From contig NZ_VFOW01000001.1 of assembly GCF_006716355.1 (NCBI RefSeq), forward strand, positions 4,526,001 to 4,590,000: a stretch of DNA of 64,000 nucleotides, read 5' to 3'. This document shows, piece after piece, positions 1-64,000 of this stretch; positions within the stretch are counted from its first letter, which is position 1, and every line of letters starts with the position of its first letter. A model generated the notes under the pieces. That model was not told the DNA's origin. It saw only the letters and a program-made list of their open reading frames with translations, and searched no databases. The position numbers were made by a program, and so were the translations under genes. The DNA is from Stackebrandtia endophytica. GTDB taxonomy: Bacteria > Actinomycetota > Actinomycetes > Mycobacteriales > Micromonosporaceae.

Positions 1-1
1 C

Positions 2-2023
2 CTGTTGGGAAGCGTGGCCGCCCTGTTGAGCGTGGAGCCCGGTTACGAGGCGGCGCTGGCGGCGGCGTTGGGCCGGTTGGCCGACGCGGTCGTGGTGCGT
101 GACGTCGCCGGCGCCGATTCCGCGCTGCGCCTGCTGAAGGCCGATGACGCCGGCCAGGCCAGCATGCTCATCGCCGCTGCCGACGAGGCCCCGAGGTCGG
201 CGGCACCGCTGCCGCCGGGAGCCCGGTGGGCCGCGGACCTGGTGACCTCGTCGGCGGAACTGACCACGGCGGTGGCCGCCGCGCTCTCCGGGGTCGCCAT
301 CGTCGCGGACCTGGCTGAAGCCACCGATCTGGTCGCGAGCCGCCCGGAGTTGACGGTGGTCACCCGTGAGGGCGACGTGCTCAACGCGACGTGGGCCACC
401 GGTGGTTCCACCGCGTCGCAGAGCTTCATCGAGGTGCAGGCCGCCGTCGACGAGGCCCGTGACAACCGCGCCGAGTCGCAGGCACGTGCCGACGCGGTGC
501 AGGCGCAGTTGGAGGGTGCTCGACAGGAGGAGGCCGCCCGCAAGGCCACTCTCGCCTCGATCACCGCTCGACGCAAGGAGGTCGACGCGCAGCGCAACGC
601 GGTGGCGCGACGCCTCGCCCAGCTGGAGGCTCAAGCCGGTTCCGCCGAAGGCGAGGTCGCCCGGATGACGGTGACCAAGGAGCAGGCGGAGCAGGCTCGG
701 GACAAGGACCTCGCGGGTCTCGCCGAGCTGGAGGAGCGGCTGCGGTTGGCGGAGGACGCACCCGACGAGGATGAACCATCCACATCGGTCCGTGACACCC
801 TGTCGGTCTCGCTGCAGCAGTCACGCCAGACCGAAATGGAGACCCGCCTGTCGGTGCGCACCGCCGAGGAGCGGGTGGCGGCGCTGTCAGGCAGAGCCGA
901 GGCCTTGACCCGGCAGGCCGCGTCGGAGCGCCAGGCGAGGCAACGGGCCGAGGTGCGTAGAGCGGCGCGTCAGCGGGGCGCCGCGATCGCCGGTCGAGTC
1001 GCCGAGGGGGTCGAGGCCGCGCTGGGACGCATCGCCGTCTCACTGGATACCGCCGCCGCCGAGCGGGACGCGGCCCAGCAGGCGAAGACCGCGCGGGAGG
1101 CCGCGGTCACCGAGGTGCGCAAGCGGGCGCGGGAGTACGCCGGGGAACTGGAGCGGCTGACCGACGCGGTGCACCGCGACGAGGTCGCCCGCGCCGAGCA
1201 GCGGTTGCGGATCGAGCAACTGGAGGGGCGTGCCGCCGAGGAGTTCGGCATCGACGTCGACACCCTCATCGCCGAGTACGGTCCCGACCAGCCGGTGCCG
1301 CCCAGCGGGGTCGAACTGGCCAAGGCCGAGGCCGATGACAAACCCGAACCGCTGCCGACTCCGTTCGAGCGGGCCGTCCAGGAGAAACGGGCGGCACGCG
1401 GTGAACGTGAACTGAAACTGCTCGGCAAGGTCAACCCGTTGGCGTTGGAGGAGTTCGCGGCGTTGGAGGAGCGGTACAAGTTCCTCGCCGAGCAGCTGGA
1501 GGATCTCACTCGCACCCGCAAGGACCTCATGACCGTGGTCAAGGAGGTCGACGAACGCATTCTCACGGTGTTCGCCGAGGCTTATCACGACACCGCCGTG
1601 GAGTTCGAGAAGGTGTTCGGCGTCGTGTTCCCCGGCGGTGAGGGTCGACTGGTGCTGACCGAGCCCGACAACATGTTGACCACCGGAATCGAGGTGGAGG
1701 CGCGGCCGCCGGGAAAGAAGGTCAAGCGACTGTCGCTGCTGTCCGGTGGTGAGCGGTCGTTGACGGCGTTGGCGTTGTTGTGCGCGATCTTCCGTGCTCG
1801 GCCCAGCCCGTTCTATCTGATGGACGAGGTCGAAGCCGCGTTGGACGACGTCAACCTGGGACGGTTGTTGACGTTGCTCCAGCAGCTTCGCGACACGTCG
1901 CAGCTGCTGGTCATCACTCACCAGAAACGGACCATGGAGATCGCCGACGCGCTCTACGGCGTCACGATGCGGTCGGGGGTCACCCAGGTCATCAGCCAGA
2001 AGCTGGGCGACACCGAGGAGTAA
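2..2023 (+). CDS. smc: Chromosome segregation protein SMC, C-terminal two-thirds (cut by window edge)
   Basis: The reading frame is already open at the first base, so the N-terminal Walker A head lies outside the window. The fragment starts in the hinge domain (about residues 1-130, glycine-rich). It continues through a long Ala/Glu/Arg-rich coiled coil with a short Pro/Asp-rich break near residue 255. It ends in the C-terminal ABC head, with the LLSGGE signature near nt 1738 and Walker B FYLMDEVEAALDD near nt 1811. SMC homodimers with ScpA/ScpB compact and segregate the chromosome, and smc-ftsY is a conserved actinobacterial order. The ftsY start lies 128 nt downstream. Family identity is clear from the signature motifs. 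Confidence 0.96.
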   Translation: MLGSVAALLSVEPGYEAALAAALGRLADAVVVRDVAGADSALRLLKADDAGQASMLIAAADEAPRSAAPLPPGARWAADLVTSSAELTTAVAAALSGVAIVADLAEATDLVASRPELTVVTREGDVLNATWATGGSTASQSFIEVQAAVDEARDNRAESQARADAVQAQLEGARQEEAARKATLASITARRKEVDAQRNAVARRLAQLEAQAGSAEGEVARMTVTKEQAEQARDKDLAGLAELEERLRLAEDAPDEDEPSTSVRDTLSVSLQQSRQTEMETRLSVRTAEERVAALSGRAEALTRQAASERQARQRAEVRRAARQRGAAIAGRVAEGVEAALGRIAVSLDTAAAERDAAQQAKTAREAAVTEVRKRAREYAGELERLTDAVHRDEVARAEQRLRIEQLEGRAAEEFGIDVDTLIAEYGPDQPVPPSGVELAKAEADDKPEPLPTPFERAVQEKRAARGERELKLLGKVNPLALEEFAALEERYKFLAEQLEDLTRTRKDLMTVVKEVDERILTVFAEAYHDTAVEFEKVFGVVFPGGEGRLVLTEPDNMLTTGIEVEARPPGKKVKRLSLLSGGERSLTALALLCAIFRARPSPFYLMDEVEAALDDVNLGRLLTLLQQLRDTSQLLVITHQKRTMEIADALYGVTMRSGVTQVISQKLGDTEE

Positions 2024-2151
2024 CCGCATCGGGTTGCCACCCGCCCGTCGAGGGCGCCGGATCGGCGGTGCCGCATGGGCCCAGGCGCGCGATCATTTCC
2101 CGAGTCGACCCGTACAGTGGTGCCCGGAAACGTGTCAGGAGGGTATGGGGC

Positions 2152-3357
2152 ATGGAGAACTGGCAGACGTGGCTGCTTGTCGCGGTTGTCTTGCTGGCGG
2201 TCGCGGTCGTCGCGGTCGTGGTGGTGCGTTCGCGCGGTAAGCGGGAGATCCCACCGCCGACGACGCCGATCACCCCGGTCGCCGAGAAGCCGGAGCAACC
2301 CAGCCGGACCGCCGAGCCCGATCATGTGGCCGCCGTGGAGTCGGCGACGACGACCGCCGAGGTCGTCGAACCGGCCATCGAGGTTCCCGAGCCGACCGCG
2401 GGTCGACTGGTCCGGTTGCGCGCCCGACTGTCGCGTTCGAACAACGCCCTCGGCAAGGGCCTGCTGAGCCTGCTGTCGCGGGACCGTCTCGACGACGACG
2501 TGTGGGAGGAGATCGAGGAGCTTCTCATCACCGCCGACGTCGGTCTGGAACCCACGATGCAGATCGTGGAGCGGCTGCGGGAGCGGACCAGGGTGTTGGG
2601 CACCCGGACGTCCGACCAGCTGCGTGAGCTCCTGCATGAGGAGCTGACCCGTGCGCTGGAGATCGATGCCGACCGTTCGGTGAACACCTCCGGTGCCGAC
2701 GGTAAGCCGGGCGTCATCCTGGTGGTCGGGGTCAACGGAGCGGGCAAGACCACCACGTGCGGCAAGGTCGCGCGGGTTCTGGTCGCCGACGGGAAGCGCG
2801 TCCTGTTGGGCGCGGCCGACACGTTCCGCGCCGCGGCGGCCGACCAGTTGGAGACCTGGGCGGGCCGGGTGGGCTCAGAGGTGGTGCGCGGTGCCGAGGG
2901 CGCCGATCCGGCCAGTGTTGCCTTCGACGCGGTCAAGCGCGGCACCGAGCTGGAAGTGGACGTGGTTCTGGTCGACACCGCCGGGCGTCTCCAGAACAAG
3001 GCGGGACTGATGGATGAGCTCGGCAAGGTCAAGCGGGTCGTGGAGAAACACGGCCCGATCGACGAGACCCTGCTGATCCTGGACGCCACGACCGGACAGA
3101 ACGGTTTGGAGCAGGCTCGGGTGTTTACCGAGGTCTGCGATGTCAGCGGTGTTGTTCTCACCAAATTGGACGGTAGCGCCAAGGGTGGAATCGTTATCGC
3201 GGTGCAACGCCGTTTGAACGTTCCGGTTAAGCTCATCGGACTAGGCGAAGGCCCCGATGACCTGGCACCGTTCGACGTGACCCAGTTCGTCGACGCGTTG
3301 CTCGCCGACGGTGATTCGGCAACCGGTGATTCGGTGGCCGGACAGCCGGTGGCTTAG
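2152..3357 (+). CDS. ftsY: Signal recognition particle receptor FtsY
   Basis: SRP receptor GTPase that docks ribosome-SRP complexes at the membrane. The 401-residue protein begins with one transmembrane segment (about residues 5-23, WLLVAVVLLAVAVVAVVVV), as in other actinobacterial FtsY. An acidic/proline linker follows, then the NG domain: P-loop GVNGAGKTT at 193-201, then DTFRAAAADQ, DTAGRL and TKLDGSAKGG. The frame is open further upstream, but ATG 2152 is preceded by AGGAGG (2137-2142) 9 nt away and yields the membrane anchor directly. The partner ffh lies 5.8 kb downstream. A short hairpin follows the stop codon. Confidence 0.96.
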   Translation: MENWQTWLLVAVVLLAVAVVAVVVVRSRGKREIPPPTTPITPVAEKPEQPSRTAEPDHVAAVESATTTAEVVEPAIEVPEPTAGRLVRLRARLSRSNNALGKGLLSLLSRDRLDDDVWEEIEELLITADVGLEPTMQIVERLRERTRVLGTRTSDQLRELLHEELTRALEIDADRSVNTSGADGKPGVILVVGVNGAGKTTTCGKVARVLVADGKRVLLGAADTFRAAAADQLETWAGRVGSEVVRGAEGADPASVAFDAVKRGTELEVDVVLVDTAGRLQNKAGLMDELGKVKRVVEKHGPIDETLLILDATTGQNGLEQARVFTEVCDVSGVVLTKLDGSAKGGIVIAVQRRLNVPVKLIGLGEGPDDLAPFDVTQFVDALLADGDSATGDSVAGQPVA

Positions 3358-3759
3358 TCCGCGTCTGGTAGGTCCAGACTCGGCCTTACCTACGTGAGCG
3401 GTTGGCAGGTGGTCTTGGATGCGCGGCGTCGAGGTGCGGTGTTCCCCGCTGTCGGCGACTCGTCGTCGTGTCCGGCGTGACGGAGCAGAAGCCCGTTCGC
3501 GGCACGTCCGGGCGACTCCGGCGGCCGCCGCGTTCGACGTTTCGACCCGGACCGATCACGGCTTCGGCGACACACCCCCCGGGAGTCGGTCTGGTGGATC
3601 CAGACGGGTTCTCGACGACATGAGTAACCAGTGGATCGGTCTTGGAGGCGCGGCGTCGAGGTGGCGGTGTTCATGCCGTCGGCGGCGGACCGGAGGCGGC
3701 GCCATATCCACCACCAACATCCGAATGACCGGACACGTTCTTAGACCTGGCAGGTTTCT
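3358..3759. repeat. Gene-free interval with a diverged ~95-bp direct repeat
   Basis: No convincing gene lies here. Two related blocks, about 3363-3457 and 3589-3685, are offset by 226-227 nt. Each opens with a 17-nt inverted repeat (GTCTGG, 5-nt loop, CCAGAC: 3363-3379 and 3589-3605). Each continues to a near-identical segment around GGTCTTGGA[T/G]GCGCGGCGTCGAG (3411 and 3638). The first hairpin starts 5 nt after the ftsY stop and may act as a weak terminator. Duplication of a regulatory or non-coding element is an inference. Confidence 0.6.
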
Positions 3760-4551
3760 GTGGTGACGGATCAAGAGATTCCGCTGCACGGCGGCAACAC
3801 CAGTACCGTGGTTCGTCTGGGAGACACGGTGCGGCGCAACACCGGTCCGTGGACTCCGGCGGTGCATGCTCTGCTGCGCCACCTCGACGCGTCCGGATTC
3901 ACCGGTTCGCCCAAGGCGCTGGGTATCGACGAACATGGCCGTGAGGTGCTCTCATACCTTGAGGGCGAGTGCGGAAAGTACCCGTTGGCGCCGCACTGGA
4001 CCACCGATGAGGCGCTCAACACCGTGGCGACGATGCTGCGGATGTACCACGACTCGCAGTACGGCTTCCGGCCTCCGCCGGGTGCGGTGTGGCGATCGTT
4101 CGGGCCGCCACCGCCCGACACCGAGGTGGTGTGTCACCACGACGCGGCCCCCCACAACGTGATCTGGCGTCCCGACGGGACGTTGGCGCTCATCGACTTC
4201 GACCTGTCCTCGCCGGGTGCCCGGATCTACGACGTCGCCTACGCCGCCTGGACCTGGGTGCCGTTGTTCTCCGATCGGGACTCCTACACCCTCGGATGGA
4301 AGCACCCCGACCGGCCACGTCGTCTGCGGTTGTTCGCCGACGCCTACGGTCTGTCGCCGCGTGACCGTGCCCGGTTCATCCGGGTGATCCGCAAGCGCAT
4401 CGTCGACCACGTCGAGGGAATTCGGCGCATGGCCGGCCAGGGGGACCCCGCCTTCGTGCGAATAGTCCGCAAAGGACATCTGCGGCGTCCGCTGCGGGAT
4501 CTGAAGGTTCTCGACCACGAGCGCTACATCCTCGATCACGCACTGAAATAG
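3760..4551 (+). CDS. Aminoglycoside phosphotransferase (APH)-family kinase-like protein
   Basis: Protein of 263 aa with the eukaryotic-like-kinase fold of the APH/choline kinase family. The Brenner motif H126-x-D128-x4-N133 (HHDAAPHN) supplies the catalytic base, and the IDFD motif (D146, D148) supplies Mg ligands. The N-terminal lobe is short, with an HGGNTSTVVRLGDTVRR nucleotide-binding strand. The substrate cannot be deduced; members phosphorylate antibiotics, choline, homoserine, fructosamines or other metabolites. The start is GTG 3760 or the adjacent GTG 3763, with a weak GGCAGG upstream. It converges with the LysE-type gene only 10 nt away. A resistance role should not be assumed. Confidence 0.8.
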   Translation: MVTDQEIPLHGGNTSTVVRLGDTVRRNTGPWTPAVHALLRHLDASGFTGSPKALGIDEHGREVLSYLEGECGKYPLAPHWTTDEALNTVATMLRMYHDSQYGFRPPPGAVWRSFGPPPPDTEVVCHHDAAPHNVIWRPDGTLALIDFDLSSPGARIYDVAYAAWTWVPLFSDRDSYTLGWKHPDRPRRLRLFADAYGLSPRDRARFIRVIRKRIVDHVEGIRRMAGQGDPAFVRIVRKGHLRRPLRDLKVLDHERYILDHALK

Positions 4552-4561
4552 TTGTGGTCGG

Positions 4562-5173
4562 TCAGTTGGCGACCGCCGAGCGGATTCCCAATCCGATCAG
4601 CAGCAGCCCGCCGCCGCGTTGAATCACCGCGGTGGCCGAGGTCAATCGGCTGCTGCGTTTTGCGGACCCGACCACGATCGCCCACATCGACAACCAGGGC
4701 AGCAGCATCACCATGTGCAGGGTGGCCAGCAGGAACGCCGCCACCACCGCCGATTCACCCGGCTGCAGAAACTGCACCGGCAGCGTCAGGTACACCAACG
4801 CCGCCTTCGGATTGGCGATGTTGCCGATCAGCGCCTGAGCGAACACATTGCGGCCGCTGGTCCTGGGGCCGCCGGTGGCGGCGGTGGGTGGGCGTTTGAC
4901 GAGCAGGTGACAACCCAGGCCGACCAGGTAGACGGCGCCGATCACCTTGACGACCGTGAGTGCGGTGGCCGAGGCCATGACGAGCGCGGACAGTCCAAGG
5001 GCGGCAAGGGATGCGTGTATGTACAAACCGGTGCAGGTACCGAGCATGACCGCCAGGACATCGCGGCGTCCACCGGTCGCGGCGTACTGAGCGGTCAGGA
5101 TGGCGCTGGTTCCCGGTGACAGGACGATCGGGATGAGCGCGAGGCTCAAGGCGATCACCAGATGCCATGACAT
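4562..5173 (-). CDS. LysE/RhtB-family amino-acid exporter
   Basis: Polytopic membrane protein of 203 aa with the family pattern: N-terminal helix with a conserved PG (LIPIVLSPGTSAILTAQYAATGG), then about five further hydrophobic helices, and the NPKAALVYLTL motif in the middle. Members export amino acids or small metabolites by proton antiport; the substrate is unknown. The start (ATG 5173) is 10 nt after the stop of the upstream phosphoesterase, so the two are probably co-transcribed leftward. Confidence 0.88.
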   Translation of the reverse strand: MSWHLVIALSLALIPIVLSPGTSAILTAQYAATGGRRDVLAVMLGTCTGLYIHASLAALGLSALVMASATALTVVKVIGAVYLVGLGCHLLVKRPPTAATGGPRTSGRNVFAQALIGNIANPKAALVYLTLPVQFLQPGESAVVAAFLLATLHMVMLLPWLSMWAIVVGSAKRSSRLTSATAVIQRGGGLLLIGLGIRSAVAN

Positions 5174-5183
5174 GTGCGGCTCC

Positions 5184-5921
5184 TTATCCGAGGGGGACGA
5201 ACCGGGTGTGTGTGGTGATCCGACCGTCGTCGTGCCGGAGATGAAACATTACCGCCGGGGGAGCATCCCAGTTGAGGACGCGATCGGATTCGAAGTCCAG
5301 GTTGGCGGTGGAGACGATACCCGGCGCCACCAACAGTGGACGGTCGGCGAAACGTGTCGACGCGGCGGTGTGGGCGTGCCCGCACAGGATCGCCTCGACG
5401 TGGTGGTGTCGGCGGAGGACGGCTTCCAGGCGATCGGTTCCGAACTGGCGCAGCCGGTCGACGTGGGTGATGCCCAGCGGTATCGGTGGGTGGTGGAAGC
5501 ACACGTAGGTCGGGGTGTCGGGCTGTTCGGTCAGTGTCCGGTCCAGCCATTCCCGAGTGGACTCGGTCAGTTCGCCGGGTGCCTCTCCTGGAATGGTCGA
5601 GTCGCATAGGACGAAGCGGACGCCGTTGATCTGGTGAACCCGATTGATCGGACTCTCGTCGAACGGCTCGTCCAACAGGACTTCCCGATAGGCGCCGCGC
5701 ACGTCATGGTTTCCGGGGCAGTGCAGGACCGGGACCGTACTGATCGGGCCCGTCAGGTGGCGGTACTCCTCGGCGAGGCCGTTGTCGGTGAGATCCCCGG
5801 TGATGAGAATGGCGTCGATGTCGCCGGGCAGTCGGTTGAGGTAGTCCATGACGGCCTCGAAACGGCGCAGGCTGCGGTCGTCGTCGAGATGAGGGTCGCT
5901 GAGGTGGGCGGTGATGTGCAT
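5184..5921 (-). CDS. Calcineurin-like metallophosphoesterase (CpdA/3',5'-cNMP type)
   Basis: 245 residues with the binuclear-metal phosphoesterase motifs in order: LSDPHL (D-x-H), GDLTDNG (GDxxD), CPGNHD (GNHD), CFHHPP and CGHAH. This spacing matches the class III phosphodiesterase/CpdA group, which hydrolyses cyclic nucleotides or other phosphodiesters. The exact substrate is not determinable. The ATG at 5921 is preceded by TAGGTT exactly 6 nt upstream, suggesting a leaderless mRNA. The -10 overlaps a heptamer also found at the divergent regulator's promoter. Confidence 0.88.
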   Translation of the reverse strand: MHITAHLSDPHLDDDRSLRRFEAVMDYLNRLPGDIDAILITGDLTDNGLAEEYRHLTGPISTVPVLHCPGNHDVRGAYREVLLDEPFDESPINRVHQINGVRFVLCDSTIPGEAPGELTESTREWLDRTLTEQPDTPTYVCFHHPPIPLGITHVDRLRQFGTDRLEAVLRRHHHVEAILCGHAHTAASTRFADRPLLVAPGIVSTANLDFESDRVLNWDAPPAVMFHLRHDDGRITTHTRFVPLG

Positions 5922-6023
5922 GGTGACAACCTAACGGATAAAATAGTTGTTTGCCGTTAGGGATCGTAGCAGTTCACTACCCATGCTTATTGTTGGCGAC
6001 GCAATACCCGTTAGAATCGTTGC
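5922..6023. promoter_or_regulatory. Divergent promoter region with three CCGTTAG heptamers
   Basis: CTAACGG at 5931-5937 is the inverse of CCGTTAG at 5954-5960 and 6008-6014. The outer two overlap the proposed -10 hexamers of the divergent genes: TAGGTT (5933-5928, minus strand) for the phosphoesterase and TAGAAT (6012-6017) for the CGNR protein. The inner pair forms an inverted repeat with a 16-nt spacer. Placement on both -10 boxes suggests an operator, possibly bound by the CGNR protein (inference). Confidence 0.5.
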
Positions 6024-6629
6024 GTGGGCGAGAGAGCGGAAAGAGCGATGGGGCACGGTGATCCCTCGGTGGCGTTGAGCTTGGCCGTGACCATCCACGG
6101 TGACGGGAAAGGTGGGGTCCGGGATTCATTGCGGACCGTGGCCGAACTGGCCGCCTGGTTGGCTGAGAACCGACAGACGACATTGGAACTCGGTGACATC
6201 GACGGTGAGCTGGTGCGGCGGGTGCGTCGATCGAGGCGTGCCGTTCGGGCGCTGTTGTCCGATCTGACCGGTGCGCCCCGCACCGGGCTCGACGATGACG
6301 GCAGACCCTTCGGGGTGGCCGACGCGGTCTCGGTGCTGAACGGGGACGCCCTGGGCGCTCCGGTCGCGGTGGGGGTGGCGATGTCGGACGGATCGTTGGT
6401 CGGCAGGCGTCAGGAAGTCGAGGTCGCCCCCGCCGACCGGCTGCTGGGAGACCTGGCCGATTCGGCGATCACCTTGCTGGCCGGCCCGGATCGGCAGCGG
6501 GTCCGCGCCTGTCCGGCACCGCGTTGCGTGCGGTACTTCCTACAGGCGCACTCTCGGCAGGAATGGTGCAAACCCTCCTGCGGCAACCGGGTGCGGGCCG
6601 CGCGCCACTACCAGCGGCACCGGGCCTGA
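6024..6629 (+). CDS. CGNR zinc-finger (ABATE-domain) putative transcriptional regulator
   Basis: 201-residue protein. The N-terminal ABATE-like region carries SLAVTIHGDGKGG...DSLRTVAELAAWL. The C-terminal treble-clef CGNR finger reads CPAPRCVRYFL...CKPSCGNRVRAARHY, with four cysteines positioned to bind zinc. Such proteins are usually regarded as stress-linked DNA-binding regulators. Start chosen: GTG 6024, with TAGAAT (6012-6017) exactly 6 nt before it; ATG 6048, after a weak purine run, is the alternative and would shorten it by 8 residues. It diverges from the phosphoesterase-LysE pair, its likely targets, and abuts the convergent marR gene. Confidence 0.82.
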   Translation: MGERAERAMGHGDPSVALSLAVTIHGDGKGGVRDSLRTVAELAAWLAENRQTTLELGDIDGELVRRVRRSRRAVRALLSDLTGAPRTGLDDDGRPFGVADAVSVLNGDALGAPVAVGVAMSDGSLVGRRQEVEVAPADRLLGDLADSAITLLAGPDRQRVRACPAPRCVRYFLQAHSRQEWCKPSCGNRVRAARHYQRHRA

Positions 6630-7073
6630 TCACCAGCTCGGGCGGATCGGGCCGGTGGAGACCACTGTGCTCAATGCCTCACGAAGCCTGGTGATCGTCG
6701 CGTCGTCCAGTTTTCGTCGCCATTGCGCGACGGCGTCGCTCGCGGCGCGATCGGCGGCCTCGGTGGCGGCGGTGCCGCGGTCTGTCAGAACGATGAGTTT
6801 CGCGCGCGCGTCGGTCGGATGTGGACACTTGTTGACGTATCCCTTGCGCACCAGCTCATCGACCAGCTGGCTGGCCGCCTGTTTCGTCACTCCCAAGTGG
6901 TCGGCGATATCGGTGACCCCGACCGGGCCTGAGGCGATTCGGGCGAAGATGAACCCGTGGGTGGGGCGCAGATCGGTGAATCCGGCGGCGCGGGTGCCTC
7001 GGTCGATCTCGGTGATCAGTTGACCGGAGGCCCCGAGGATCAGTGCCGATAGCGCGAGGTTGTCGGTGTTCAC
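6630..7073 (-). CDS. MarR-family transcriptional regulator
   Basis: 147 aa with the MarR winged helix: GVTDIADHLGVTKQAASQLVDELVRKGYV is the helix-turn-helix and CPHPTDARAKLIVLTDRG is the wing. The start is GTG 7073, preceded on the minus strand by GATACT (7085-7080) exactly 6 nt away, so the transcript is probably leaderless. A strong two-part dyad at 7118-7158 lies between this gene and the divergent cupin gene and is the obvious operator candidate. The effector is unknown. Confidence 0.92.
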   Translation of the reverse strand: MNTDNLALSALILGASGQLITEIDRGTRAAGFTDLRPTHGFIFARIASGPVGVTDIADHLGVTKQAASQLVDELVRKGYVNKCPHPTDARAKLIVLTDRGTAATEAADRAASDAVAQWRRKLDDATITRLREALSTVVSTGPIRPSW

Positions 7074-7117
7074 CGGCTCAGTATCGCATCGGGTGTCGAT
7101 GCGACCTCGGGCTAATG

Positions 7118-7158
7118 GTCAATTTCCTTGACCACCTGATAAGGTCAAGGAAATTGAC
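7118..7158. promoter_or_regulatory. Perfect 16-bp inverted repeat, candidate MarR operator
   Basis: GTCAATTTCCTTGACC (7118-7133) and its exact reverse complement (7143-7158) are separated by 9 nt. Each arm is itself a half-dyad TCAA-N5-TTGA, so two MarR-type sites lie 26 bp apart centre to centre. Both arms carry TTGACC, resembling a -35 box on either strand. Binding here would cover the cupin promoter and lie upstream of the marR promoter. Confidence 0.7.
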
Positions 7159-7173
7159 TAGTTAGGAGTCGTC

Positions 7174-7548
7174 ATGTCAGTCATCACCCCGGCCGAGGCC
7201 ACCGTGTACCACCACGCCGACAACCACTGGCACTCATTCGTTGCCCCTCGCTCCGGCAGCGACCAGCTGTGCGCCTGGCGCATCGACATCCCCGCCGGTA
7301 CCCGCAGCACCCCGCACCGGGTCAACCGTGAAGAGGTCCTCTACGTACTGACCGGGACCCTCACCGTGACCCTCGCCGGAGTCACCGGGACGGCCGAACC
7401 CGGCGACGCGGTGTTCATTCCGATCGACACCCTGGTGCGCGTCGACAATCTCGGCGACGAACCCGCCTCCGCCTGGGTCACCACCAGCACCGGATTCCAG
7501 GGCACCTTCGAGGACGGCACCGTCTTCGTGCCCGAGTGGGTTCGGTGA
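7174..7548 (+). CDS. Cupin-domain protein
   Basis: Small single-domain beta-barrel protein of 124 aa. Cupin motif 1 is represented by TPHRVNREEVLYVLTGTLTVTL and motif 2 by GDAVFIPIDTLVRVDNLG. The usual second-motif histidine is not evident, so the metal site may be incomplete (H, E and E candidates only). The start ATG 7174 has TAGGAG 5 nt upstream. It is the only gene that the adjacent MarR-type dyad could control on this strand. Function could be small-molecule binding, isomerase or dioxygenase. Confidence 0.82.
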   Translation: MSVITPAEATVYHHADNHWHSFVAPRSGSDQLCAWRIDIPAGTRSTPHRVNREEVLYVLTGTLTVTLAGVTGTAEPGDAVFIPIDTLVRVDNLGDEPASAWVTTSTGFQGTFEDGTVFVPEWVR

Positions 7549-7558
7549 ACCACTCGGG
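7531..7558 (+). terminator. Stem-loop overlapping the cupin stop codon
   Basis: CCCGAGTGGGTTC pairs with GAACCACTCGGG around a GGT loop, with one bulged G. The stop codon sits in the 3' arm. No U tract follows. Confidence 0.5.
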
Positions 7559-7740
7559 GCGGGCGAGACGCCGTGACACCACAGCCCGGTGAATTCACGT
7601 CGCCGTAACCGAAGTAGACCGCACCGAAACCCGAACCGCCGTCGACCGAAACAACCGCCGCCCACCCTGTAGGGGCACGGCGGGTCGACGCCGCCCCGCC
7701 GTGCCCACTCTCACCTGGACTGCTGTTGCAGGAGGTCGGC

Positions 7741-9012
7741 ATGTCCGTGAATACCGGAAACACCGCATGGGTATTGGCATCGGCGGCGATGGTGCTGCTG
7801 ATGACACCGGGTCTGGCGTTGTTCTACGGCGGAATGACCCGCGCCAAGAGCGTCATCAACATGATGATGAAGAGCCTCGCCGCGCTGGCGATCGTCAGCG
7901 TGTTGTGGGTCCTCATCGGTTACAGCCTCGCCTTCACCGAAGGCAACCCGCTGATCGGCGGACTGTCCGAGTTCGGCCTACGCGGCCTCACCTCGACCGT
8001 CGGCGACGGTGGACTACCCGACATCGCGTTCGCCGGGTTCCAACTGATGTTCGCCGGGATCACCGTGGCGCTCATCAGCGGTGCCGTGGCAGACCGCATG
8101 AAATTCACCGCGTGGATCGTCTTCACCGTCGGTTGGGCGGCCGTGGTCTACTTCCCGGTCGCCCACTGGGTTTGGGGCGGCGGATTCATCGGCGCCGACT
8201 GGGGCGCGCTCGACTTCGCCGGCGGCACCGCCGTCCACGCCAACGCCGGAGCCGCCGCCCTGGCGCTGGCCATCGTGATCGGTAGGCGCATCGGTTGGCC
8301 CCGGCCCGCCGCGTTCGTCCCGCACAACGTTCCGCTGGTCCTATTGGGTACCGGACTGTTGTGGTTCGGCTGGTTCGGCTTCAACGCCGGATCGGCATTG
8401 GCTGCCAACGGCACCGCGGGCCTGGCGCTGGTCAACACCCAGGTCGCGGCAGCGGCGGGCATCCTGGCGTGGCTGGCGATCGAACGGTTGCGGGGCAGGC
8501 GGCCGTGCGTATTGGCGGCCTGCTCGGGAGCCGTAACCGGACTCGTGGCGATCACACCGGCCTGCGCCTTCGTGGAACCGGTGGGGGCCATGGCGATCGG
8601 TGTCGTCGCCGGAGCCGTATGCCCGCTGGCCGTGGCGCTGAAGGAGCGGCTCGGCTACGACGACTCACTCGACGTGGTCGGCATCCACCTGGTCGCCGGT
8701 GCGATCGGTTCGATACTCATCGGGCTGTTGGCGGTGCCCGAGTTGGCCGGCCGAGCGGGCCTGCTCTACGGCGGGGGAATCGGATTGACCGGAATACAGG
8801 CGGGCGCGGTCGCCGTCGTGGTGGCGTATTCATTCGGCATCGCGATGATCATCGGAATGGTGGTGAAGTACACCATCGGAATCCGAGTGGCACCGGAGGT
8901 CGAACTGGCCGGCATCGATGTCACCGAGCACGCCGAGAACGCCTATGACCTGCCGATGAACGGCGGGCTCCTCGATGAACCCGCGCGGGAGGACCCCGTC
9001 GCGGTCAGGTGA
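7741..9012 (+). CDS. amt: Ammonium transporter (Amt/MEP/Rh family)
   Basis: 423-residue integral membrane protein with the Amt signatures FYGGMTRAKSVINMMM, FAGGTAVHANAGAAALALAI, GTGLLWFGWFGFNAGSA and DVVGIHLVAGAIGS, including the twin-histidine positions (H in TAVHAN and GIHLV). About eleven hydrophobic helices are evident. It conducts ammonium/ammonia and is normally gated by a PII protein. The frame is open from 7726, but ATG 7741 follows AGGAGG (7730-7735). In many actinobacteria glnK and glnD follow amt; here a strong stem-loop and then ffh follow instead. Confidence 0.95.
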   Translation: MSVNTGNTAWVLASAAMVLLMTPGLALFYGGMTRAKSVINMMMKSLAALAIVSVLWVLIGYSLAFTEGNPLIGGLSEFGLRGLTSTVGDGGLPDIAFAGFQLMFAGITVALISGAVADRMKFTAWIVFTVGWAAVVYFPVAHWVWGGGFIGADWGALDFAGGTAVHANAGAAALALAIVIGRRIGWPRPAAFVPHNVPLVLLGTGLLWFGWFGFNAGSALAANGTAGLALVNTQVAAAAGILAWLAIERLRGRRPCVLAACSGAVTGLVAITPACAFVEPVGAMAIGVVAGAVCPLAVALKERLGYDDSLDVVGIHLVAGAIGSILIGLLAVPELAGRAGLLYGGGIGLTGIQAGAVAVVVAYSFGIAMIIGMVVKYTIGIRVAPEVELAGIDVTEHAENAYDLPMNGGLLDEPAREDPVAVR

Positions 9013-9028
9013 GCGGTCGTTCGGCGAA

Positions 9029-9074
9029 CGGGCCGCGACGCTGTGGGTCGTGCTCCTCACAGCGTCGCGGCCCG
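9029..9074 (+). terminator. Intrinsic-like terminator after amt
   Basis: A perfect 17-bp stem (9029-9045 with 9058-9074) encloses a 12-nt loop. It lies 17 nt after the amt stop and has no U tract. It separates amt from ffh. Confidence 0.75.
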
Positions 9075-9197
9075 GGCGGTCTCGACGGCACCACGGACCG
9101 GCCCGTTAAGCTCGTATCAGGCTGTCGGGCCGCGGTAGCGTGCCTTCGGCCTCCAGTACTCGACGACCGCCAGCCCACGCTGCCAAAAGGATGTTCC

Positions 9198-10784
9198 GTG
9201 TTTGATTCGCTCTCCGAGCGCCTATCCGGCATTTTCGACTCGATTCGAGGCAAAGGCCGCCTCAGCGATGCCGACATCGACGCTACGGCCAGGCAGATCC
9301 GCATGGCGCTGCTCGAGGCCGACGTCGCGCTGCCGGTCGTCAAGGGATTCATCCACCGGGTTAAGGAACGCTGCCGGGGTACCGAGGTCTCGAAGGCCCT
9401 GAATCCCGCCCAGCAGGTCATCAAGATCGTCAATGAGGAATTGATCGCGATCCTCGGTGGCGAGGCGCGTCGACTCCAGTTCGCGAAGAACCCGCCCACG
9501 GTCATCATGCTGGCCGGTCTGCAGGGCGCCGGTAAGACGACACTGGCCGGAAAGCTGGCCAAGTGGCTGCGCGACCAGAACCACCAGCCGCTGCTGGTCG
9601 CCGCGGACCTTCAGCGTCCCAACGCGGTGCAGCAGCTGCAGGTGCTCGGAGAGCGCGCCGGGGTCGAGGTGTACGCACCCGAACCGGGCAGTGGCGTCGG
9701 CGACCCGATCCAGGTGGCTCGCGACTCGCTGGCTCACGCCACACGCCACGCGCGTGACATCGTCATCATCGACACCGCCGGTCGCCTCGGTATCGACCAG
9801 GAGATGATGTCGCAGGCCGCCGCGATCCGCGACGTCACCGAGCCCGACGAGGTCCTGTTCGTCATCGACGCGATGGTCGGTCAGGACGCCGTCGCCACCG
9901 CCGAGGCGTTCCGCGACGGAGTGGGCATCACCGGTGTCGTTCTGTCCAAGCTGGATGGTGACGCCCGCGGTGGTGCCGCGCTGTCGGTGCGAGAGGTCAC
10001 CGGACAGCCGATCATGTTCGCCTCCGTCGGTGAGAAGCTCGAGGACTTCGACGTCTTCTACCCCGACCGCATGGCCTCGCGCATCCTGGGCATGGGAGAC
10101 GTGCTCACGCTCATCGAACAGGCCGAACAGGTCTTCGAGGACGAGCAGAAGGAGCGCATGACCAAGAAGCTCCTCGGTGGTGACGCGTTCACCCTGGAGG
10201 ACTTCCTGGAACAGCTCATGGCGATTCGGAAGATGGGCCCGATCGCCAACCTCATGGGCATGATGCCCGGCATGAACCAGATGAAAGAGCAGATCGCCGA
10301 GGTCGACGACAAGCACCTCGACAAGGTTGCCGCCGTCATCCGGTCCATGACGCCCGAGGAACGGTCCAACCCCAAGATCATCAAGGGCTCCCGGCGCACC
10401 CGTATCGCCAACGGTTCGGGAACCACCGTCAACGACGTGAACCAGTTGCTCACACGGTTCACTGAAGCGCAGAAGATGATGAAGCAGATGGGCGGCATGA
10501 TGGGGATGCCCGGTGGCCGTAAAGCCACCAAGTCGCCCAACATCAAGCGCAAGAACAAGAAGGGCAAGGTCGTCACCAAGAAGGCTCGTGGCGGGGCAAA
10601 GGGTGGCATGGCGGGAATGCCCGGTGGCATGCCGCCCGGTATGCCAGGCGGTCCCGGTCAACTTCCGCCCGGTTTGGACCCGTCGGCCCTGCAGGGCGGC
10701 GGTGCCGCCTTCGACGTGCCCGAAGTGGACTTCGGTCAGCTGGCGGGTAAGAAGCCCAAGAAGAACAAGAAAAAGAAGAAGTGA
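9198..10784 (+). CDS. ffh: Signal recognition particle protein Ffh (SRP54)
   Basis: 528-residue SRP GTPase that binds signal sequences and 4.5S RNA. The N domain begins FDSLSERLSGIFDSIRGKG. The G domain has GLQGAGKTT (107-115), DTAGRLGID and TKLDGDARGG-like SKLDGDARGG. The M domain is methionine-rich (MGPIANLMGMMPGMNQMK) and carries the SRP-RNA-binding helix SMTPEERSNPKIIKGSRRTRIANGSG, the last stretch given here in two parts by its key residues SRRxRIAxGSG. The C-terminal extension is Met/Gly/Pro-rich and ends in a lysine run. The start is GTG 9198, with AAAGGA (9186-9191) upstream; the frame is open earlier but lacks a better site. Confidence 0.96.
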   Translation: MFDSLSERLSGIFDSIRGKGRLSDADIDATARQIRMALLEADVALPVVKGFIHRVKERCRGTEVSKALNPAQQVIKIVNEELIAILGGEARRLQFAKNPPTVIMLAGLQGAGKTTLAGKLAKWLRDQNHQPLLVAADLQRPNAVQQLQVLGERAGVEVYAPEPGSGVGDPIQVARDSLAHATRHARDIVIIDTAGRLGIDQEMMSQAAAIRDVTEPDEVLFVIDAMVGQDAVATAEAFRDGVGITGVVLSKLDGDARGGAALSVREVTGQPIMFASVGEKLEDFDVFYPDRMASRILGMGDVLTLIEQAEQVFEDEQKERMTKKLLGGDAFTLEDFLEQLMAIRKMGPIANLMGMMPGMNQMKEQIAEVDDKHLDKVAAVIRSMTPEERSNPKIIKGSRRTRIANGSGTTVNDVNQLLTRFTEAQKMMKQMGGMMGMPGGRKATKSPNIKRKNKKGKVVTKKARGGAKGGMAGMPGGMPPGMPGGPGQLPPGLDPSALQGGGAAFDVPEVDFGQLAGKKPKKNKKKKK

Positions 10785-10788
10785 CTCA

Positions 10789-10852
10789 CATCGCGGGGTG
10801 AATCCCGCGATGACGATGGGCCCGTGACCTCCGCGAAGGTCACGGGCCCATC
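10789..10852 (+). terminator. Tandem terminator hairpins after ffh
   Basis: Hairpin 1 has a 9-bp perfect stem (10789-10797 with 10804-10812). Hairpin 2 has a 16-bp perfect stem (10815-10830 with 10837-10852) and a 6-nt loop. Together they form a strong double terminator just after the ffh stop. Confidence 0.8.
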
Positions 10853-11631
10853 ATCGTGTTCGGGGTATTGTGCGTGTCGTTGTGCGCCGTGGTGCCGGGC
10901 CGGGGGTTGGGTGCCTGGACGCCGGGGGTTGGGTGCCGTTGGGTGGTGTGGCGATGGGGACCGGGCCTCGTTGATGAATTCCAGGTGGGGACCCGAGGGT
11001 GCTTCGCCCCGGCGGTGTCGAGCCGTGGGTGGGTCGGGGTGGCGTACCGCGGTGGCGCGGGTTATGCCAGGGGCGAGTCAGGGTCGAGTCGTGGGGGCGA
11101 GCCGACGGTGTCCCGCTGTCGTGTCGAGCCACAGGTTAAGCCACCCGTTGTGCCAGGGTCGAGCCACAATGTCGTGCCACCATGTCGCTTCGGCGATCGA
11201 GTCAGCGTCGAGCCACGTGATTGAGCCGCACGGTCGAGCCGCAGCGCGGAGAATGTGACGCCCTCGACGAGGCTGTAGACCTGAACCGTCGATGTAGCCC
11301 AGACCCGTTGCGCCACATGGGGAATAGGATTTAGCGGTACTAGGTGTATCCCATGCCCCACCCCAAACCGGGGGATCGAACCACCCAACAGCTTGCGTCA
11401 AGTTTGCCGACGGCGTTGATCGGCGGTCAAGCCGATTTCAGGAAACTTCAGTTTTGAGGGCGAGTGGTTGCTTGTGGATCCTGAGTACGGGAGTACGGGA
11501 GTACGGGAGCAGGGAAGCGGGTGAGCAGAAAAGCGGTGAGCGGACGAGCAGGGTTGAAGCGGCCCGACCGTCCCCACCCGGATGTGTCACATCGCGGCGG
11601 CGATTCGGGCGCCGGTCGTTAGGCTGGCCGG
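10853..11631. repeat. Gene-poor interval with G-rich and GTCGAGCC-type repeats
   Basis: No credible gene was found in 780 nt. A 16-mer CCGGGGGTTGGGTGCC occurs at 10900-10915 and 10922-10937, giving four closely spaced G runs. The decamer GTCGAGCCAC occurs exactly at 11123, 11158 and 11207, with variants at 11017, 11083, 11171 and 11233. A perfect 8-bp tandem GAGTACGG occurs three times at 11483-11506. Around 11325-11400 the base composition drops in GC. The weak minus-strand frame 11078-11401 (Trp-rich) merely translates the repeats. Confidence 0.6.
11620..11631 (+). promoter_or_regulatory. -10 TAGGCT of a leaderless amidohydrolase mRNA
   Basis: TAGGCT (11620-11625) is followed by exactly 6 nt and then GTG 11632. 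No Shine-Dalgarno sequence is present. Confidence 0.5.
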
Positions 11632-12708
11632 GTGAGTCTGCCTCCTTTGCATGTGCGCGCCCTGTGGCTGCCCGACGACACAGTTCGAGACATCTACATT
11701 CATGGTGACCGGTTGGGGTTCGAACCGATACCGGGCGCTCAGACCGTCTCCACCGGGGGCTACGCCCTCCCCGGTCTCGTGGATGCGCACTGCCACATCG
11801 GTATCAAGCGCGGCGCGATCCCCGTGGAGAACCTGGACGAGGCCCGCGAATTGGCGCGCATCGATCGGGACGCCGGAGTCCTCGCCATTCGCGACGCCGG
11901 TTCCCCCTACCCCTACCCGGAGTTGGAGGGCGAAGCCGATCTGCCTCGCCTGATTCGCGCCGGACGACACCTGGCACCACCCAAGCGTTATCTGCGCGGT
12001 GTGGCCATCGAATGCACCGCCGAGGAACTGCCGCAACGCGCCGCCGAACAGGCTCGATCGGGCAACGGCTGGATCAAACTGGTCGGTGACTGGATCGACC
12101 GAGAGGCCGGAGATCTTGGCCCGACCTTCGACGACGACGTCCTCAAAGCCGCCATCGACGCCGCGCACGCCGCCGGAGCCAAGGTCGCGGTCCACACGTT
12201 CAGCGAGGCCGCGGTGGCCGCCGTGGTGAAGGCCGGAGTGGACTCCGTCGAGCACGGTACCGGGTTGTCGACCGAGATGATCGATCTGATGGCTCGACAG
12301 GGCACCGCGCTGATCCCGACCATGATCAACATTGCGACCTTCGACGGTATCGCCGCGCAGGCCGACCCGAAGTTCCCGGTCTACGCCGAGCACATGAGGC
12401 AACTCAAGGCCGGATTCCCCGAGGTGGTTCGCGCCGCCCACGCTGCCGGGGTTCCGATTTTCGTCGGCACCGATGCCGGCGGCGGCATCGATCACGGATT
12501 GGCCGCCGAGGAGATGCTGCTACTACACGAACAGGCCGGTATGTCTCCACAGGACATCCTCGCCGCGGCGAGCTGGAAGGCGCGGGACTGGCTGGGGTTC
12601 GGTTCGGAGCTGGGTGACCTGGTGGTGTTCGACGCCGACCCGCGTCGAGATCTGCGCGCAGTGCGGGAGCCATCCCGGATCATCTTGCGGGGCAAGATAT
12701 TCCGATAA
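11632..12708 (+). CDS. Amidohydrolase-superfamily metal-dependent hydrolase
   Basis: 358 aa with the amidohydrolase TIM-barrel ligands in order: LVDAHCHIG (HxH), a conserved KLVGDW lysine (possible carboxylated Lys), VHTFSE (His), SVEHGTG (His) and FVGTDAGG (Asp). N-terminal and C-terminal strands (DLVVFDADP...ILRGKIF) form the usual beta-sandwich. The imidazolonepropionase/prolidase-like branch is likely, but the substrate is unknown. The GTG start fits a leaderless transcript. The downstream DmpA-type peptidase begins 26 nt later on the same strand, suggesting a two-gene peptide or amide catabolic unit. Confidence 0.88.
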   Translation: MSLPPLHVRALWLPDDTVRDIYIHGDRLGFEPIPGAQTVSTGGYALPGLVDAHCHIGIKRGAIPVENLDEARELARIDRDAGVLAIRDAGSPYPYPELEGEADLPRLIRAGRHLAPPKRYLRGVAIECTAEELPQRAAEQARSGNGWIKLVGDWIDREAGDLGPTFDDDVLKAAIDAAHAAGAKVAVHTFSEAAVAAVVKAGVDSVEHGTGLSTEMIDLMARQGTALIPTMINIATFDGIAAQADPKFPVYAEHMRQLKAGFPEVVRAAHAAGVPIFVGTDAGGGIDHGLAAEEMLLLHEQAGMSPQDILAAASWKARDWLGFGSELGDLVVFDADPRRDLRAVREPSRIILRGKIFR

Positions 12709-12734
12709 TCGACAATCGACACTGGAGGTTGGAC

Positions 12735-13736
12735 ATGACCGCACGGGCGCGCGACTTCGCGGTGGTTCCCGTCGTCGGCGACACCGGTCCCCACAATGCG
12801 ATCACCGATGTCACGGGGATCTCGGTGGGGCAGGTGACGGTGCGAAACCCACCTGATGTCCACTCCGGAGTCACCGCGATCGTGCCCGACGGTGTCGGGC
12901 CGGGCAGCCCGGTGACGGCCGGAGCCCACGTCGGCAACGGCTTCGGCAAGCTGATCGGCTACACCCAGTTGATCGAGTTGGGACAGGTGGAGTCGCCCAT
13001 CGTGCTCACCTCGACGCTGTCGGCGTTTCGGGCCGCCGACGCGGTGGTGGAGTGGATGGTGCGCCACCCCGATTGGCGTGAGGTGACCACCTTCAACCCG
13101 GTGGTGGGGGAGTGCAACGACGGTCACCTCAGCGACATTCGAGCCCGTCCGGTCACGACCGACCACGTTGTCGACGCCATCGAGTCGGCCCGGGGCGGGC
13201 CGGTCGAGATGGGTTGCGTCGGTGCCGGAACCGGTACCGGCGCCATGGGTTTCAAGGCGGGCATCGGCTCCGCATCCCGAGTGGTCGATGTGGATGGTCG
13301 ACCGGTGACGATCGGTGGGCTGGTCCAGGCGAACTTCGGGGGCACGCTGCGCATCGGCGGTGAGCTCCTCAACGCTCCGAGCTCTACGACCACTCCGCCC
13401 GACGCCGGATCCTGCATGCTGGTGCTGGCCACCGACGCGGGACTCGACGCCAGACAACTCAACCGACTGGCCGCGCGAGCGGTGTTCGGGTTGGGGCGCG
13501 TCGGCGCCTCCTACAGCCACGGCAGCGGCGACTACGCCATCGCCGTCGACACCGGGGAGAACACCGGTATCGACGACGAATCCCTGAACCCGTTGTTCCT
13601 CGCGGCACTGGACGTGGTGGAGGAGATGGTGCTGGACTCGCTGCTGGCGGCGGTGACCACCGACGGTTACCGCGGGCGGAGACTGGTGAGCCTCACCGAT
13701 TCACCGGCGTGGCGCGACTACCTCACCGGCCGATGA
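12735..13736 (+). CDS. P1/S58-family peptidase (DmpA-like aminopeptidase, self-cleaving)
   Basis: 333-residue member of the DmpA/P1 family of N-terminal-nucleophile hydrolases. NAITDVTGISVGQVTV and HSGVTAIVP mark the N-terminus, CVGAGTGTGAMGFKAGIG is the glycine loop, and PDAGSCMLVLATDA holds the Gly-Ser bond expected to be autoproteolysed so that Ser becomes the nucleophile. Relatives are L-aminopeptidase/D-esterases or beta-peptidases. The start is ATG 12735 after GGAGG (12724-12728); an in-frame TTG lies 6 nt upstream. It overlaps the convergent cyclodeaminase-like gene by 14 nt. Confidence 0.9.
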   Translation: MTARARDFAVVPVVGDTGPHNAITDVTGISVGQVTVRNPPDVHSGVTAIVPDGVGPGSPVTAGAHVGNGFGKLIGYTQLIELGQVESPIVLTSTLSAFRAADAVVEWMVRHPDWREVTTFNPVVGECNDGHLSDIRARPVTTDHVVDAIESARGGPVEMGCVGAGTGTGAMGFKAGIGSASRVVDVDGRPVTIGGLVQANFGGTLRIGGELLNAPSSTTTPPDAGSCMLVLATDAGLDARQLNRLAARAVFGLGRVGASYSHGSGDYAIAVDTGENTGIDDESLNPLFLAALDVVEEMVLDSLLAAVTTDGYRGRRLVSLTDSPAWRDYLTGR

Positions 13737-14616
13737 GGTCGGCCAACAGCCAGGTGTCGGTTCCGGCCAGTCCCACCGAACAGAACAGTGCCGCACCTGA
13801 CGCGGGCTGACCATCCAGGATGGACCCCAGTGAGGTCATGCGCTGTCCGGTGGCGGTCCCGCTGAACATGAACGGCGGGTCATAATCCCGGACCTGAGGC
13901 GGTGAATCGGTCACGATCGTCGGGAACCGTTCGGCCAGTTCGATGGGGAACTCGTGCCGGTTCACCTGCTTGGGGCCCAGCGTGGTCACGAACTCCGCGG
14001 TGATCGCGGCGGCGTCGACGACCGGTTCGCCACTGCTGGTCGCCAACGCCACCATGTCCATACCCTCCACCGCCGAATCCGGGGTACCGGTGGCGATCAC
14101 GTCGATGCCGTACCGCTTTGCGGCGTTGGCCGCGAACTGTTGACGACGCTCAACGGTCCGGCTGAACACTTTCACCTCGGTGAGCGGACGCACCGCGTGA
14201 ATCGCCCACAGTTGCATCCAGGCCTGCGGTCCGGTTCCGATGAGACCGAGTGTTGACGCCTGCGCTGGCGCCAACGCGTCGCATGCGACACCTCCGATCG
14301 CGCCGACCCGGACATGCCCGAGGGTGCGCCCCACCGACATGCCCAGTACCTCGCCGGTGGAGTCGTCCTGCACCACGATGATCTGGTCACCACCGGTCGC
14401 GGTGTCATATGAGCGGTAACCGAACCAGTGGCCGATCCGACGCCCGACCGTGTAGGTCAGGCGACTGTCACCACCCAGCGGCGCGTGCACCCGCGGCGGG
14501 GTCAACATTCGTCCATGATGGGCAGCCAGGATGGCGTCGCGCATCGTCGCGATGGTGGACCGTGCGTCGTTGAATCGTTCCGCCAGATCGTCGTCGGTGA
14601 ACAGCGGTGTGGTCAT
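13723..14616 (-). CDS. Ornithine cyclodeaminase/mu-crystallin-family protein
   Basis: 297 aa with the family's Rossmann NAD(P) site LGLIGTGPQAWMQLWAI, followed by EVKVFSRTVERRQQFA, and the C-terminal LGPKQVNRHEFPIE segment. Members include ornithine/lysine cyclodeaminases, ketimine reductases and amino-acid dehydrogenases. The N-terminal substrate region is divergent (RIGHWFGYRSYD), so the specific reaction is uncertain. CATACT lies 7 nt upstream of ATG 14616. The stop overlaps the 3' end of the convergent peptidase gene. Confidence 0.85.
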   Translation of the reverse strand: MTTPLFTDDDLAERFNDARSTIATMRDAILAAHHGRMLTPPRVHAPLGGDSRLTYTVGRRIGHWFGYRSYDTATGGDQIIVVQDDSTGEVLGMSVGRTLGHVRVGAIGGVACDALAPAQASTLGLIGTGPQAWMQLWAIHAVRPLTEVKVFSRTVERRQQFAANAAKRYGIDVIATGTPDSAVEGMDMVALATSSGEPVVDAAAITAEFVTTLGPKQVNRHEFPIELAERFPTIVTDSPPQVRDYDPPFMFSGTATGQRMTSLGSILDGQPASGAALFCSVGLAGTDTWLLADLIGR

Positions 14617-14629
14617 GTCGTTCAGTATG

Positions 14630-16972
14630 TCAATGCGACGACAGTGGAGGCTGGTCCTTCAACCACCGGTCGAATCGCAGTCCCGCCACCAGAACGGCGA
14701 TCGCGACGCTGGCACTCACCAGGGCGATCACGGTGTCGGTGCCCAGCGCGAACTCCAGCATGAAGAAGTCCCGCAGCCACGGCACCAGCAGCACCAGTAC
14801 GAATGCGGCCGCCATCGTCGCGACCAGCCCCATCCGCCACGGTGTCGGCGGCTTCGCGACCAGGGCCAACACCGCCAGAGCGACCAGGAACAGCGTCAAC
14901 GCCGCCGTCGATTGGTCGTGTCGCAGCTGCGACTGGTCGCCGCGCACCAACGCGTAGGCGATGAAGGTTGCTGCGGCGGTGACGATTCCGGCCGGTATCG
15001 CGAAACGCATGACCCGGCCCACGAAGTCGGGTCGAGCCCGCTCCGCGCTGGGCGCCAGAGCGAGGAAGAACGCCGGAATTCCGATCGTGAGCGAACCGAT
15101 CAGCGTGATGTGCAACGGCAGGAACGGATAGGGCACCGCGAACAGGCCGACCATCAGCGCCAACAGGATGGAGTAGACGGTTTTGGTGAGGAACAGGTTG
15201 GCGACCCGTTCGATGTTGCCGATGACGCGACGCCCCTCGTCGACCAGGTGCGGCAGTGAGGCGAAGTCGTCGTCGAGCAGGACGACCTTGGCGACGCTGC
15301 GTGCCGCCGGTGACCCCGAGCCCATGGCCACCCCGAGGTCCGCGTCCTTGAGTGCCAGAACGTCGTTGACGCCGTCGCCGGTCATCGCGACGGTGTGTCC
15401 GCCGTCGCGCAACGCGGCGATGAACTGGCGTTTCTGTTGTGGAGTGACCCGCCCGAACACGGAGTGTTCGTCCAATACCCGTGTCAGTTCCGGACCCGAG
15501 CCGGGCAGCTGGCGGGCGTCGATCGGGTCGTCGGCTCCCTCGACACCCAGTGATCGCGCCACCGCCGCCACCGAGTCGGCGTTGTCTCCGGAGAGGATCT
15601 TGACGGTCACGCCCTGCTGGCCAAAGTATTCCAGGGTCGCCTGGGCGGTGTCACGAAGTCGTTGGCGCAGCACGACGAGTCCGACCCCGGTGGTGCCGAC
15701 GGGTCCGTCCTCGGGGTCGATGCGGTCCGCTGTGGCCACGGCGAGGACGCGGAGACCCCCGGCGGCCAGGTCCATCGCCTCCCGCAGTCGGCGGTCGTCC
15801 TCGGGCAGGAGCACTTCGGGCGCTCCCAACACCCAGTGGCCGTGGTCCCGGAAGGTCACGCCGCTCCACTTTCGCGCCGATGAGAACGGGTGCGACCCTT
15901 CCACCGTCCACTGAGGTTCTTCGTCCGCGAGGTGGTCGGCGATCGCCCGGATCGTGGGATTGGGGCTGTCGTCGGCGGCTACCAGCGCCGCCAACGCGGT
16001 CCGACCGGTGTCGTCGCGAAACGAGAGGTCCTGCACCTCGAATCCGCCCTCGGTGAGGGTTCCGGTCTTGTCGATGCACAGGGTGTCGATGCGGGCGAGA
16101 CCCTCGATGGCGGGTAGTTCCTGCACCAGGCACCGCCGTTCGGCCAGCCGGATGACACCCATCGCGAACGCGATCGACGTCAACAGCACCAAACCCTCCG
16201 GGATCATCGGTACGATCCCGGCGACCGTACCCACCACCGAGTCGTCGAAACCCTGATCCGACCGCAGTTGGTTGAAGATCAACAGGGCGGCCACCGGGAT
16301 CATGATCCAGGTGATCCCGCGAATGAACCGGTTGATGCCGTCTCGCAGTGGGGAACTGGCCAATGAGAATCGGCTGGCGCGCTCGACCAGTCGGGCCGCA
16401 TACCCTTCGCGGCCCACCTTGGAGGCGATGTACGACCCGGTGCCGGCCACCACGAAACTGCCGGAACGAACCTGGTCGTCCACGGATTTGGCCACCGGTT
16501 CGGCTTCACCGGTCAATAGGGACTCGTCGATCTCCAGGCCGTGGGACTCCTGAAGTCTCCCGTCGGCGATGATCGAATCGCCCGGACCCACCAGGACGAG
16601 GTCGTCCCGCACCAGTTCGGTGGGCGGAATCGTCTCCTCCTCACCGGCTCGGCGCACCCTTGCGGGTTCCTCGTTGAGGATCACCAGCGCGTCCAAGGTG
16701 CGTTTGGCGCGGTACTCCTGAAACACGCCGATCGCGGTGTTGGCGATGATGACCAGTCCGAACAATCCCTGTTTCCAGCCTCCGAACCAGACCGCCAGGA
16801 CACATAGCACCGCGATGACCAGGTTGAACAGGGTGAACACGTTGGCTCGCAGAATCGCGGCCATCGATCGGCTGGTTCTGCGTGGAGACTGGTTGAGTAG
16901 GCCGTTTCGGCGTCGATCCTCCACTGCCGCCCGACTCAAGCCCGAGGTACTTCGCCGCTCCGATTCGGACAT
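14630..16972 (-). CDS. Cation-translocating P-type ATPase (CtpE-like)
   Basis: 780-residue HAD P-type ATPase. It shows the actuator motif DESLLTGEAEP, the PEGL transmembrane motif in IVPMIPEGLVLLTSIAFAMG, the phosphorylation site DKTGTLTEGG (D301), and TGDGVNDVLALKDADLG. Several hydrophobic helices follow at the C terminus. The PEGL rather than PEGLP/CPx sequence and overall layout resemble mycobacterial CtpE, a calcium-related pump; the ion here is inferred. The start is ATG 16972, preceded by TACGCT exactly 6 nt away; TTG 16990 would add six residues. Confidence 0.9.
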   Translation of the reverse strand: MSESERRSTSGLSRAAVEDRRRNGLLNQSPRRTSRSMAAILRANVFTLFNLVIAVLCVLAVWFGGWKQGLFGLVIIANTAIGVFQEYRAKRTLDALVILNEEPARVRRAGEEETIPPTELVRDDLVLVGPGDSIIADGRLQESHGLEIDESLLTGEAEPVAKSVDDQVRSGSFVVAGTGSYIASKVGREGYAARLVERASRFSLASSPLRDGINRFIRGITWIMIPVAALLIFNQLRSDQGFDDSVVGTVAGIVPMIPEGLVLLTSIAFAMGVIRLAERRCLVQELPAIEGLARIDTLCIDKTGTLTEGGFEVQDLSFRDDTGRTALAALVAADDSPNPTIRAIADHLADEEPQWTVEGSHPFSSARKWSGVTFRDHGHWVLGAPEVLLPEDDRRLREAMDLAAGGLRVLAVATADRIDPEDGPVGTTGVGLVVLRQRLRDTAQATLEYFGQQGVTVKILSGDNADSVAAVARSLGVEGADDPIDARQLPGSGPELTRVLDEHSVFGRVTPQQKRQFIAALRDGGHTVAMTGDGVNDVLALKDADLGVAMGSGSPAARSVAKVVLLDDDFASLPHLVDEGRRVIGNIERVANLFLTKTVYSILLALMVGLFAVPYPFLPLHITLIGSLTIGIPAFFLALAPSAERARPDFVGRVMRFAIPAGIVTAAATFIAYALVRGDQSQLRHDQSTAALTLFLVALAVLALVAKPPTPWRMGLVATMAAAFVLVLLVPWLRDFFMLEFALGTDTVIALVSASVAIAVLVAGLRFDRWLKDQPPLSSH

Positions 16973-17076
16973 CGTCACAGCGTAAAACAATGCTCACTGT
17001 GTGTGGTTTCAATGTGGCTATCCGGTGGCGCCTCGGCGACCGGCGGGTGAGCGCCGGGCCGGTAACATCAGTTCAC

Positions 17077-17568
17077 GTGAGCCAGGACCCGTACGGTAAC
17101 CAGCAGCCCTGGGACCCCACCGGACAGCAGCCCTACAACGTCGACCCCGCCGGGCAGTACGGCCCTCCGGTGATCCCGAACCAACCCGGGTACCCACCGC
17201 CGGCCGATGGTGGCTATTACCAGCAGAATCCCGGCTACCAGGATCCGTACCAATACGCCACGCCCAACTACGGGGTGCAGCACGTCGCGGCGGGTCCACA
17301 GAACGGGCTGGGGGTCGCCGCCCTCGTCCTGGGCATCATCGCGGTGGTGCTCAGTCCCTGTTGCTACATGGCATTCACCGGACCGACCGGCATTCTGGCG
17401 GTCGTGTTCGGTTCGATCGGCGTGCAGAAGGCCAATCGGGGCGAGGCCACCAACCGGGGAGTTGCGATGGCCGGACTGATCTGCGGCATCGTCGGGTTGG
17501 CGCTCGGCCTCCTCATGGTGCTGTCGATATTCGTGTGGGGAATCTGGGACGCACGACTGTCGCTGTGA
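17077..17568 (+). CDS. Proline/glutamine-rich DUF4190 membrane protein
   Basis: 163 aa. An N-terminal disordered region rich in Pro, Gln, Gly and Tyr (about residues 1-70) precedes a DUF4190 domain made of two transmembrane helices: GLGVAALVLGIIAVVLSPCC and a segment ending GLICGIVGLALGLLMVLSIF. The function is unknown. The start is GTG 17077; TAACAT (17063-17068) lies 8 nt upstream and no SD is apparent, so it may be leaderless. It diverges from the P-type ATPase gene. Confidence 0.8.
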   Translation: MSQDPYGNQQPWDPTGQQPYNVDPAGQYGPPVIPNQPGYPPPADGGYYQQNPGYQDPYQYATPNYGVQHVAAGPQNGLGVAALVLGIIAVVLSPCCYMAFTGPTGILAVVFGSIGVQKANRGEATNRGVAMAGLICGIVGLALGLLMVLSIFVWGIWDARLSL

Positions 17569-17627
17569 CCGCGCGTGCCGTTACCCAGTCGACGACGGCG
17601 GGGTCGGCTCATTAAGATCTGCAGGTT

Positions 17628-19034
17628 ATGGCAAAAGTGCTGACACCTCAGAACGAGGATTTCCCCCGCTGGTACCAAGACGTCGTGACCAAGGCCGAGA
17701 TGGCCGAGAACGGCCCGGTCAAGGGACAGCAGGTCATCCGACCGACGGGGTACGCACTGTGGGAGCGCATGGTCTCCGGAATGGACGACCGCATCAAGGC
17801 CACCGGTACCGAGAACGCCTCCTTCCCCCTGTTGATCCCGCACAGTTACCTCCAGAAGGAGGCCAACCACGTCGAGGGATTCGCACCGGAGTTCTGGACG
17901 GTCACCCAGGCCGGTGGTAAGGAGCTTGAGGAACCGGTCGTGGTGCGTCCCACCTCCGAGACCGTCATCGGCGAGTACATGGCCAAGTGGGTCCAGTCCT
18001 ACCGTGATCTGCCGCTGCTGCTCAATCAGTGGGCCAACGTCATGCGGTACGAAATGCGCACCCGGCTGTTCCTGCGGACCTCGGAGTTCCTGTGGCAGGA
18101 GGGGCACACCGCCCACGCGACCTACGAGGACGCGCACGAGTTCACGCTGCGCATCCTGCACGAGGTCTACGCCGACTTCATGGAGCGCGACCTGGCCATG
18201 CCGGTGTTGCGTGGCCTCAAGACCGTCGAGGAGCGGTTCGCCGGCGCGTTGAACACGTTCACGTGCGAGGCGATGATGCGCGACGGCAAGTCCCTCCAGA
18301 TGGGGACCTCGCACGAGCTCGGACAGAACTTCTCGAAGGCGTTCGACATGCAGTACCTGGGCTCGGACGGGCAGCAGCACCTCTGCTGGACCACGTCGTG
18401 GGGCACCTCGACCCGGATGGTCGGTGGCCTCATCATGGCGCACGGCGACGACAAGGGGTTGCGGGTTCCGCCGCGGCTGGCGCCGGTCCAGGCCTACGTC
18501 ATGTCGGTCAAGGATGGCGAAGGCGTCAGTGAAGCGGCTCGCGCGCTGCACGACGAACTGATCGGCAGCGGTGTGCGGTCTCGTCTCAACGACCGCACCG
18601 ACGTCGCCTTCGGTCGCCGTGCGGTCGATGCCGAGCTCAAGGGGTACCCGGTTCGCATCGAGGTCGGTCCCCGTGACCTGGCCGAGGGCAAGGCCGTCGT
18701 GGTTCGACGCGTCGAGGGAACCAAGACCCCGGTTGCTCTGGAATCGGTCGTCAAGGTTGTCACCGAGGCGCTGGAAGCCGACCAGCAGGCGATGTTCGAC
18801 GAGGCGCTGCGCTTCCGCGCGGACCGCACCGTCGCGGTGAAGACCGTCGACGAGGCGATCGAGGCGGCGGCCACCGGTTTCGCTCAACTGCCCTGGGACG
18901 TCTGTGGCGTCGAGGGTGAGGCCAAGGCAGCCGCAAAGGGTGTGACCGTCCGCTGCCTGCAGCGTGCCGACGGTTCGGTGCCCGACACCGACCAGGAGCC
19001 CGACATGGTCGCCACCCTGGCCCGCGCCTACTGA
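17628..19034 (+). CDS. proS: Prolyl-tRNA synthetase (short, eukaryote/archaeal-type)
   Basis: 468 aa class II synthetase charging tRNA-Pro. It starts MAKVLTPQNEDFPRWYQDVV. Motif 1 is around GYALWERMV, motif 2 is around FLRTSEFLWQEGHTAHAT, and motif 3 is around WTTSWGTSTRMVGGLI. The editing insertion of long bacterial ProS is absent, and the C-terminus ends in aromatic Tyr, as in the archaeal/eukaryal subgroup. TTAAGAT (17612-17618) just upstream of ATG 17628 is a plausible -10. A strong stem-loop follows the stop. Confidence 0.95.
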   Translation: MAKVLTPQNEDFPRWYQDVVTKAEMAENGPVKGQQVIRPTGYALWERMVSGMDDRIKATGTENASFPLLIPHSYLQKEANHVEGFAPEFWTVTQAGGKELEEPVVVRPTSETVIGEYMAKWVQSYRDLPLLLNQWANVMRYEMRTRLFLRTSEFLWQEGHTAHATYEDAHEFTLRILHEVYADFMERDLAMPVLRGLKTVEERFAGALNTFTCEAMMRDGKSLQMGTSHELGQNFSKAFDMQYLGSDGQQHLCWTTSWGTSTRMVGGLIMAHGDDKGLRVPPRLAPVQAYVMSVKDGEGVSEAARALHDELIGSGVRSRLNDRTDVAFGRRAVDAELKGYPVRIEVGPRDLAEGKAVVVRRVEGTKTPVALESVVKVVTEALEADQQAMFDEALRFRADRTVAVKTVDEAIEAAATGFAQLPWDVCGVEGEAKAAAKGVTVRCLQRADGSVPDTDQEPDMVATLARAY

Positions 19035-19054
19035 TCGGCAACGACCATCACACG

Positions 19055-19094
19055 CCGACGGACGGCACCAGTGCGACCCGGTGCCGACCGTCGG
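19055..19094 (+). terminator. Terminator hairpin after proS
   Basis: CCGACGG-A-CGGCACC (19055-19069) pairs with GGTGCCG-A-CCGTCGG (19080-19094), with one A/A mismatch. It lies 20 nt after the proS stop. Confidence 0.75.
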
Positions 19095-19243
19095 TTAGGA
19101 TGGTTCGCTGGTAACACCTTTGTGTGTGCGCCGCCCTCTCAACGACGCGGCACGAGGTCGTCCTTCGCATAACCGATACGCCATAACCCCACGTGGCGAG
19201 TGCGGTATGCCTCATGCACAGAATCAACAGGAGCCGTAACAAA

Positions 19244-19729
19244 GTGGCAGTAAAGATCCGTCTTCTGCGGATGGGAAAGATCCGGCACCCGCAGTACCGC
19301 ATCGTCGTCGCCGACTCCCGCACCAAGCGGGATGGTCGCGCGATCGAGTTCGTGGGGTTGTACCACCCCAAGGAGGAGCCCTCGCGCATCGAGGTCAAGT
19401 CCGACCGGGTGCAGTACTGGTTGAGCGTGGGCGCGCAGCCGTCCGAGCCGGTCAGGGCGATCCTCTCCAAGACCGGTGACTGGCAGAAGTTCAAGGGTGA
19501 GCCTGCGCCCGAGCCGCTGAAGGTCGCCGCACCGAAGCCCGACAAGGGCGCGGTGTACGAGGCCGAGGCCAAGGCCGCCGGCGTCGACGGTGAGGACAAG
19601 GCCGCCGAGACCCCGAAGAAGAAGGCCGGCACCAAGAAGTCCGAGACCAAGGACACCAAGAAGTCCGAGACCAAGGCTGAAAAGGCCGACGAGAGCGCCT
19701 CCAAGACCGAGTCATCCGAGGAGTCCTGA
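19244..19729 (+). CDS. rpsP: 30S ribosomal protein bS16 with Lys/Ala-rich tail
   Basis: 161 aa. The bS16 domain ([25 protein letters not shown] and [12 protein letters not shown]) fills about residues 1-85. It is followed by a roughly 75-residue extension of Lys, Ala, Glu and Ser ([20 protein letters not shown]), longer than the usual 80-100-residue protein but typical of actinobacteria. The start is GTG 19244 with AGGAG (19229-19233) 10 nt upstream. It heads rpsP-khpA-rimM, with gaps of 1 and 0 nt. Confidence 0.95.
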
Positions 19730-19730
19730 C

Positions 19731-19958
19731 GTGTTGCGGCCCGCGCTTGAACATCTCGTCAAAGGCATCGTGACCCACCCCGACGATGTGCGTGTCCGTA
19801 TGCTGAACGAACGTCGTGGTAAGCGACTGGAAGTTCGGGTCCACCCAGAAGATCTCGGTACGGTCATCGGCCGCGGCGGGCGCACCGTGAAGGCGTTGCG
19901 TCAGGTCGTCGGCTCCATCGGTGGCCGAGGCATTCGCGTCGAAGTACTCGATAGCTGA
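19731..19958 (+). CDS. khpA: KH-domain RNA-binding protein KhpA
   Basis: 75 aa consisting of one KH domain. The GRGGRTVKALRQVV loop carries the GxxG motif, followed by RVEVLDS. KhpA binds RNA and, in other bacteria, pairs with KhpB to influence cell elongation and small-RNA function. The GTG at 19731 lies 1 nt after the rpsP stop, and the stop directly abuts the rimM ATG, so translation is probably coupled. Confidence 0.92.
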   Translation: MLRPALEHLVKGIVTHPDDVRVRMLNERRGKRLEVRVHPEDLGTVIGRGGRTVKALRQVVGSIGGRGIRVEVLDS

Positions 19959-20468
19959 ATGTTGCTGGTCGTCGGCCGGATCATCCGGCCCCACGGTGTG
20001 CGCGGGGATCTGATCTGCGAGGTCAGAACCGATGAACCAGATGAACGTTTCGTGGCCGGGTCGGTGTTCGTCACCGACCCGGTTGAAAACGGACCGATCA
20101 AACTGGAGTACGCCCGGTGGTATCAGGGGCGCCTGCTCATCACCGTGGAGGGCGTATCCGATCGAAACACCGCGGAGGAACTGCGCGGCGTGCTGTTGTG
20201 CGTCGACAGCGGTGACATCACCGCCCCCGAGGATCCCGAGGAATTCCGGGACCACGACCTGGTCGGCCTGCGCGTCGAGGACCCCGATCAGACCGTCATC
20301 GGGACGGTGACGCGTATCGAGCACGGCCCGGCGCACGACATGCTCATAGTGCGTCGCGACGGGAACAAGCCGGCGCTCATCCCGTTCATCCACGCGATGG
20401 TTCCGACCGTGGACATCCCCGGCGGCCGCATCGTGGTGACCCTCCCCGATGGACTGTTGGACCTGTAG
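19959..20468 (+). CDS. rimM: Ribosome maturation factor RimM
   Basis: 169 aa. The N-terminal domain has VGRIIRPHGVRGDLICEVRTDEPDERF and the PRC-barrel has DLVGLRVEDPD...IGTVTRIEHGPAHDMLIV, ending IPFIHAMVPTVDIPGGRIVVTLPDGLLDL (cited by its PF.H..VP.VD core). RimM binds uS19 and helps 30S head maturation. The ATG touches the khpA stop codon with no gap. Confidence 0.95.
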   Translation: MLLVVGRIIRPHGVRGDLICEVRTDEPDERFVAGSVFVTDPVENGPIKLEYARWYQGRLLITVEGVSDRNTAEELRGVLLCVDSGDITAPEDPEEFRDHDLVGLRVEDPDQTVIGTVTRIEHGPAHDMLIVRRDGNKPALIPFIHAMVPTVDIPGGRIVVTLPDGLLDL

Positions 20469-20579
20469 GTCGAAGGGTCGACCGGGGTCGGTCGCAACGG
20501 TCTCCGCGTCCCCGTCGGCGGTCGCCGTCGCAGCTCGTCCCCACCCGCCTACCGCAACGACTGGACCGGTTTCCCATCC

Positions 20580-21350
20580 ATGCGCATAGATGTCGTCACC
20601 GTCTTCCCCGAATACCTCGCCCCGTTGAACCTGTCGCTCATCGGCCGGGCCGCCGATCGCGGCCTGATCGACCTCGCGGTTCACGACCTGCGGACCTGGA
20701 CTCACGATGTCCACCGCACCGTGGACGACAGCCCCGCCGGTGGCGGCGCGGGAATGATCATGCGTCCGGAACCGTGGGGGGAGGCGTTCGACGCCCTCGT
20801 CGAGCCCGCCACCCCACCTCACCTGTTGGTTCCCAGTCCGGCGGGCGTCCGATTCGACCAGTCGATGGCGCGTGACCTCGCGACTCAGCGACATCTGATG
20901 TTCGCGTGCGGTCGCTACGAAGGCATCGACCAACGTGTGCTCGACGAGGCCCGACAGACCATGACGGTCACCGAGGTCTCCCTGGGTGACTATGTGCTGT
21001 TCGGGGGCGAGGTAGCGGTTTTGGCCATCGTCGAGGCGGTGACCCGGTTGATCCCGGGTGTGCTCGGTAACGCCGAATCGTTGGCCGAGGAATCACATAA
21101 CGACGGGCTGCTCGAAGCACCCGGCTACACCAAACCCGCCGTATGGCGGGACCGACCGGTACCCGATGTACTGCTGTCGGGACATCACGCCAAGATCGCC
21201 AGGTGGCGGCGTGACCAGGCGCTGTTGCGAACCGCACAATTTCGACCCGATATGCTGGCCGGGCTGCCGGACGAGGCGTTGAGCAAGGCCGACCGGGCCG
21301 TGCTCGAGGGGGCCGGGTTCGTGGTACCGCACGGCGATGTGGCAGAGTAG
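20580..21350 (+). CDS. trmD: tRNA (guanine37-N1)-methyltransferase TrmD
   Basis: 256 aa SPOUT methyltransferase that makes m1G37 and prevents frameshifting. [22 protein letters not shown] opens the protein. [23 protein letters not shown] and [15 protein letters not shown] form the trefoil-knot AdoMet site. The C-terminal domain has [18 protein letters not shown]. The start is ATG 20580, 111 nt after rimM, with no clear SD. Confidence 0.95.
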
Positions 21351-21452
21351 TGAGGTTGCCGCGCGCGGTACGCCTAATGCTGCCTGGCGCCAAATCAATG
21401 AAGTCTGCGTACCACAGTGGTGCGCGCTGTGAAGTTGCGAGGAATTACCGCC

Positions 21453-21797
21453 ATGAACACGCTGGACGCTTTGGACTCCGTATCTGTACGGGCGGACATT
21501 CCGGACTTCCGGGCCGGTGACACCGTGAAGATCAACGTCCGGGTTGTCGAGGGCAGCCGGTCCCGTATCCAGGTCTTCCAGGGCGTGGTCATCCGCCGTC
21601 AGGGTTCCGGCCTGCGCGAGACCTTCACCGTCCGCAAGATGAGCTCGGGAATCGGCATCGAGCGCACCTTCCCGATCAACAGCCCCGTCATCGACAAGAT
21701 CGAGGTCGTCACCCGTGGTGACGTCCGCCGCGCCAAGCTGTACTACCTGCGCGAGCTGCGCGGTAAGGCCGCCAAGATCAAGGAACTGCGCGACTAG
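21453..21797 (+). CDS. rplS: 50S ribosomal protein bL19
   Basis: 114 aa. [54 protein letters not shown] and [11 protein letters not shown] are diagnostic of bL19, which sits at the 30S-50S interface. An upstream in-frame GTG at 21417 exists, but ATG 21453 has GAGGA (21438-21442) at 10 nt and matches the usual N-terminus. A long hairpin ends the unit. Confidence 0.95.
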
Positions 21798-21855
21798 TCG
21801 AGCGCCGCTCGCGTCATGCGAGATCGGTCGTGGACGTCGCTCCAGGTCATAGGGT

Positions 21856-21894
21856 CGAGGACCACCGAACCCAGATGAGGGTCGGTGGTCCTCG
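21856..21894 (+). terminator. Terminator hairpin after rplS
   Basis: A 12-bp perfect outer stem (21856-21867 with 21883-21894) continues inward as ACCC/GGGT around an AGATGA loop, with one bulged A. Confidence 0.75.
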
Positions 21895-22090
21895 CTGTGT
21901 TGTCGGTCGGGTCGGTGAACGAGGGTTCCGTCGTTCACCGATTCCGATTCGCGCTCGGCGATACTCGAAAGTACCGCATAACGGTTGATTTCGGCTGTCA
22001 TTGCGCCTCAATGAGCCGGTGCTTGGACCCGGTCGCCAAAGGTGCCGACGGCTGCCCGTTGCTCTGGCCGCCAGCCGATACCCTGACCGC

Positions 22091-23104
22091 ATGGACCGCC
22101 CCCGACGCCGTGACACCGGCCCGCCACGAAAGGTGGAGCCCGGCCGACGATCGCGGTTGCGTCGTGTGAGGTCCCACCGACGTCGGCATCTACCCCTGAT
22201 CGTCGAACTGCCGTTGCTGCTGCTCGTCGCGTTCTGTGCGGCGGTGTTGTTGCGCAGTTTCGCGATCCAATCGTTCGACATTCCGTCGGGTTCGATGGAG
22301 AAGACCCTTCAAGTCGGCGATCGGGTGCTGGTCAACAAAGTGGTCTACGCCCTGCGGGAGCCACAGCGGGGCGAGGTCGTGGTGTTCAAGGGCACCGACC
22401 GGTGGGCCTCCGAGGTGCAGATGCCGACGGAGACCACCCTGTTGGGCGATATCGGTCGAGTGCTGGGCGACCTCGTCGGCATCGCCGCACCCAACGAGAA
22501 GGACCTGGTCAAGCGGATCATCGGCATCCCCGGCGACACGGTGCTGTGCTGCGACGACGACGGCCGCGTGGTGATCAACGGTGCGTCGCTGGACGAGTCG
22601 GCCTACCTGTACGACGACGCGAGCCTCGACGAGGATCCGGCGGCCAACAACTGCCTTGCCCGCCGATTCGGTCCGGTGCACGTCCCGCAGGGGCACGTCT
22701 TCGTCATGGGAGACCATCGTGGTGACTCCAAGGACTCCCGATGTCAGGGATTCGTGCCGATCGAGAACTTCATCGGGCGGGCGGTCAACGTGGTGTGGCC
22801 GCAGGATCATTGGAGTGCGCTGGAGATCCCGCCCGAGTTCGCGGCCATCCCACCGCCCGGCGAAGCCACCGAACCCGAGGTCGACTCCGACCGGGCCGGT
22901 GAGTTCGGCATGGTGCTGCCGGTGTTGTTGCCCTGGTGGCAGGCAGCGCGGCGGGTGCAAATACGTAGAGACGTCTATTGCTCACGTTATGTCGTCATAG
23001 ACTCCGGTGGTGATCGACGACGAGGCCACCTCTTCGGGCGACTCGGTCCCCGACGACCCAGACGGCGGCGAGCCCGCCGAGCGCGATCCGCGAAAGCCCC
23101 GTAA
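22091..23104 (+). CDS. lepB: Type I signal peptidase, first of three; unusual basic C-terminal tail
   Basis: 337 aa. One N-terminal transmembrane helix (LIVELPLLLLVAFCAAVLL) is followed by IPSGSMEKTLQVGDRVLVNK (catalytic Ser68), DLVKRIIGIPGDTV (general base Lys141) and FVMGDHRGDSKDSR. Two paired cysteines (CC, about residue 155) lie in the periplasmic-side domain. A second hydrophobic stretch, FGMVLPVLLPWW, occurs near residue 280. The last ~33 codons are Arg-rich and overlap the second signal peptidase gene in another frame, so the tail may be a frameshift product. TACCCT lies exactly 6 nt before ATG 22091. Confidence 0.9.
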   Translation: MDRPRRRDTGPPRKVEPGRRSRLRRVRSHRRRHLPLIVELPLLLLVAFCAAVLLRSFAIQSFDIPSGSMEKTLQVGDRVLVNKVVYALREPQRGEVVVFKGTDRWASEVQMPTETTLLGDIGRVLGDLVGIAAPNEKDLVKRIIGIPGDTVLCCDDDGRVVINGASLDESAYLYDDASLDEDPAANNCLARRFGPVHVPQGHVFVMGDHRGDSKDSRCQGFVPIENFIGRAVNVVWPQDHWSALEIPPEFAAIPPPGEATEPEVDSDRAGEFGMVLPVLLPWWQAARRVQIRRDVYCSRYVVIDSGGDRRRGHLFGRLGPRRPRRRRARRARSAKAP

Positions 23105-23753
23105 CCGGCGGCCGCTGTGGAAGGAGCTGCCGATTCTGCTGGCGATCTCGATCGTCATCGCCCTGATCGTGCGCAGCTTCATCCTGCAGTCGTTCTGGAT
23201 TCCGTCGGGTTCGATGGAGAACACCCTGCAGCGAGGTGACCGGGTGCTGGTCAACAAGCTGGTGTATCGGTTCACCGAGCCGGCGCGCGGTGAGGTGATC
23301 GTGTTCAAGGCTCCCATGGAGTGGCGCAGCAATCCCGAAGACGAGGACTTCATCAAACGGGTCATCGCGGTGGGCGGTGACACGGTCTCCTACAGTGCGG
23401 AGGAGGAGGCCATCTCGGTGAACGGACAGCCACTCGAAGAAACCTCCTATGTGTATACGAATCCCGACACCGGTGTCACCGACCTGCCCAGCCGGGACAA
23501 CTTCGAGTTCACGGTCACGGTGCCGGACGACCGATTGTGGGTCATGGGGGACCATCGGTCGGCTTCGGGCGATTCACGGGAGAACTACCTGCGCAACGGC
23601 CATGACGTGGCCGGCGCGACCATCCCGGTCGACGCCGTCGTGGGGCACGCCATCATGATCGTGTGGCCGTTGGATCGGGTCACCTGGCTGTCGACGCCTG
23701 AGACCTTCGACGACGTCCCGGATCCCTCGGGTACCAAGGCCACGGTCAAGTAG
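23010..23753 (+). CDS. lepB: Type I signal peptidase, second of three
   Basis: 247 aa counting from GTG 23010 (the adjacent GTG 23007 is the alternative). An acidic cytoplasmic N-terminus and one transmembrane helix (ELPILLAISIVIALIVRSFIL) precede IPSGSMENTL (Ser68), FIKRVIAVGGDTV (Lys116) and WVMGDHRSASGDSR. It removes signal peptides from Sec/Tat exports. TAGACT (22998-23003) stands exactly 6 nt before GTG 23010, favouring a leaderless start there. The first ~95 nt are shared with the 3' end of the upstream lepB in another frame. Confidence 0.93.
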   Translation: MIDDEATSSGDSVPDDPDGGEPAERDPRKPRNRRPLWKELPILLAISIVIALIVRSFILQSFWIPSGSMENTLQRGDRVLVNKLVYRFTEPARGEVIVFKAPMEWRSNPEDEDFIKRVIAVGGDTVSYSAEEEAISVNGQPLEETSYVYTNPDTGVTDLPSRDNFEFTVTVPDDRLWVMGDHRSASGDSRENYLRNGHDVAGATIPVDAVVGHAIMIVWPLDRVTWLSTPETFDDVPDPSGTKATVK

Positions 23754-23812
23754 CCGCGCGACCCGGCAACCTGCGACACCGAAGGTGACGCTTCTACACG
23801 TAAGCTCCTACT

Positions 23813-24517
23813 GTGATCGATGACGATGCCAAAGCTGCGGCCCCAGGTGACGAGCCCGAATCGCCTGAGGACACCAAGCAGGACAAAAAGAAGGGCTCGT
23901 TCTGGCGAGAACTGCCGATTCTGCTGGTCATCGCGGTTGTGGTGGCCCTGGTCGTACGCAGTTTCGTGCTGCAGTCGTTCTGGATTCCGTCCGGTTCGAT
24001 GGAGAACACCCTGCAGCTCGACGACTACGTGTTGGCCAACAAGCTGGAATATCAGTTCAGCGAGCCCGAACGTGGCGAGGTCGTGGTGTTCCAGGCGCCG
24101 ATGGAGTGGCGCAGCAACCCCGCCGAAGAGGACTTCATCAAGCGGATCATCGCCGTTGGCGGGGACACCGTTTCCTACAGCGCCGCCGACCGGCACATTT
24201 CGGTCAACGGTTATGAGCTCGATGAATCCGCCTACCTGTACACCGATCCGTACACCGGGATCCAGCAGTCGCCCAGCAAGGACGACGAGGAGTTCAGTGT
24301 CGTGGTGCCCGAAGGCCGCCTGTGGGTCATGGGAGACCACCGATGGGCCTCCGGGGACTCCCGTGAGCGGTACATCCGCTCCGGTGGCGACGTGATGGCC
24401 GCGACCATCCCGGTCGATGCGGTGGTGGGTCGCGCGTTCGTGCTGATCTGGCCGGTGACCAGGTGGGACTGGCTGAGCATCCCCGACACCTTCAACGGTG
24501 TTCCCGACCCCAAGTAG
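23813..24517 (+). CDS. lepB: Type I signal peptidase, third of three
   Basis: 234 aa, close to the second copy throughout: a helix ELPILLVIAVVVALVVRSFVL, then IPSGSMENTL (Ser62), FIKRIIAVGGDTV (Lys110) and WVMGDHRWASGDSR. TAAGCT (23801-23806) lies exactly 6 nt before GTG 23813. Copies two and three are probably a recent tandem duplication, because they share the EDFIKR-AVGGDTVSYSA block, while copy one is more distant. Confidence 0.94.
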   Translation: MIDDDAKAAAPGDEPESPEDTKQDKKKGSFWRELPILLVIAVVVALVVRSFVLQSFWIPSGSMENTLQLDDYVLANKLEYQFSEPERGEVVVFQAPMEWRSNPAEEDFIKRIIAVGGDTVSYSAADRHISVNGYELDESAYLYTDPYTGIQQSPSKDDEEFSVVVPEGRLWVMGDHRWASGDSRERYIRSGGDVMAATIPVDAVVGRAFVLIWPVTRWDWLSIPDTFNGVPDPK

Positions 24518-24525
24518 GCTGCCCG

Positions 24526-24990
24526 GTGGTGGACATACCGATCCGTGACCGGCGTGCCGCCCGGGTATTGCTGATGGACGGGCGGGACCAGGTCCTGCTG
24601 TTTCGCGGCTGTGACCCCCGACACCCCGAGGGCAAGTATTGGTTCACCGTCGGCGGGGGAGTCGAGGACGACGAGAGCGACCGGGAGGCGGCGTGCCGGG
24701 AGCTCCGAGAGGAGACCGGAATCCATTGCGAGCCCGATGAACTCGTCGGCCCCTTCCACGAGGACACCGCGGAGTTCGAGTTCGACGGCCGTCGATACCG
24801 GCAACGCCAGGTCTTCTTCGGGCTGTGCATATCCGATCCCGTGGTGGATCTCGGTGGTTTCGAGGAGACCGAGGCCGCCTCGATGGATCGGTACGCTTGG
24901 TGGAGCAGCTCCCGATTGCGCAGCACGAATGAAACGTTCCACCCGGCCAACCTGCCCAATTTGATGGACAGCATGCGATGTCGTTCTTGA
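24526..24990 (+). CDS. NUDIX hydrolase
   Basis: About 154 aa. The Nudix box is complete: GGGVEDDESDREAACRELREETGI carries the pattern Gx5Ex7REUxEExGI. The residues before it (IPIRDRRAARVLLMDGRDQVLLFRG) form the usual N-terminal strands. Members hydrolyse nucleoside diphosphate-X compounds; the substrate is unknown. The start is GTG 24526 or GTG 24529, only 8-11 nt after the lepB stop. The 3' end overlaps rnhB by 13 nt, indicating co-translation. Confidence 0.92.
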   Translation: MVDIPIRDRRAARVLLMDGRDQVLLFRGCDPRHPEGKYWFTVGGGVEDDESDREAACRELREETGIHCEPDELVGPFHEDTAEFEFDGRRYRQRQVFFGLCISDPVVDLGGFEETEAASMDRYAWWSSSRLRSTNETFHPANLPNLMDSMRCRS

Positions 24991-25655
24991 CCCCCTCTCG
25001 TGCGCGTATGAAGCGCGACCCCGACATGTACACCCTGGAAGACGTTCTGCGTCGGCACGGTTTCCACCACGTCGCCGGTGCCGACGAGGCCGGGCGCGGC
25101 GCATGCGCCGGCCCCCTGGTGATCGCCGCGGCGATACTGCCCCCGGGAAAGCGTGGTCGGGTTCCCGGCCTCGCCGACTCCAAACTCTTGACCGAGAAGG
25201 CTCGTGACGAGGTGTACGACGAGGTCGTCGACCGCGCGTTGGCCTACTCGATCATCGTCGTTCCGCCCGCGGAGGTTGACGCCAAGGGTTTGACGGTGTG
25301 CAATCTGGGTGGGATGCGTCGTGCGCTGGAACAGCTGCGCCCAGCGGCTCAGTACATGCTCACCGACGGATTCCCGGTACCGGGAACCTCGGTACCGAAC
25401 CTCGGGGTCTGGAAGGGGGATCGAGTCGCAGCCTGTGTGTCGGCGGCCGGGGTGCTCGCCAAGGTCACCAGGGACCGAATCATGATCGATCTACACCGAG
25501 ATCACGGCCAGTACGGCTTTGACGAACACAAGGGCTACTCGACCGAGGCCCACCAGGCCGCTTTGGAGGCGCACGGCCCCAGCGCCGTCCACCGGCGCAG
25601 TTACGCCAACGTCGCAGCGGTCTCCGGCGTGGCCCGCGCCGCCCAGACGGTGTAG
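24978..25655 (+). CDS. rnhB: Ribonuclease HII
   Basis: 225 aa. VAGADEAGRGACAGPLVIAA contains the catalytic D36-E37 of the DEAGRG motif. ADSKLLTEKARDEVYDEV, KGDRVAACVSAAGVLAKVTRD and QYGFDEHKGYSTEAH complete the active site. RNase HII incises at ribonucleotides embedded in DNA. It starts inside the end of the NUDIX gene. The order trmD-rplS-lepB-rnhB-DUF2469 is conserved in actinobacteria. Confidence 0.95.
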   Translation: MSFLTPSRARMKRDPDMYTLEDVLRRHGFHHVAGADEAGRGACAGPLVIAAAILPPGKRGRVPGLADSKLLTEKARDEVYDEVVDRALAYSIIVVPPAEVDAKGLTVCNLGGMRRALEQLRPAAQYMLTDGFPVPGTSVPNLGVWKGDRVAACVSAAGVLAKVTRDRIMIDLHRDHGQYGFDEHKGYSTEAHQAALEAHGPSAVHRRSYANVAAVSGVARAAQTV

Positions 25656-25704
25656 GCAACGCATCATGGGTAACAATTGAGTAAGCGGAGGCGGAGGATG
25701 ACTG

Positions 25705-26028
25705 TTGAGCGCTGAGGATCTCGAAAAGTACGAAACCGAGATGGAGTTGCAGCTCTACCGGGAGTACCGCGACATAGTGCGTCAGTTTTCCTATGTGGTG
25801 GAGACCGAACGTCGGTTTTATCTGACCAACCATGTCGAGATGCACGTGCGGAACACCGACGGGGAGACCTTCTTCGAGGTCGAAATGTCCGACGCGTGGG
25901 TGTGGGACATGTATCGGCCCGCCAGGTTCGTCAAGAACGTCAAGGTCATGACGTTCAAGGACGTGAACGTCGAAGAGTTGGACAAGCCCGACATGGAGTT
26001 GCCCACCGAAGGTGGCTTCGGTACCTGA
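25705..26028 (+). CDS. DUF2469 protein (actinobacterial conserved)
   Basis: 107 aa. The sequence SAEDLEKYETEMELQLYREYRDIV is nearly invariant across actinobacteria; the function is unknown. TTG 25705 is the start that yields this conserved N-terminus. GGAGG (25693-25697) lies 7 nt upstream. A nearby ATG (25698) only opens a five-codon frame ending at 25715. It follows rnhB, as in other actinobacteria, and converges with dprA. Confidence 0.93.
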   Translation: MSAEDLEKYETEMELQLYREYRDIVRQFSYVVETERRFYLTNHVEMHVRNTDGETFFEVEMSDAWVWDMYRPARFVKNVKVMTFKDVNVEELDKPDMELPTEGGFGT

Positions 26029-26114
26029 GCAATCGCCGCCGAGGCCTTCGGCCGGAATCAACGCCACATCGTGGTGGCCCCGACGCTCCCATCTCGGTGA
26101 TGCGGCACGGCTCG

Positions 26115-27293
26115 TCATGACACGACCTCGGCCGATGGCTGCGGCGATGTGGGCGGTGCATCGATGGCCAGTCGATAGCGACCGCCGTGGTCCTCGAGGA
26201 AACCCTGTACGGCCAATCCGGGCAGGATCCGACGTGCCTCCTCCACGGGAACTCCCGCTTGGGCGGCGATGCGGTCAGGGAGGGCTGCCGATCGACGCGG
26301 TACCGAGTCCAGGATCCGAACCGCGTCGGGGCTGAGCCGATCCCTGGGGCGCGACGGTGACCGGTGCGTGAGCCCGGCGTCGGTGCCGCAGGGCCCGAGG
26401 TCCTCGATGATCTCGCCGGCGCGGGTCACCAGCCGCACCGGGGCGGGGCCGCGGGCCAGTTGGTGAACGCCGGCGGACGCCGGTGACGTGATGGGGCCCG
26501 GTACGACCATGACGGGACGATCCAGTTCGGCTGCCATCCGAGCGGTGTAACGTGCTCCGCTTCGCACACCGGCCTCGACCACTACGGTGCCCAGGGTGAG
26601 TGCCGCGACGACGCGATTGCGCACCAGAAACCGGTAGCGGCGTGGTGAGGCACCCGGCGGCCATTCGCTGATCAACAGGCCGGTGTCGGCAATCTGTGCG
26701 AACAGTCGGTCGTGTGCCGACGGATAGACGTGATCGATCCCGCCGGCGAGTACGCACACGGTCGGGCCACCGGCGGCCAACGCACCGCGGTGTGCCGCCG
26801 CGTCGATTCCGTAGGCACCACCGGACAGCACCGTCCAGTCCCGGTCGGCCAGTCCGTAGGCGAGTTCGGTCGCCGCGTACCGACCGTAGGCCGTGCAGGT
26901 TCGGGCGCCCACGATGGATACCGAACGGGTGACGGCCTCGGCCAGATTCATCGGGCCCCGCGCCCACAGACACAGTGGTGGACCGGTGTAGTGGTCGGTT
27001 TCGTCGAACAGTTCCGCCAGATCGACCACACGGGAAGGCCACTCGTCGTCCAAGGGTGTGATCGGGCGGGCATGGCAGTCGTGTGCCGCCGTCAGCACCT
27101 CGGCCACCAGGTCGGCGGGGGATCGACCGGCCAATCGTTCCCTGGCGACGACGCTCGCCGGAGCATCCCGGTCAGCCAGCAGCCATTGCAGGGTGTCGGT
27201 GGCGTCGCGCCGGGTGAGCTCGGTCGACACCAGTCGATTGCCCGGTTCGCACAGCAGGGACAGCGCCAGCAGCGCTTCGCGTTGTGGGTCCAT
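26115..27293 (-). CDS. dprA: DNA-processing protein DprA
   Basis: 392 aa. The Rossmann-like DprA core spans about residues 100-300: VSIVGARTCTAYGRYAA, LSGGAYGIDAAAHRGAL, CVLAGGIDHVYPSAHDRLF, LLISEWPPGASPRRYRFLVRNR, and VVVEAGVRSGARYTARMAAE. A C-terminal winged-helix DML1-like domain follows (RDRLSPDAVRILDSVPRRSAALPDRIAAQ). DprA loads RecA on incoming single-stranded DNA. It follows comM on the same strand after a 63-nt gap, with GGAGGAA before ATG 27293. Confidence 0.95.
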   Translation of the reverse strand: MDPQREALLALSLLCEPGNRLVSTELTRRDATDTLQWLLADRDAPASVVARERLAGRSPADLVAEVLTAAHDCHARPITPLDDEWPSRVVDLAELFDETDHYTGPPLCLWARGPMNLAEAVTRSVSIVGARTCTAYGRYAATELAYGLADRDWTVLSGGAYGIDAAAHRGALAAGGPTVCVLAGGIDHVYPSAHDRLFAQIADTGLLISEWPPGASPRRYRFLVRNRVVAALTLGTVVVEAGVRSGARYTARMAAELDRPVMVVPGPITSPASAGVHQLARGPAPVRLVTRAGEIIEDLGPCGTDAGLTHRSPSRPRDRLSPDAVRILDSVPRRSAALPDRIAAQAGVPVEEARRILPGLAVQGFLEDHGGRYRLAIDAPPTSPQPSAEVVS

Positions 27294-27356
27294 GGTTCCT
27301 CCAGTCGTCGGAATGGTCGTGGCGGTGTGGGATGACTCGTGCGTCTGAACTCCGCG

Positions 27357-28880
27357 TCAGCCCGGCAGTTGATGGCCCACTCGCAGTCCGGTCGCCTCGG
27401 CGATGTCCTCGACGGTGGGGGTCGAACGGCCCGCCAGATCGCACAGGGTCCAAGCGAGCCGCAGGACACGGTCATAGCCGCGTGCGGTCAACGCCCCGGT
27501 CTCGACCATCCAGTCGGCCGGCCCGGTCACGGTTGCCGGCAACCGCCACGGTGCGTCGCGCAGGTAGGGGCCGGGCACCTCGTGGTTGGTGCTCCAGGGT
27601 TGGCCCACCGCGTTCCATCGGTCGCGGGCGATGGAACGTGCCGTGGCGACGCGTTCGGCGATTTCGGCCGAGCCCTCGGAACGGTCCCGTGTGGAAATCA
27701 ACTGTGACGACTCCACGGATGCCAGTTCCAGCCGAATGTCCACTCGATCCAACAGCGGGCCGGACAGCCGCCCCAGATAGCGACGTCGGGTTGCCGGGCT
27801 GCATTGACACTCGGCGGTTCGGCCACACGGACAGGGATTCGCCGCCAACACCAGCTGGAGACGAGCCGGGAAACGCGCGGTACCCCGTGATCGGCACACG
27901 ATCACCTCGTGGCTTTCCAGCGGTTGCCGCAGTGCGTCCAGGACCTCGCGGCGAAACTCGGGCGCCTCGTCGAGGAACAGCACGCCGTGATGTGCCTCCG
28001 AGATCGCGCCCGGCCGGATACTGCTGCTGCCGCCACCCACCATCGCCGGCATCGTCGCGGTGTGATGAGGTGCCGAGAAAGTCGGATGTCGGATCAGGCC
28101 GCCGTGTTCCGGGAGCAGCCCCGTGGCCGATCGCAACGCGGTGACCTCGAGCGCCTGACGGTCGCTGAGCGGGGGAAGCAGCGACGGTAGCCGTTCGGCC
28201 AACATCGTCTTTCCACTGCCGGGTGGTCCCAGCATGAAGAGGTGATGTCCACCTGCAGCGGCGATTTCCAGCGCACGTCGGGCCCGTTGCTGTCCGGCGA
28301 TCTCGGCCATGTCGGGCTGGGCCGGTGGTGGTGGCGGCGGACGTGGGGTCGTGGGTTGGATGGTGTGTTCGCCGCGTAGGTGGGCGATGACCTCGGGCAG
28401 TCCATCGACGGCGATGACCGTGAGGTGGGGGACCATGCTGGCCTCCATCGCGTTCTGCGTCGGGACGAGCGCGGTGGAGGCTCCGGCGTCGACGGCGGCG
28501 AGCAGACAGGGCAGGATGCCGGGGACCGGGCGGACGGCACCGTTGAGTCCCAGCTCTCCGAGGAACACGGTGCTCGCCAGCTCGTTGCGGGGTATCTGTT
28601 GTGACGCGGTCAGGACGCCGACGGCGATCGCCAGGTCGCATCCGGCCCCCGTCTTGGGGATTCCGGCCGGCAGCAGGTTGACCACGGTGTAGCTGTCGGG
28701 GAAGTGCAGTTCCGCGTGCTCGAACGCTGCGCGCACCCGCACCTTCGCCTCATCGAGGGTTCGGTCGGGCAGTCCGGTTAGGACGAATACCGAGGAACCG
28801 GAACCGATGTGGACCTCGACGGTGACCGGGTGCCCCGTCACTCCGACCAGGCATGCGGATCGGGTTGTGCTGTAACGCAT
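27357..28880 (-). CDS. comM: ComM/YifB-family Mg-chelatase-like AAA+ ATPase
   Basis: 507 aa. An N-terminal Lon-protease-like domain (residues 1-165, TGAGCDLAIAVGVLTAS) precedes the AAA+ core: Walker A GPPGSGKTML (about 218-227), Walker B GVLFLDEAPEF, and a C-terminal Mg-chelatase subdomain with CPCGRTAECQCSP cysteines. In transformable bacteria ComM is a branch-migration helicase. The ATG at 28880 directly abuts the yraN stop, so yraN-comM-dprA forms one leftward operon. Confidence 0.95.
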   Translation of the reverse strand: MRYSTTRSACLVGVTGHPVTVEVHIGSGSSVFVLTGLPDRTLDEAKVRVRAAFEHAELHFPDSYTVVNLLPAGIPKTGAGCDLAIAVGVLTASQQIPRNELASTVFLGELGLNGAVRPVPGILPCLLAAVDAGASTALVPTQNAMEASMVPHLTVIAVDGLPEVIAHLRGEHTIQPTTPRPPPPPPAQPDMAEIAGQQRARRALEIAAAGGHHLFMLGPPGSGKTMLAERLPSLLPPLSDRQALEVTALRSATGLLPEHGGLIRHPTFSAPHHTATMPAMVGGGSSSIRPGAISEAHHGVLFLDEAPEFRREVLDALRQPLESHEVIVCRSRGTARFPARLQLVLAANPCPCGRTAECQCSPATRRRYLGRLSGPLLDRVDIRLELASVESSQLISTRDRSEGSAEIAERVATARSIARDRWNAVGQPWSTNHEVPGPYLRDAPWRLPATVTGPADWMVETGALTARGYDRVLRLAWTLCDLAGRSTPTVEDIAEATGLRVGHQLPG

Positions 28881-29234
28881 CTACAACGCCCCCTGCCGAT
28901 GATCGATAACCGCCGCATCCTGGTCGAGGAGCAGCACGCCCACCACGTCGAATCGGCGGTCGGTGGCCCAGGTTGGCGAACCCCAGCGGTGTGCCAACCA
29001 ACGGATCCGGGCCGCCTTGTCCTCCGTGATCGCGCGCATCGGTGGGAATCGGGTGGAACGCCGGGTCTTGACCTCGCAGAAGACCAGAGTGGATCTCCAC
29101 CGGGCGACGATGTCGAGTTCGCCTGTCGGGTGCCGCCAGTTTCGGTCCAAGATGCGCATTCCGTCACCGATCAGGTGAGTCCGGGCGAGTTCCTCGCCGT
29201 ATCGTCCGATGGTGAGATGATCGGGGATGGCCAT
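28881..29234 (-). CDS. YraN/UPF0102 endonuclease-like protein
   Basis: 117 aa. IGRYGEELARTHLIGDGMRILDRNWRHPTGELDIVARWRS, cited by its GE-A..-L-G..IL.RNWR core and GELDIV motif, is followed by VFCEVKTRRST (E-x-K) and ends RFDVVGVLL. This is the restriction-endonuclease-like fold of UPF0102. The frame is open upstream, but ATG 29234 follows GAGGA and gives the family's usual length. It sits first in the yraN-comM-dprA operon. Confidence 0.93.
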   Translation of the reverse strand: MAIPDHLTIGRYGEELARTHLIGDGMRILDRNWRHPTGELDIVARWRSTLVFCEVKTRRSTRFPPMRAITEDKAARIRWLAHRWGSPTWATDRRFDVVGVLLLDQDAAVIDHRQGAL

Positions 29235-29344
29235 GGGTGTCCTCGCAATCCGGGTGGACAGTGGCAAATGGGACTTGGTGGGATGTTGCAGAAATGTCTC
29301 TTCGATTCGGTGCCGCCCAGCATCTGGTGGGCGACAATGGGTTG

Positions 29345-30259
29345 ATGACGTCGGCTGATCGGTTGCCGCCGGCCTTGGTGGCCGTCCACCGGGAGTTCGG
29401 TGCACACCTGCGAGACGAACGCGGTAGGTCGCCTCACACCGTGCGGGCCTACCTCGCGGATGTCCGTGCGTTGCTTCTTCACGCCGCCGACCTCGGCGTC
29501 GCCGATGTGTCCGAGATCGATCTGTCCCTGTTGCGCGGGTGGCTGGCCGCACGCCGCGAAGCCTCGGCGGCTCGTGCGACTCTGGCCCGGCAGGTGGCCG
29601 CGGCCCGTTCGTTCACCGCGTGGCTGAAGCGCCACGGTCTGGTCGATGTCGACCCGGGAGGTCGGCTGGCGGGTCCGTCGGTGCGTCGGAATCCGCCGTC
29701 GGTGTTGCGAGCCGACCAGGCCGCAGCGTTGGTCACCGCGCCAGATGATGAACGATCGGCGGTCCGGCTGCGCGATCGGGCGGTGCTGGAACTGTTGTAC
29801 GGCACCGGTGTCCGCGTCAGCGAGCTATGTGGCCTCGACGTGTCTGATGTGGATGAATCGCGTCGGCTGGTCCGAGTGATGGGAAAGGGAAACCGTGAGC
29901 GGTCGGTACCCTTCGGGGCTCCCGCGCATAGGGCACTGACCGAGTACCTGGCTTCGGCCCGCGGTGAGTTGGCGGCCTCTGACACGCCCGCGCTGTTCCT
30001 GGGGGTGCGCGGCGGTCGACTGCATCCATCGTCGGTTCGCCGTCTGTTGCGCCGCAGTCAAGTTCAGGCTCAGGTTCCGGTCGTCACCCCGCACGATCTT
30101 CGACACAGCGCCGCAACCCACCTGCTCGATGGCGGCGCCGACCTTCGAAGTGTGCAAGAGTTGTTGGGCCACGCGTCGATCGACAGCACGCAGATATATA
30201 CCCATGTCAGCGCTGAAAGACTGCGCGGCGCGTTCGACCAGGCACACCCGAGAGCCTGA
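29345..30259 (+). CDS. xerC: Tyrosine recombinase XerC
   Basis: 304 aa. An N-terminal SAM-like core-binding domain (LRDERGRSPHTVRAYLADVRALL) precedes the catalytic domain. Catalytic residues are R157 (TGVRVSEL), K181 (GKGNRER), H250 and R253 (HDLRHSAATHLLDGG), H276 (LLGHASI) and Tyr285 (TQIYTHV). It resolves chromosome dimers at dif with XerD. ATG 29345 is preceded by GACAAT exactly 6 nt away. Its position next to the dprA cluster matches actinobacterial xerC. Confidence 0.93.
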   Translation: MTSADRLPPALVAVHREFGAHLRDERGRSPHTVRAYLADVRALLLHAADLGVADVSEIDLSLLRGWLAARREASAARATLARQVAAARSFTAWLKRHGLVDVDPGGRLAGPSVRRNPPSVLRADQAAALVTAPDDERSAVRLRDRAVLELLYGTGVRVSELCGLDVSDVDESRRLVRVMGKGNRERSVPFGAPAHRALTEYLASARGELAASDTPALFLGVRGGRLHPSSVRRLLRRSQVQAQVPVVTPHDLRHSAATHLLDGGADLRSVQELLGHASIDSTQIYTHVSAERLRGAFDQAHPRA

Positions 30260-30277
30260 ACCAGCCGGAGGAGGCAT

Positions 30278-31444
30278 ATGAACCTTCCACAGCCGCCCGA
30301 GCCGATCCCAGGTGCCAAGGCACTGTTCTCGTTGGACTTCGACGTCGCTCACCTCAACCACGGATCGTTGGGTGCGGTCCCGCATCCGGTTCAGCATGCG
30401 AGACGGTTGCTGATGGACGAGGCCGAACGCGATCCCCGTGCGTTCGCCGCCCAGGTGGTCACTCGGCTCCGGCTGGCCAGGGAGGCGGTGTGCCCGTTGG
30501 TGGGTGCTCCCGCGGAGCTCACGGCGTTCACGACCAACACGACCACCGGTGTCGCCCTCGCGTTGCGTTCGATGGATCTGTCCGAAGGGGACGAGGTTCT
30601 CACCACCGATCACGGCTACCCATCGATCGACTTCAACATCGCGGCTCAGGTGCGCCGCCTGGGTGTGGTCCACAAGACCGTTCCGGTTCCCTTGACGCCC
30701 ACTGACACTCAGGTCGTGGAGGCCGTTCTGTCCGGGTTGACCCCTCGGACCCGGTTGGTCGTCCTGGACCAGATCACCTCCGCCACCGCGCGGGTGTTCC
30801 CGGTCGCCGAGGTGGCGAGGCAACTGCGTGGGCGTGGGGTCGCCCTGCTGGTCGACGGTGCCCATGTGCCGGGGCATCTGCCGGTGGACGTGGCCGCCAT
30901 CGGTGCCGATTTCTGGATCGGGAACCTGCACAAGTGGGCGTACTCGCCCCGTGGCACGGCGCTGGTCAGCGTTTCGGAGGACTGGCGCGATCGGATGTGG
31001 CCGCTGGTGGAGTCCTATGGGCATGAAGCCGGGTTCCCGACGGCCGTGGAGTTCCACGGCACCGACGGCTACACCGGATGGATCGCCGCCCCGGTGGGAC
31101 CTGCGGTCCTGGAACAGTTGGGCGTCGAACGTGTCCAGCTCCACAATGCTCAGCTGGCGGCCTATGGTCAGGCGGTCATCGCCAAGGCCCTTAACGTCGA
31201 GACCGTCGACGACGAGGGGCAGGGCCGACTCGGCATGCGCCTGATACCGCTGCCCGACGGTCTGGTCACCACGCAGGCCGATGCCGAGGCCCTGTGGCAG
31301 CGGATTCGCCGAAACCTGGGCGTCGAGGTCGCGGTGACCTGTTGGAACGGCCGGGGCTTTTTGCGCGTCGCGGCCAACGTCTACAACCGTCCCGCCGAGT
31401 ACGACCGCCTCGCCGACGGGTTGTCGGGGCTGTTGGCCGTCTAG
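30278..31444 (+). CDS. Class V PLP-dependent aminotransferase (isopenicillin-N-epimerase-like)
   Basis: 388 aa. LNHGSLGAVPHPVQ opens the fold, TTNTTTGVALALRS binds phosphate, LLVDGAHVPGHLPVD holds the Asp/His that contact the PLP pyridine ring, and NLHKWAYSPRGTA contains the Schiff-base lysine. This subgroup contains isopenicillin N epimerase-like and cysteine-desulfurase-like enzymes; the substrate is unknown. ATG 30278 follows GGAGGAGG, 18 nt after xerC. Its whole length lies opposite the unclosed M23 frame. Confidence 0.9.
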   Translation: MNLPQPPEPIPGAKALFSLDFDVAHLNHGSLGAVPHPVQHARRLLMDEAERDPRAFAAQVVTRLRLAREAVCPLVGAPAELTAFTTNTTTGVALALRSMDLSEGDEVLTTDHGYPSIDFNIAAQVRRLGVVHKTVPVPLTPTDTQVVEAVLSGLTPRTRLVVLDQITSATARVFPVAEVARQLRGRGVALLVDGAHVPGHLPVDVAAIGADFWIGNLHKWAYSPRGTALVSVSEDWRDRMWPLVESYGHEAGFPTAVEFHGTDGYTGWIAAPVGPAVLEQLGVERVQLHNAQLAAYGQAVIAKALNVETVDDEGQGRLGMRLIPLPDGLVTTQADAEALWQRIRRNLGVEVAVTCWNGRGFLRVAANVYNRPAEYDRLADGLSGLLAV

Positions 31445-32005
31445 TCTCATGGGCCGAGCGGCCGGTGATCGATTCGGTCGTGGCAGTAGGCGCACCCGAT
31501 CCAGCCCCAGCAGGCGCAACGGATTGACGTAGGTGTGTATCCCGAGACGAGCGCCCCAGTGCAGGCAGGTGGTATCGCACGGGCGGTGTCCCTCGGCCAA
31601 CCGGGCGATCGGCTGTCCGATACGGACGGAGGTTCCGGTGGGAAGCGGATCGGTGACCGGCTCGTAGGTCGTGATCAGTTGCCCGCCGTGGGCAAGACTG
31701 ATCACTGCTCGGTCGCCGACGGTTCCGGAGAATCGCACGACGCCGTCGCCTGCGGCCAGAACCAATTGGCCGGGGTCGCCCGCCAGGTCGATGCCGCGGT
31801 GGCCGGCGCTCCAGCGATGTGGACCCGGTGCGTAGCCGGTGACCGGGGTCGATGGGTGCAACGGCCAGTCGAACCGATGGTGAGCCGTCGGCGGTGGTTG
31901 AGGTGTACCCCTGGGGTCGGCCCAGGAGGACAGCGTCGGGAACAGTGCCAGCGTCACACCCGCCAGGAGCGCTGCGGTGCCGGCGAGGTACCGGAGTGGA
32001 GACAT
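31442..32005 (-). CDS. M23-family metallopeptidase (3' boundary unclear)
   Basis: About 185 aa of recognisable protein. A signal peptide (MSPLRYLAGTAALLAGVTLALF) is followed by an LytM/M23 domain: GHRGIDLAGDPGQLVLAAGDGVV (H and D zinc ligands), VISLAHGGQLITTYEPV and CLHWGARLG (C-terminal His ligand). It should cleave peptidoglycan cross-links outside the cell. The end given is where similarity stops: the frame has no stop there and stays open to 29825, antisense to the aminotransferase and xerC. A one-base shift near 31450 would close it, so a frameshift is possible. CAACAT lies 6 nt before ATG 32005. Confidence 0.75.
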
Positions 32006-32264
32006 GCATTGATGTTGAGTGAATGATCGCTCACACGCCAGGATGAATTTGCGACCCTGTGGATAACCGTCGCAATGTGGAAAACCTACAGTGGATTGTG
32101 GTGTCGCGGCGGGATTTCGACCCACCGCCAGCTGGCGAACCATCCAATGAACGGCGCCGATAGTCACACCCGTCGACCCGGGTGGATCGTTACAGAGATA
32201 CGTTTCTAACCTTTGGGGCTGCCGAACGCAGACTCGGCAGCGTATTCACTGAAGGAGACCACGC
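32006..32264. promoter_or_regulatory. Intergenic region with two DnaA-box-like sites and a hairpin
   Basis: TGTGGATAA (32058-32066) is an exact inverse of the DnaA box TTATCCACA. TGTGGAAAA (32076-32084), one base off, lies 18 bp further on. CTGCCGA (32219-32225) and TCGGCAG (32234-32240) form a small hairpin before the SD of the next gene. The stretch is more AT-rich than its surroundings. Confidence 0.45.
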
Positions 32265-33122
32265 GTGGTGGATCGACCCAAATATCCCGATAGCACCGGA
32301 AGTTGGGATGCCCCGCTCCCGAGCCGGCGAAACGAGCCCGGATTCATCGATCGCACCGAACCGATGAATCGACCGGACCGCCAGGGAGAGTCCGCCCTGG
32401 ACGACCTGATGGCCACGCGCCGCCCCGCCGGCAGCGACGTGCCACCGCAGGCGCCGACCTCCGGACCGTCATGGCCGGGTTCCCCGGTCTCACCGGCGGC
32501 CGCACCCGATCCGCATTACGGCGACCCGGAGCTGGCCGCGGCCTCGCGACGAGACGGACGTGGCGCCGAGCCTCACTCGCGGATGGGCGGCGAACCCATG
32601 CAGCAGAGCGGCAACCCGGGACAGCCGCCCGCGCAGGGCATCGACGAGCCGACGCAGCTGCACAGCCCGGTGCAACAGCAGCATCACCAGGTTCTGCACC
32701 AACCGCCGCAGCAACATCACCAACCACCGCCACCACCACAACAACAACACGCAGCTCAACAACACGCACCACAACAGAACGGACCGCGTCGCGGCTATCC
32801 CGAACAGGTCGGTGAAGGGGTCTACCGGCGCAGCCGACCCGGGCTGGGCATCCTGCTGGCCATCGTCACCGTCGCGATGTTGGCGCTGGTGGGCATCATG
32901 CTGGCCGGTCACCTCACCTCCGGCGGTCCGTTCAGCCCGTCGGCGGTGATCTCGGCGACGTTCGCGCTGGTCGGACTGCCGATGACCGCCTGGGGTCTCT
33001 ACCCGTTGCTGGGCATGGGCAGCCAGTCCGGTCCGGACCACTACAGCGCCCTGCTGCGTGCCCCCTACGTCTACCTGTTGACCGGCCTGGTCCTGCTGCT
33101 GGCCGCCGGTCTGGCGGCCTGA
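32265..33122 (+). CDS. Low-complexity Pro/Gln/His-rich membrane protein
   Basis: 285 aa, not recognised. Residues 1-185 are predicted disordered, with a run of Gln, His and Pro (HHQVLHQPPQQHHQPPPPPQQQH). The last 95 residues hold three transmembrane helices (ILLAIVTVAMLALVGIMLAG, AVISATFALVGLPMTAWGLY, YVYLLTGLVLLLAAGLAA). Start GTG 32265, or GTG 32268, follows GAAGGAG (32251-32257). The architecture matches Micromonosporaceae/Glycomycetaceae tail-anchored hypotheticals, but no function can be assigned. Confidence 0.75.
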   Translation: MVDRPKYPDSTGSWDAPLPSRRNEPGFIDRTEPMNRPDRQGESALDDLMATRRPAGSDVPPQAPTSGPSWPGSPVSPAAAPDPHYGDPELAAASRRDGRGAEPHSRMGGEPMQQSGNPGQPPAQGIDEPTQLHSPVQQQHHQVLHQPPQQHHQPPPPPQQQHAAQQHAPQQNGPRRGYPEQVGEGVYRRSRPGLGILLAIVTVAMLALVGIMLAGHLTSGGPFSPSAVISATFALVGLPMTAWGLYPLLGMGSQSGPDHYSALLRAPYVYLLTGLVLLLAAGLAA

Positions 33123-33175
33123 GTCGACGGCTGGTGATCCGGCCTTCCCCCAGGGGCTGCGCTGCGGCCACCGCG

Positions 33176-33411
33176 TACACTGTTTGATCGGCGGTCACCA
33201 CCGGTGACCGACTATCGCGTGCTCGTCCCATCGAACCAACGGCCCAGTGCCGTTCACCGATGCGGCGGCCTTCCCGGTCCGAGGTCTCCTCGGTATCTCA
33301 CGGCCGTCGAAACCGAGCACCAGGCGTGAACGACCACCGCGTCTTCGCGAACAACCAGGAAGCACTCGCCGGTCAAGGCTGGCCTGTGCGTGGCGAAAGG
33401 AATACCAGGCA
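33176..33411 (+). promoter_or_regulatory. rpsB promoter and structured leader
   Basis: TACACT (33176-33181) is a plausible -10. A perfect 8-bp hairpin (33192-33199 with 33203-33210) follows at once. About 200 nt of leader separate it from the rpsB start, as is common where S2 represses its own mRNA. The 289-nt interval holds no gene. Confidence 0.4.
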
Positions 33412-34272
33412 GTGCCTGTTGTCAGTATGCGTCAGCTGCTCGAAAGCGGCGTGCACTTCGGTCACCAGACCCGACGCTGGAACCCGAAGATGAAGCGTTT
33501 CATCCTCACCGAGCGCAACGGTATCTACGTGATCGACCTGCGCCAGACCCTCGATTACATCGAGAAGGCCTACGACTACGTGAAGAACACCGTGGCCGAA
33601 GGCGGCTCGGTGATGTTCGTCGGCACCAAGAAGCAGGCTCAGGAAGCCATCGAGGAGCAGGCCCGTCGGGTCGGTATGCCCTATGTGAACTACCGCTGGC
33701 TGGGCGGAATGCTCACCAACTTCCAGACCATCTTCAAGCGCCTTCAGCGCCTCAAGGAACTGGAAATCCTCGAGCAGTCGGGCAACCCCAAGGAAGGCCG
33801 GACCAAGAAAGAGCTGCTCCAGCTCATGCGGGAGAAGGACAAGCTCGCCCGCACCCTTGGTGGTCTGCGTGACATGACCAAGCTCCCCAACGCGATCTGG
33901 GTCGTCGACACCAAGAAGGAGCACATCGCCGTCGACGAGGCCCGCAAGCTGGGTATCCCCGTGATCGCGGTGCTCGACACCAACTGCGACCCCGATGAGG
34001 TCGACTTCCCGGTTCCCGGAAACGACGACGCGATCCGTTCGGCCGCGTTGCTGACCCGGGTTATCGCCGACGCGGTGGCCGACGGCCTGATCGCTCGCGC
34101 CGGCTCCGGCAAGGGCGAGGACGACAAGCCCGGCACCGCCGGCGGATCCGCTGAAGAACCGCTGGCCGAGTGGGAGCGGGAACTGCTGGAGAAGCCCGAG
34201 ACCCCCGCCGAGGCCCCCACCGAGGCCCCCGCTGAGGCCGCGACCGCCGAGGCACCCAAGACCGAGTCCTGA
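33412..34272 (+). CDS. rpsB: 30S ribosomal protein uS2
   Basis: 286 aa. [52 protein letters not shown] and [23 protein letters not shown] are diagnostic. A 40-residue Ala/Glu/Pro tail is an actinobacterial extension. The start GTG 33412 has GAAAGGA (33395-33401) 10 nt upstream; the frame is open earlier. tsf follows, with a stem-loop between. Confidence 0.96.
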
Positions 34273-34279
34273 TCGTTGT

Positions 34280-34305
34280 CCGGCGCGGCCAGTCGGCCGC
34301 GCCGG
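34280..34305 (+). terminator. Stem-loop between rpsB and tsf
   Basis: A perfect 11-bp stem (34280-34290 with 34295-34305) has an AGTC tetraloop. It lies 7 nt after the rpsB stop and may be a partial terminator setting the S2/EF-Ts ratio. Confidence 0.6.
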
Positions 34306-34341
34306 TTCACGATGTCAACTTCATCGAGTGGAAAGAAGCAC

Positions 34342-35154
34342 ATGGCAACAATCACCGCCGCCGACATCAAGCGGCTCCGGGAGCTCACCGGCGCCGGAAT
34401 GATGGACGTCAAGAAGGCCCTCACCGAGGCCGACGGCGACTTCGAGGCCGCCACCGAGGCGCTGCGGATCAAGGGCGCCAAGGACGTCGGCAAGCGTGCC
34501 GGCCGTGCGACCGCGAACGGCCTGGTCGCCCAGTCCGGCAACGCCCTGCTGGAAATCAACTGTGAGACCGACTTCGTCGCCAAGAACGGCGCCTTCATCG
34601 AGTTGGCGCAGTCCCTGGTGGAGCACGCGGCCGCGACCCAGCCGAGCGACGTCAACGCCTTCCTGGCCAGCGAACTGAACGGTAAGCCGGTTGCCGACCT
34701 CGTTTCGGAGGAATCGGCGAAGATCGGCGAGAAGCTGGTCCTGAACCGCGTCGCGGTGCTGTCGGGCGACATCGCCGTCTACATGCACCGCAAGTCCGAA
34801 GACCTCCCGCCGCAGGTCGGTGTCATGGTCGCCTACACCGGTGATGCCGAGGTCGCTCGCAGCATCGGCATGCAGGCCGCCGCCATGCGTCCGCGTTACC
34901 TGACCCGTGACGAGGTCCCGGCCGACGTGGTCGAGAACGAGCGTCGTGTCGCCGAGCAGACCGCCCGCGAAGAGGGCAAGCCCGAGCAGGCGCTCGAGAA
35001 GATCGTCACCGGCAAGGTCAACGCCTACTTCAAGGACTTCGTTCTGCTGGAGCAGGCGTCGGTGTCGGAGAACAAGAAGACCGTCACCCAGGTTCTGGAA
35101 GCCGCCGGCACCACGGTCACCGGTTTCGTCCGTTTCGAGGTCGGCCGGGAGTAG
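34342..35154 (+). CDS. tsf: Elongation factor Ts
   Basis: 270 aa. The N-terminal UBA-like domain ([36 protein letters not shown]-type core) precedes the dimerisation/core domain: CETDFVAKN, and [18 protein letters not shown]-Ts recycles EF-Tu. ATG 34342 follows GGAAAGAAG. A two-tier hairpin follows the stop. Confidence 0.96.
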
Positions 35155-35191
35155 CGATCAACCAGACCTCTGGTAGATCCAAGATCAATGG

Positions 35192-35235
35192 ACGAGGGAG
35201 CTGTCGGATGGTTATGCCATCGGTGGCTCCCTCGT
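35192..35235 (+). terminator. Terminator after tsf
   Basis: An outer 10-bp stem (35192-35201 with 35226-35235) encloses an inner GATGG/CCATC hairpin around 35207-35221. A short T-rich run follows. Confidence 0.7.
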
Positions 35236-35278
35236 TTCGTTACACCGACCAAGCAGCTAGCGCAAAGGATGAACGATC

Positions 35279-36025
35279 ATGACCGACTCCGAACGTCCCC
35301 GGTATCGCCGAGTAGTCCTCAAGCTGTCGGGTGAAGTCTTCGGCGGTGGCGCGGTGGGCGTCGATCCCGATGTGGTGTCGGGAATCGCGCGCCAGATCGC
35401 GGAAGCGGCGCGGGGCGGCGTCCAGATAGCCGCGGTCGTCGGCGGTGGGAACTTCTTCCGCGGCGCCGAGTTGCAGCGACGCGGCATGGAACGGACCCGA
35501 GCCGACTACATGGGCATGCTCGGTACCGTGATGAACTGCCTGGCGTTGCAGGACTTCCTGGAGAAGGAAGGCATCGAGACGCGGGTGCAGACCGCCATCA
35601 CGATGGCTCAGGTCGCCGAGGCCTACATTCCCCGCCGGGCGATGCGCCACCTGGAGAAGGGTCGAGTCGTCATCTTCGGTGCGGGCGCCGGTATGCCGTA
35701 TTTCTCCACCGACACGGTGTCGGCCCAGCGAGCCCTCGAGATCAAGGCCGATGCGGTCCTGATGAGTAAGAACGGTGTCGACGCGGTCTACACCGCCGAC
35801 CCCCGGACCGATCCCGACGCTCAGCGGTTGGAGACGGTCACCTTCGAAGAGGCGTTGCAGCGGCGGCTGCAGGTGGTCGATCAGGCCGCGTTCAGCCTCT
35901 GCCAGGAGAACAGGCTGCCCATGCTGGTGTTCGGAGCCGAAGGTAAGGATTCGATTCTTCGCGCCCTGTCGGGGGAGAAGATCGGGACCCTGATCACCTC
36001 GGCGTCGTTATCTCACCGGGCATGA
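35279..36025 (+). CDS. pyrH: UMP kinase
   Basis: 248 aa of the amino-acid-kinase fold. [62 protein letters not shown] and [15 protein letters not shown] are the UMP-binding and ATP-binding segments. It phosphorylates UMP to UDP and is allosterically controlled by GTP/UTP. AAAGGA precedes ATG 35279. frr follows, as in most bacteria. Confidence 0.96.
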
Positions 36026-36125
36026 ACTTGTGACCGGCACGGGGACCCGTGGCATCAACCCCTGCCACATGAAAACATGACTACCTGAATTCACCGCCGG
36101 CGACTGATCCGCCAGATTGTGAGAT

Positions 36126-36689
36126 GTGACCGTGATCGAAGAGACTCTCTTCGAGGCTGAAGAAAAGATGGAAGGTTCGATCGAGCACGCCAAGGAGGAA
36201 TTCGCGGCGATTCGAACCGGACGAGCCTCGGCGGCCATGTTCGGCAAGATCATGGTCGACTACTACGGTGCTCCGACACCGTTGCCGCAGTTGGCGTCGA
36301 TCGGTGTTCCCGAACCGCGCATGGTGATCATCAAGCCCTACGACGTGTCGCAGACCGACGCGTTGGAGCGGGCGATCCGGGATTCCGATTTGGGCGTCAA
36401 TCCCAACAACGAGGGCAACCAGCTGCGACTGATGCTTCCTCAGATGACTGAGGAACGCCGCCGCGAAATGATCAAAGTGGCGCGGCAGAAGGGCGAGGAG
36501 TCCAAGGTCGCGGTGCGCAACGTTCGTCGTAAGGCCAAGGAGGAGCTGGACCGACTCGTTCGCGACGGCGAGGTGGGCGAGGACGACGGGCGACGCGCCG
36601 AGAAGGAACTGGACGAGCTGACCCAACGCCACGTCAAGAACATCGACGAGTTGGTTGCGCACAAAGAAACCGAACTGCTCGAAATCTGA
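36126..36689 (+). CDS. frr: Ribosome recycling factor
   Basis: 187 aa. [39 protein letters not shown], and [32 protein letters not shown], recognised by its LP..T.ERR-E..K core, define RRF. It splits post-termination ribosomes with EF-G. The start is GTG 36126, with GTG 36132 an alternative. Its TGA overlaps the cdsA ATG by one base. Confidence 0.96.
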
Positions 36690-37699
36690 TGGGCCGCTAC
36701 GACACTCCGCCCAGTCCATCGCATCGGCCACGCGATGGCGAACCAGGGCCGGTTCCACCACCGTCGAGTTTCGACTCACGACCCTATGGGGGACCTCCCG
36801 AATCGGTGGAGCCCTCCCGGCCGTGGTCTGACGCACCCGTCGAACACGACGCCACCGCCGAGCCGGTCCCACCGCCGAAGGCGTCCGGTAAAGCCGGTCG
36901 CAATCTGCCGGTGGCGATCGCGGTGGGCTTGGGACTGGGTGCCGTGGTCTTGGCCTCCCTGCTGATCTACCGCCAGATCTTCCTGTTCGTGGTCGCCGCC
37001 GCCTTGGCGGTGGCGATCTGGGAGTTGTCGACGGCCATGCGCAAGGCCGACATCCGAGTGCCGGTGTGGACGCTGGTCGGCTGTGGCCTGGGGATGTTGG
37101 CGCTGACCTGGTTCGCCGGTCCACCGCTGCTGGTGGTGGGACTCGGTGTGACCGTGGCGGTTCTGGTGGTGTGGCGGTTGGCCGACGGCGCCACCGGATA
37201 TCACGTCGACGTGCCCGCCGCGACCTTGGTCGCCACCTATGTTCCGTTCCTGGGCGCGTTCGCGGTGTTGTTGGTCGCGCCGCTCGACGGTCACCTCCGC
37301 ATCATCGCCACCCTCGCCGTGGTGGTGCTCAGTGACACCGGTGGCTACGTCGCCGGGGTGCTCGCGGGTCGCCATCCGATGGCCCCCAAGATCAGCCCCA
37401 AGAAGTCCTGGGAGGGACTCGGTGGCTCGCTGCTGGCGTGCGCGATCGGCGGTGCACTGCTGCTGTACTTCATGTTCGACGTCACCTGGTGGCTCGGCGC
37501 ACTGTTCGGGATCACTCTGGCGATCGCCGCGACCCTGGGCGACCTGACCGAGTCCATGATCAAACGCGACCTGGGTGTCAAGGACATGAGCAATCTCATC
37601 CCCGGTCACGGCGGGCTGATGGACCGGTTGGACTCGATTTTGTTCGTCCTGCCGGTGGCGTACGCCTGGCTGGTATTCCTGGTGCCGGTGACATCGTGA
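36689..37699 (+). CDS. cdsA: Phosphatidate cytidylyltransferase
   Basis: 336 aa. A 70-residue Pro-rich cytoplasmic N-terminus precedes about eight transmembrane helices. The CDP-DAG synthase signature is complete: DLTESMIKRDLGVKDM followed by PGHGGLMDRLDS. It makes CDP-diacylglycerol for phospholipid synthesis. The start codon overlaps the frr stop, so the two are coupled. Confidence 0.95.
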   Translation: MGRYDTPPSPSHRPRDGEPGPVPPPSSFDSRPYGGPPESVEPSRPWSDAPVEHDATAEPVPPPKASGKAGRNLPVAIAVGLGLGAVVLASLLIYRQIFLFVVAAALAVAIWELSTAMRKADIRVPVWTLVGCGLGMLALTWFAGPPLLVVGLGVTVAVLVVWRLADGATGYHVDVPAATLVATYVPFLGAFAVLLVAPLDGHLRIIATLAVVVLSDTGGYVAGVLAGRHPMAPKISPKKSWEGLGGSLLACAIGGALLLYFMFDVTWWLGALFGITLAIAATLGDLTESMIKRDLGVKDMSNLIPGHGGLMDRLDSILFVLPVAYAWLVFLVPVTS

Positions 37700-37781
37700 T
37701 CGGCCGTGACACACCTCAAACCCCCACCACAGCCCCTATCGGCCGTCGGCTACGTCGGCGGCGTGCAAGACTTGGCTGGAC

Positions 37782-38948
37782 ATGACGATGCCAGCATTGA
37801 ACCTCAGCCCGGCCAAGGCCAACCGGAGCATGCCTCCGCGCCACTTGGCCGACCTCACCCTTGCCCAGCGCCGTGAGGCGGTCGTTGAGTTGGGGGAACC
37901 TGCGTTTCGCGCCAACCAACTGTCGCACCACTACTTCGCCAGGCAGGTCACCGACGTGACCGCGATGACCGACCTACCCGCGGCCTTGCGCGACCGGTTC
38001 GCCGACGCGCTGTTTCCGCGACTGTTGACCCCGGTGAAAGAAGCCGACTGCGACAACGGCGCGACCCGGAAAACCTTGTGGCGGTTGCATGACGGGTCGC
38101 TGGTCGAAAGTGTCCTCATGGGATACCCCGACCGGGCGACGGTGTGCGTCTCCTCACAAGCCGGGTGTGGTATGGCGTGTCCGTTTTGTGCCACTGGGCA
38201 GGCCGGACTGACACGTAACATGTCTACTGCCGAGATCGTTGAACAGATCGTAAGCGCCGCGAGGTCGTCGGAAGAGGCAGACCTGGGCCGGTTGTCCCAC
38301 GTCGTGTTCATGGGCATGGGAGAGCCGCTCGCGAACTACTCCAGGGTGGTTGCGGCGCTGCGCCGGATCACGTCACCGGCACCCGAAGGGCTCGGCCTGT
38401 CCGCTCGACACATCACCGTGTCGACCGTGGGTTTGGTTCCGGCCATTCGGAGGTTGACGGACGAGGATCTGTCGGTGACGCTGGCAGTGTCCCTGCATGC
38501 TCCCGACGATGAGCTGCGGGATGAACTGGTACCGATTAACAACCGTTGGAAGGTCGCCGAAGTGCTTGACGCCGCGTGGCATTATGCGAAGCGCACCAGG
38601 CGACGTGTCTCCATCGAGTACGCGATGATTCGAGACGTGAACGACCAGCCGTGGCGCGCGGATCTGTTGGGGCGGTTGCTGAAGGGAAAACTGGCGCACG
38701 TCAATCTGATCCCGCTGAACCCGACTCCGGGCAGCCGGTGGGACGCCAGCCCCAAACCGGTCGAACGCGAGTTCGTGGCTCGGCTGCGTGACGCTGGTAT
38801 TCCCACCACGGTTCGGGATACGCGTGGCCAGGAGATTGACGGTGCCTGTGGACAACTGGCGGCATCGCAACAGCTTGCCGAGCCTCAGGGCGGGACGGAG
38901 GAATTGGCCCATGCTCAGCGGGGCGAATCACGGAAGGTGGCTTTGTAG
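37782..38948 (+). CDS. rlmN: Dual-specificity 23S rRNA/tRNA adenine-C2 methyltransferase RlmN
   Basis: 388 aa radical-SAM enzyme. [11 protein letters not shown] supplies the CX3CX2C cluster ligands C129, C133 and C136. [49 protein letters not shown] and the C-terminal [13 protein letters not shown] with the methyl-carrying cysteine are present. It methylates A2503 and tRNA A37. ATG 37782 or 37788 can serve. The TAG overlaps the GTG of the next gene. Confidence 0.95.
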
Positions 38949-41005
38949 TGGCCAATCATGGTGATCGGTTTAGACGACGGGCACTGAGTCGTGGTTACAA
39001 GGCCGACGAGGTCGATGCGTTCCTCGACCGGGTCGAGGCGACCCTGGCCGGCGAACCCATGGGGTCACCGGTGCCGTCTCAAGAGGTCGACGACGTCGTT
39101 TTCCGCGTTCGATTCGGGGGCTACGACGAGTGGCAGGTCGACGTCTACCTGGACCGGGTCGCTCGTCAACTCAGCGAACTGGAGGAGCGCGGCGTGTTGG
39201 GCCGCGCGCCGTCACCGGAGTTCGTGAACGGACCTCGGAACGACGACGCCGGTCGTGACGATCCTCGGGACATGGGGCCGTCCCGCGACATGTCTCACCG
39301 CGATCCGCGTGACATGCCACCTCATGACATGCCTCCCCGCGACATGTCTCACCGCGATCCGCGTGACATGCCACCTCATGACATGCCACCTCACGACATG
39401 CCTCCCCGCGATATGCCGCCGCGTGACATGCGTGAGGCGCCGATGGGGCGGGAGATGTCTCCACCGCCACCTCGGGAACGACACGGCATGCACGCCGAGC
39501 CGTCCACTCCGCCTCCGCCGTCCCGCCGTGGTGAGCCGCCGCGTGGCCGCAACGAGCGGGCACCCATCGAGGACGACGGTGAAGGCTTCGGCCACCTGCG
39601 TGCCGACGACGGCGAGGGCTTCGGGCATCTGGCCGGTGGTCCCGATGACGACGACCCGTTCGGTGGTCGTCCGACCCGTCGGCACCACACGCCACCGAGC
39701 GGTTTCGACCGTCGCGGTGACGACCGTCCCGACCGTTTCGACGGCCCACCGATGGGCGGTCCGCCGGACCGGTTCGACGGCCCCCCCATGGGCGGGCCTC
39801 CGGGACCTCCGGATCGTTTCGATGGTCCGCCTCCCGGTCGTTTCGACGGCCCTCCGGATCGTTTTGAGCACGGTGGCCCGGGTGGCTTCGATGGTCCGGG
39901 GCATCCCGGTGGCCAGTTCGAGCCGGCCGGTCCCGGTGGGCCGGGTGGCCCCGGCGGTCCCGGCGGCTTTGACGGCCCCGGTCACCCCGGTGGTGGTTTC
40001 GAGCCCGGCGGCCCCGGTGCCTTCGAACCCGGTGGTCCGGGAGGACACCCGGGTGGCTTCGACGGTCCGGGGCATCCCGGTGGCCAGTTCGAGCTGGCCG
40101 GTCCCGGTGGGCCGGGTGGACCCGGTGGCTTCGAGTCGGCCGGTCCACCACAGGATCGGTTCGCTCCCCAGCAGGAGCGTCGGTTCATGCCGGAGCCGGA
40201 GTCGTTCCCGCCCAGTGGTCCGCCCCCGTGGGGCGCCGACCCGGGGCCCGGTTTCGACCGCCCCGACAACCAGATGCCGCCTCAGCAGCACGGTTTCGAC
40301 GACGAGATGACCCGCCCGCTGCGGCGACACGAGGAGCCGGCCGAGTCCGACACCCAGATGACCCAGCGGCTTCGCCGTGGGCCGGAGGACCGGTTCGGTC
40401 CGCCGCCGCCACGCGAGCCGGGCGGACCGGGCGGACCTCATCACGGCGGCGAACCCACTCCACCGCGCGGGATGCCGAGCGACCCGACCACGGTGATCCC
40501 GCATCCTGCGGGTCCGCCGCCGCAGGGTGGTCCCGGCGGGCGTCCACCGTCGCCGTACGACGCGCCCGGCGGATACCGGGATGCCGGTCCAGCGGGCCCG
40601 CCTCCGACGGAGCCGGGAGGCGCGAAGGTCGACTACGGTCGTCGCAACCCTTATGAGGGTCGCGGCGTCTTCGACGGACCCGGGCGTCACGGACGCGAGG
40701 AGATGACCACGGAGCTGCGTTCGGCCGACTCGCCGTTCAAGCCCGAGGACCTTCAGCGGCTTGAGCAACTGCGCGGTGCGTTCCAGCCGCGACGGTTCGG
40801 CAGCGGCTACGATCCGGCGCAGGTCGACCGGATCTTCGATGCGATGTCGTCCAACATGACCGGTCGATCGCCGGTTCCGGTCAGTGACAAGGAGTTGGAC
40901 ACCAGCCAGTTCAGTCTGGTGCAGCGTGGTTATTTCGAGGCCGAGGTCGACGCGGCGTTGCGCGAGGTGCGTGACATCTTCGCCAAACGTGGCATGGTTC
41001 GGTAA
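38948..41005 (+). CDS. Large DivIVA-domain repeat protein
   Basis: 685 aa. Short DivIVA-like modules flank a disordered centre: two at the N-terminus (ALSRGYKADEVDAFLDRVEATL and FGGYDEWQVDVYLDRVARQL, residues about 12-80) and two at the C-terminus (GSGYDPAQVDRIFDAM and LVQRGYFEAEVDAALREV, about 615-680). Between them lie DMPPHDMPPRDM-type repeats (about 110-160) and FDGPGHPGGQFEPAGPGG-type repeats (about 255-400). DivIVA relatives sense curved membrane and organise polar growth. The gene overlaps rlmN by one base and ends in a perfect hairpin. Confidence 0.8.
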   Translation: MANHGDRFRRRALSRGYKADEVDAFLDRVEATLAGEPMGSPVPSQEVDDVVFRVRFGGYDEWQVDVYLDRVARQLSELEERGVLGRAPSPEFVNGPRNDDAGRDDPRDMGPSRDMSHRDPRDMPPHDMPPRDMSHRDPRDMPPHDMPPHDMPPRDMPPRDMREAPMGREMSPPPPRERHGMHAEPSTPPPPSRRGEPPRGRNERAPIEDDGEGFGHLRADDGEGFGHLAGGPDDDDPFGGRPTRRHHTPPSGFDRRGDDRPDRFDGPPMGGPPDRFDGPPMGGPPGPPDRFDGPPPGRFDGPPDRFEHGGPGGFDGPGHPGGQFEPAGPGGPGGPGGPGGFDGPGHPGGGFEPGGPGAFEPGGPGGHPGGFDGPGHPGGQFELAGPGGPGGPGGFESAGPPQDRFAPQQERRFMPEPESFPPSGPPPWGADPGPGFDRPDNQMPPQQHGFDDEMTRPLRRHEEPAESDTQMTQRLRRGPEDRFGPPPPREPGGPGGPHHGGEPTPPRGMPSDPTTVIPHPAGPPPQGGPGGRPPSPYDAPGGYRDAGPAGPPPTEPGGAKVDYGRRNPYEGRGVFDGPGRHGREEMTTELRSADSPFKPEDLQRLEQLRGAFQPRRFGSGYDPAQVDRIFDAMSSNMTGRSPVPVSDKELDTSQFSLVQRGYFEAEVDAALREVRDIFAKRGMVR
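39282..39387 (+). repeat. 52-bp tandem direct repeat inside the DivIVA-type gene
   Basis: Bases 39282-39333 recur exactly at 39336-39387, an offset of 54 nt or 18 codons. They encode PRDMSHRDPRDMPPHDM twice; shorter DMPP units follow to 39432. Confidence 0.85.
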
Positions 41006-41022
41006 CCACCGCTACGACGAGA

Positions 41023-41058
41023 ATCGGGCCGCCGACAGGAAACTGTCGGCGGCCCGAT
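41023..41058 (+). terminator. Perfect 16-bp hairpin with GAAA loop
   Basis: 41023-41038 pairs fully with 41043-41058 around a GAAA tetraloop, 18 nt after the DivIVA-type stop. It can also serve the convergent DUF2631 gene. Confidence 0.8.
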
Positions 41059-41095
41059 GTCGGTTGTGGGCGGGACGCGGACGTCCCGCGGTGGA

Positions 41096-41320
41096 TCAGT
41101 CGCGTAGTCCGTTGCGGACCAACACCCAGTCGGTGATCAACGCCAACGCGATCACGATCGCGAAGCCTCCCAGCCACAGGCTCTCCACGCGGCCTTCGTG
41201 GTTTCCGTACAGGTAGGCCACCATGGTGACGATCGCGGCGATACCCACGGTGTAGGTGAGCTTGCGATTGGTGGGCTTGCGTTGGTCCGGAGAGGTCACC
41301 GGTTCATCATGGCCTGCCAC
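41096..41320 (-). CDS. DUF2631 small membrane protein
   Basis: 74 aa. AGHDEPVTSPDQRKPTNRKL is followed by two transmembrane helices (TYTVGIAAIVTMVAYLYG and LWLGGFAIVIALALITDWVL). It matches the small actinobacterial DUF2631 family found near rlmN and dxr. GTG 41320 has AGGA 8 nt upstream. The function is unknown. Confidence 0.82.
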   Translation of the reverse strand: MAGHDEPVTSPDQRKPTNRKLTYTVGIAAIVTMVAYLYGNHEGRVESLWLGGFAIVIALALITDWVLVRNGLRD

Positions 41321-41443
41321 TGTCGTCCTAACCTTTCGAGCGGTTGATCGATATGGGCTCACCGCTAGTCTCCCATGGGCCTGCGGTAGTTTCGTCCCGA
41401 CCTGGGATCAACCGTGGACAGCGGTAAGGTCGATCGCCGGGCG

Positions 41444-41485
41444 GGTATGACACCGATATGCGGCGGCACCCGGTGTATCTATACC
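41444..41485. promoter_or_regulatory. Interrupted dyad upstream of the MBL-Rieske gene
   Basis: GGTAT-G-ACACCG (41444-41455) is complementary to CGGTGT-ATCT-ATACC (41471-41485). It lies 35 nt before the gene and may be an operator or leader hairpin. Confidence 0.3.
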
Positions 41486-41519
41486 GGATGACCGAGGACA
41501 GGGCAGAAACCGAAGGGGC

Positions 41520-43076
41520 GTGGCTGACGTGCGGATCACAGGTTGCGGACATGCGAGCATGTTCATCGAGACGGCGGCGGGCAGCATTCTGTGCGACCCG
41601 TGGGTGAACCCCGCCTACTTCGCCTCGTGGTTCCCCTTCCCGGACAACTCCGGTCTCGACTGGAAGACCCTGGGGCAGTGCGACTATCTGTACGTCTCGC
41701 ACCTGCACCGCGATCACTTCGATGAGGACAATCTCCGCGACAACATCTCCAAGGACACCACGGTCCTGTTGCCGGAGTATCCGACCAGCGAGTTGGAGGA
41801 CGAGCTACGGGCGCTCGGGTTCCACAAGTTCATTCGCACCGTGTCCGGGGAGATCACGGAGCTTCCCGGCGGTGTCAAGGTGATGATCCAGGCGCTGACG
41901 TCCCCGACCGACGGACCGATCGGTGACTCCTCGATCTGGGTTGAGGACGCCGACGGGGTGCGGATGCTCAACCAGAACGACGCCCGTCCGACCGACCTGT
42001 CGGAGTTCACCAAGCTCGGCCAGATCCACGCTCACCTTCTGCAGTTCTCCGGCGCGATCTGGTATCCGATGGTGTACCAGCTGCCCGAGGCGGCCAAGCG
42101 CGCCTTCGGTAAGCAGAAGCGGGATCGGCAGTTCGACCGGTCCCTGCGGTACATCGACGATGCGAAGGCCTCCCACGTCTTTCCGATCGCGGGACCGCCC
42201 TGCTTCCTTGACGACTCGTTGTGGCAGTTCAACGACATCTTCGGCGACGAGGGCAACATCTTTCCCGACCAGCAGGTGTACGCCGATTACCTGGCCGAGA
42301 ACGGGCGCGACAACAACGTGACGTTGCTGCCGGGGACGGTTGCCGAGGTCACCGTGGACGGTTGCCGGGTCACCCACCCGGTCTCAGACGTGCGTGAGTT
42401 CTTCGCGAACAAGGAGCAGTACCTACGTGAGTACCAGGAGCGGCAACGCCCAGTCATCGAGGCGGCCAAGCGATCCTGGGAGCACCCCGAGATCAACGTC
42501 CTCGCCGAGCTGAGGCGACGTTTCGAGCCGTTGCTCCCGGAGGCGGAGTTCATCGCGGCCGGAATCGGCGGGCCGGTGCGGTTCGACCTGACCGCGGCCG
42601 ACTCCGACGAGGTCGTCGAGAGCATCGTGTTCGACTTCGGAGAGCGGGAGATCCGTCCCTACGACGGTGAGAAGTGTCGGTACCGGTTCACGACCGAGCG
42701 GCGCCTCATCGAACACCTGTTGCACATCGAGGAGATCGACTGGGTGAACTCACTGTTCCTGTCCTGCCGCTTCTCGGCGGCTCGAATCGGGCAGTACAAC
42801 GAGTTCGTCTACACGTTCTTCAAGTGTCTGTCGGAGGAGCGGCTCAACTACGCCGAGGGCTGGTACGCCGAGCAGAAGCCCGACGAGGAGAACATCTCGC
42901 TGGCCGGTTGGACCGTCCAACGTCGATGCCCCCATCTCAAAGCGGACCTGTCGAGGTTCGGCAAGGTCGAGGACGGGGTGCTGACCTGTCAGATGCACGG
43001 TTGGAAGTGGAACCTGGACTCGGGCAAGTGCCTGACCAGCGTGGGCCATGACATCCGTGCCGAGCGCGGCGAGTAG
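41520..43076 (+). CDS. Metallo-beta-lactamase-fold hydrolase fused to a C-terminal Rieske [2Fe-2S] domain
   Basis: 518 aa. The MBL domain (about residues 1-260) has GCGHASMFIETAAGSILCDPW and the metal motif H61-x-H63-x-D65-H66 (SHLHRDHFD). A middle region of about 200 residues is unassigned. The C-terminal Rieske motif is C470-P-H472 then 17 residues then C490-Q-M-H493, close to canonical CxH-x15-17-CxxH. CMP-sialic-acid hydroxylase combines the same two domains in the opposite order. The start is GTG 41520, with GTG 41529 an alternative. It is a likely soluble redox enzyme; the substrate is unknown. Confidence 0.85.
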   Translation: MADVRITGCGHASMFIETAAGSILCDPWVNPAYFASWFPFPDNSGLDWKTLGQCDYLYVSHLHRDHFDEDNLRDNISKDTTVLLPEYPTSELEDELRALGFHKFIRTVSGEITELPGGVKVMIQALTSPTDGPIGDSSIWVEDADGVRMLNQNDARPTDLSEFTKLGQIHAHLLQFSGAIWYPMVYQLPEAAKRAFGKQKRDRQFDRSLRYIDDAKASHVFPIAGPPCFLDDSLWQFNDIFGDEGNIFPDQQVYADYLAENGRDNNVTLLPGTVAEVTVDGCRVTHPVSDVREFFANKEQYLREYQERQRPVIEAAKRSWEHPEINVLAELRRRFEPLLPEAEFIAAGIGGPVRFDLTAADSDEVVESIVFDFGEREIRPYDGEKCRYRFTTERRLIEHLLHIEEIDWVNSLFLSCRFSAARIGQYNEFVYTFFKCLSEERLNYAEGWYAEQKPDEENISLAGWTVQRRCPHLKADLSRFGKVEDGVLTCQMHGWKWNLDSGKCLTSVGHDIRAERGE

Positions 43077-43091
43077 ACCGACGACGATCAT

Positions 43092-43131
43092 CATCGAACG
43101 GCCGCACCGGATCCGGTGCGGCCGTTCGATG
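43092..43131 (+). terminator. 40-bp perfect palindrome after the MBL-Rieske gene
   Basis: All 40 bases are self-complementary about the centre 43111/43112. As RNA it forms an 18-bp stem with a minimal loop, 15 nt past the stop codon. Confidence 0.75.
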
Positions 43132-43306
43132 TCCCGATACGGGTGGCCCCTCGGCCGTGATGGGCTGGCCGCGCCGGTGAAGATTCCGGCCCTTTCAGAC
43201 GACGCCCCGGTATTCACGCAGGTGAGCGGCTTCTGGCCGTCGTGAGCTGATTGCCCGTGCGACATAGGGTCGCGCTGTCCGAGATCGCCCGATGGAAGCA
43301 GGCCCG

Positions 43307-43951
43307 ATGTCTTCGTCGTCAAGTAACGCCGTTCGTTCCGTGGTCGTGGTGACCCTGGTCGCCGCGCTCAGCGGTTGTGGTCTGTTGACCGGTCCGACGT
43401 CGGAGGATGCCGGCGGTGGGAAGAACCCTTCGGCGCCTCCGTCGGCGGTGCAGTCCGATCCCGCGACCGACGACACCGGGGGCGAGGCGTTCGATGTGGA
43501 CGGTGTCGAGACGGCGGCGCCGTTGTCGGGGCAGTTCCCGTACTTCTCGATCCCCGACGGTTACGCCAATCCCAACAGCGAGATCCCGGTGGACGACTAC
43601 GGTCGGATTCCGTTCTGGACCGGTGCGGAGTTGGAGTGGGTGGAGGGCAAGGTCTACCAGTCCTACGTCCACGCCGCCGATGGCGAGAACTTCTCCTCGG
43701 TCGAGTTGAAGAAACTGGTCGACGATCTGATCACCGATGTCGGGGGAGTCCTGGTCACCGACTCGAAGATGACCGAGCAGGCGATCGCCGAGATAGACGA
43801 GGAGACCGCCGTCAATTACGTCGCGGGGTTCGGCGACGTCTACAACCAGCCGGTGGTGACGTACGTGGTGAAGACGTCGGAGCAGGTGTTGTGGATCCAC
43901 CTGTGCGCGACGTCGGCTTCGGCGAGCTGGATGATCGTCGAAGCGCTGTGA
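43307..43951 (+). CDS. Putative lipoprotein of unknown function
   Basis: 214 aa. The signal peptide ends in the lipobox LSGC (Cys24). A Ser/Gly/Asp-rich linker follows, and then a folded domain starting FPYFSIPDGYANPNSEIPVDDYGRIPFWTG. No family is recognised, but the domain resembles OmpA-adjacent SipW-like lipid-anchored hypotheticals only in layout. ATG 43292 upstream in frame is the alternative start. Confidence 0.7.
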   Translation: MSSSSSNAVRSVVVVTLVAALSGCGLLTGPTSEDAGGGKNPSAPPSAVQSDPATDDTGGEAFDVDGVETAAPLSGQFPYFSIPDGYANPNSEIPVDDYGRIPFWTGAELEWVEGKVYQSYVHAADGENFSSVELKKLVDDLITDVGGVLVTDSKMTEQAIAEIDEETAVNYVAGFGDVYNQPVVTYVVKTSEQVLWIHLCATSASASWMIVEAL

Positions 43952-43973
43952 CCGGCCACCACCTTTGTGGATA

Positions 43974-44789
43974 TCAGGCGTGGTGTGACGGGTCCGAGAC
44001 CTGCGCGAGGTCGACACCGAGTTGTCCGGCCATCACGTAGATCTCGGCCTCCAGCAGGGCGGCGGACTGCTCGACGATGGGAAGCTGCCCGAACACCTCC
44101 ATGGTGACCAATCCGTACAGGCGCACCCAGAACGACATGAACGTGTAGGAGTACTCGATGGGCGCGTCGAGTCCCATGGCCTGGGAGCACTCGATGACTT
44201 CGGCGCGCAGTTCGGGTGTCAGCGGTGGGATTCTCGGGGTGGCGAGGGTGTAGCCGCGTTCGGCGGGTGTCTGTTTGAGTACCCGGTTGAACATGTCGCA
44301 GAAGACCCGGCTGAACCTCACCAGTGACCGGTACGGTTCGGCTTCCGGGTCTAGGACGGCGCGACCGGCATGCGGCGGCGTGATCATCGAGCCCTCGTTG
44401 AGGCTGGCGAACATCAGTGAGAACTCGGGCCGGTTGTTCACCGACCATTCCCGAAAACCTCTGGCCACGGCCAGCAGCCGTCCGACCATGTCTCCGTCGG
44501 GCCGGGTGTCGGCGTCGGCGAGCATGTGGGCCCGCAGCTCGGCGTAGAGGTCGACGCACAGGTCGGTGACCAGCGCTTCGAGGCTGGGGAAGTAGCGGTA
44601 CAGCGCCGGGGCGGACATGCCCATGCGGCGGGCGATGGCGCGCAGCGAGATGCCGACCGGTCCGGCTTCGTTGAGCAGCTCACGCGCCACCGCCTTGATC
44701 TCGGCCTGAGTGTCGGCGCGTTGTTGCTCGCGGCGGCTTGGTTGACCTGTGGCGGATGACACGTGGATTTTCCTGTCTGGTTTCGGCAT
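43974..44789 (-). CDS. TetR-family transcriptional regulator
   Basis: 271 aa. The N-terminal helix-turn-helix is ISLRAIARRMGMSAPALYRYFPSLEALVTDL. The C-terminal ligand domain has GREF-like ARGFREWSVNNRPEFSLMFA, as in the TetR_C subgroup found with MmpL-type exporters. It diverges from the MMPL gene, and a dyad between them is the likely operator. ATG 44789 is used; GTG 44762 is possible. Confidence 0.92.
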   Translation of the reverse strand: MPKPDRKIHVSSATGQPSRREQQRADTQAEIKAVARELLNEAGPVGISLRAIARRMGMSAPALYRYFPSLEALVTDLCVDLYAELRAHMLADADTRPDGDMVGRLLAVARGFREWSVNNRPEFSLMFASLNEGSMITPPHAGRAVLDPEAEPYRSLVRFSRVFCDMFNRVLKQTPAERGYTLATPRIPPLTPELRAEVIECSQAMGLDAPIEYSYTFMSFWVRLYGLVTMEVFGQLPIVEQSAALLEAEIYVMAGQLGVDLAQVSDPSHHA

Positions 44790-44805
44790 CTGAGTTGCAA
44801 AAGTT

Positions 44806-44833
44806 AACGCCGTTAGTGATAGTTAACGGCGTT
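44806..44833. promoter_or_regulatory. Inverted repeat operator between tetR and MMPL
   Basis: AACGCCGTTA (44806-44815) and TAACGGCGTT (44824-44833) are exact complements with an 8-nt spacer. The site is 16 nt from the tetR start and 52 nt from the exporter start. Confidence 0.65.
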
Positions 44834-44885
44834 CGCTCATTCAACTGAGCCTCTCATCCTATATCCCCTCAAGGAGCTGATTCCA

Positions 44886-47048
44886 GTGTTCGCATGGTGG
44901 GGGCGGGTCGTCACTCGCCTTCGATGGGCGGTCCTGGCCGTAGCCGTTGGAGTCGTCGCACTCGGTGCGACATGGGGCGTCGGTGTGTTCGACACGGTCT
45001 CCGACGGCGGCTTCAACAATCCCGACAGTCCCAGTCAACAAGCAGAGGAACGGATCGAGGAGGAATTCGGGCGCCAAGCGGTCGACGTCGTCGTGCTCTA
45101 CGAGTCGGCCGACCACACCGTCGACTCACCCGAATTCGCCGACAAGGTCACCGCGAGCCTCGACGAGATCCTCGACAACGATGACGTCGAATCGATCACC
45201 TCGTTCTACGACACCGGAATGCCCTCCCTCGTCTCCGAGGACCAGCACGCCACCTTCGCCGCGATCACCCTGACCGGCGCCGACGAAGCCGAACGCGCCG
45301 ACCAGTTCGCCGCACTGGAACCACAGTTGCATGTGGACGGTATCGACACCCTGATCGGTGGCCAGTCGGCGATCTTCGACGACATCAACACGCAGACCCA
45401 ACAGGACATCATCACCGTGGAACTGTTCACGCTGCCGATCCTGTTGCTGTTGATGATCGTGATCTTCGGAAGCCTGGTCGCCGCCACGACACCGCTGTTC
45501 ATCGGAATCCTGGCCATCATGGGCGGATTGATCATCACCCGTCTGCTGACCTATGTGACCGACGTATCGGTGTTCGCCATCAACGTCATCACCATCATCG
45601 GACTCGGGTTGGCCATCGACTACGCGCTGTTCGTCGTCAGCCGATTCCGGGAGGAGATGGCCGCCGGGCGGGAGATACCCGACGCAGTCGTGCGCACCAT
45701 GACCACGGCGGGCAGAACCGTTCTGGTCTCCGGCATGACGATCATTCTCGCCCTGGCCGGCCTGTTGCTGTTCCCACTGCCCTTCCTGCACGGCATCGCC
45801 TACGGAGGAATGTCGGCCGTCGCCATCGCGATGCTGGGATCGATGTCGGTCCTGCCCGCGCTGCTGGCGGTCTTGGGGCACCGGGTCGACGCGGTTCGGA
45901 TGCCCTGGCGCAAACCGAAGAAGAACGTCGACCACACGGTCGGCTTCTGGGCCACCATCGGACGAGGCGTCATGAAGCGGCCGCTCGTGTTCATCCTGGC
46001 CTCGGTGGCGGTGCTGGTCGGACTGGCCACGCCGTTCCTGCACGCCTCCTTCGGCGGGGTCGACGAGACCGTTCTGCCACAGGGAACCGAGAGCCGCGTG
46101 GTGGCCGAACGGCTTCGCGACGACTTCCCGGACGGGGACCTGAACAGCTTCGACGTGCTGCTCACCGACACCGATCAGGCGACGATCGCCGAAGCGGTCG
46201 CCGAGTTCGACGGGATCGAGATGGTCGAGAGTGTCACGCCCACCGCCGGATCGGAAACCGCCGCGGTACTTCGAGTCGGTTTCGACGCCGACGCGCAAAG
46301 CGACGAGGCTCGCGACCTGGCGACCGACATCGGGGCCATGAACTTCTCCGGCGACACCGAACTGTGGGTCGCCGGGATCCCGGCTCAGCTCAACGACCAG
46401 TTCTCCGACATCGGCGATCGGCTGCCCTGGCTGGCGCTGTACGTGTCGGTGGTGACGTTGCTGTTGCTGTTCCTGGCGTTCGGTTCGGTGCTGCTGCCGA
46501 TCAAGGCGATCCTGATGAACATGATCTCGATCGGCGCCTCGTTCGGTGTCGTCGTGTGGATCTTCCAGGACGGACACCTGTCCAACCTGTTCGGATTCAC
46601 CGCCACCGGGTATCTCGAACCGTCCAACCTCCTGCTGATGGTCGTCCTACTGTTTGGGCTGTCGACCGACTACGAGGTGTTCCTGCTGTCCCGGGTCAGG
46701 GAGGAGTGGGACCGCACCGGTGACAACACCACCGCGGTCCTCACCGGCCTGCAACGCACCGGCGGCATCATCTCCTCGGCCGCCCTTCTGCTGATCGTCG
46801 TGGTCGGTGGATTCGCCGCCGGTGGAATCACCTTCCTGAAGATGATCGGTATCGGCATGGCGGTGGCGATCTTCATCGACGCCACCCTGGTGCGGATGCT
46901 GTTGGTGCCGGCGACGATGCGGGTCATGGGACGCGCCAACTGGTGGGCGCCGAAATCCCTCAGCCGGTTCTACGCCAAGTACGGAGTCAAGGAGGGCGAC
47001 GCCGAGAGCTCGCCGTCCGAGCCCGAGTTGGTCAGCGCCGGAAAGTGA
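44886..47048 (+). CDS. MMPL-family RND transporter
   Basis: 720 aa. Two repeats of about six transmembrane helices each flank extracytoplasmic loops. GLGLAIDYALFVVSRFREE and FGLSTDYEVFLLSRVREEWDR are the paired MMPL motifs with Asp-Tyr residues for proton relay. Such pumps export lipids or drugs; the substrate is unknown. GTG 44886 follows AAGGAG. The adjacent TetR protein and dyad indicate local repression. Confidence 0.92.
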   Translation: MFAWWGRVVTRLRWAVLAVAVGVVALGATWGVGVFDTVSDGGFNNPDSPSQQAEERIEEEFGRQAVDVVVLYESADHTVDSPEFADKVTASLDEILDNDDVESITSFYDTGMPSLVSEDQHATFAAITLTGADEAERADQFAALEPQLHVDGIDTLIGGQSAIFDDINTQTQQDIITVELFTLPILLLLMIVIFGSLVAATTPLFIGILAIMGGLIITRLLTYVTDVSVFAINVITIIGLGLAIDYALFVVSRFREEMAAGREIPDAVVRTMTTAGRTVLVSGMTIILALAGLLLFPLPFLHGIAYGGMSAVAIAMLGSMSVLPALLAVLGHRVDAVRMPWRKPKKNVDHTVGFWATIGRGVMKRPLVFILASVAVLVGLATPFLHASFGGVDETVLPQGTESRVVAERLRDDFPDGDLNSFDVLLTDTDQATIAEAVAEFDGIEMVESVTPTAGSETAAVLRVGFDADAQSDEARDLATDIGAMNFSGDTELWVAGIPAQLNDQFSDIGDRLPWLALYVSVVTLLLLFLAFGSVLLPIKAILMNMISIGASFGVVVWIFQDGHLSNLFGFTATGYLEPSNLLLMVVLLFGLSTDYEVFLLSRVREEWDRTGDNTTAVLTGLQRTGGIISSAALLLIVVVGGFAAGGITFLKMIGIGMAVAIFIDATLVRMLLVPATMRVMGRANWWAPKSLSRFYAKYGVKEGDAESSPSEPELVSAGK

Positions 47049-47052
47049 CGGC

Positions 47053-47086
47053 GCGTCGAGGCCGAGGACGTCCTCGGCCTCGACGC
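47053..47086 (+). terminator. 34-bp perfect palindrome after the MMPL gene
   Basis: 47053-47069 is exactly complementary to 47070-47086, immediately after the stop. Confidence 0.75.
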
Positions 47087-47140
47087 GATCGTCGGGTGAC
47101 TCACCGTCGGCCTTGACGCCGGTCGGCGGGAGTCGCCGAG

Positions 47141-47152
47141 CATAATTGCGGC
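47141..47152 (+). promoter_or_regulatory. -10 CATAAT of leaderless purU
   Basis: CATAAT (47141-47146) is followed by 6 nt and ATG 47153, without an SD. Confidence 0.5.
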
Positions 47153-47998
47153 ATGACCCGCGAATACGTGCTCACCCTGTCGTGTCCTGACCGTGTCGGC
47201 GTCGTGTACGGCGTCGCGGGATTCCTGGCCGACCGAGACGGCAACATCCTCGACAGCCAACAGTTCTCCGACCCGGGCAGCGGTCGGTTCTTCATGCGTG
47301 TCCACTTCGATGCCGACCTGTCCGTCGATCAGCTACGCGCCGAGTTCGTGGATCTGGCCGACCGCAACCGGATGGAGTGGCAGCTGCACGACCTGCGGGT
47401 GAAGCCTCGCGTGATGGTGCTGGCCTCCAGGCAGGGGCACTGCCTCAACGACCTTCTCTATCGGTTCCGTACCGGGGCACTGCACGGTGAACTGGTCGCG
47501 GTGGCCTCCAACCACGCCGACTGGGCGGCGTTGACCGAGGCCAGCGGTGTTCCGTTCTCGCATTTGCCGGTCGGGAGGGAGAACCGCGCCGAACAGGAGC
47601 AACAACTGCTCGATCTGGTCGCCGCCAATCGGGTCGACGTCGTCGTCCTGGCCAGGTACATGCAGATCCTGTCGGATGCGTTCTGCGCCAAGCTGCCCGG
47701 CCAGATCATCAACATTCACCACTCGTTCCTGCCGAGTTTCAAGGGCGCCAAGCCATATCATCAGGCGTACGAACGAGGCGTCAAGCTCATCGGGGCCACC
47801 GCCCACTACGTCACCCCCGACCTCGACGAGGGCCCGATCATCGAGCAGGAGACCTCCCGCGTCGATCACGCCATGGCCCCCGATCAGCTCGTCGCCGCGG
47901 GGCGGGATCTGGAGTCCACGGTGTTGGCGCGCGGTCTGGCCTGGCACCTCGATCACCGAGTGCTCCTCAACGGGGACCGTACGGTCGTGTTCCGGTAG
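47153..47998 (+). CDS. purU: Formyltetrahydrofolate deformylase
   Basis: 281 aa. An N-terminal ACT domain (YVLTLSCPDRVGVVYGVAGFL) precedes a GART-like domain: LASNH-type VAVASNHADW, VVLARYMQILSDAFC, INIHHSFLPSFKGAKPYHQAY and GATAHYVTPDLDEGPII with the catalytic Asp. It releases formate for purine synthesis and one-carbon balance. A leaderless start is likely. Confidence 0.95.
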   Translation: MTREYVLTLSCPDRVGVVYGVAGFLADRDGNILDSQQFSDPGSGRFFMRVHFDADLSVDQLRAEFVDLADRNRMEWQLHDLRVKPRVMVLASRQGHCLNDLLYRFRTGALHGELVAVASNHADWAALTEASGVPFSHLPVGRENRAEQEQQLLDLVAANRVDVVVLARYMQILSDAFCAKLPGQIINIHHSFLPSFKGAKPYHQAYERGVKLIGATAHYVTPDLDEGPIIEQETSRVDHAMAPDQLVAAGRDLESTVLARGLAWHLDHRVLLNGDRTVVFR

Positions 47999-48037
47999 CC
48001 GTGGTAGCCGAGTGCACGGCTGAGGGAGAATAGTCCG

Positions 48038-49237
48038 GTGAATCAGCGCGAAATCGTCATCCTCGGTTCAACCGGATCGATCGGAACGCAGGCGATCGAC
48101 GTCGTCGACCGCAATCCCGACGCCCTCAAGGTGGTCGGTATCGGTGCCGGCGGCGGAAACATCGACCTGTTGGCCGAGCAGGCGCTGGCACTGGAGGTCG
48201 CCGTCGTGGCGGTCGCCAAGGCCAGTGCGGCGGCCGATCTGCAGCTGGCCTTCTATGCGGCCGCTCAGCGGCAGGGCTACTCCCAGGGCCAGTTCCGGAT
48301 TCCCAAGATCCTCGCCGGACCACATGCGATGACCGAACTGGCCGCCTGGAACTGCGATGTCGTCCTCAACGGCATGACCGGGTCGATCGGTTTGGAACCG
48401 ACGCTGGCGGCGTTGAAGGCCGGACGGGTACTCGCCTTGGCCAACAAGGAATCCCTCGTCGCGGGTGGGCCGTTGGTGCGCGCGGTGGCGCAGCCCGGCC
48501 AGATCGTTCCCGTCGACAGCGAGCACTCGGCGTTGGCGCAGTGCCTGCGCGGTGGGGCCCGCAGCGAGGTGCGTCGCCTGGTGCTGACGGCCACGGGAGG
48601 ACCCTTCCGGGGACGAACCCGCGCCGAGCTGGGTGAGGTGACCCTGGAGGAGGCGCTGCGACACCCGACCTGGAGCATGGGTCCGGTGGTCACCATCAAC
48701 AGCGCGACGATGGTCAACAAGAGCCTCGAAGTGATCGAGGCCTACGAACTCTTCGATGTCGACTACGATCACATCGAAGTCATGTTGCATCCACAGTCCT
48801 ATATTCATTCCATGGTGGAATTCCAGGACGGCTCGACCGTCGCCCAGGTGAGCCCACCGGACATGCGGTTGGCGATCGCACAATCCCTGGTGTGGCCCGA
48901 CCGGTTGCCCGATGTGGCTCCGGCCGTCGACTGGACCAAGGCCGCGACCTGGGAACTCTTCCCGATGGACGACGAGGCGTTTCCCGCCGTCGAACTGGCC
49001 CGGCACGCCGGACGTACCGGCCGGTGCCTCCCCGCGGTCTACAACGCCGCCAACGAGGAGTGCGTCGCCGCCTTCACACAGGGCCGGTTGCCGTTTTTGG
49101 GCATCGTCGACACCTTGAGCGAGGTTGTGGCGCAAGCGCCCGATTTCGGGACACCGGGTACCGTCGATGACGTTCTCGAGGCGGAAGCCTGGGCACGAGA
49201 CGCGGCGCGTGACCGCATCGCGAAAATGGAACGATGA
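48038..49237 (+). CDS. dxr: 1-deoxy-D-xylulose 5-phosphate reductoisomerase
   Basis: 399 aa. VILGSTGSIGTQAIDV binds NADPH. ALANKESLVAGG, VDSEHSALAQCL, TATGGPF, HPTWSMGPVVTINSATMVNKSLEVIEA (given by its HP.W.MG...T.NSATM-NK core) and MLHPQSYIHSMVEF are the active-site loops. It performs the second step of the MEP isoprenoid pathway. GAGAAT lies 6 nt before GTG 48038. rseP and ispG follow on the same strand. Confidence 0.96.
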   Translation: MNQREIVILGSTGSIGTQAIDVVDRNPDALKVVGIGAGGGNIDLLAEQALALEVAVVAVAKASAAADLQLAFYAAAQRQGYSQGQFRIPKILAGPHAMTELAAWNCDVVLNGMTGSIGLEPTLAALKAGRVLALANKESLVAGGPLVRAVAQPGQIVPVDSEHSALAQCLRGGARSEVRRLVLTATGGPFRGRTRAELGEVTLEEALRHPTWSMGPVVTINSATMVNKSLEVIEAYELFDVDYDHIEVMLHPQSYIHSMVEFQDGSTVAQVSPPDMRLAIAQSLVWPDRLPDVAPAVDWTKAATWELFPMDDEAFPAVELARHAGRTGRCLPAVYNAANEECVAAFTQGRLPFLGIVDTLSEVVAQAPDFGTPGTVDDVLEAEAWARDAARDRIAKMER

Positions 49238-49276
49238 ACTCGCCGCGAATCGGTGCTGAACTGAGGGGTTTGTACG

Positions 49277-50560
49277 TTGGCTTATCTCATCGGGGTGATC
49301 TTGTTCGCCCTGGGAATTCTGATCTCGGTGAGCCTCCATGAGGCCGGTCACATGGGAACCGCGAAACTGTTCGGGATGCGGGTGACCCGCTTCTTCGTCG
49401 GTTTCGGTCCCACCCTGTGGTCGTTCCGCAGGGGCGAGACCGAGTACGGGATCAAGGGCATTCCGCTGGGTGGTTTCGTGAAGATCACCGGGATGACCGA
49501 ACAGGAGGAGGCCGACGAGGACCTCTCCGACGCCGACAAGAAGCGCGTCTTCTGGCGGAAACCGTTGTGGCAGCGAACCGTCGTCCTCGCGGCGGGCTCG
49601 GCCGTCCACTTCATCCTGGGCTTCCTGATCCTGTGGATCCTGGTCTCCTTCGTCGCCGCCCCCAACCCGGCATACGCCCAGGAACAGTCGCAGTCGACTC
49701 AGGTGACCGTGCTGGAATGCCTCGACCCCTCCGGCGAGTGCGGACCGGATTCCGACCCGTCTCCGGCGGTGGTCGCCGGATTGAAGACCGGTGACGCGAT
49801 CCTGGCCGTCAACGGCGTCGAGGTCGCCGGCCGGGAATGCCTGGTCGACAACAGCGCCGCCACCCGTCAGGAACCCACCGCGTGGGCATGCGTGGTCAAC
49901 GAGATCCGCGCGCTGCCCGCCGACAAGCCGGCCGACTTCCTTATCAGCCGGGACGGCGCCGACACGGCCGTGGAGCTGACGCCGCGAACGGTGACGCTGA
50001 CCGGGTCGGACGGTGAGGTCATCGAGGTCGCTCAGGTCGGTATCGGGCAGTACGTCGACCCGTCGATCAGCCCGTCGATCACCCACGGCCCCGTCGGAGG
50101 CGTCGGTGCCGCCGCGGATCTGACCGGCCAGATGGCCGGCCTGATGGGCGAGGCGATCCTGCGCATCCCCGAGAAGGTCCCCGCGCTGTGGAACTCCATC
50201 TGGGGCGACGAACGCGACCAGGAGACCCCCGTCAGTGTGGTCGGCGCCAGCCGACTGGGCGGCGAGATGGTCGAGAACGAGGCCTGGGTCGCGTTCTTCA
50301 TGCTGCTGGCCACCTTGAACTACTTCGTCGGAGTGTTCAACCTGTTGCCGCTGCTTCCGATGGATGGCGGGCACATCGCGATCGCCTGGTTCGAACGAGT
50401 GCGTTCCTGGTTGGCCGCCAAACGATCCAAACCCGATCCGGGGCGCGTCGACTACGTCAAACTGCTTCCGCTGACCTATACGGTCTTGGTGGTTATGGTC
50501 GGATTTACCCTATTGACCATCACCGCAGACATCGTCAATCCGATCACGCTCTTCAAGTAA
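49277..50560 (+). CDS. rseP: Site-2 intramembrane zinc metalloprotease (RseP/Rip1)
   Basis: 427 aa. H21-E22-A23-G24-H25 in the first helix is the HExxH zinc site, and [13 protein letters not shown] near the C-terminus holds the third ligand Asp. A PDZ-like domain lies between ([19 protein letters not shown]). It cleaves membrane-bound regulators such as anti-sigma factors. TTG 49277 is the start, with GAGGGG before it. It sits between dxr and ispG, as in mycobacteria. Confidence 0.95.
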
Positions 50561-50570
50561 GTGGGGTTCC

Positions 50571-51740
50571 ATGACCACCGTCAGCCTGGGTATTCCGCAG
50601 GCACCACCACCGGCCGTCGCGATGCGTAAGTCGACCCGGACCCTCGATGTCGGGGGCGTCCTGGTCGGAGGTGGCGCTCCGGTGAGCGTCCAGTCCATGA
50701 CAACGACCGTGACCGCCGACATCAACGCGACACTGCAACAGATCGCGGAGCTCACCGCCGCCGGTTGCCAGATCGTCCGGGTCGCGGTCCCCAGCCAGGA
50801 CGACGCCGCGGCGTTGCCGATCATCGCCAAGAAGTCGAAGATCCCGGTGATCGCCGACATCCACTTCCAGCCGAAGTACGTGTTCGCCGCGATCGACGCC
50901 GGTTGTGCGGCGGTGCGGGTGAACCCGGGCAACATCAAGAAGTTCGACGACAAGATCGCCGAGATCGCCAAGGCGGCCTCGGCGGCGGGTACCCCGATCC
51001 GCATCGGCGTCAACGCCGGCTCGCTGGATCCGCGGTTGCTGACCAAGTACGGCAAGCCGACCGCCGAGGCGCTGGTCGAGTCGGCGCTGTGGGAGTGCTC
51101 GCTGTTCGAGGAGCACGATTTCCGTGACTTGAAGATCTCGGTCAAGCACCACGACCCGGTCGTCATGATCCGTGCGTACCGGCTGTTGTCGGAACAGTGC
51201 GACTACCCGCTCCACCTGGGCGTCACCGAAGCCGGTCCGGCCTTCCAGGGCACCGTGAAGTCCGCCGTCGCGTTCGGTGCCCTCTTGTCGGAGGGGATCG
51301 GTGACACGATCAGGGTGTCCTTGTCGGCGCCTCCGGTCGAGGAGGTCAAGGTGGGCACGGCGATCCTGGAGTCGTTGGGCCTGCGGGAACGTGGTCTGGA
51401 GATCGTCTCCTGCCCGTCGTGTGGCCGTGCGCAGGTCGACGTCTACAAGCTGGCCGAGGAGGTCACCGCCGGTCTGGAGGGACTGCCGGTGCCGTTGCGG
51501 GTAGCCGTCATGGGGTGCGTCGTCAACGGACCCGGTGAAGCCCGTGAGGCCGACCTGGGTGTCGCCTCCGGTAACGGTAAGGGGCAGATCTTCGTCAAGG
51601 GCGAGGTCATCAAGACCGTGCCGGAGTCGCAGATCGTGGAGACCCTGATCACCGAGGCGTTGCGCATCGCCGACGAGATGGGCGCCGAACTGCCGGAGGA
51701 ACTTCGGGAACTGGCCGGGCCGGTCGTCGAGGTTCATTAA
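50571..51740 (+). CDS. ispG: 4-hydroxy-3-methylbut-2-en-1-yl diphosphate synthase (flavodoxin)
   Basis: 389 aa. [20 protein letters not shown] and VADIHF-type [12 protein letters not shown] form the TIM barrel. [12 protein letters not shown] and [16 protein letters not shown] supply the [4Fe-4S] cysteines. It catalyses the penultimate MEP-pathway step, downstream of Dxr in the same unit. ATG 50571 is 10 nt after rseP. Confidence 0.96.
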
Positions 51741-51754
51741 TTCGTCAATACCAC

Positions 51755-51789
51755 ATCCGGCCGCTGATCCGCGAGATCAGCGGCCGGAT
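51755..51789 (+). terminator. Terminator after ispG
   Basis: A perfect 14-bp stem (51755-51768 with 51776-51789) has a 7-nt loop, 15 nt after the ispG stop. Confidence 0.8.
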
Positions 51790-52156
51790 TCGTTGTGCCG
51801 GAAAGCCGACACCATCTCTGGCAGCAACGCGACACAATGAGTTTCGACCGACTGATGTAGTGGAAACACGTGCGAGAGGTCGGTCGGCGATAGCCGACGT
51901 CTCGCAGGTTCAGTGCCGCGAACCCGAATCACCGGGTCGGTTTGGTTTTGACCGGTTCGGGATGGACCGTCTGCGGCTGGAATGCCCGCTCCGGCCGTGG
52001 ATCAGGTTGCGTGCACCGCGATTCTGTCCGAATGATGGTGCTATCGATCTGAACACGCACTATCGCAGGCTGTCATCGCAATAATGACCCCTGTACGGAA
52101 GAGTCAACGATTCAACCGCATGGCAGGTCACGGTTAACTCGAGGGGAGTTAAGACA
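51790..52156. other. Gene-free interval with a nested hairpin
   Basis: No supported gene is seen; a 74-codon frame at 51860-52084 looks random. TGCGAGA (51871-51877) pairs with TCTCGCA (51900-51906) around an inner GTCGGC-GATA-GCCGAC hairpin (51883-51898). This could be a small structured RNA or a leader of the next gene. Confidence 0.35.
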
Positions 52157-52675
52157 ATGGGCAGGATTGTCCGGAATCTCGGCGAAGGGGTGACCAAGCA
52201 CTACTGGTACCCCGGCCAGAAATCCGACTGGATCAAGTCCGGGATCGCCGTCGGCGCGGGTGTACTCGCATTTGTCCTCAGCCTGGTCATCACTCAGAAC
52301 AGTTTGGTTGCCGCGACTCTGGGATCGTCGACGACGACGGGCATCGGCGGCGCGCTGCTCGGACGTCGTGATGTGACCGCGTTGCAGGAGTTCCATGACA
52401 TGGCCGCCGAGCGCCGTGCCGCCGTGGCCGACAGCGGCCGGGCCGCGTGGCGTGGCACGGTCCAGGGCTTCGTCTGTGCGGCCGCCGCGGTGTTCGTATT
52501 CAACATGCCCCAGACCGGTTTCGTGGCCGACTGGTTGTTGCCGATCGTCCCCGCGATCGTCGGAGCGTTGGCCCACACCGGTGGCATGGTCTACGAGCGG
52601 ATGGGCCAGTTGGGTAAGGCCGCCTCCGAATCGACGGGCCGTTCCTCGTCCAAGGAGTTGGAACCCACCCGTTGA
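52157..52675 (+). CDS. Conserved membrane protein of unknown function
   Basis: 172 aa with about four hydrophobic helices (SGIAVGAGVLAFVLSLVIT, ATLGSSTTTGIGGALLG, GFVCAAAAVFVFNM, WLLPIVPAIVGALAHTGGM). The N-terminus GRIVRNLGEGVTKHYWYPGQKSDW is Trp/Tyr-rich. ATG 52157 follows GAGGGGAG. Not recognised; a stem-loop ends the unit. Confidence 0.75.
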   Translation: MGRIVRNLGEGVTKHYWYPGQKSDWIKSGIAVGAGVLAFVLSLVITQNSLVAATLGSSTTTGIGGALLGRRDVTALQEFHDMAAERRAAVADSGRAAWRGTVQGFVCAAAAVFVFNMPQTGFVADWLLPIVPAIVGALAHTGGMVYERMGQLGKAASESTGRSSSKELEPTR

Positions 52676-52744
52676 CCGGTTCGGCGGCCATGGCATCGTT
52701 GTCTGACGCCATCGAGACGAGTCGTGGCTCTTTCGACATCAAGC

Positions 52745-52781
52745 ACCGACCCCGCGCCACCATGAGTGGTACGGGGTCGGT
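52745..52781 (+). terminator. Terminator hairpin
   Basis: A 10-bp stem (52745-52754 with 52772-52781) carries an inner CCAC/GTGG hairpin. Confidence 0.65.
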
Positions 52782-53126
52782 TTGGTGACGAGCCGGCGCG
52801 AAGCGACTGCCACGGGCCTGTGTTGGGCAGGCCGGGCGCTCAACCGTATTGGGTGTGTCGTGCACGGGAGCGCGCTTCACGCCGGCTCGGTTTCGGGTTG
52901 TCATCGGGTTTCGGCGTGATCTACAGAATGCCGGGTGAATGCGCCGAGTGCAAGTGATAAGTGTGGTCAATCGCCTTGTAACGCATAACATCTTGATGTC
53001 GATCGATGGATTAATCGCTTGCCGCGTCACCACCGGGAAAACCCGCCGCAGCGGGTGAGCCGAGTGAGGTCGATCGCTGTTTCGGTGTCGGCGGCGATGC
53101 CGCTGTGAGTTGGTCGGTGACCCCAT
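52782..53126. other. Gene-free interval upstream of map
   Basis: No supported gene. Around 52960-53025 the sequence is relatively AT-rich. A short hairpin ACCCGC-CGCA-GCGGGT lies at 53041-53056. Confidence 0.4.
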
Positions 53127-53138
53127 TAAGCTGGATTC
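53127..53138 (+). promoter_or_regulatory. -10 TAAGCT of leaderless map
   Basis: TAAGCT (53127-53132) stands exactly 6 nt before ATG 53139, with TTGGTC near 53110 as a possible -35. Confidence 0.55.
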
Positions 53139-54035
53139 ATGACAGTTCGTACCCCCGTGCGTCCGGGTGCCCGGAGTCCGCGCCGAACCGTGCCCGGCAA
53201 CATCGTCCGCCCGGAATACGTCGGACGTCCGGCGCCGGCCCCGTTCGCCGGCTCGCACGTCAAGGACGCCGAGACCATTGAACGAATGCGGATAGCCTGT
53301 CGACTGGCCGCCGACGCGCTCGTGGAGGCGGGGCGTCACGCACAACCGGGCGTGACCACCGATGAATTGGACCGGATCGCTCACGAGTACCTCTGCGACC
53401 ACGGCGCATATCCGTCTACATTGGGCTATCGCGGTTTCGAGAAGTCGTGCTGCACCTCGGTCAACGAGGTCATCTGCCATGGCATCCCCGACTCGACGGT
53501 GCTCAAGGACGGTGACATCGTCAACATCGACATCACCGCCTACATCGACGGCGTACACGGCGACAACAACGCCACCTTCCTGGTCGGGGAGGTCAGCGAG
53601 GAGGCGTCGCTGCTGGTCGAGCGGACCTACGCCGCCACCATGCGCGGTATCAAGGCCATCGCTCCGGGGCGGCAGCTCAACGTCATCGGCCGTGTCATCG
53701 AGGCGTACGCCAAACGGTTCGGATACGGCGTGGTGCGTGACTTCACCGGCCACGGCATCGGTGAATCGTTCCACTCCGGACTGCACATCCTCCATTACGA
53801 CAGCCCGGCGCAGCGGATGGAGATGGAGCCGGGTATGACGTTCACCATCGAGCCCATGATCAATGTGGGCACCTTCGACCACGACATGTGGGACGACGGA
53901 TGGACCGCGGTGACCAAGGACCGTGAACTGTCGGCCCAGTTCGAGCACACACTGCTGGTCACCGACACCGGCTACGAGATCTTGACGATGCCCACCGAGG
54001 GCCCTTCGGCGGGCACCCCCGAGAAGTTCCGGTAG
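53139..54035 (+). CDS. map: Methionine aminopeptidase, type I
   Basis: 298 aa. A 40-residue basic/Pro N-terminal extension precedes the pita-bread domain. Metal ligands are visible in [19 protein letters not shown] (two Asp), [11 protein letters not shown] (His), FTIEPM (Glu) and AQFEHTLLV (Glu). CHGIP gives the substrate-binding His. It removes N-terminal Met from nascent proteins. The extension is typical of the longer actinobacterial MetAP1. Confidence 0.95.
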
Positions 54036-54047
54036 TACCGGCGCGAC

Positions 54048-54090
54048 ACACGAATCCGCACCATCACATGTAGATGGTGCGGATTCGTGT
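54048..54090 (+). terminator. Terminator after map
   Basis: A perfect 18-bp stem (54048-54065 with 54073-54090) with a 7-nt loop lies 12 nt after the map stop. It also borders the end of the minus-strand hypothetical. Confidence 0.8.
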
Positions 54091-54377
54091 CATGGCGCCC
54101 GGCCGACGTATCCCGGTGATGTAGAGACGTGCGCCGGAAATCTGCGCCGGTACTCGTCGATCCAACCGACCGCCTCGGCTTGTGGCGTATGAGCCTCGAT
54201 AACGCGGAACAGCTCGTGCGCTCGTGCTCGGTTCGGGTGCCTGACGATGTGAGGAATCAAATCGGGGAGTGCGAAATGGCCATGTCCGAGGTCGATTGCC
54301 AGCTGTGTGAATCTTTCGATCGCAGCTGCACGTTCGAGGTTGATCCCGGTGCACAGGGCATGAATCGCCCGTGACAT
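54090..54377 (-). CDS. Possible small hypothetical protein
   Basis: 95 aa, starting MSRAIHALCTGINLERAAA and rich in amphipathic helix (RFTQLAIDLGHGHFALPDLI, HELFRVIEAHTPQAEAVGWI). Third-position GC is lower than in neighbours, so it may be acquired or non-coding. The ATG (54377-54375) shares CATG with the divergent membrane-protein start. An 81-codon plus-strand frame (54129-54374) competes. Not recognised. Confidence 0.4.
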   Translation of the reverse strand: MSRAIHALCTGINLERAAAIERFTQLAIDLGHGHFALPDLIPHIVRHPNRARAHELFRVIEAHTPQAEAVGWIDEYRRRFPAHVSTSPGYVGRAP

Positions 54378-54897
54378 GGGAAACCTCGGCCCGCAGGGGT
54401 TCGCCGTGCTCGCCGCGACTCTGCTGTTGCCCATGCCCGTGGTGGCCGGGGCGCTGGCCGGTTTGGGCAGTGAGGAGATGTCGGAGCGGGAACACGTCGG
54501 CTTTCGACGAACGTCCTGGATGGACATCGGGCTGCTCACCGGGTGGCTTCTTCTCATGCCGATCGGCCTGATCCTGGTTCTCGGAGACGCCGCGAAGCTT
54601 CCCCCCGAGGTGGTCACCAGCGCGTTGTGGTGGGCGGCGTTGGGGTTGACCGCAGCGGTATTGCTGGGGCGACGGCTGGCCTGGACGGCACCGATAGTGG
54701 TCGTCCTGATCCTGGCTCTGTTCGGGATCGACGGTGATCAACCACGGTGGTGGGCGCTTCCGTTCCATGCGGTCACCCCGGCCACCGCGGGCCTGGCCGT
54801 GACCGTCTACGCCTTGGCCGCGGGGTTCTACCTGTGGTTCGCGCAGCGTCCGCGGGGGCGGTGGACTGTGATGTGGGGTGCGGCGGCGAGGGATTGA
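54376..54897 (+). CDS. Hypothetical five-helix membrane protein
   Basis: 173 aa with about five hydrophobic segments (GFAVLAATLLLPMPVVAGALAG through TAGLAVTVYALAAGFYLWFA, read by their ends). No family is recognised. The start ATG 54376 lacks an SD. It converges with the ABC ATPase gene, standing exactly where that ATPase's permease would normally be. Confidence 0.6.
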   Translation: MGNLGPQGFAVLAATLLLPMPVVAGALAGLGSEEMSEREHVGFRRTSWMDIGLLTGWLLLMPIGLILVLGDAAKLPPEVVTSALWWAALGLTAAVLLGRRLAWTAPIVVVLILALFGIDGDQPRWWALPFHAVTPATAGLAVTVYALAAGFYLWFAQRPRGRWTVMWGAAARD

Positions 54898-54922
54898 GGG
54901 GCCTCACCGAATGCGCCGGTCC

Positions 54923-55639
54923 TCATCGTATGGCGCCAAGCAGTGAATCGGGGGCCGGCAGCGGTGTCGAGGCGTCGACGATCGCACCGTCGCGAAGGAA
55001 CACGACCCGGTCGGCCCAACCTGCGTGGCGGGCGTCATGCGTGACCAGCAGGCCCGCCGCGCCGGCGTCGCAGCGGCCGCGCAGCAGTTTCAGAACCGCC
55101 TCCCCGGTTCGGGAGTCGAGCGCGCCGGTGGGTTCGTCGGCCAGGATCAATCGGCGATCACCGACCACCGCGCGGGCGATCGCCAGTCGCTGCTGTTGTC
55201 CCCCCGACATGGTTTCGGGGAAGCGATCGGCGAGGTTCTCGATGCCCAGATCGACCAGACAGCGGGTCGCGGCCTGCCGGGCGGCACGCACCGACGAACC
55301 GTCGAGCTCCAGTGGAAGCGCGACGTTCTCGACGGCGGTCAGGCTCGGGATCAGGTTGAGGTCTTGAAACACGTATCCGATCGAACGCCGTCGCAGGCGC
55401 GCGAGTTGTTTGCGGGACAGCGAGTTCAGGAGAGTCCCCTCGACGAGGACATCGCCGCCGGTGGGGATGTCCAAACCCCCGGCCAGGTTCAGCAGAGTGG
55501 ATTTTCCCGACCCGGAGGGGCCCATGATGGCGACGAGTTCACCCGGTTCGACCGCGAGACTGGCGTCCCGCAGCGCGTGAACGGCCGCCTCATCGGTTCC
55601 GTGGATTCGGTGTACCCCGACAAGCCGAAGCACCGTCAT
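54923..55639 (-). CDS. ABC transporter ATP-binding protein (MacB/LolD type)
   Basis: 238 aa. Walker A GPSGSGKST, Q-loop YVFQDLNLIP, signature MSGGQQQRLAIARA, Walker B LILADEPTGALD and H-loop LLVTHDARHA are all intact. This subfamily partners FtsX/MacB permeases. No permease gene lies nearby. The ATG overlaps the padR stop (ATGA), so the two are coupled. Confidence 0.93.
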   Translation of the reverse strand: MTVLRLVGVHRIHGTDEAAVHALRDASLAVEPGELVAIMGPSGSGKSTLLNLAGGLDIPTGGDVLVEGTLLNSLSRKQLARLRRRSIGYVFQDLNLIPSLTAVENVALPLELDGSSVRAARQAATRCLVDLGIENLADRFPETMSGGQQQRLAIARAVVGDRRLILADEPTGALDSRTGEAVLKLLRGRCDAGAAGLLVTHDARHAGWADRVVFLRDGAIVDASTPLPAPDSLLGAIR

Positions 55640-56217
55640 GAATGAGTGGACTCGTGTGCGTCGGTATCGGCCTCCACCGTCGTCTGGCTCGGGATCACCG
55701 GATTTCGAGCCTCTCGTACCAGGCTGGCCTCACAGTGGTCGAGCCAGCGGACCTCGGCTTCGGCACGGAAGATCATGGATTCGAGAATGAGCAGCCACGC
55801 GGTATCGGTGTTGTCTGACTGGTTCTTCAACCGGGTGTATTCCTGAAGAGCCCGGATGGTCGCCATGCGTTGAGCCTGAACCACACCCGAGATGTCCACC
55901 CCCGGTGTCGTCAACGCCAGCGCGAGCTTGATGGCCAGCTCGTCGCGGGGCCGGTCGGTCCCGGACACCGGTGTGGAGAACCACACCGCCAACGCCGCGC
56001 GCCCGGCGTCGGTGATTGAGTAGGGGCGTTGCCCCTGTTGGTTCTCCGGTAGGGCGCGAACCAGGTGGTCTCGCTCCAATCGGGTCAGGGTGGTGTAGAC
56101 CTGGCCGATGTTCAACGGCCATGTGGCACCGGTGGATTCCTCGAACGCCGCGCGCAGTTGATATCCATAGGCGGGTCCGCGCTCCAAAAGAGCGAGCAGA
56201 CCGTGTTTGACACTCAT
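55636..56217 (-). CDS. PadR-family transcriptional regulator
   Basis: 193 aa. MSVKHGLLALLERGPAYGYQL, NIGQVYTTLTRLERDHLV and YSITDAGRAALAVWF are the PadR winged helix; a C-terminal coiled-coil dimer domain follows (Vir_C type). A full-strength SD AGGAGGTCAC precedes ATG 56217. Two inverted repeats upstream are operator candidates. Confidence 0.93.
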   Translation of the reverse strand: MSVKHGLLALLERGPAYGYQLRAAFEESTGATWPLNIGQVYTTLTRLERDHLVRALPENQQGQRPYSITDAGRAALAVWFSTPVSGTDRPRDELAIKLALALTTPGVDISGVVQAQRMATIRALQEYTRLKNQSDNTDTAWLLILESMIFRAEAEVRWLDHCEASLVREARNPVIPSQTTVEADTDAHESTHS

Positions 56218-56235
56218 GGGGTGACCTCCTCGAGA

Positions 56236-56310
56236 GGTATGCGAACCTCATGGGGGGTGCATACCGAGTATCGCTCATTCTGGCTGACATATTGCCTACC
56301 AGGTAGGCAA
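56236..56310. promoter_or_regulatory. Two inverted repeats upstream of padR
   Basis: TTGCCTACC-A-GGTAGGCAA (56292-56310) is perfect. GGTATGC (56236-56242) and GCATACC (56259-56265) form a second dyad with a 16-nt spacer. Both lie between padR and its promoter region. Confidence 0.6.
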
Positions 56311-56436
56311 GGTGCAAGCGAGTCGCCCTGAATCTGACCGAAGGTCGGCTCATTCCGCCTTGTCGGCCGGTGTAACCGGTATCGTCGCCGAGTCCGCCGT
56401 CGCGTCCGTCCTACGCGGTGTGTGGCAACCGCGATG

Positions 56437-56859
56437 TCACCGTGACCGTCCTGGGAACGGGACGGTGGACGGTGACTCTCCCAGCGCGCGGCGCCATCGT
56501 GCTCCGGCGACGGCGCTTTCCGCCAACGCCTCCACCGCGACCCGACGCGCCTCGCCCTCGGTGTCGGCCAAGACCGATCGCCAAGCTTGTGCGCAGCGCT
56601 GTTCGGCCAGTGTAATGGCTTCCACCGCGGTGTCGGCATCGACCGGTTCCACCGGCAGGGTGTAGACCGGCTGCATCGCGGGGGCCTCGACGTTCTGCTG
56701 ACTCAACCACCCCGTGACCCGGTCGCGCAGGTCACGGTGTCGGCGCTCCGATTCCCGCGCGACGTCGGCCAGCTCGTCCGACAGGTGAGGACCGCTGTCG
56801 CCGTAGGTGAAGATCGCCTCGTATTCGGCGATGATTCCCGGATCCAACTGGTTAGCCAC
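56437..56859 (-). CDS. DUF4439 ferritin-like protein
   Basis: 140 aa, starting ANQLDPGIIAEYEAIFTYG, with helical acidic segments (SDELADVARESERRHRDLRDRV). The pattern matches the DUF4439 ferritin-like family that precedes rimP in actinobacteria. The function is unknown. GTG 56859 overlaps the upstream lipoprotein gene by 8 nt, so the two are probably translated together. Confidence 0.8.
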   Translation of the reverse strand: MANQLDPGIIAEYEAIFTYGDSGPHLSDELADVARESERRHRDLRDRVTGWLSQQNVEAPAMQPVYTLPVEPVDADTAVEAITLAEQRCAQAWRSVLADTEGEARRVAVEALAESAVAGARWRRALGESPSTVPFPGRSR

Positions 56860-57313
56860 CGATGGCCCCCAAAACGTCGCTGTGGCTGGCGCGGCACGCC
56901 GCTATCTCTCCGAGCAGAACCGCGAACTCCGGTGTCGTCTCCAGACAGGCGTCGGTGGCCTGTTGGGTGCCTTCGGCCTCGAGCCGGTTCAACGTCGGCA
57001 AGAGGTCACCGTCGACGTCGGCGGATCCTTCGGGCACGTCGACACCGATGATCCGGGCCAGCTCGCCGGCGTGCGCCAGGTGGTTGTCCCTCAACATCAC
57101 GAGGGTGGCGTCATTCGGGGCCCCACCGTCGACGGCCGCGGTCAATCTGGCGATCTGGTCGGCGGCGAAGTCCAGGACCGGCTGCAACACGGGGGTCTCG
57201 TCGACGACGGCGACCTGGTCCCGAGACAGAAGAGAGCAGCCGCTCAACGTCGCCGCTGCCGCGCCGAGCAGCACGACGCGCCGGGTATGACCGGCCATAT
57301 GCGAGAGAGACAC
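56852..57313 (-). CDS. Putative lipoprotein next to DUF4439
   Basis: 153 aa. The signal peptide ends in lipobox LSGC (about residue 26), then helices including DFAADQIARLTAAVDGG. It pairs with the DUF4439 gene upstream of rimP. CACACT lies exactly 6 nt before GTG 57313; ATG 57298 is an alternative start. The function is unknown. Confidence 0.8.
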   Translation of the reverse strand: MSLSHMAGHTRRVVLLGAAAATLSGCSLLSRDQVAVVDETPVLQPVLDFAADQIARLTAAVDGGAPNDATLVMLRDNHLAHAGELARIIGVDVPEGSADVDGDLLPTLNRLEAEGTQQATDACLETTPEFAVLLGEIAACRASHSDVLGAIGG

Positions 57314-57436
57314 CGAACAAGTGTGACAGGCGGTGTAACCGCGACCCCCGCCAGCCGCGCCGGTGCACGTGACCGATTAGTCGGATACCCTCGCCGTGAG
57401 ACAGGACCGGTAAAGATTCTGGGGGTAGCACAACAA

Positions 57437-57931
57437 ATGAGCGATTCGACCCGGCGGCGTATCCAGGCGGTGATCGAACCCGTTCTGGTCGCCGACGGCT
57501 ATGACCTTGAAGACCTGAAGGTCTCCAAAGCAGGCCGCCGGACGCTGGTGAGGGTGCTCGTCGACCGGGATGGCGGAGCCAACCTCGACGCGATCGCGGC
57601 GGTGTCCCGGAATCTGTCGAAGGCGCTCGACGAATCCGAGGCCGCCGACGGGCCGTTCGCGGCCAGCTCCTACACCTTGGAGGTCTCCTCGCCCGGAGTC
57701 GACCGTCCGCTGAAGCTGCCGCGTCATTGGCGACGTAACATCGGCAGGCTCGTGGAGGTCGCCGTCGGCGATGACACCGTGTCGGGGCGGATCCAGGACG
57801 CCGACGACGAGGGCGTCGCATTGCTGATCGCCGACCAGACGCGCACGATAGCCTACGGTGACCTGGGGGCCGGGCGTATTCAGCTGGAATTCTCCCGCTC
57901 TGCCGGGAATGAGAAAAAAGAGGAGGGGTGA
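57437..57931 (+). CDS. rimP: Ribosome maturation factor RimP
   Basis: 164 aa. The N-terminal domain has VADGYDLEDLKVSKAGRRTLVRVLVDRDGGANLDAIAAVSR (recognised by its ..L..VE.... and VD.DGG positions) and the SPGVDRPLK motif. The C-terminal SH3-like domain starts RRNIGRLVEVAV. It is required for 30S maturation. ATG 57437 begins MSDSTRRR; the frame is open earlier. nusA follows within 3 nt. Confidence 0.93.
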   Translation: MSDSTRRRIQAVIEPVLVADGYDLEDLKVSKAGRRTLVRVLVDRDGGANLDAIAAVSRNLSKALDESEAADGPFAASSYTLEVSSPGVDRPLKLPRHWRRNIGRLVEVAVGDDTVSGRIQDADDEGVALLIADQTRTIAYGDLGAGRIQLEFSRSAGNEKKEEG

Positions 57932-57934
57932 GCG

Positions 57935-58990
57935 ATGCATATCGATCTCGTGGCGCTGCGGTCACTCGAACGTGAGCGCGACATCCCGTTCCACACCATC
58001 ATCAACGCGATCGAAAGCGCTCTGTTGACCGCCTACCGGCACACTCCCGGTGCCAATTCGGCGGCGCGCGTCGATATCAACCGGGACACCGGTGCGGCGA
58101 CGGTGTACGCCAGGGAGTTCGACGCCGACGGCAACGTGGTCCGAGAGTGGGACGACACTCCCGCCGACTTCGGACGTATCGCGGCCATGACGGCCAAACA
58201 GGTCATCATGCAGCGCCTGCGCGAGGCCACCGACGACGTGAACTTCGGTGAGTACGCCGGCATGGAGGGTGACATCGTCACCGGCATCATCCAGGCGCAC
58301 GAGGGCCGCGCGGAGAAGGGCATCGTGGTCGTCGACCTCGGCAAGATCGAGGCGATGCTGCCGCACGTCGAGCAGGTGCCCACCGAGGACTACTCGCACG
58401 GTCGCCGACTGCGTGCTTCGGTCATTCAGGTGACCCGGGGCGCACGGGGACCTCAGATCACCCTGTCGCGGACCCACCCGAACCTGGTGCGCAAGCTGTT
58501 CGCCATGGAGGTTCCCGAGATCGCCGACGGCAGCGTCGAGATCGCGGCGATCGCCCGTGAGGCGGGTCACCGCACCAAGATCGCGGTCCACGCGAGGGTT
58601 CCCGACCTGAACGCCAAGGGCGCCTGCATCGGTCCGATGGGCTCGCGGGTTCGGGCGGTGATGAGCGAATTGGACGGCGAGAAGATCGACATCATCGACT
58701 ACTCCGACGACCCGGCCCAGTTCGTCGGCAACGCGTTGTCTCCGGCGAAGGTGGTGCGTACTCAGATCCTCGACGCCGAGGAGCGGGTGGCCCGCGTCAT
58801 AGTCCCGGACTTTCAGCTATCGTTGGCAATCGGGCGCGAAGGTCAGAACGCGCGGTTGGCGGCGAGGTTGACCGGGTGGCGAATCGACATCAAGTCGGAT
58901 GCCGCGCCCGATGCAGACAGTGGTCAGAGCAAGATGATGCCGGACTCCCCGCCTGAATTCGAGGTGGGAGCAGGCGGCGTCAGCGCTTAG
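57935..58990 (+). CDS. nusA: Transcription termination/antitermination factor NusA
   Basis: 351 aa. The N-terminal domain ([26 protein letters not shown]) precedes the S1 domain ([17 protein letters not shown]...[19 protein letters not shown]) and two KH domains ([41 protein letters not shown], read by GPxGxR and GRxGQN). The acidic C-terminal repeats of E. coli are absent, as in other actinobacteria. SD GGAGGGG precedes ATG 57935. Confidence 0.96.
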
Positions 58991-59004
58991 GGGTAGTATT
59001 TCTG

Positions 59005-59346
59005 GTGGTCCGTCGCGCGGAGGTTGTCCGCACGTGTGTGGGTTGCCGTAATCGGGCGTCGGCCACCGAGTTGCTGCGTGTCGTTGCCATATCTGGCGCT
59101 GAAGCTACGGGGTATCAGCTGATTCCTGACCCGTCGCGCAGGTTGCCTGGTCGAGGCGCGCATCTCCACCCCGATACGGCCTGTCTGACGCAGGCATTGC
59201 GAAAGCGCGCTTTTGGGCGTGCTTTGCGACTGTCGGCGGGAATGGATGCGACAGCCTTGGAACGTTATGTCATCGATAAGAACTCGGCGACTCGGAACGT
59301 CGATGGTGGACACAACGGTGTTCACCCGCGAAAGCAAGGTAGGTAG
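59005..59346 (+). CDS. ylxR: YlxR-family RNA-binding protein
   Basis: 113 aa. RTCVGCRNRASATELLRVV and GRGAHLHPDTACLTQALRKRAFGRAL are the DUF448 core, with CxxC. YlxR sits between nusA and infB in most bacteria and contacts RNA and, in some, RNase P. TAGTAT (58994-58999) lies 5 nt before GTG 59005. Confidence 0.92.
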   Translation: MVRRAEVVRTCVGCRNRASATELLRVVAISGAEATGYQLIPDPSRRLPGRGAHLHPDTACLTQALRKRAFGRALRLSAGMDATALERYVIDKNSATRNVDGGHNGVHPRKQGR

Positions 59347-59408
59347 ACCGGACATGAGCACACGATGAAGCTGTCAAATCAATGACCAAGCATCAAGTGC
59401 ATAGTTGA

Positions 59409-59437
59409 GGTCGGCGGGCCGGATGCCCGCACGACCT
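59409..59437 (+). promoter_or_regulatory. Hairpin before the infB start
   Basis: GGTCG and CGGGC pair with GCCCG and CGACC around CGGAT, with small bulges. It lies just upstream of the infB SD (GAGGAG 59444-59449) and may modulate translation. Confidence 0.3.
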
Positions 59438-59453
59438 CGAGATGAGGAGTGCA

Positions 59454-62390
<2,937 letters not shown>

Positions 62391-62398
62391 CGTGACAA

Positions 62399-62427
62399 CC
62401 GGCGGCGGCCTTCGCGGTCGCCGCCGG
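62399..62427 (+). terminator. Terminator after infB
   Basis: A 9-bp perfect stem (62399-62407 with 62419-62427) extends inward with GCC/GGT. It starts 9 nt after the infB stop. Confidence 0.7.
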
Positions 62428-63107
62428 CTCCGCTTCCCAGCGAACTGACAGGGCTGTCTCACGCCCGTTCATCGCTTCGGGTGATGAGGTGCGCGTCCGC
62501 CGGAATGGTGGAACGCCACCGATTCCGCGACGCGTGGCCGGGTACGAGGCGGCCCTTCGGCGTGCCGGGACCCGACCGAGTCATCGAGGGCGGCGCTCCC
62601 TTCTCAGTCGCTCGGCGGTGGATGTCGCCTGTTCGTGAGCTGGGGCTCCGGGCGGAGGCGCGCGCCGCCGATGCCCCTGGTGTCGGCTGTAGCGCTGTTC
62701 CCGCCGGCAGCCGAGACACCGGGCGTTGGTTGTCGCCTTATCCCTGGGCGATCTTCGATTCCGGGGTAGGTCGGATTGTTCCCGGTTCGTAGCCGCTTCG
62801 GCGATGCCGGGACGGGCGGCCGATCATCATTGTCTACAGCGGACGATTTGTACCGGGGGGCAGTGAATCCGGTGGCGATCACGAGCCGGCCACCGCGAGA
62901 TGATGCGGGGCGGACTCGATGGGCCGACCACCGTGTCGAGGATCGTCGGCTTGGAATGTCGGTGGCGCGGCGGTGCGGGTCACGCGCGAATAGAACCCTT
63001 GGCGGGCAACGCAATCGAGAATGTGAAGGCCCGCTGTCGTGGGGTCGGCCGTCGACCACTAGCCTTCACGGTCACTATCGATGAATCGTGGTCTTGGAGG
63101 ATCCGCT
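62428..63107. other. Gene-poor interval after infB
   Basis: About 680 nt with no gene I can support. Short frames on both strands (e.g. 62459-62719 minus, 62481-62792 plus) are Arg/Pro/Ser-rich and look random. rbfA, truB and DUF503, usual after infB, are absent here. Confidence 0.6.
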
Positions 63108-63548
63108 GTGGACAATGCCGCCCTGTTTCGTGCCACCATGAGAGCCGTGGCGTTGGGGAACGCCGATGAGGCCATCGCACTGGAAGAGCAGATCTCGGAT
63201 GCCGACCGAGAGGCCTACCACCTGCATGTGACCGCGATGTTCGCCGCCCTGGTGCAGCACTGGTTCCAGGAGGACTCCTCACACCCCGCCATCGTCAAGT
63301 TCGTCAACGGTCTGCGGCAGGAGTACGCCGAGGCCAATCCGCCGATTCGCTCGCTGATGGTCGAGGGACTGATCCGAGTCGTGTTCGGTGAGGAGCACTT
63401 CCTGGCCGAGATTCCCCTGGCGGAACAGCTGCGCAGTCAGTTCCTCGTGATCCGCACGATCATCGAGCAGTCGCCCGATCTCGTCGAACAACTGGACGAG
63501 GTCTTGGACGCGGCCGCAGAACTGGCGGGCATTTGGGCGCGGGCATAG
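63108..63548 (+). CDS. Hypothetical protein, helical
   Basis: 146 aa, all-helical by appearance (NAALFRATMRAVALGNADEA, MFAALVQHWFQED, EQLRSQFLVIRTIIEQ). No family is recognised. The start is GTG 63108, with TTGGAGGA (63095-63101) 6 nt upstream. It converges with orn. Confidence 0.75.
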   Translation: MDNAALFRATMRAVALGNADEAIALEEQISDADREAYHLHVTAMFAALVQHWFQEDSSHPAIVKFVNGLRQEYAEANPPIRSLMVEGLIRVVFGEEHFLAEIPLAEQLRSQFLVIRTIIEQSPDLVEQLDEVLDAAAELAGIWARA

Positions 63549-63560
63549 ACCCGTGCCGAT

Positions 63561-64000
63561 TCAATCGTCGAGGGCCTCGGCGATCGCGGTCGCCTCGGCG
63601 ACGTCGGGGCCGGGTTGCGCCACGAACACCGCCTGCCGGTAATACCGGAGCTCCTTTATGCTCTCCCGGATGTCGGCCAACGCTCGATGGGCCATTCCCT
63701 TGGCGGGTTGGCCGAAGTAGACCCGCGGGTACCATCGGCGGGTGAGTTCCTTGATCGACGACACGTCGATCATCCGATAGTGGAGGTAGTCGTTCAGGGT
63801 CGGCATGTCCCGGGCGAGGAAACCGCGATCGGTGGCGATGGAGTTCCCGCACAGTGGTGCCGTTCCCGGCTCGGGAACATAGGTGCGTATATGGTCCAGA
63901 ACCCGTTTCTCCGCCTCCGCGACCGACACCGTGGAGCGCCGGACCTCCTCGGTCAACCCGGATGACGCGTGCATCTCCTGCACGATCGGGACCATGGAGT
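63561..64000 (-). CDS. orn: Oligoribonuclease, 5' end beyond the window
   Basis: About 146 codons are visible of an expected ~200. [76 protein letters not shown] (cited by CGNSIxxDRxFL and [12 protein letters not shown]) and [20 protein letters not shown] are DEDDh exonuclease regions of Orn, which degrades 2-4-nt RNAs and pGpG. The N-terminal DExE motif lies outside the window. Confidence 0.94.

What the first reader, a model, noticed from the sequence alone, without database searches (positions are those of the whole stretch)
41520..43076. MBL-fold hydrolase with C-terminal Rieske domain
HxHxDH of the MBL fold and CxH-x17-CxxH of a Rieske domain lie in one polypeptide, in the order opposite to CMP-sialic-acid hydroxylase. 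No oxygenase catalytic domain follows, so electrons may go directly to the MBL metal centre. A dyad upstream and a 40-bp palindrome downstream mark it as a separate unit.
Basis: partly seen in the sequence, partly recalled or inferred. Interest (0 to 1): 0.6.

Follow-up and report, generated by a model that had tools for sequence, protein, structure and literature searches.

The report
Muramic acid hydroxylase NamH, known enzyme
The gene encodes NamH, a known cell-wall enzyme that adds one oxygen atom to a sugar building block of bacterial peptidoglycan; the two-domain arrangement is real but already described, so the finding is ordinary, with open questions about its iron chemistry and its spread.

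Summary
In detail: window 41520-43076 (+) is one 518-aa gene with HLHRDH of a metallo-beta-lactamase (MBL) fold at residues 61-66 and a Rieske motif CPH-x17-CQMH at 470-493. Rv3818 is namH, the hydroxylase for N-glycolylmuramic acid, and its 'N-terminal UlaG and C-terminal Rieske' layout is in print (PMC10050696, passages). Nearest relatives are Stackebrandtia (up to 91% identity); S. nassauensis and Glycomyces walls contain N-glycolylmuramic acid (PMC3035245, passage). It is therefore very probably NamH, an oxygenase rather than a hydrolase. The comparison with CMP-sialic-acid hydroxylase was apt. In 43 of 43 aligned relatives the MBL site keeps HxHxDH and an Asp, but no two further invariant histidines exist, which argues against a two-metal hydrolase and for an iron centre fed by the Rieske cluster. 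The flanking palindromes are terminator-like hairpins. Side result: NamH-type genes also occur in some Streptomyces and on Ktedonobacteria-titled contigs. Verdict: already known; low interest.

The parts
41520..43076 (+). namH: muramic acid (UDP-MurNAc) hydroxylase, 518 aa
41532..41747 (+). N-terminal MBL (Pfam Lactamase_B_3 match, residues 5-76); by fold comparison the MBL domain runs to about residue 280-290
   Evidence: VIA-align model ranges ending at 277-290 for the best 13 rows
41700..41717 (+). HLHRDH metal motif (residues 61-66); H61, H63, D65, H66 invariant in 43 of 43 aligned
41979..41981 (+). D154, aligned by hhalign with the Asp of the AGDS motif of an MBL paralogue; invariant in 43 of 43
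42498..42872 (+). PF25451 SCP2_Rv3818 domain (residues 327-451)
42927..42998 (+). Rieske [2Fe-2S] motif CPH-x17-CQMH (residues 470-493)
43092..43131 (.). 40-bp perfect palindrome behind the gene, terminator-like hairpin (z -7.6), no T run behind it in the sequence
41096..41362 (-). divergent upstream neighbour, DUF2631 protein (88 aa); not part of the system

Best explanation
The gene is namH. Its product hydroxylates the methyl group of the N-acetyl of a UDP-linked muramic acid with O2, giving the N-glycolyl form for peptidoglycan. Shown here: the gene, its three domains, its full-length kinship with named Nocardia, Rhodococcus and Tsukamurella proteins, and its membership of a Pfam family named after Rv3818. 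From the literature: Rv3818 and its M. smegmatis counterpart are NamH, responsible for N-glycolylation, using molecular oxygen. Inferred: an external reductase feeds the C-terminal Rieske [2Fe-2S] cluster, which passes electrons to a non-heme iron centre in the MBL domain (H61, H63, D154, perhaps with D65, H66, D131), where O2 is activated; the SCP2-like domain helps to bind substrate or to hold the Rieske domain near that site.
For: PF25451 'Rv3818-like' at 173.2 bits against a cut-off of 28.2. Matches of 48-51% identity over 99% of the query in five named Nocardia, Tsukamurella and Rhodococcus records, of 12 plasmid records matched. Rv3818 = NamH with N-terminal UlaG and C-terminal Rieske domains, non-essential (PMC10050696, passages; also PMC3605390, passages); [quoted passage not shown] Host type fits: nearest relatives are Stackebrandtia, Phytomonospora and Glycomyces; S. 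nassauensis murein contains N-glycolylmuramic acid, as in Glycomyces (PMC3035245, passage); a namH homologue in Stackebrandtia was already reported (PMC6194230, passages). One copy in the window's genome. Lowest Foldseek E-values for the model are FrsH and CmlA, MBL-fold diiron oxygenases (1.4e-11, 5.4e-11), and FrsH is the best PDB profile match (9e-9). HxHxDH, D154 and the Rieske C, H, C, H are invariant in 43 of 43 aligned relatives.
Against: No activity was measured. The sequences of Rv3818 or MSMEG_6412 themselves were not fetched; the link runs through the Pfam model and named relatives of other genera. The pathway step is not settled in print: PMC3605390 (passages) notes Lipid II as a proposed substrate and, from a MurF interaction, favours UDP-MurNAc-pentapeptide. 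The fold alone does not favour an oxygenase: hydrolase-like MBLs follow FrsH and CmlA closely by Foldseek (3x2z 6.0e-11, NAPE-PLD 8.5e-11) and lead by Z (3rpc 21.7, 6brm 20.6, NAPE-PLD 20.4; CmlA 18.4, FrsH 17.9). Metal and ligands are inferred; H11 is His in 40 of 43 and could be a further ligand; a HMMER alignment with FrsH pairs Q152, not D154, with the first of two Asp. No redox partner kept across clades was seen among the neighbours named.
Confidence: 0.95

Rival explanations
1. An MBL-fold hydrolase with a regulatory or structural Rieske domain, as database names such as 'MBL fold metallo-hydrolase' suggest.
For: HxHxDH present; hydrolase folds rank highest by Z and close behind by Foldseek; 3 of the 5 full-length plasmid relatives are named 'MBL fold metallo-hydrolase'.
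Against: The only invariant His in 43 relatives are H61, H63, H66 and the two of the Rieske motif; H11 is His in 40 of 43. In hhalign the fourth-ligand His of MBL paralogue L130 falls on P133, two residues past D131 (78% probability); after strand 219-223 NamH reads AGPPCF, where L130 has a His (this place lies outside the hhalign match and was judged by eye). Genetics in mycobacteria gives a hydroxylase.
Confidence: 0.03
2. A NamH paralogue that hydroxylates the N-acetyl group of another sugar nucleotide or natural product in this organism.
For: Substrate cannot be read from sequence; the window protein is only about 50% identical to the Nocardia and Rhodococcus relatives.
Against: Single copy in the genome, in a neighbourhood shared with Stackebrandtia, Glycomyces and some Micromonosporaceae loci; S. 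nassauensis and Glycomyces walls carry MurNGlyc, and no second such gene was found in the genome to make it.
Confidence: 0.02

Closest known systems
NamH (Rv3818 of M. tuberculosis, namH of M. smegmatis)
   Same: Same plan as far as tested: MBL/UlaG first, PF25451 in the middle, Rieske last.
   Different: About 50% identical to the Nocardia/Rhodococcus members; the Rhodococcus ruber plasmid copy has other neighbours.
CMP-N-acetylneuraminic acid hydroxylase (CMAH)
   Same: Hydroxylates the N-acetyl methyl of a nucleotide sugar; Rieske plus MBL fold; called a distant homologue of the bacterial genes (PMC6481270, passage).
   Different: Rieske domain is N-terminal in CMAH (6-112 in pig); animal enzyme; fed by cytochrome b5. 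CMAH's sequence was not compared here.
CmlA / FrsH, MBL-fold diiron beta-hydroxylases
   Same: MBL fold used for O2 activation; lowest Foldseek E-values and best profile match.
   Different: Only the MBL part matches; the Glu of FrsH aligned near the ligand place (recalled as E377 in CmlA) falls on S128, which is S, A or G in 43 of 43.
UlaG / UPF0173 / NAPE-PLD hydrolases
   Same: MBL fold, HxHxDH.
   Different: They have further His ligands (recalled; seen in paralogue L130); NamH has no further invariant His in the MBL domain.

Membership tests
NamH (muramic acid hydroxylase) | N-terminal MBL/UlaG domain | tested here: met
NamH (muramic acid hydroxylase) | central Rv3818-type SCP2-like domain PF25451 | tested here: met
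   173.2 bits vs cut-off 28.2
NamH (muramic acid hydroxylase) | C-terminal Rieske domain with 2 Cys and 2 His | tested here: met
   invariant in 43 of 43
NamH (muramic acid hydroxylase) | full-length collinearity with relatives in genera reported to have namH (Nocardia, Rhodococcus; PMC10234563) | tested here: met
   Nocardia 50.9%, Rhodococcus 50.6%, Tsukamurella 50.8%, 99% coverage
NamH (muramic acid hydroxylase) | direct sequence comparison with Rv3818 or MSMEG_6412 | not tested
   no named mycobacterial record was retrieved; the f2 genomes are unnamed
NamH (muramic acid hydroxylase) | host wall contains N-glycolylmuramic acid | tested here: inconclusive
   stated for Stackebrandtia nassauensis and Glycomyces (PMC3035245); the window's own strain is unnamed
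NamH (muramic acid hydroxylase) | hydroxylase activity on a UDP-MurNAc precursor | not testable with these tools
   needs enzymology
CMAH | N-terminal Rieske domain followed by MBL domain | tested here: not met
   here MBL is about 1-290 and Rieske 466-505; CMAH order from PMC9219854
Dinuclear MBL hydrolase | HxHxDH plus two further His and a bridging Asp (ligand set recalled) | tested here: not met
   D154 fits the Asp, but wherever one aligns them two further conserved His do not exist: outside HxHxDH and the Rieske pair only H11 is near-invariant (40 of 43)
CmlA-type diiron oxygenase | MBL-fold diiron site with a Glu ligand | tested here: inconclusive
   MBL fold matches; no conserved Glu at the aligned place; D131 nearby is invariant
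Classical Rieske oxygenase alpha subunit | N-terminal Rieske followed by its own catalytic domain | tested here: not met
   Rieske is C-terminal, its Pfam match ending 13 residues before the end of the protein; no further domain in the Pfam scan

The most novel reading that the evidence does not exclude
NamH shows that an MBL fold stripped of its hydrolytic histidines can serve as the catalytic half of a Rieske-type oxygenase: a two-His-one-Asp iron site (H61, H63, D154) replaces the usual catalytic domain, and the enzyme does CMAH's chemistry with the domains in reversed order. The gene also reaches some Streptomyces and Ktedonobacteria, predicting N-glycolylated peptidoglycan where it is not expected.
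Probability: 0.45. Interest if true: 0.45.

Novelty: already known. Interest (0 to 1): 0.15.

Why it matters
It removes a candidate novelty: the gene has a known function that its usual record names (MBL fold metallo-hydrolase, Rieske 2Fe-2S domain-containing protein) hide. If the active-site reading is right, NamH would be a tractable bacterial model for how CMAH-type enzymes oxidise an unactivated acetyl methyl group; a 2016 review says no CMAH structure had been reported (PMC4819959, passages).

Tried and rejected
Read as a new hydrolase-Rieske fusion: rejected on PF25451 and the NamH literature. Electron donor from the neighbourhood: in 81 loci compared (80 plus the window; crude ORF calling whose main cluster recovered the NamH gene itself in 72 of 81, flanks of unequal length) the most widespread neighbours belong to the Glycomycetaceae/Micromonosporaceae block, and those of Streptomyces, Chloroflexota-titled and Acidimicrobiia-type contigs differ. 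Mobile origin: no match in 50,697 phage records. Flanking DNA: aligned with three Stackebrandtia-type loci it is poorly conserved (mean column identity 56% and 58%) and the letters of the downstream palindrome are not kept; whether those relatives have hairpins of other sequence was not scanned. Distance between the two metal centres: not measured. No CMAH chain appeared among the PDB rows shown; that is not proof of absence. Searches for N-glycolyl muramic acid with Ktedonobacter gave one paper (listing only) and, with Chloroflexi or Acidimicrobi, 1,023 papers of which 8 were listed, none of the 8 holding 'N-glycolylmuramic' (listing only).

Rows dropped: alignment A1 holds the window and 42 of the 80 loci (the rest left out by my choice, mostly near-duplicates or fragments). 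The tree was made from 114 sequences thinned to 57 at 88% identity; L001, L002, L009, L027, L094 and L109 were left out before, L030 and L072 fell out because my Rieske pattern allowed too short a spacing (both have the motif), L121 and L122 because no ORF with both motifs was found in the stretch held.

Full report
What is there. The ORF at 41520-43076 (+) encodes 518 residues. Pfam gives three domains in order: Lactamase_B_3 (5-76, 25.6 bits, cut-off 24), PF25451 'Rv3818-like, SCP2-like domain' (327-451, 173.2 bits, cut-off 28.2) and Rieske (466-505, 37.3 bits, cut-off 20.3). Of four NCBIfam models listed none reaches its cut-off. The gene is under clear purifying selection: against Stackebrandtia albiflava, 35, 28 and 169 differences at codon positions 1, 2 and 3 over 515 codons.

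What it is. Rv3818 is namH. [quoted passage not shown] smegmatis (PMC10050696, passages read). A 2023 review states that NamH N-glycolylates UDP-MurNAc using molecular oxygen, that it can be deleted from M. smegmatis and M. tuberculosis, and that Nocardia and Rhodococcus have namH (PMC10234563, passages). An earlier paper leaves the pathway step open between UDP-MurNAc-peptides and Lipid II (PMC3605390, passages). A 2018 review finds namH homologues in Stackebrandtia, Micromonospora and Salinispora, and also in Catenulispora acidiphila and Rubrobacter radiotolerans (PMC6194230, passages). The original report, Raymond et al. 2005, is not held and is known to me through citations only.

Kinship. 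A scan of GTDB genomes kept 80 loci of 83 confirmed, led by Stackebrandtia-titled records (83-91%), Actinorhabdospora and Phytomonospora (84%, 83%), Glycomyces (78-80%), Longispora (77%) and Micromonospora (74%). Of 12 plasmid records with a match, five in Nocardia, Tsukamurella and Rhodococcus are full-length at 48-51% identity, one Microbacterium match is split over three annotated genes, and six in haloarchaea cover only the N-terminal part at 23-27%. A tree of 57 sequences places the window with S. albiflava (100/98 support), within a Glycomycetaceae-Micromonosporaceae group of 11 rows (100/99); a Rhodococcus-containing group of 11 rows is separate (100/100). S. [quoted passage not shown]

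Distribution. PF25451 is found in 38 of 396 genomes of the phylum, 135 of 298 of the order, 5 of 39 of the class of G053, and 0 of 14 control genomes. In the genus of G023, which is Streptomyces since a locus of it is identical over 3,351 bases to S. himastatinicus, 7 of 295 genomes match, six strongly and one weakly (2.0e-9). Five of these seven were fetched and carry both motifs in one ORF, as do the named Streptomyces loci. Several loci carry titles of Ktedonobacterales or Ktedonobacteraceae; two in the same tree group are titled Proteobacteria, which I take for mis-binning. One paper states that Streptomyces walls have N-acetylmuramic acid (PMC10913483, passage) and a review lists Streptomyces among bacteria without namH (PMC10234563, passage), so the Streptomyces cases are a testable oddity. 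I did not see them discussed in what I looked at (listings, passages), which is a weak statement.

How it probably works. From the literature: O2-dependent hydroxylation of the acetyl methyl. Inferred: the Rieske cluster relays electrons to iron in the MBL domain. The structure model is confident (mean pLDDT 90.0, pTM 0.86, 43 sequences). The MBL domain (about 1-290) matches UlaG/NAPE-PLD-like folds and the diiron oxygenases CmlA and FrsH. FrsH and CmlA have the lowest Foldseek E-values but only just; hydrolase-like folds lead by Z; so the fold alone does not decide. The site is more telling: in 43 of 43 relatives H61, H63, D65, H66, D131, D136, D154 and D231 are invariant, but no other His is apart from the two Rieske ligands; H11 is His in 40 and Gln in 3. 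hhalign (78% probability) puts D154 on the Asp of the AGDS motif of MBL paralogue L130 and that paralogue's fourth-ligand His on P133, two residues past D131; the last MBL His falls outside that match, and by eye the place reads AGPPCF. HMMER with FrsH pairs Q152 rather than D154 with the first of two Asp, so the exact ligand is not settled. A site left with H61, H63 and D154 recalls the two-His-one-carboxylate site of Rieske oxygenases (recalled); a diiron site using D65, H66 and D131 is equally open. The role of the SCP2-like domain is unknown.

Relation to CMAH. A review calls CMAH a distant homologue of the bacterial genes (PMC6481270, passage). CMAH's sequence was not compared here. The protein works like CMAH but by domain order is not a CMAH.

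Surroundings. In the window the gene sits between a block with a CdsA-type cytidylyltransferase, RlmN, a DivIVA-like protein and a divergent DUF2631 gene, and a downstream block with an unnamed 219-aa protein, TetR, MMPL and a formyltransferase (pyrH, frr and dxr farther out are recognised by me from the translations, not by a family search). Clusters that hold these window genes recur: MMPL in 28, TetR in 26, CdsA in 25 and RlmN in 23 of 81 loci. The perfect palindromes at 41023-41058 and 43092-43131 fold as strong hairpins (z -7.9 and -7.6) and look like terminators.

Verdict. A known enzyme in a host group known to carry its product. Interest is low; what remains open is the metal site, the electron donor, and the outlying Streptomyces and Ktedonobacteria-titled copies.

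Noticed in passing
L074-L084, L095, L106, L110, L124-L128: Full-length NamH-like genes in a minority of Streptomyces (7 of 295 sampled genomes by PF25451, one of them weak), a genus described as having N-acetylmuramic acid walls.
   Followed up: partly
L085-L092, L094: NamH-like genes on contigs titled Ktedonobacterales, Ktedonobacteraceae or Chloroflexi; two of these loci (L087, L091) are titled Proteobacteria, probably mis-binned.
   Followed up: partly
L096, L097, L100: Contigs titled Bifidobacterium breve carry NamH genes; L096 (the others were thinned out) groups in the tree with Acidimicrobiia-type sequences, so the titles are probably wrong.
   Followed up: no
NZ_CP072877.1 449479-451011 (hit H6): A Microbacterium plasmid match is split over three annotated genes (MBL, hypothetical, Rieske), so the gene looks broken there or wrongly annotated.
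   Followed up: no
window 38948-41005: DivIVA-like protein (685 aa) with a long Pro/Gly-rich repeated middle.
   Followed up: no
window protein residue C504 (window 43029-43031): A Cys behind the Rieske motif is invariant in 43 of 43 relatives with no assigned role.
   Followed up: no
G000:C1 (loci L114-L118): The window's genome has five Rieske matches over the Pfam cut-off, this gene being one; the other four were not identified.
   Followed up: no
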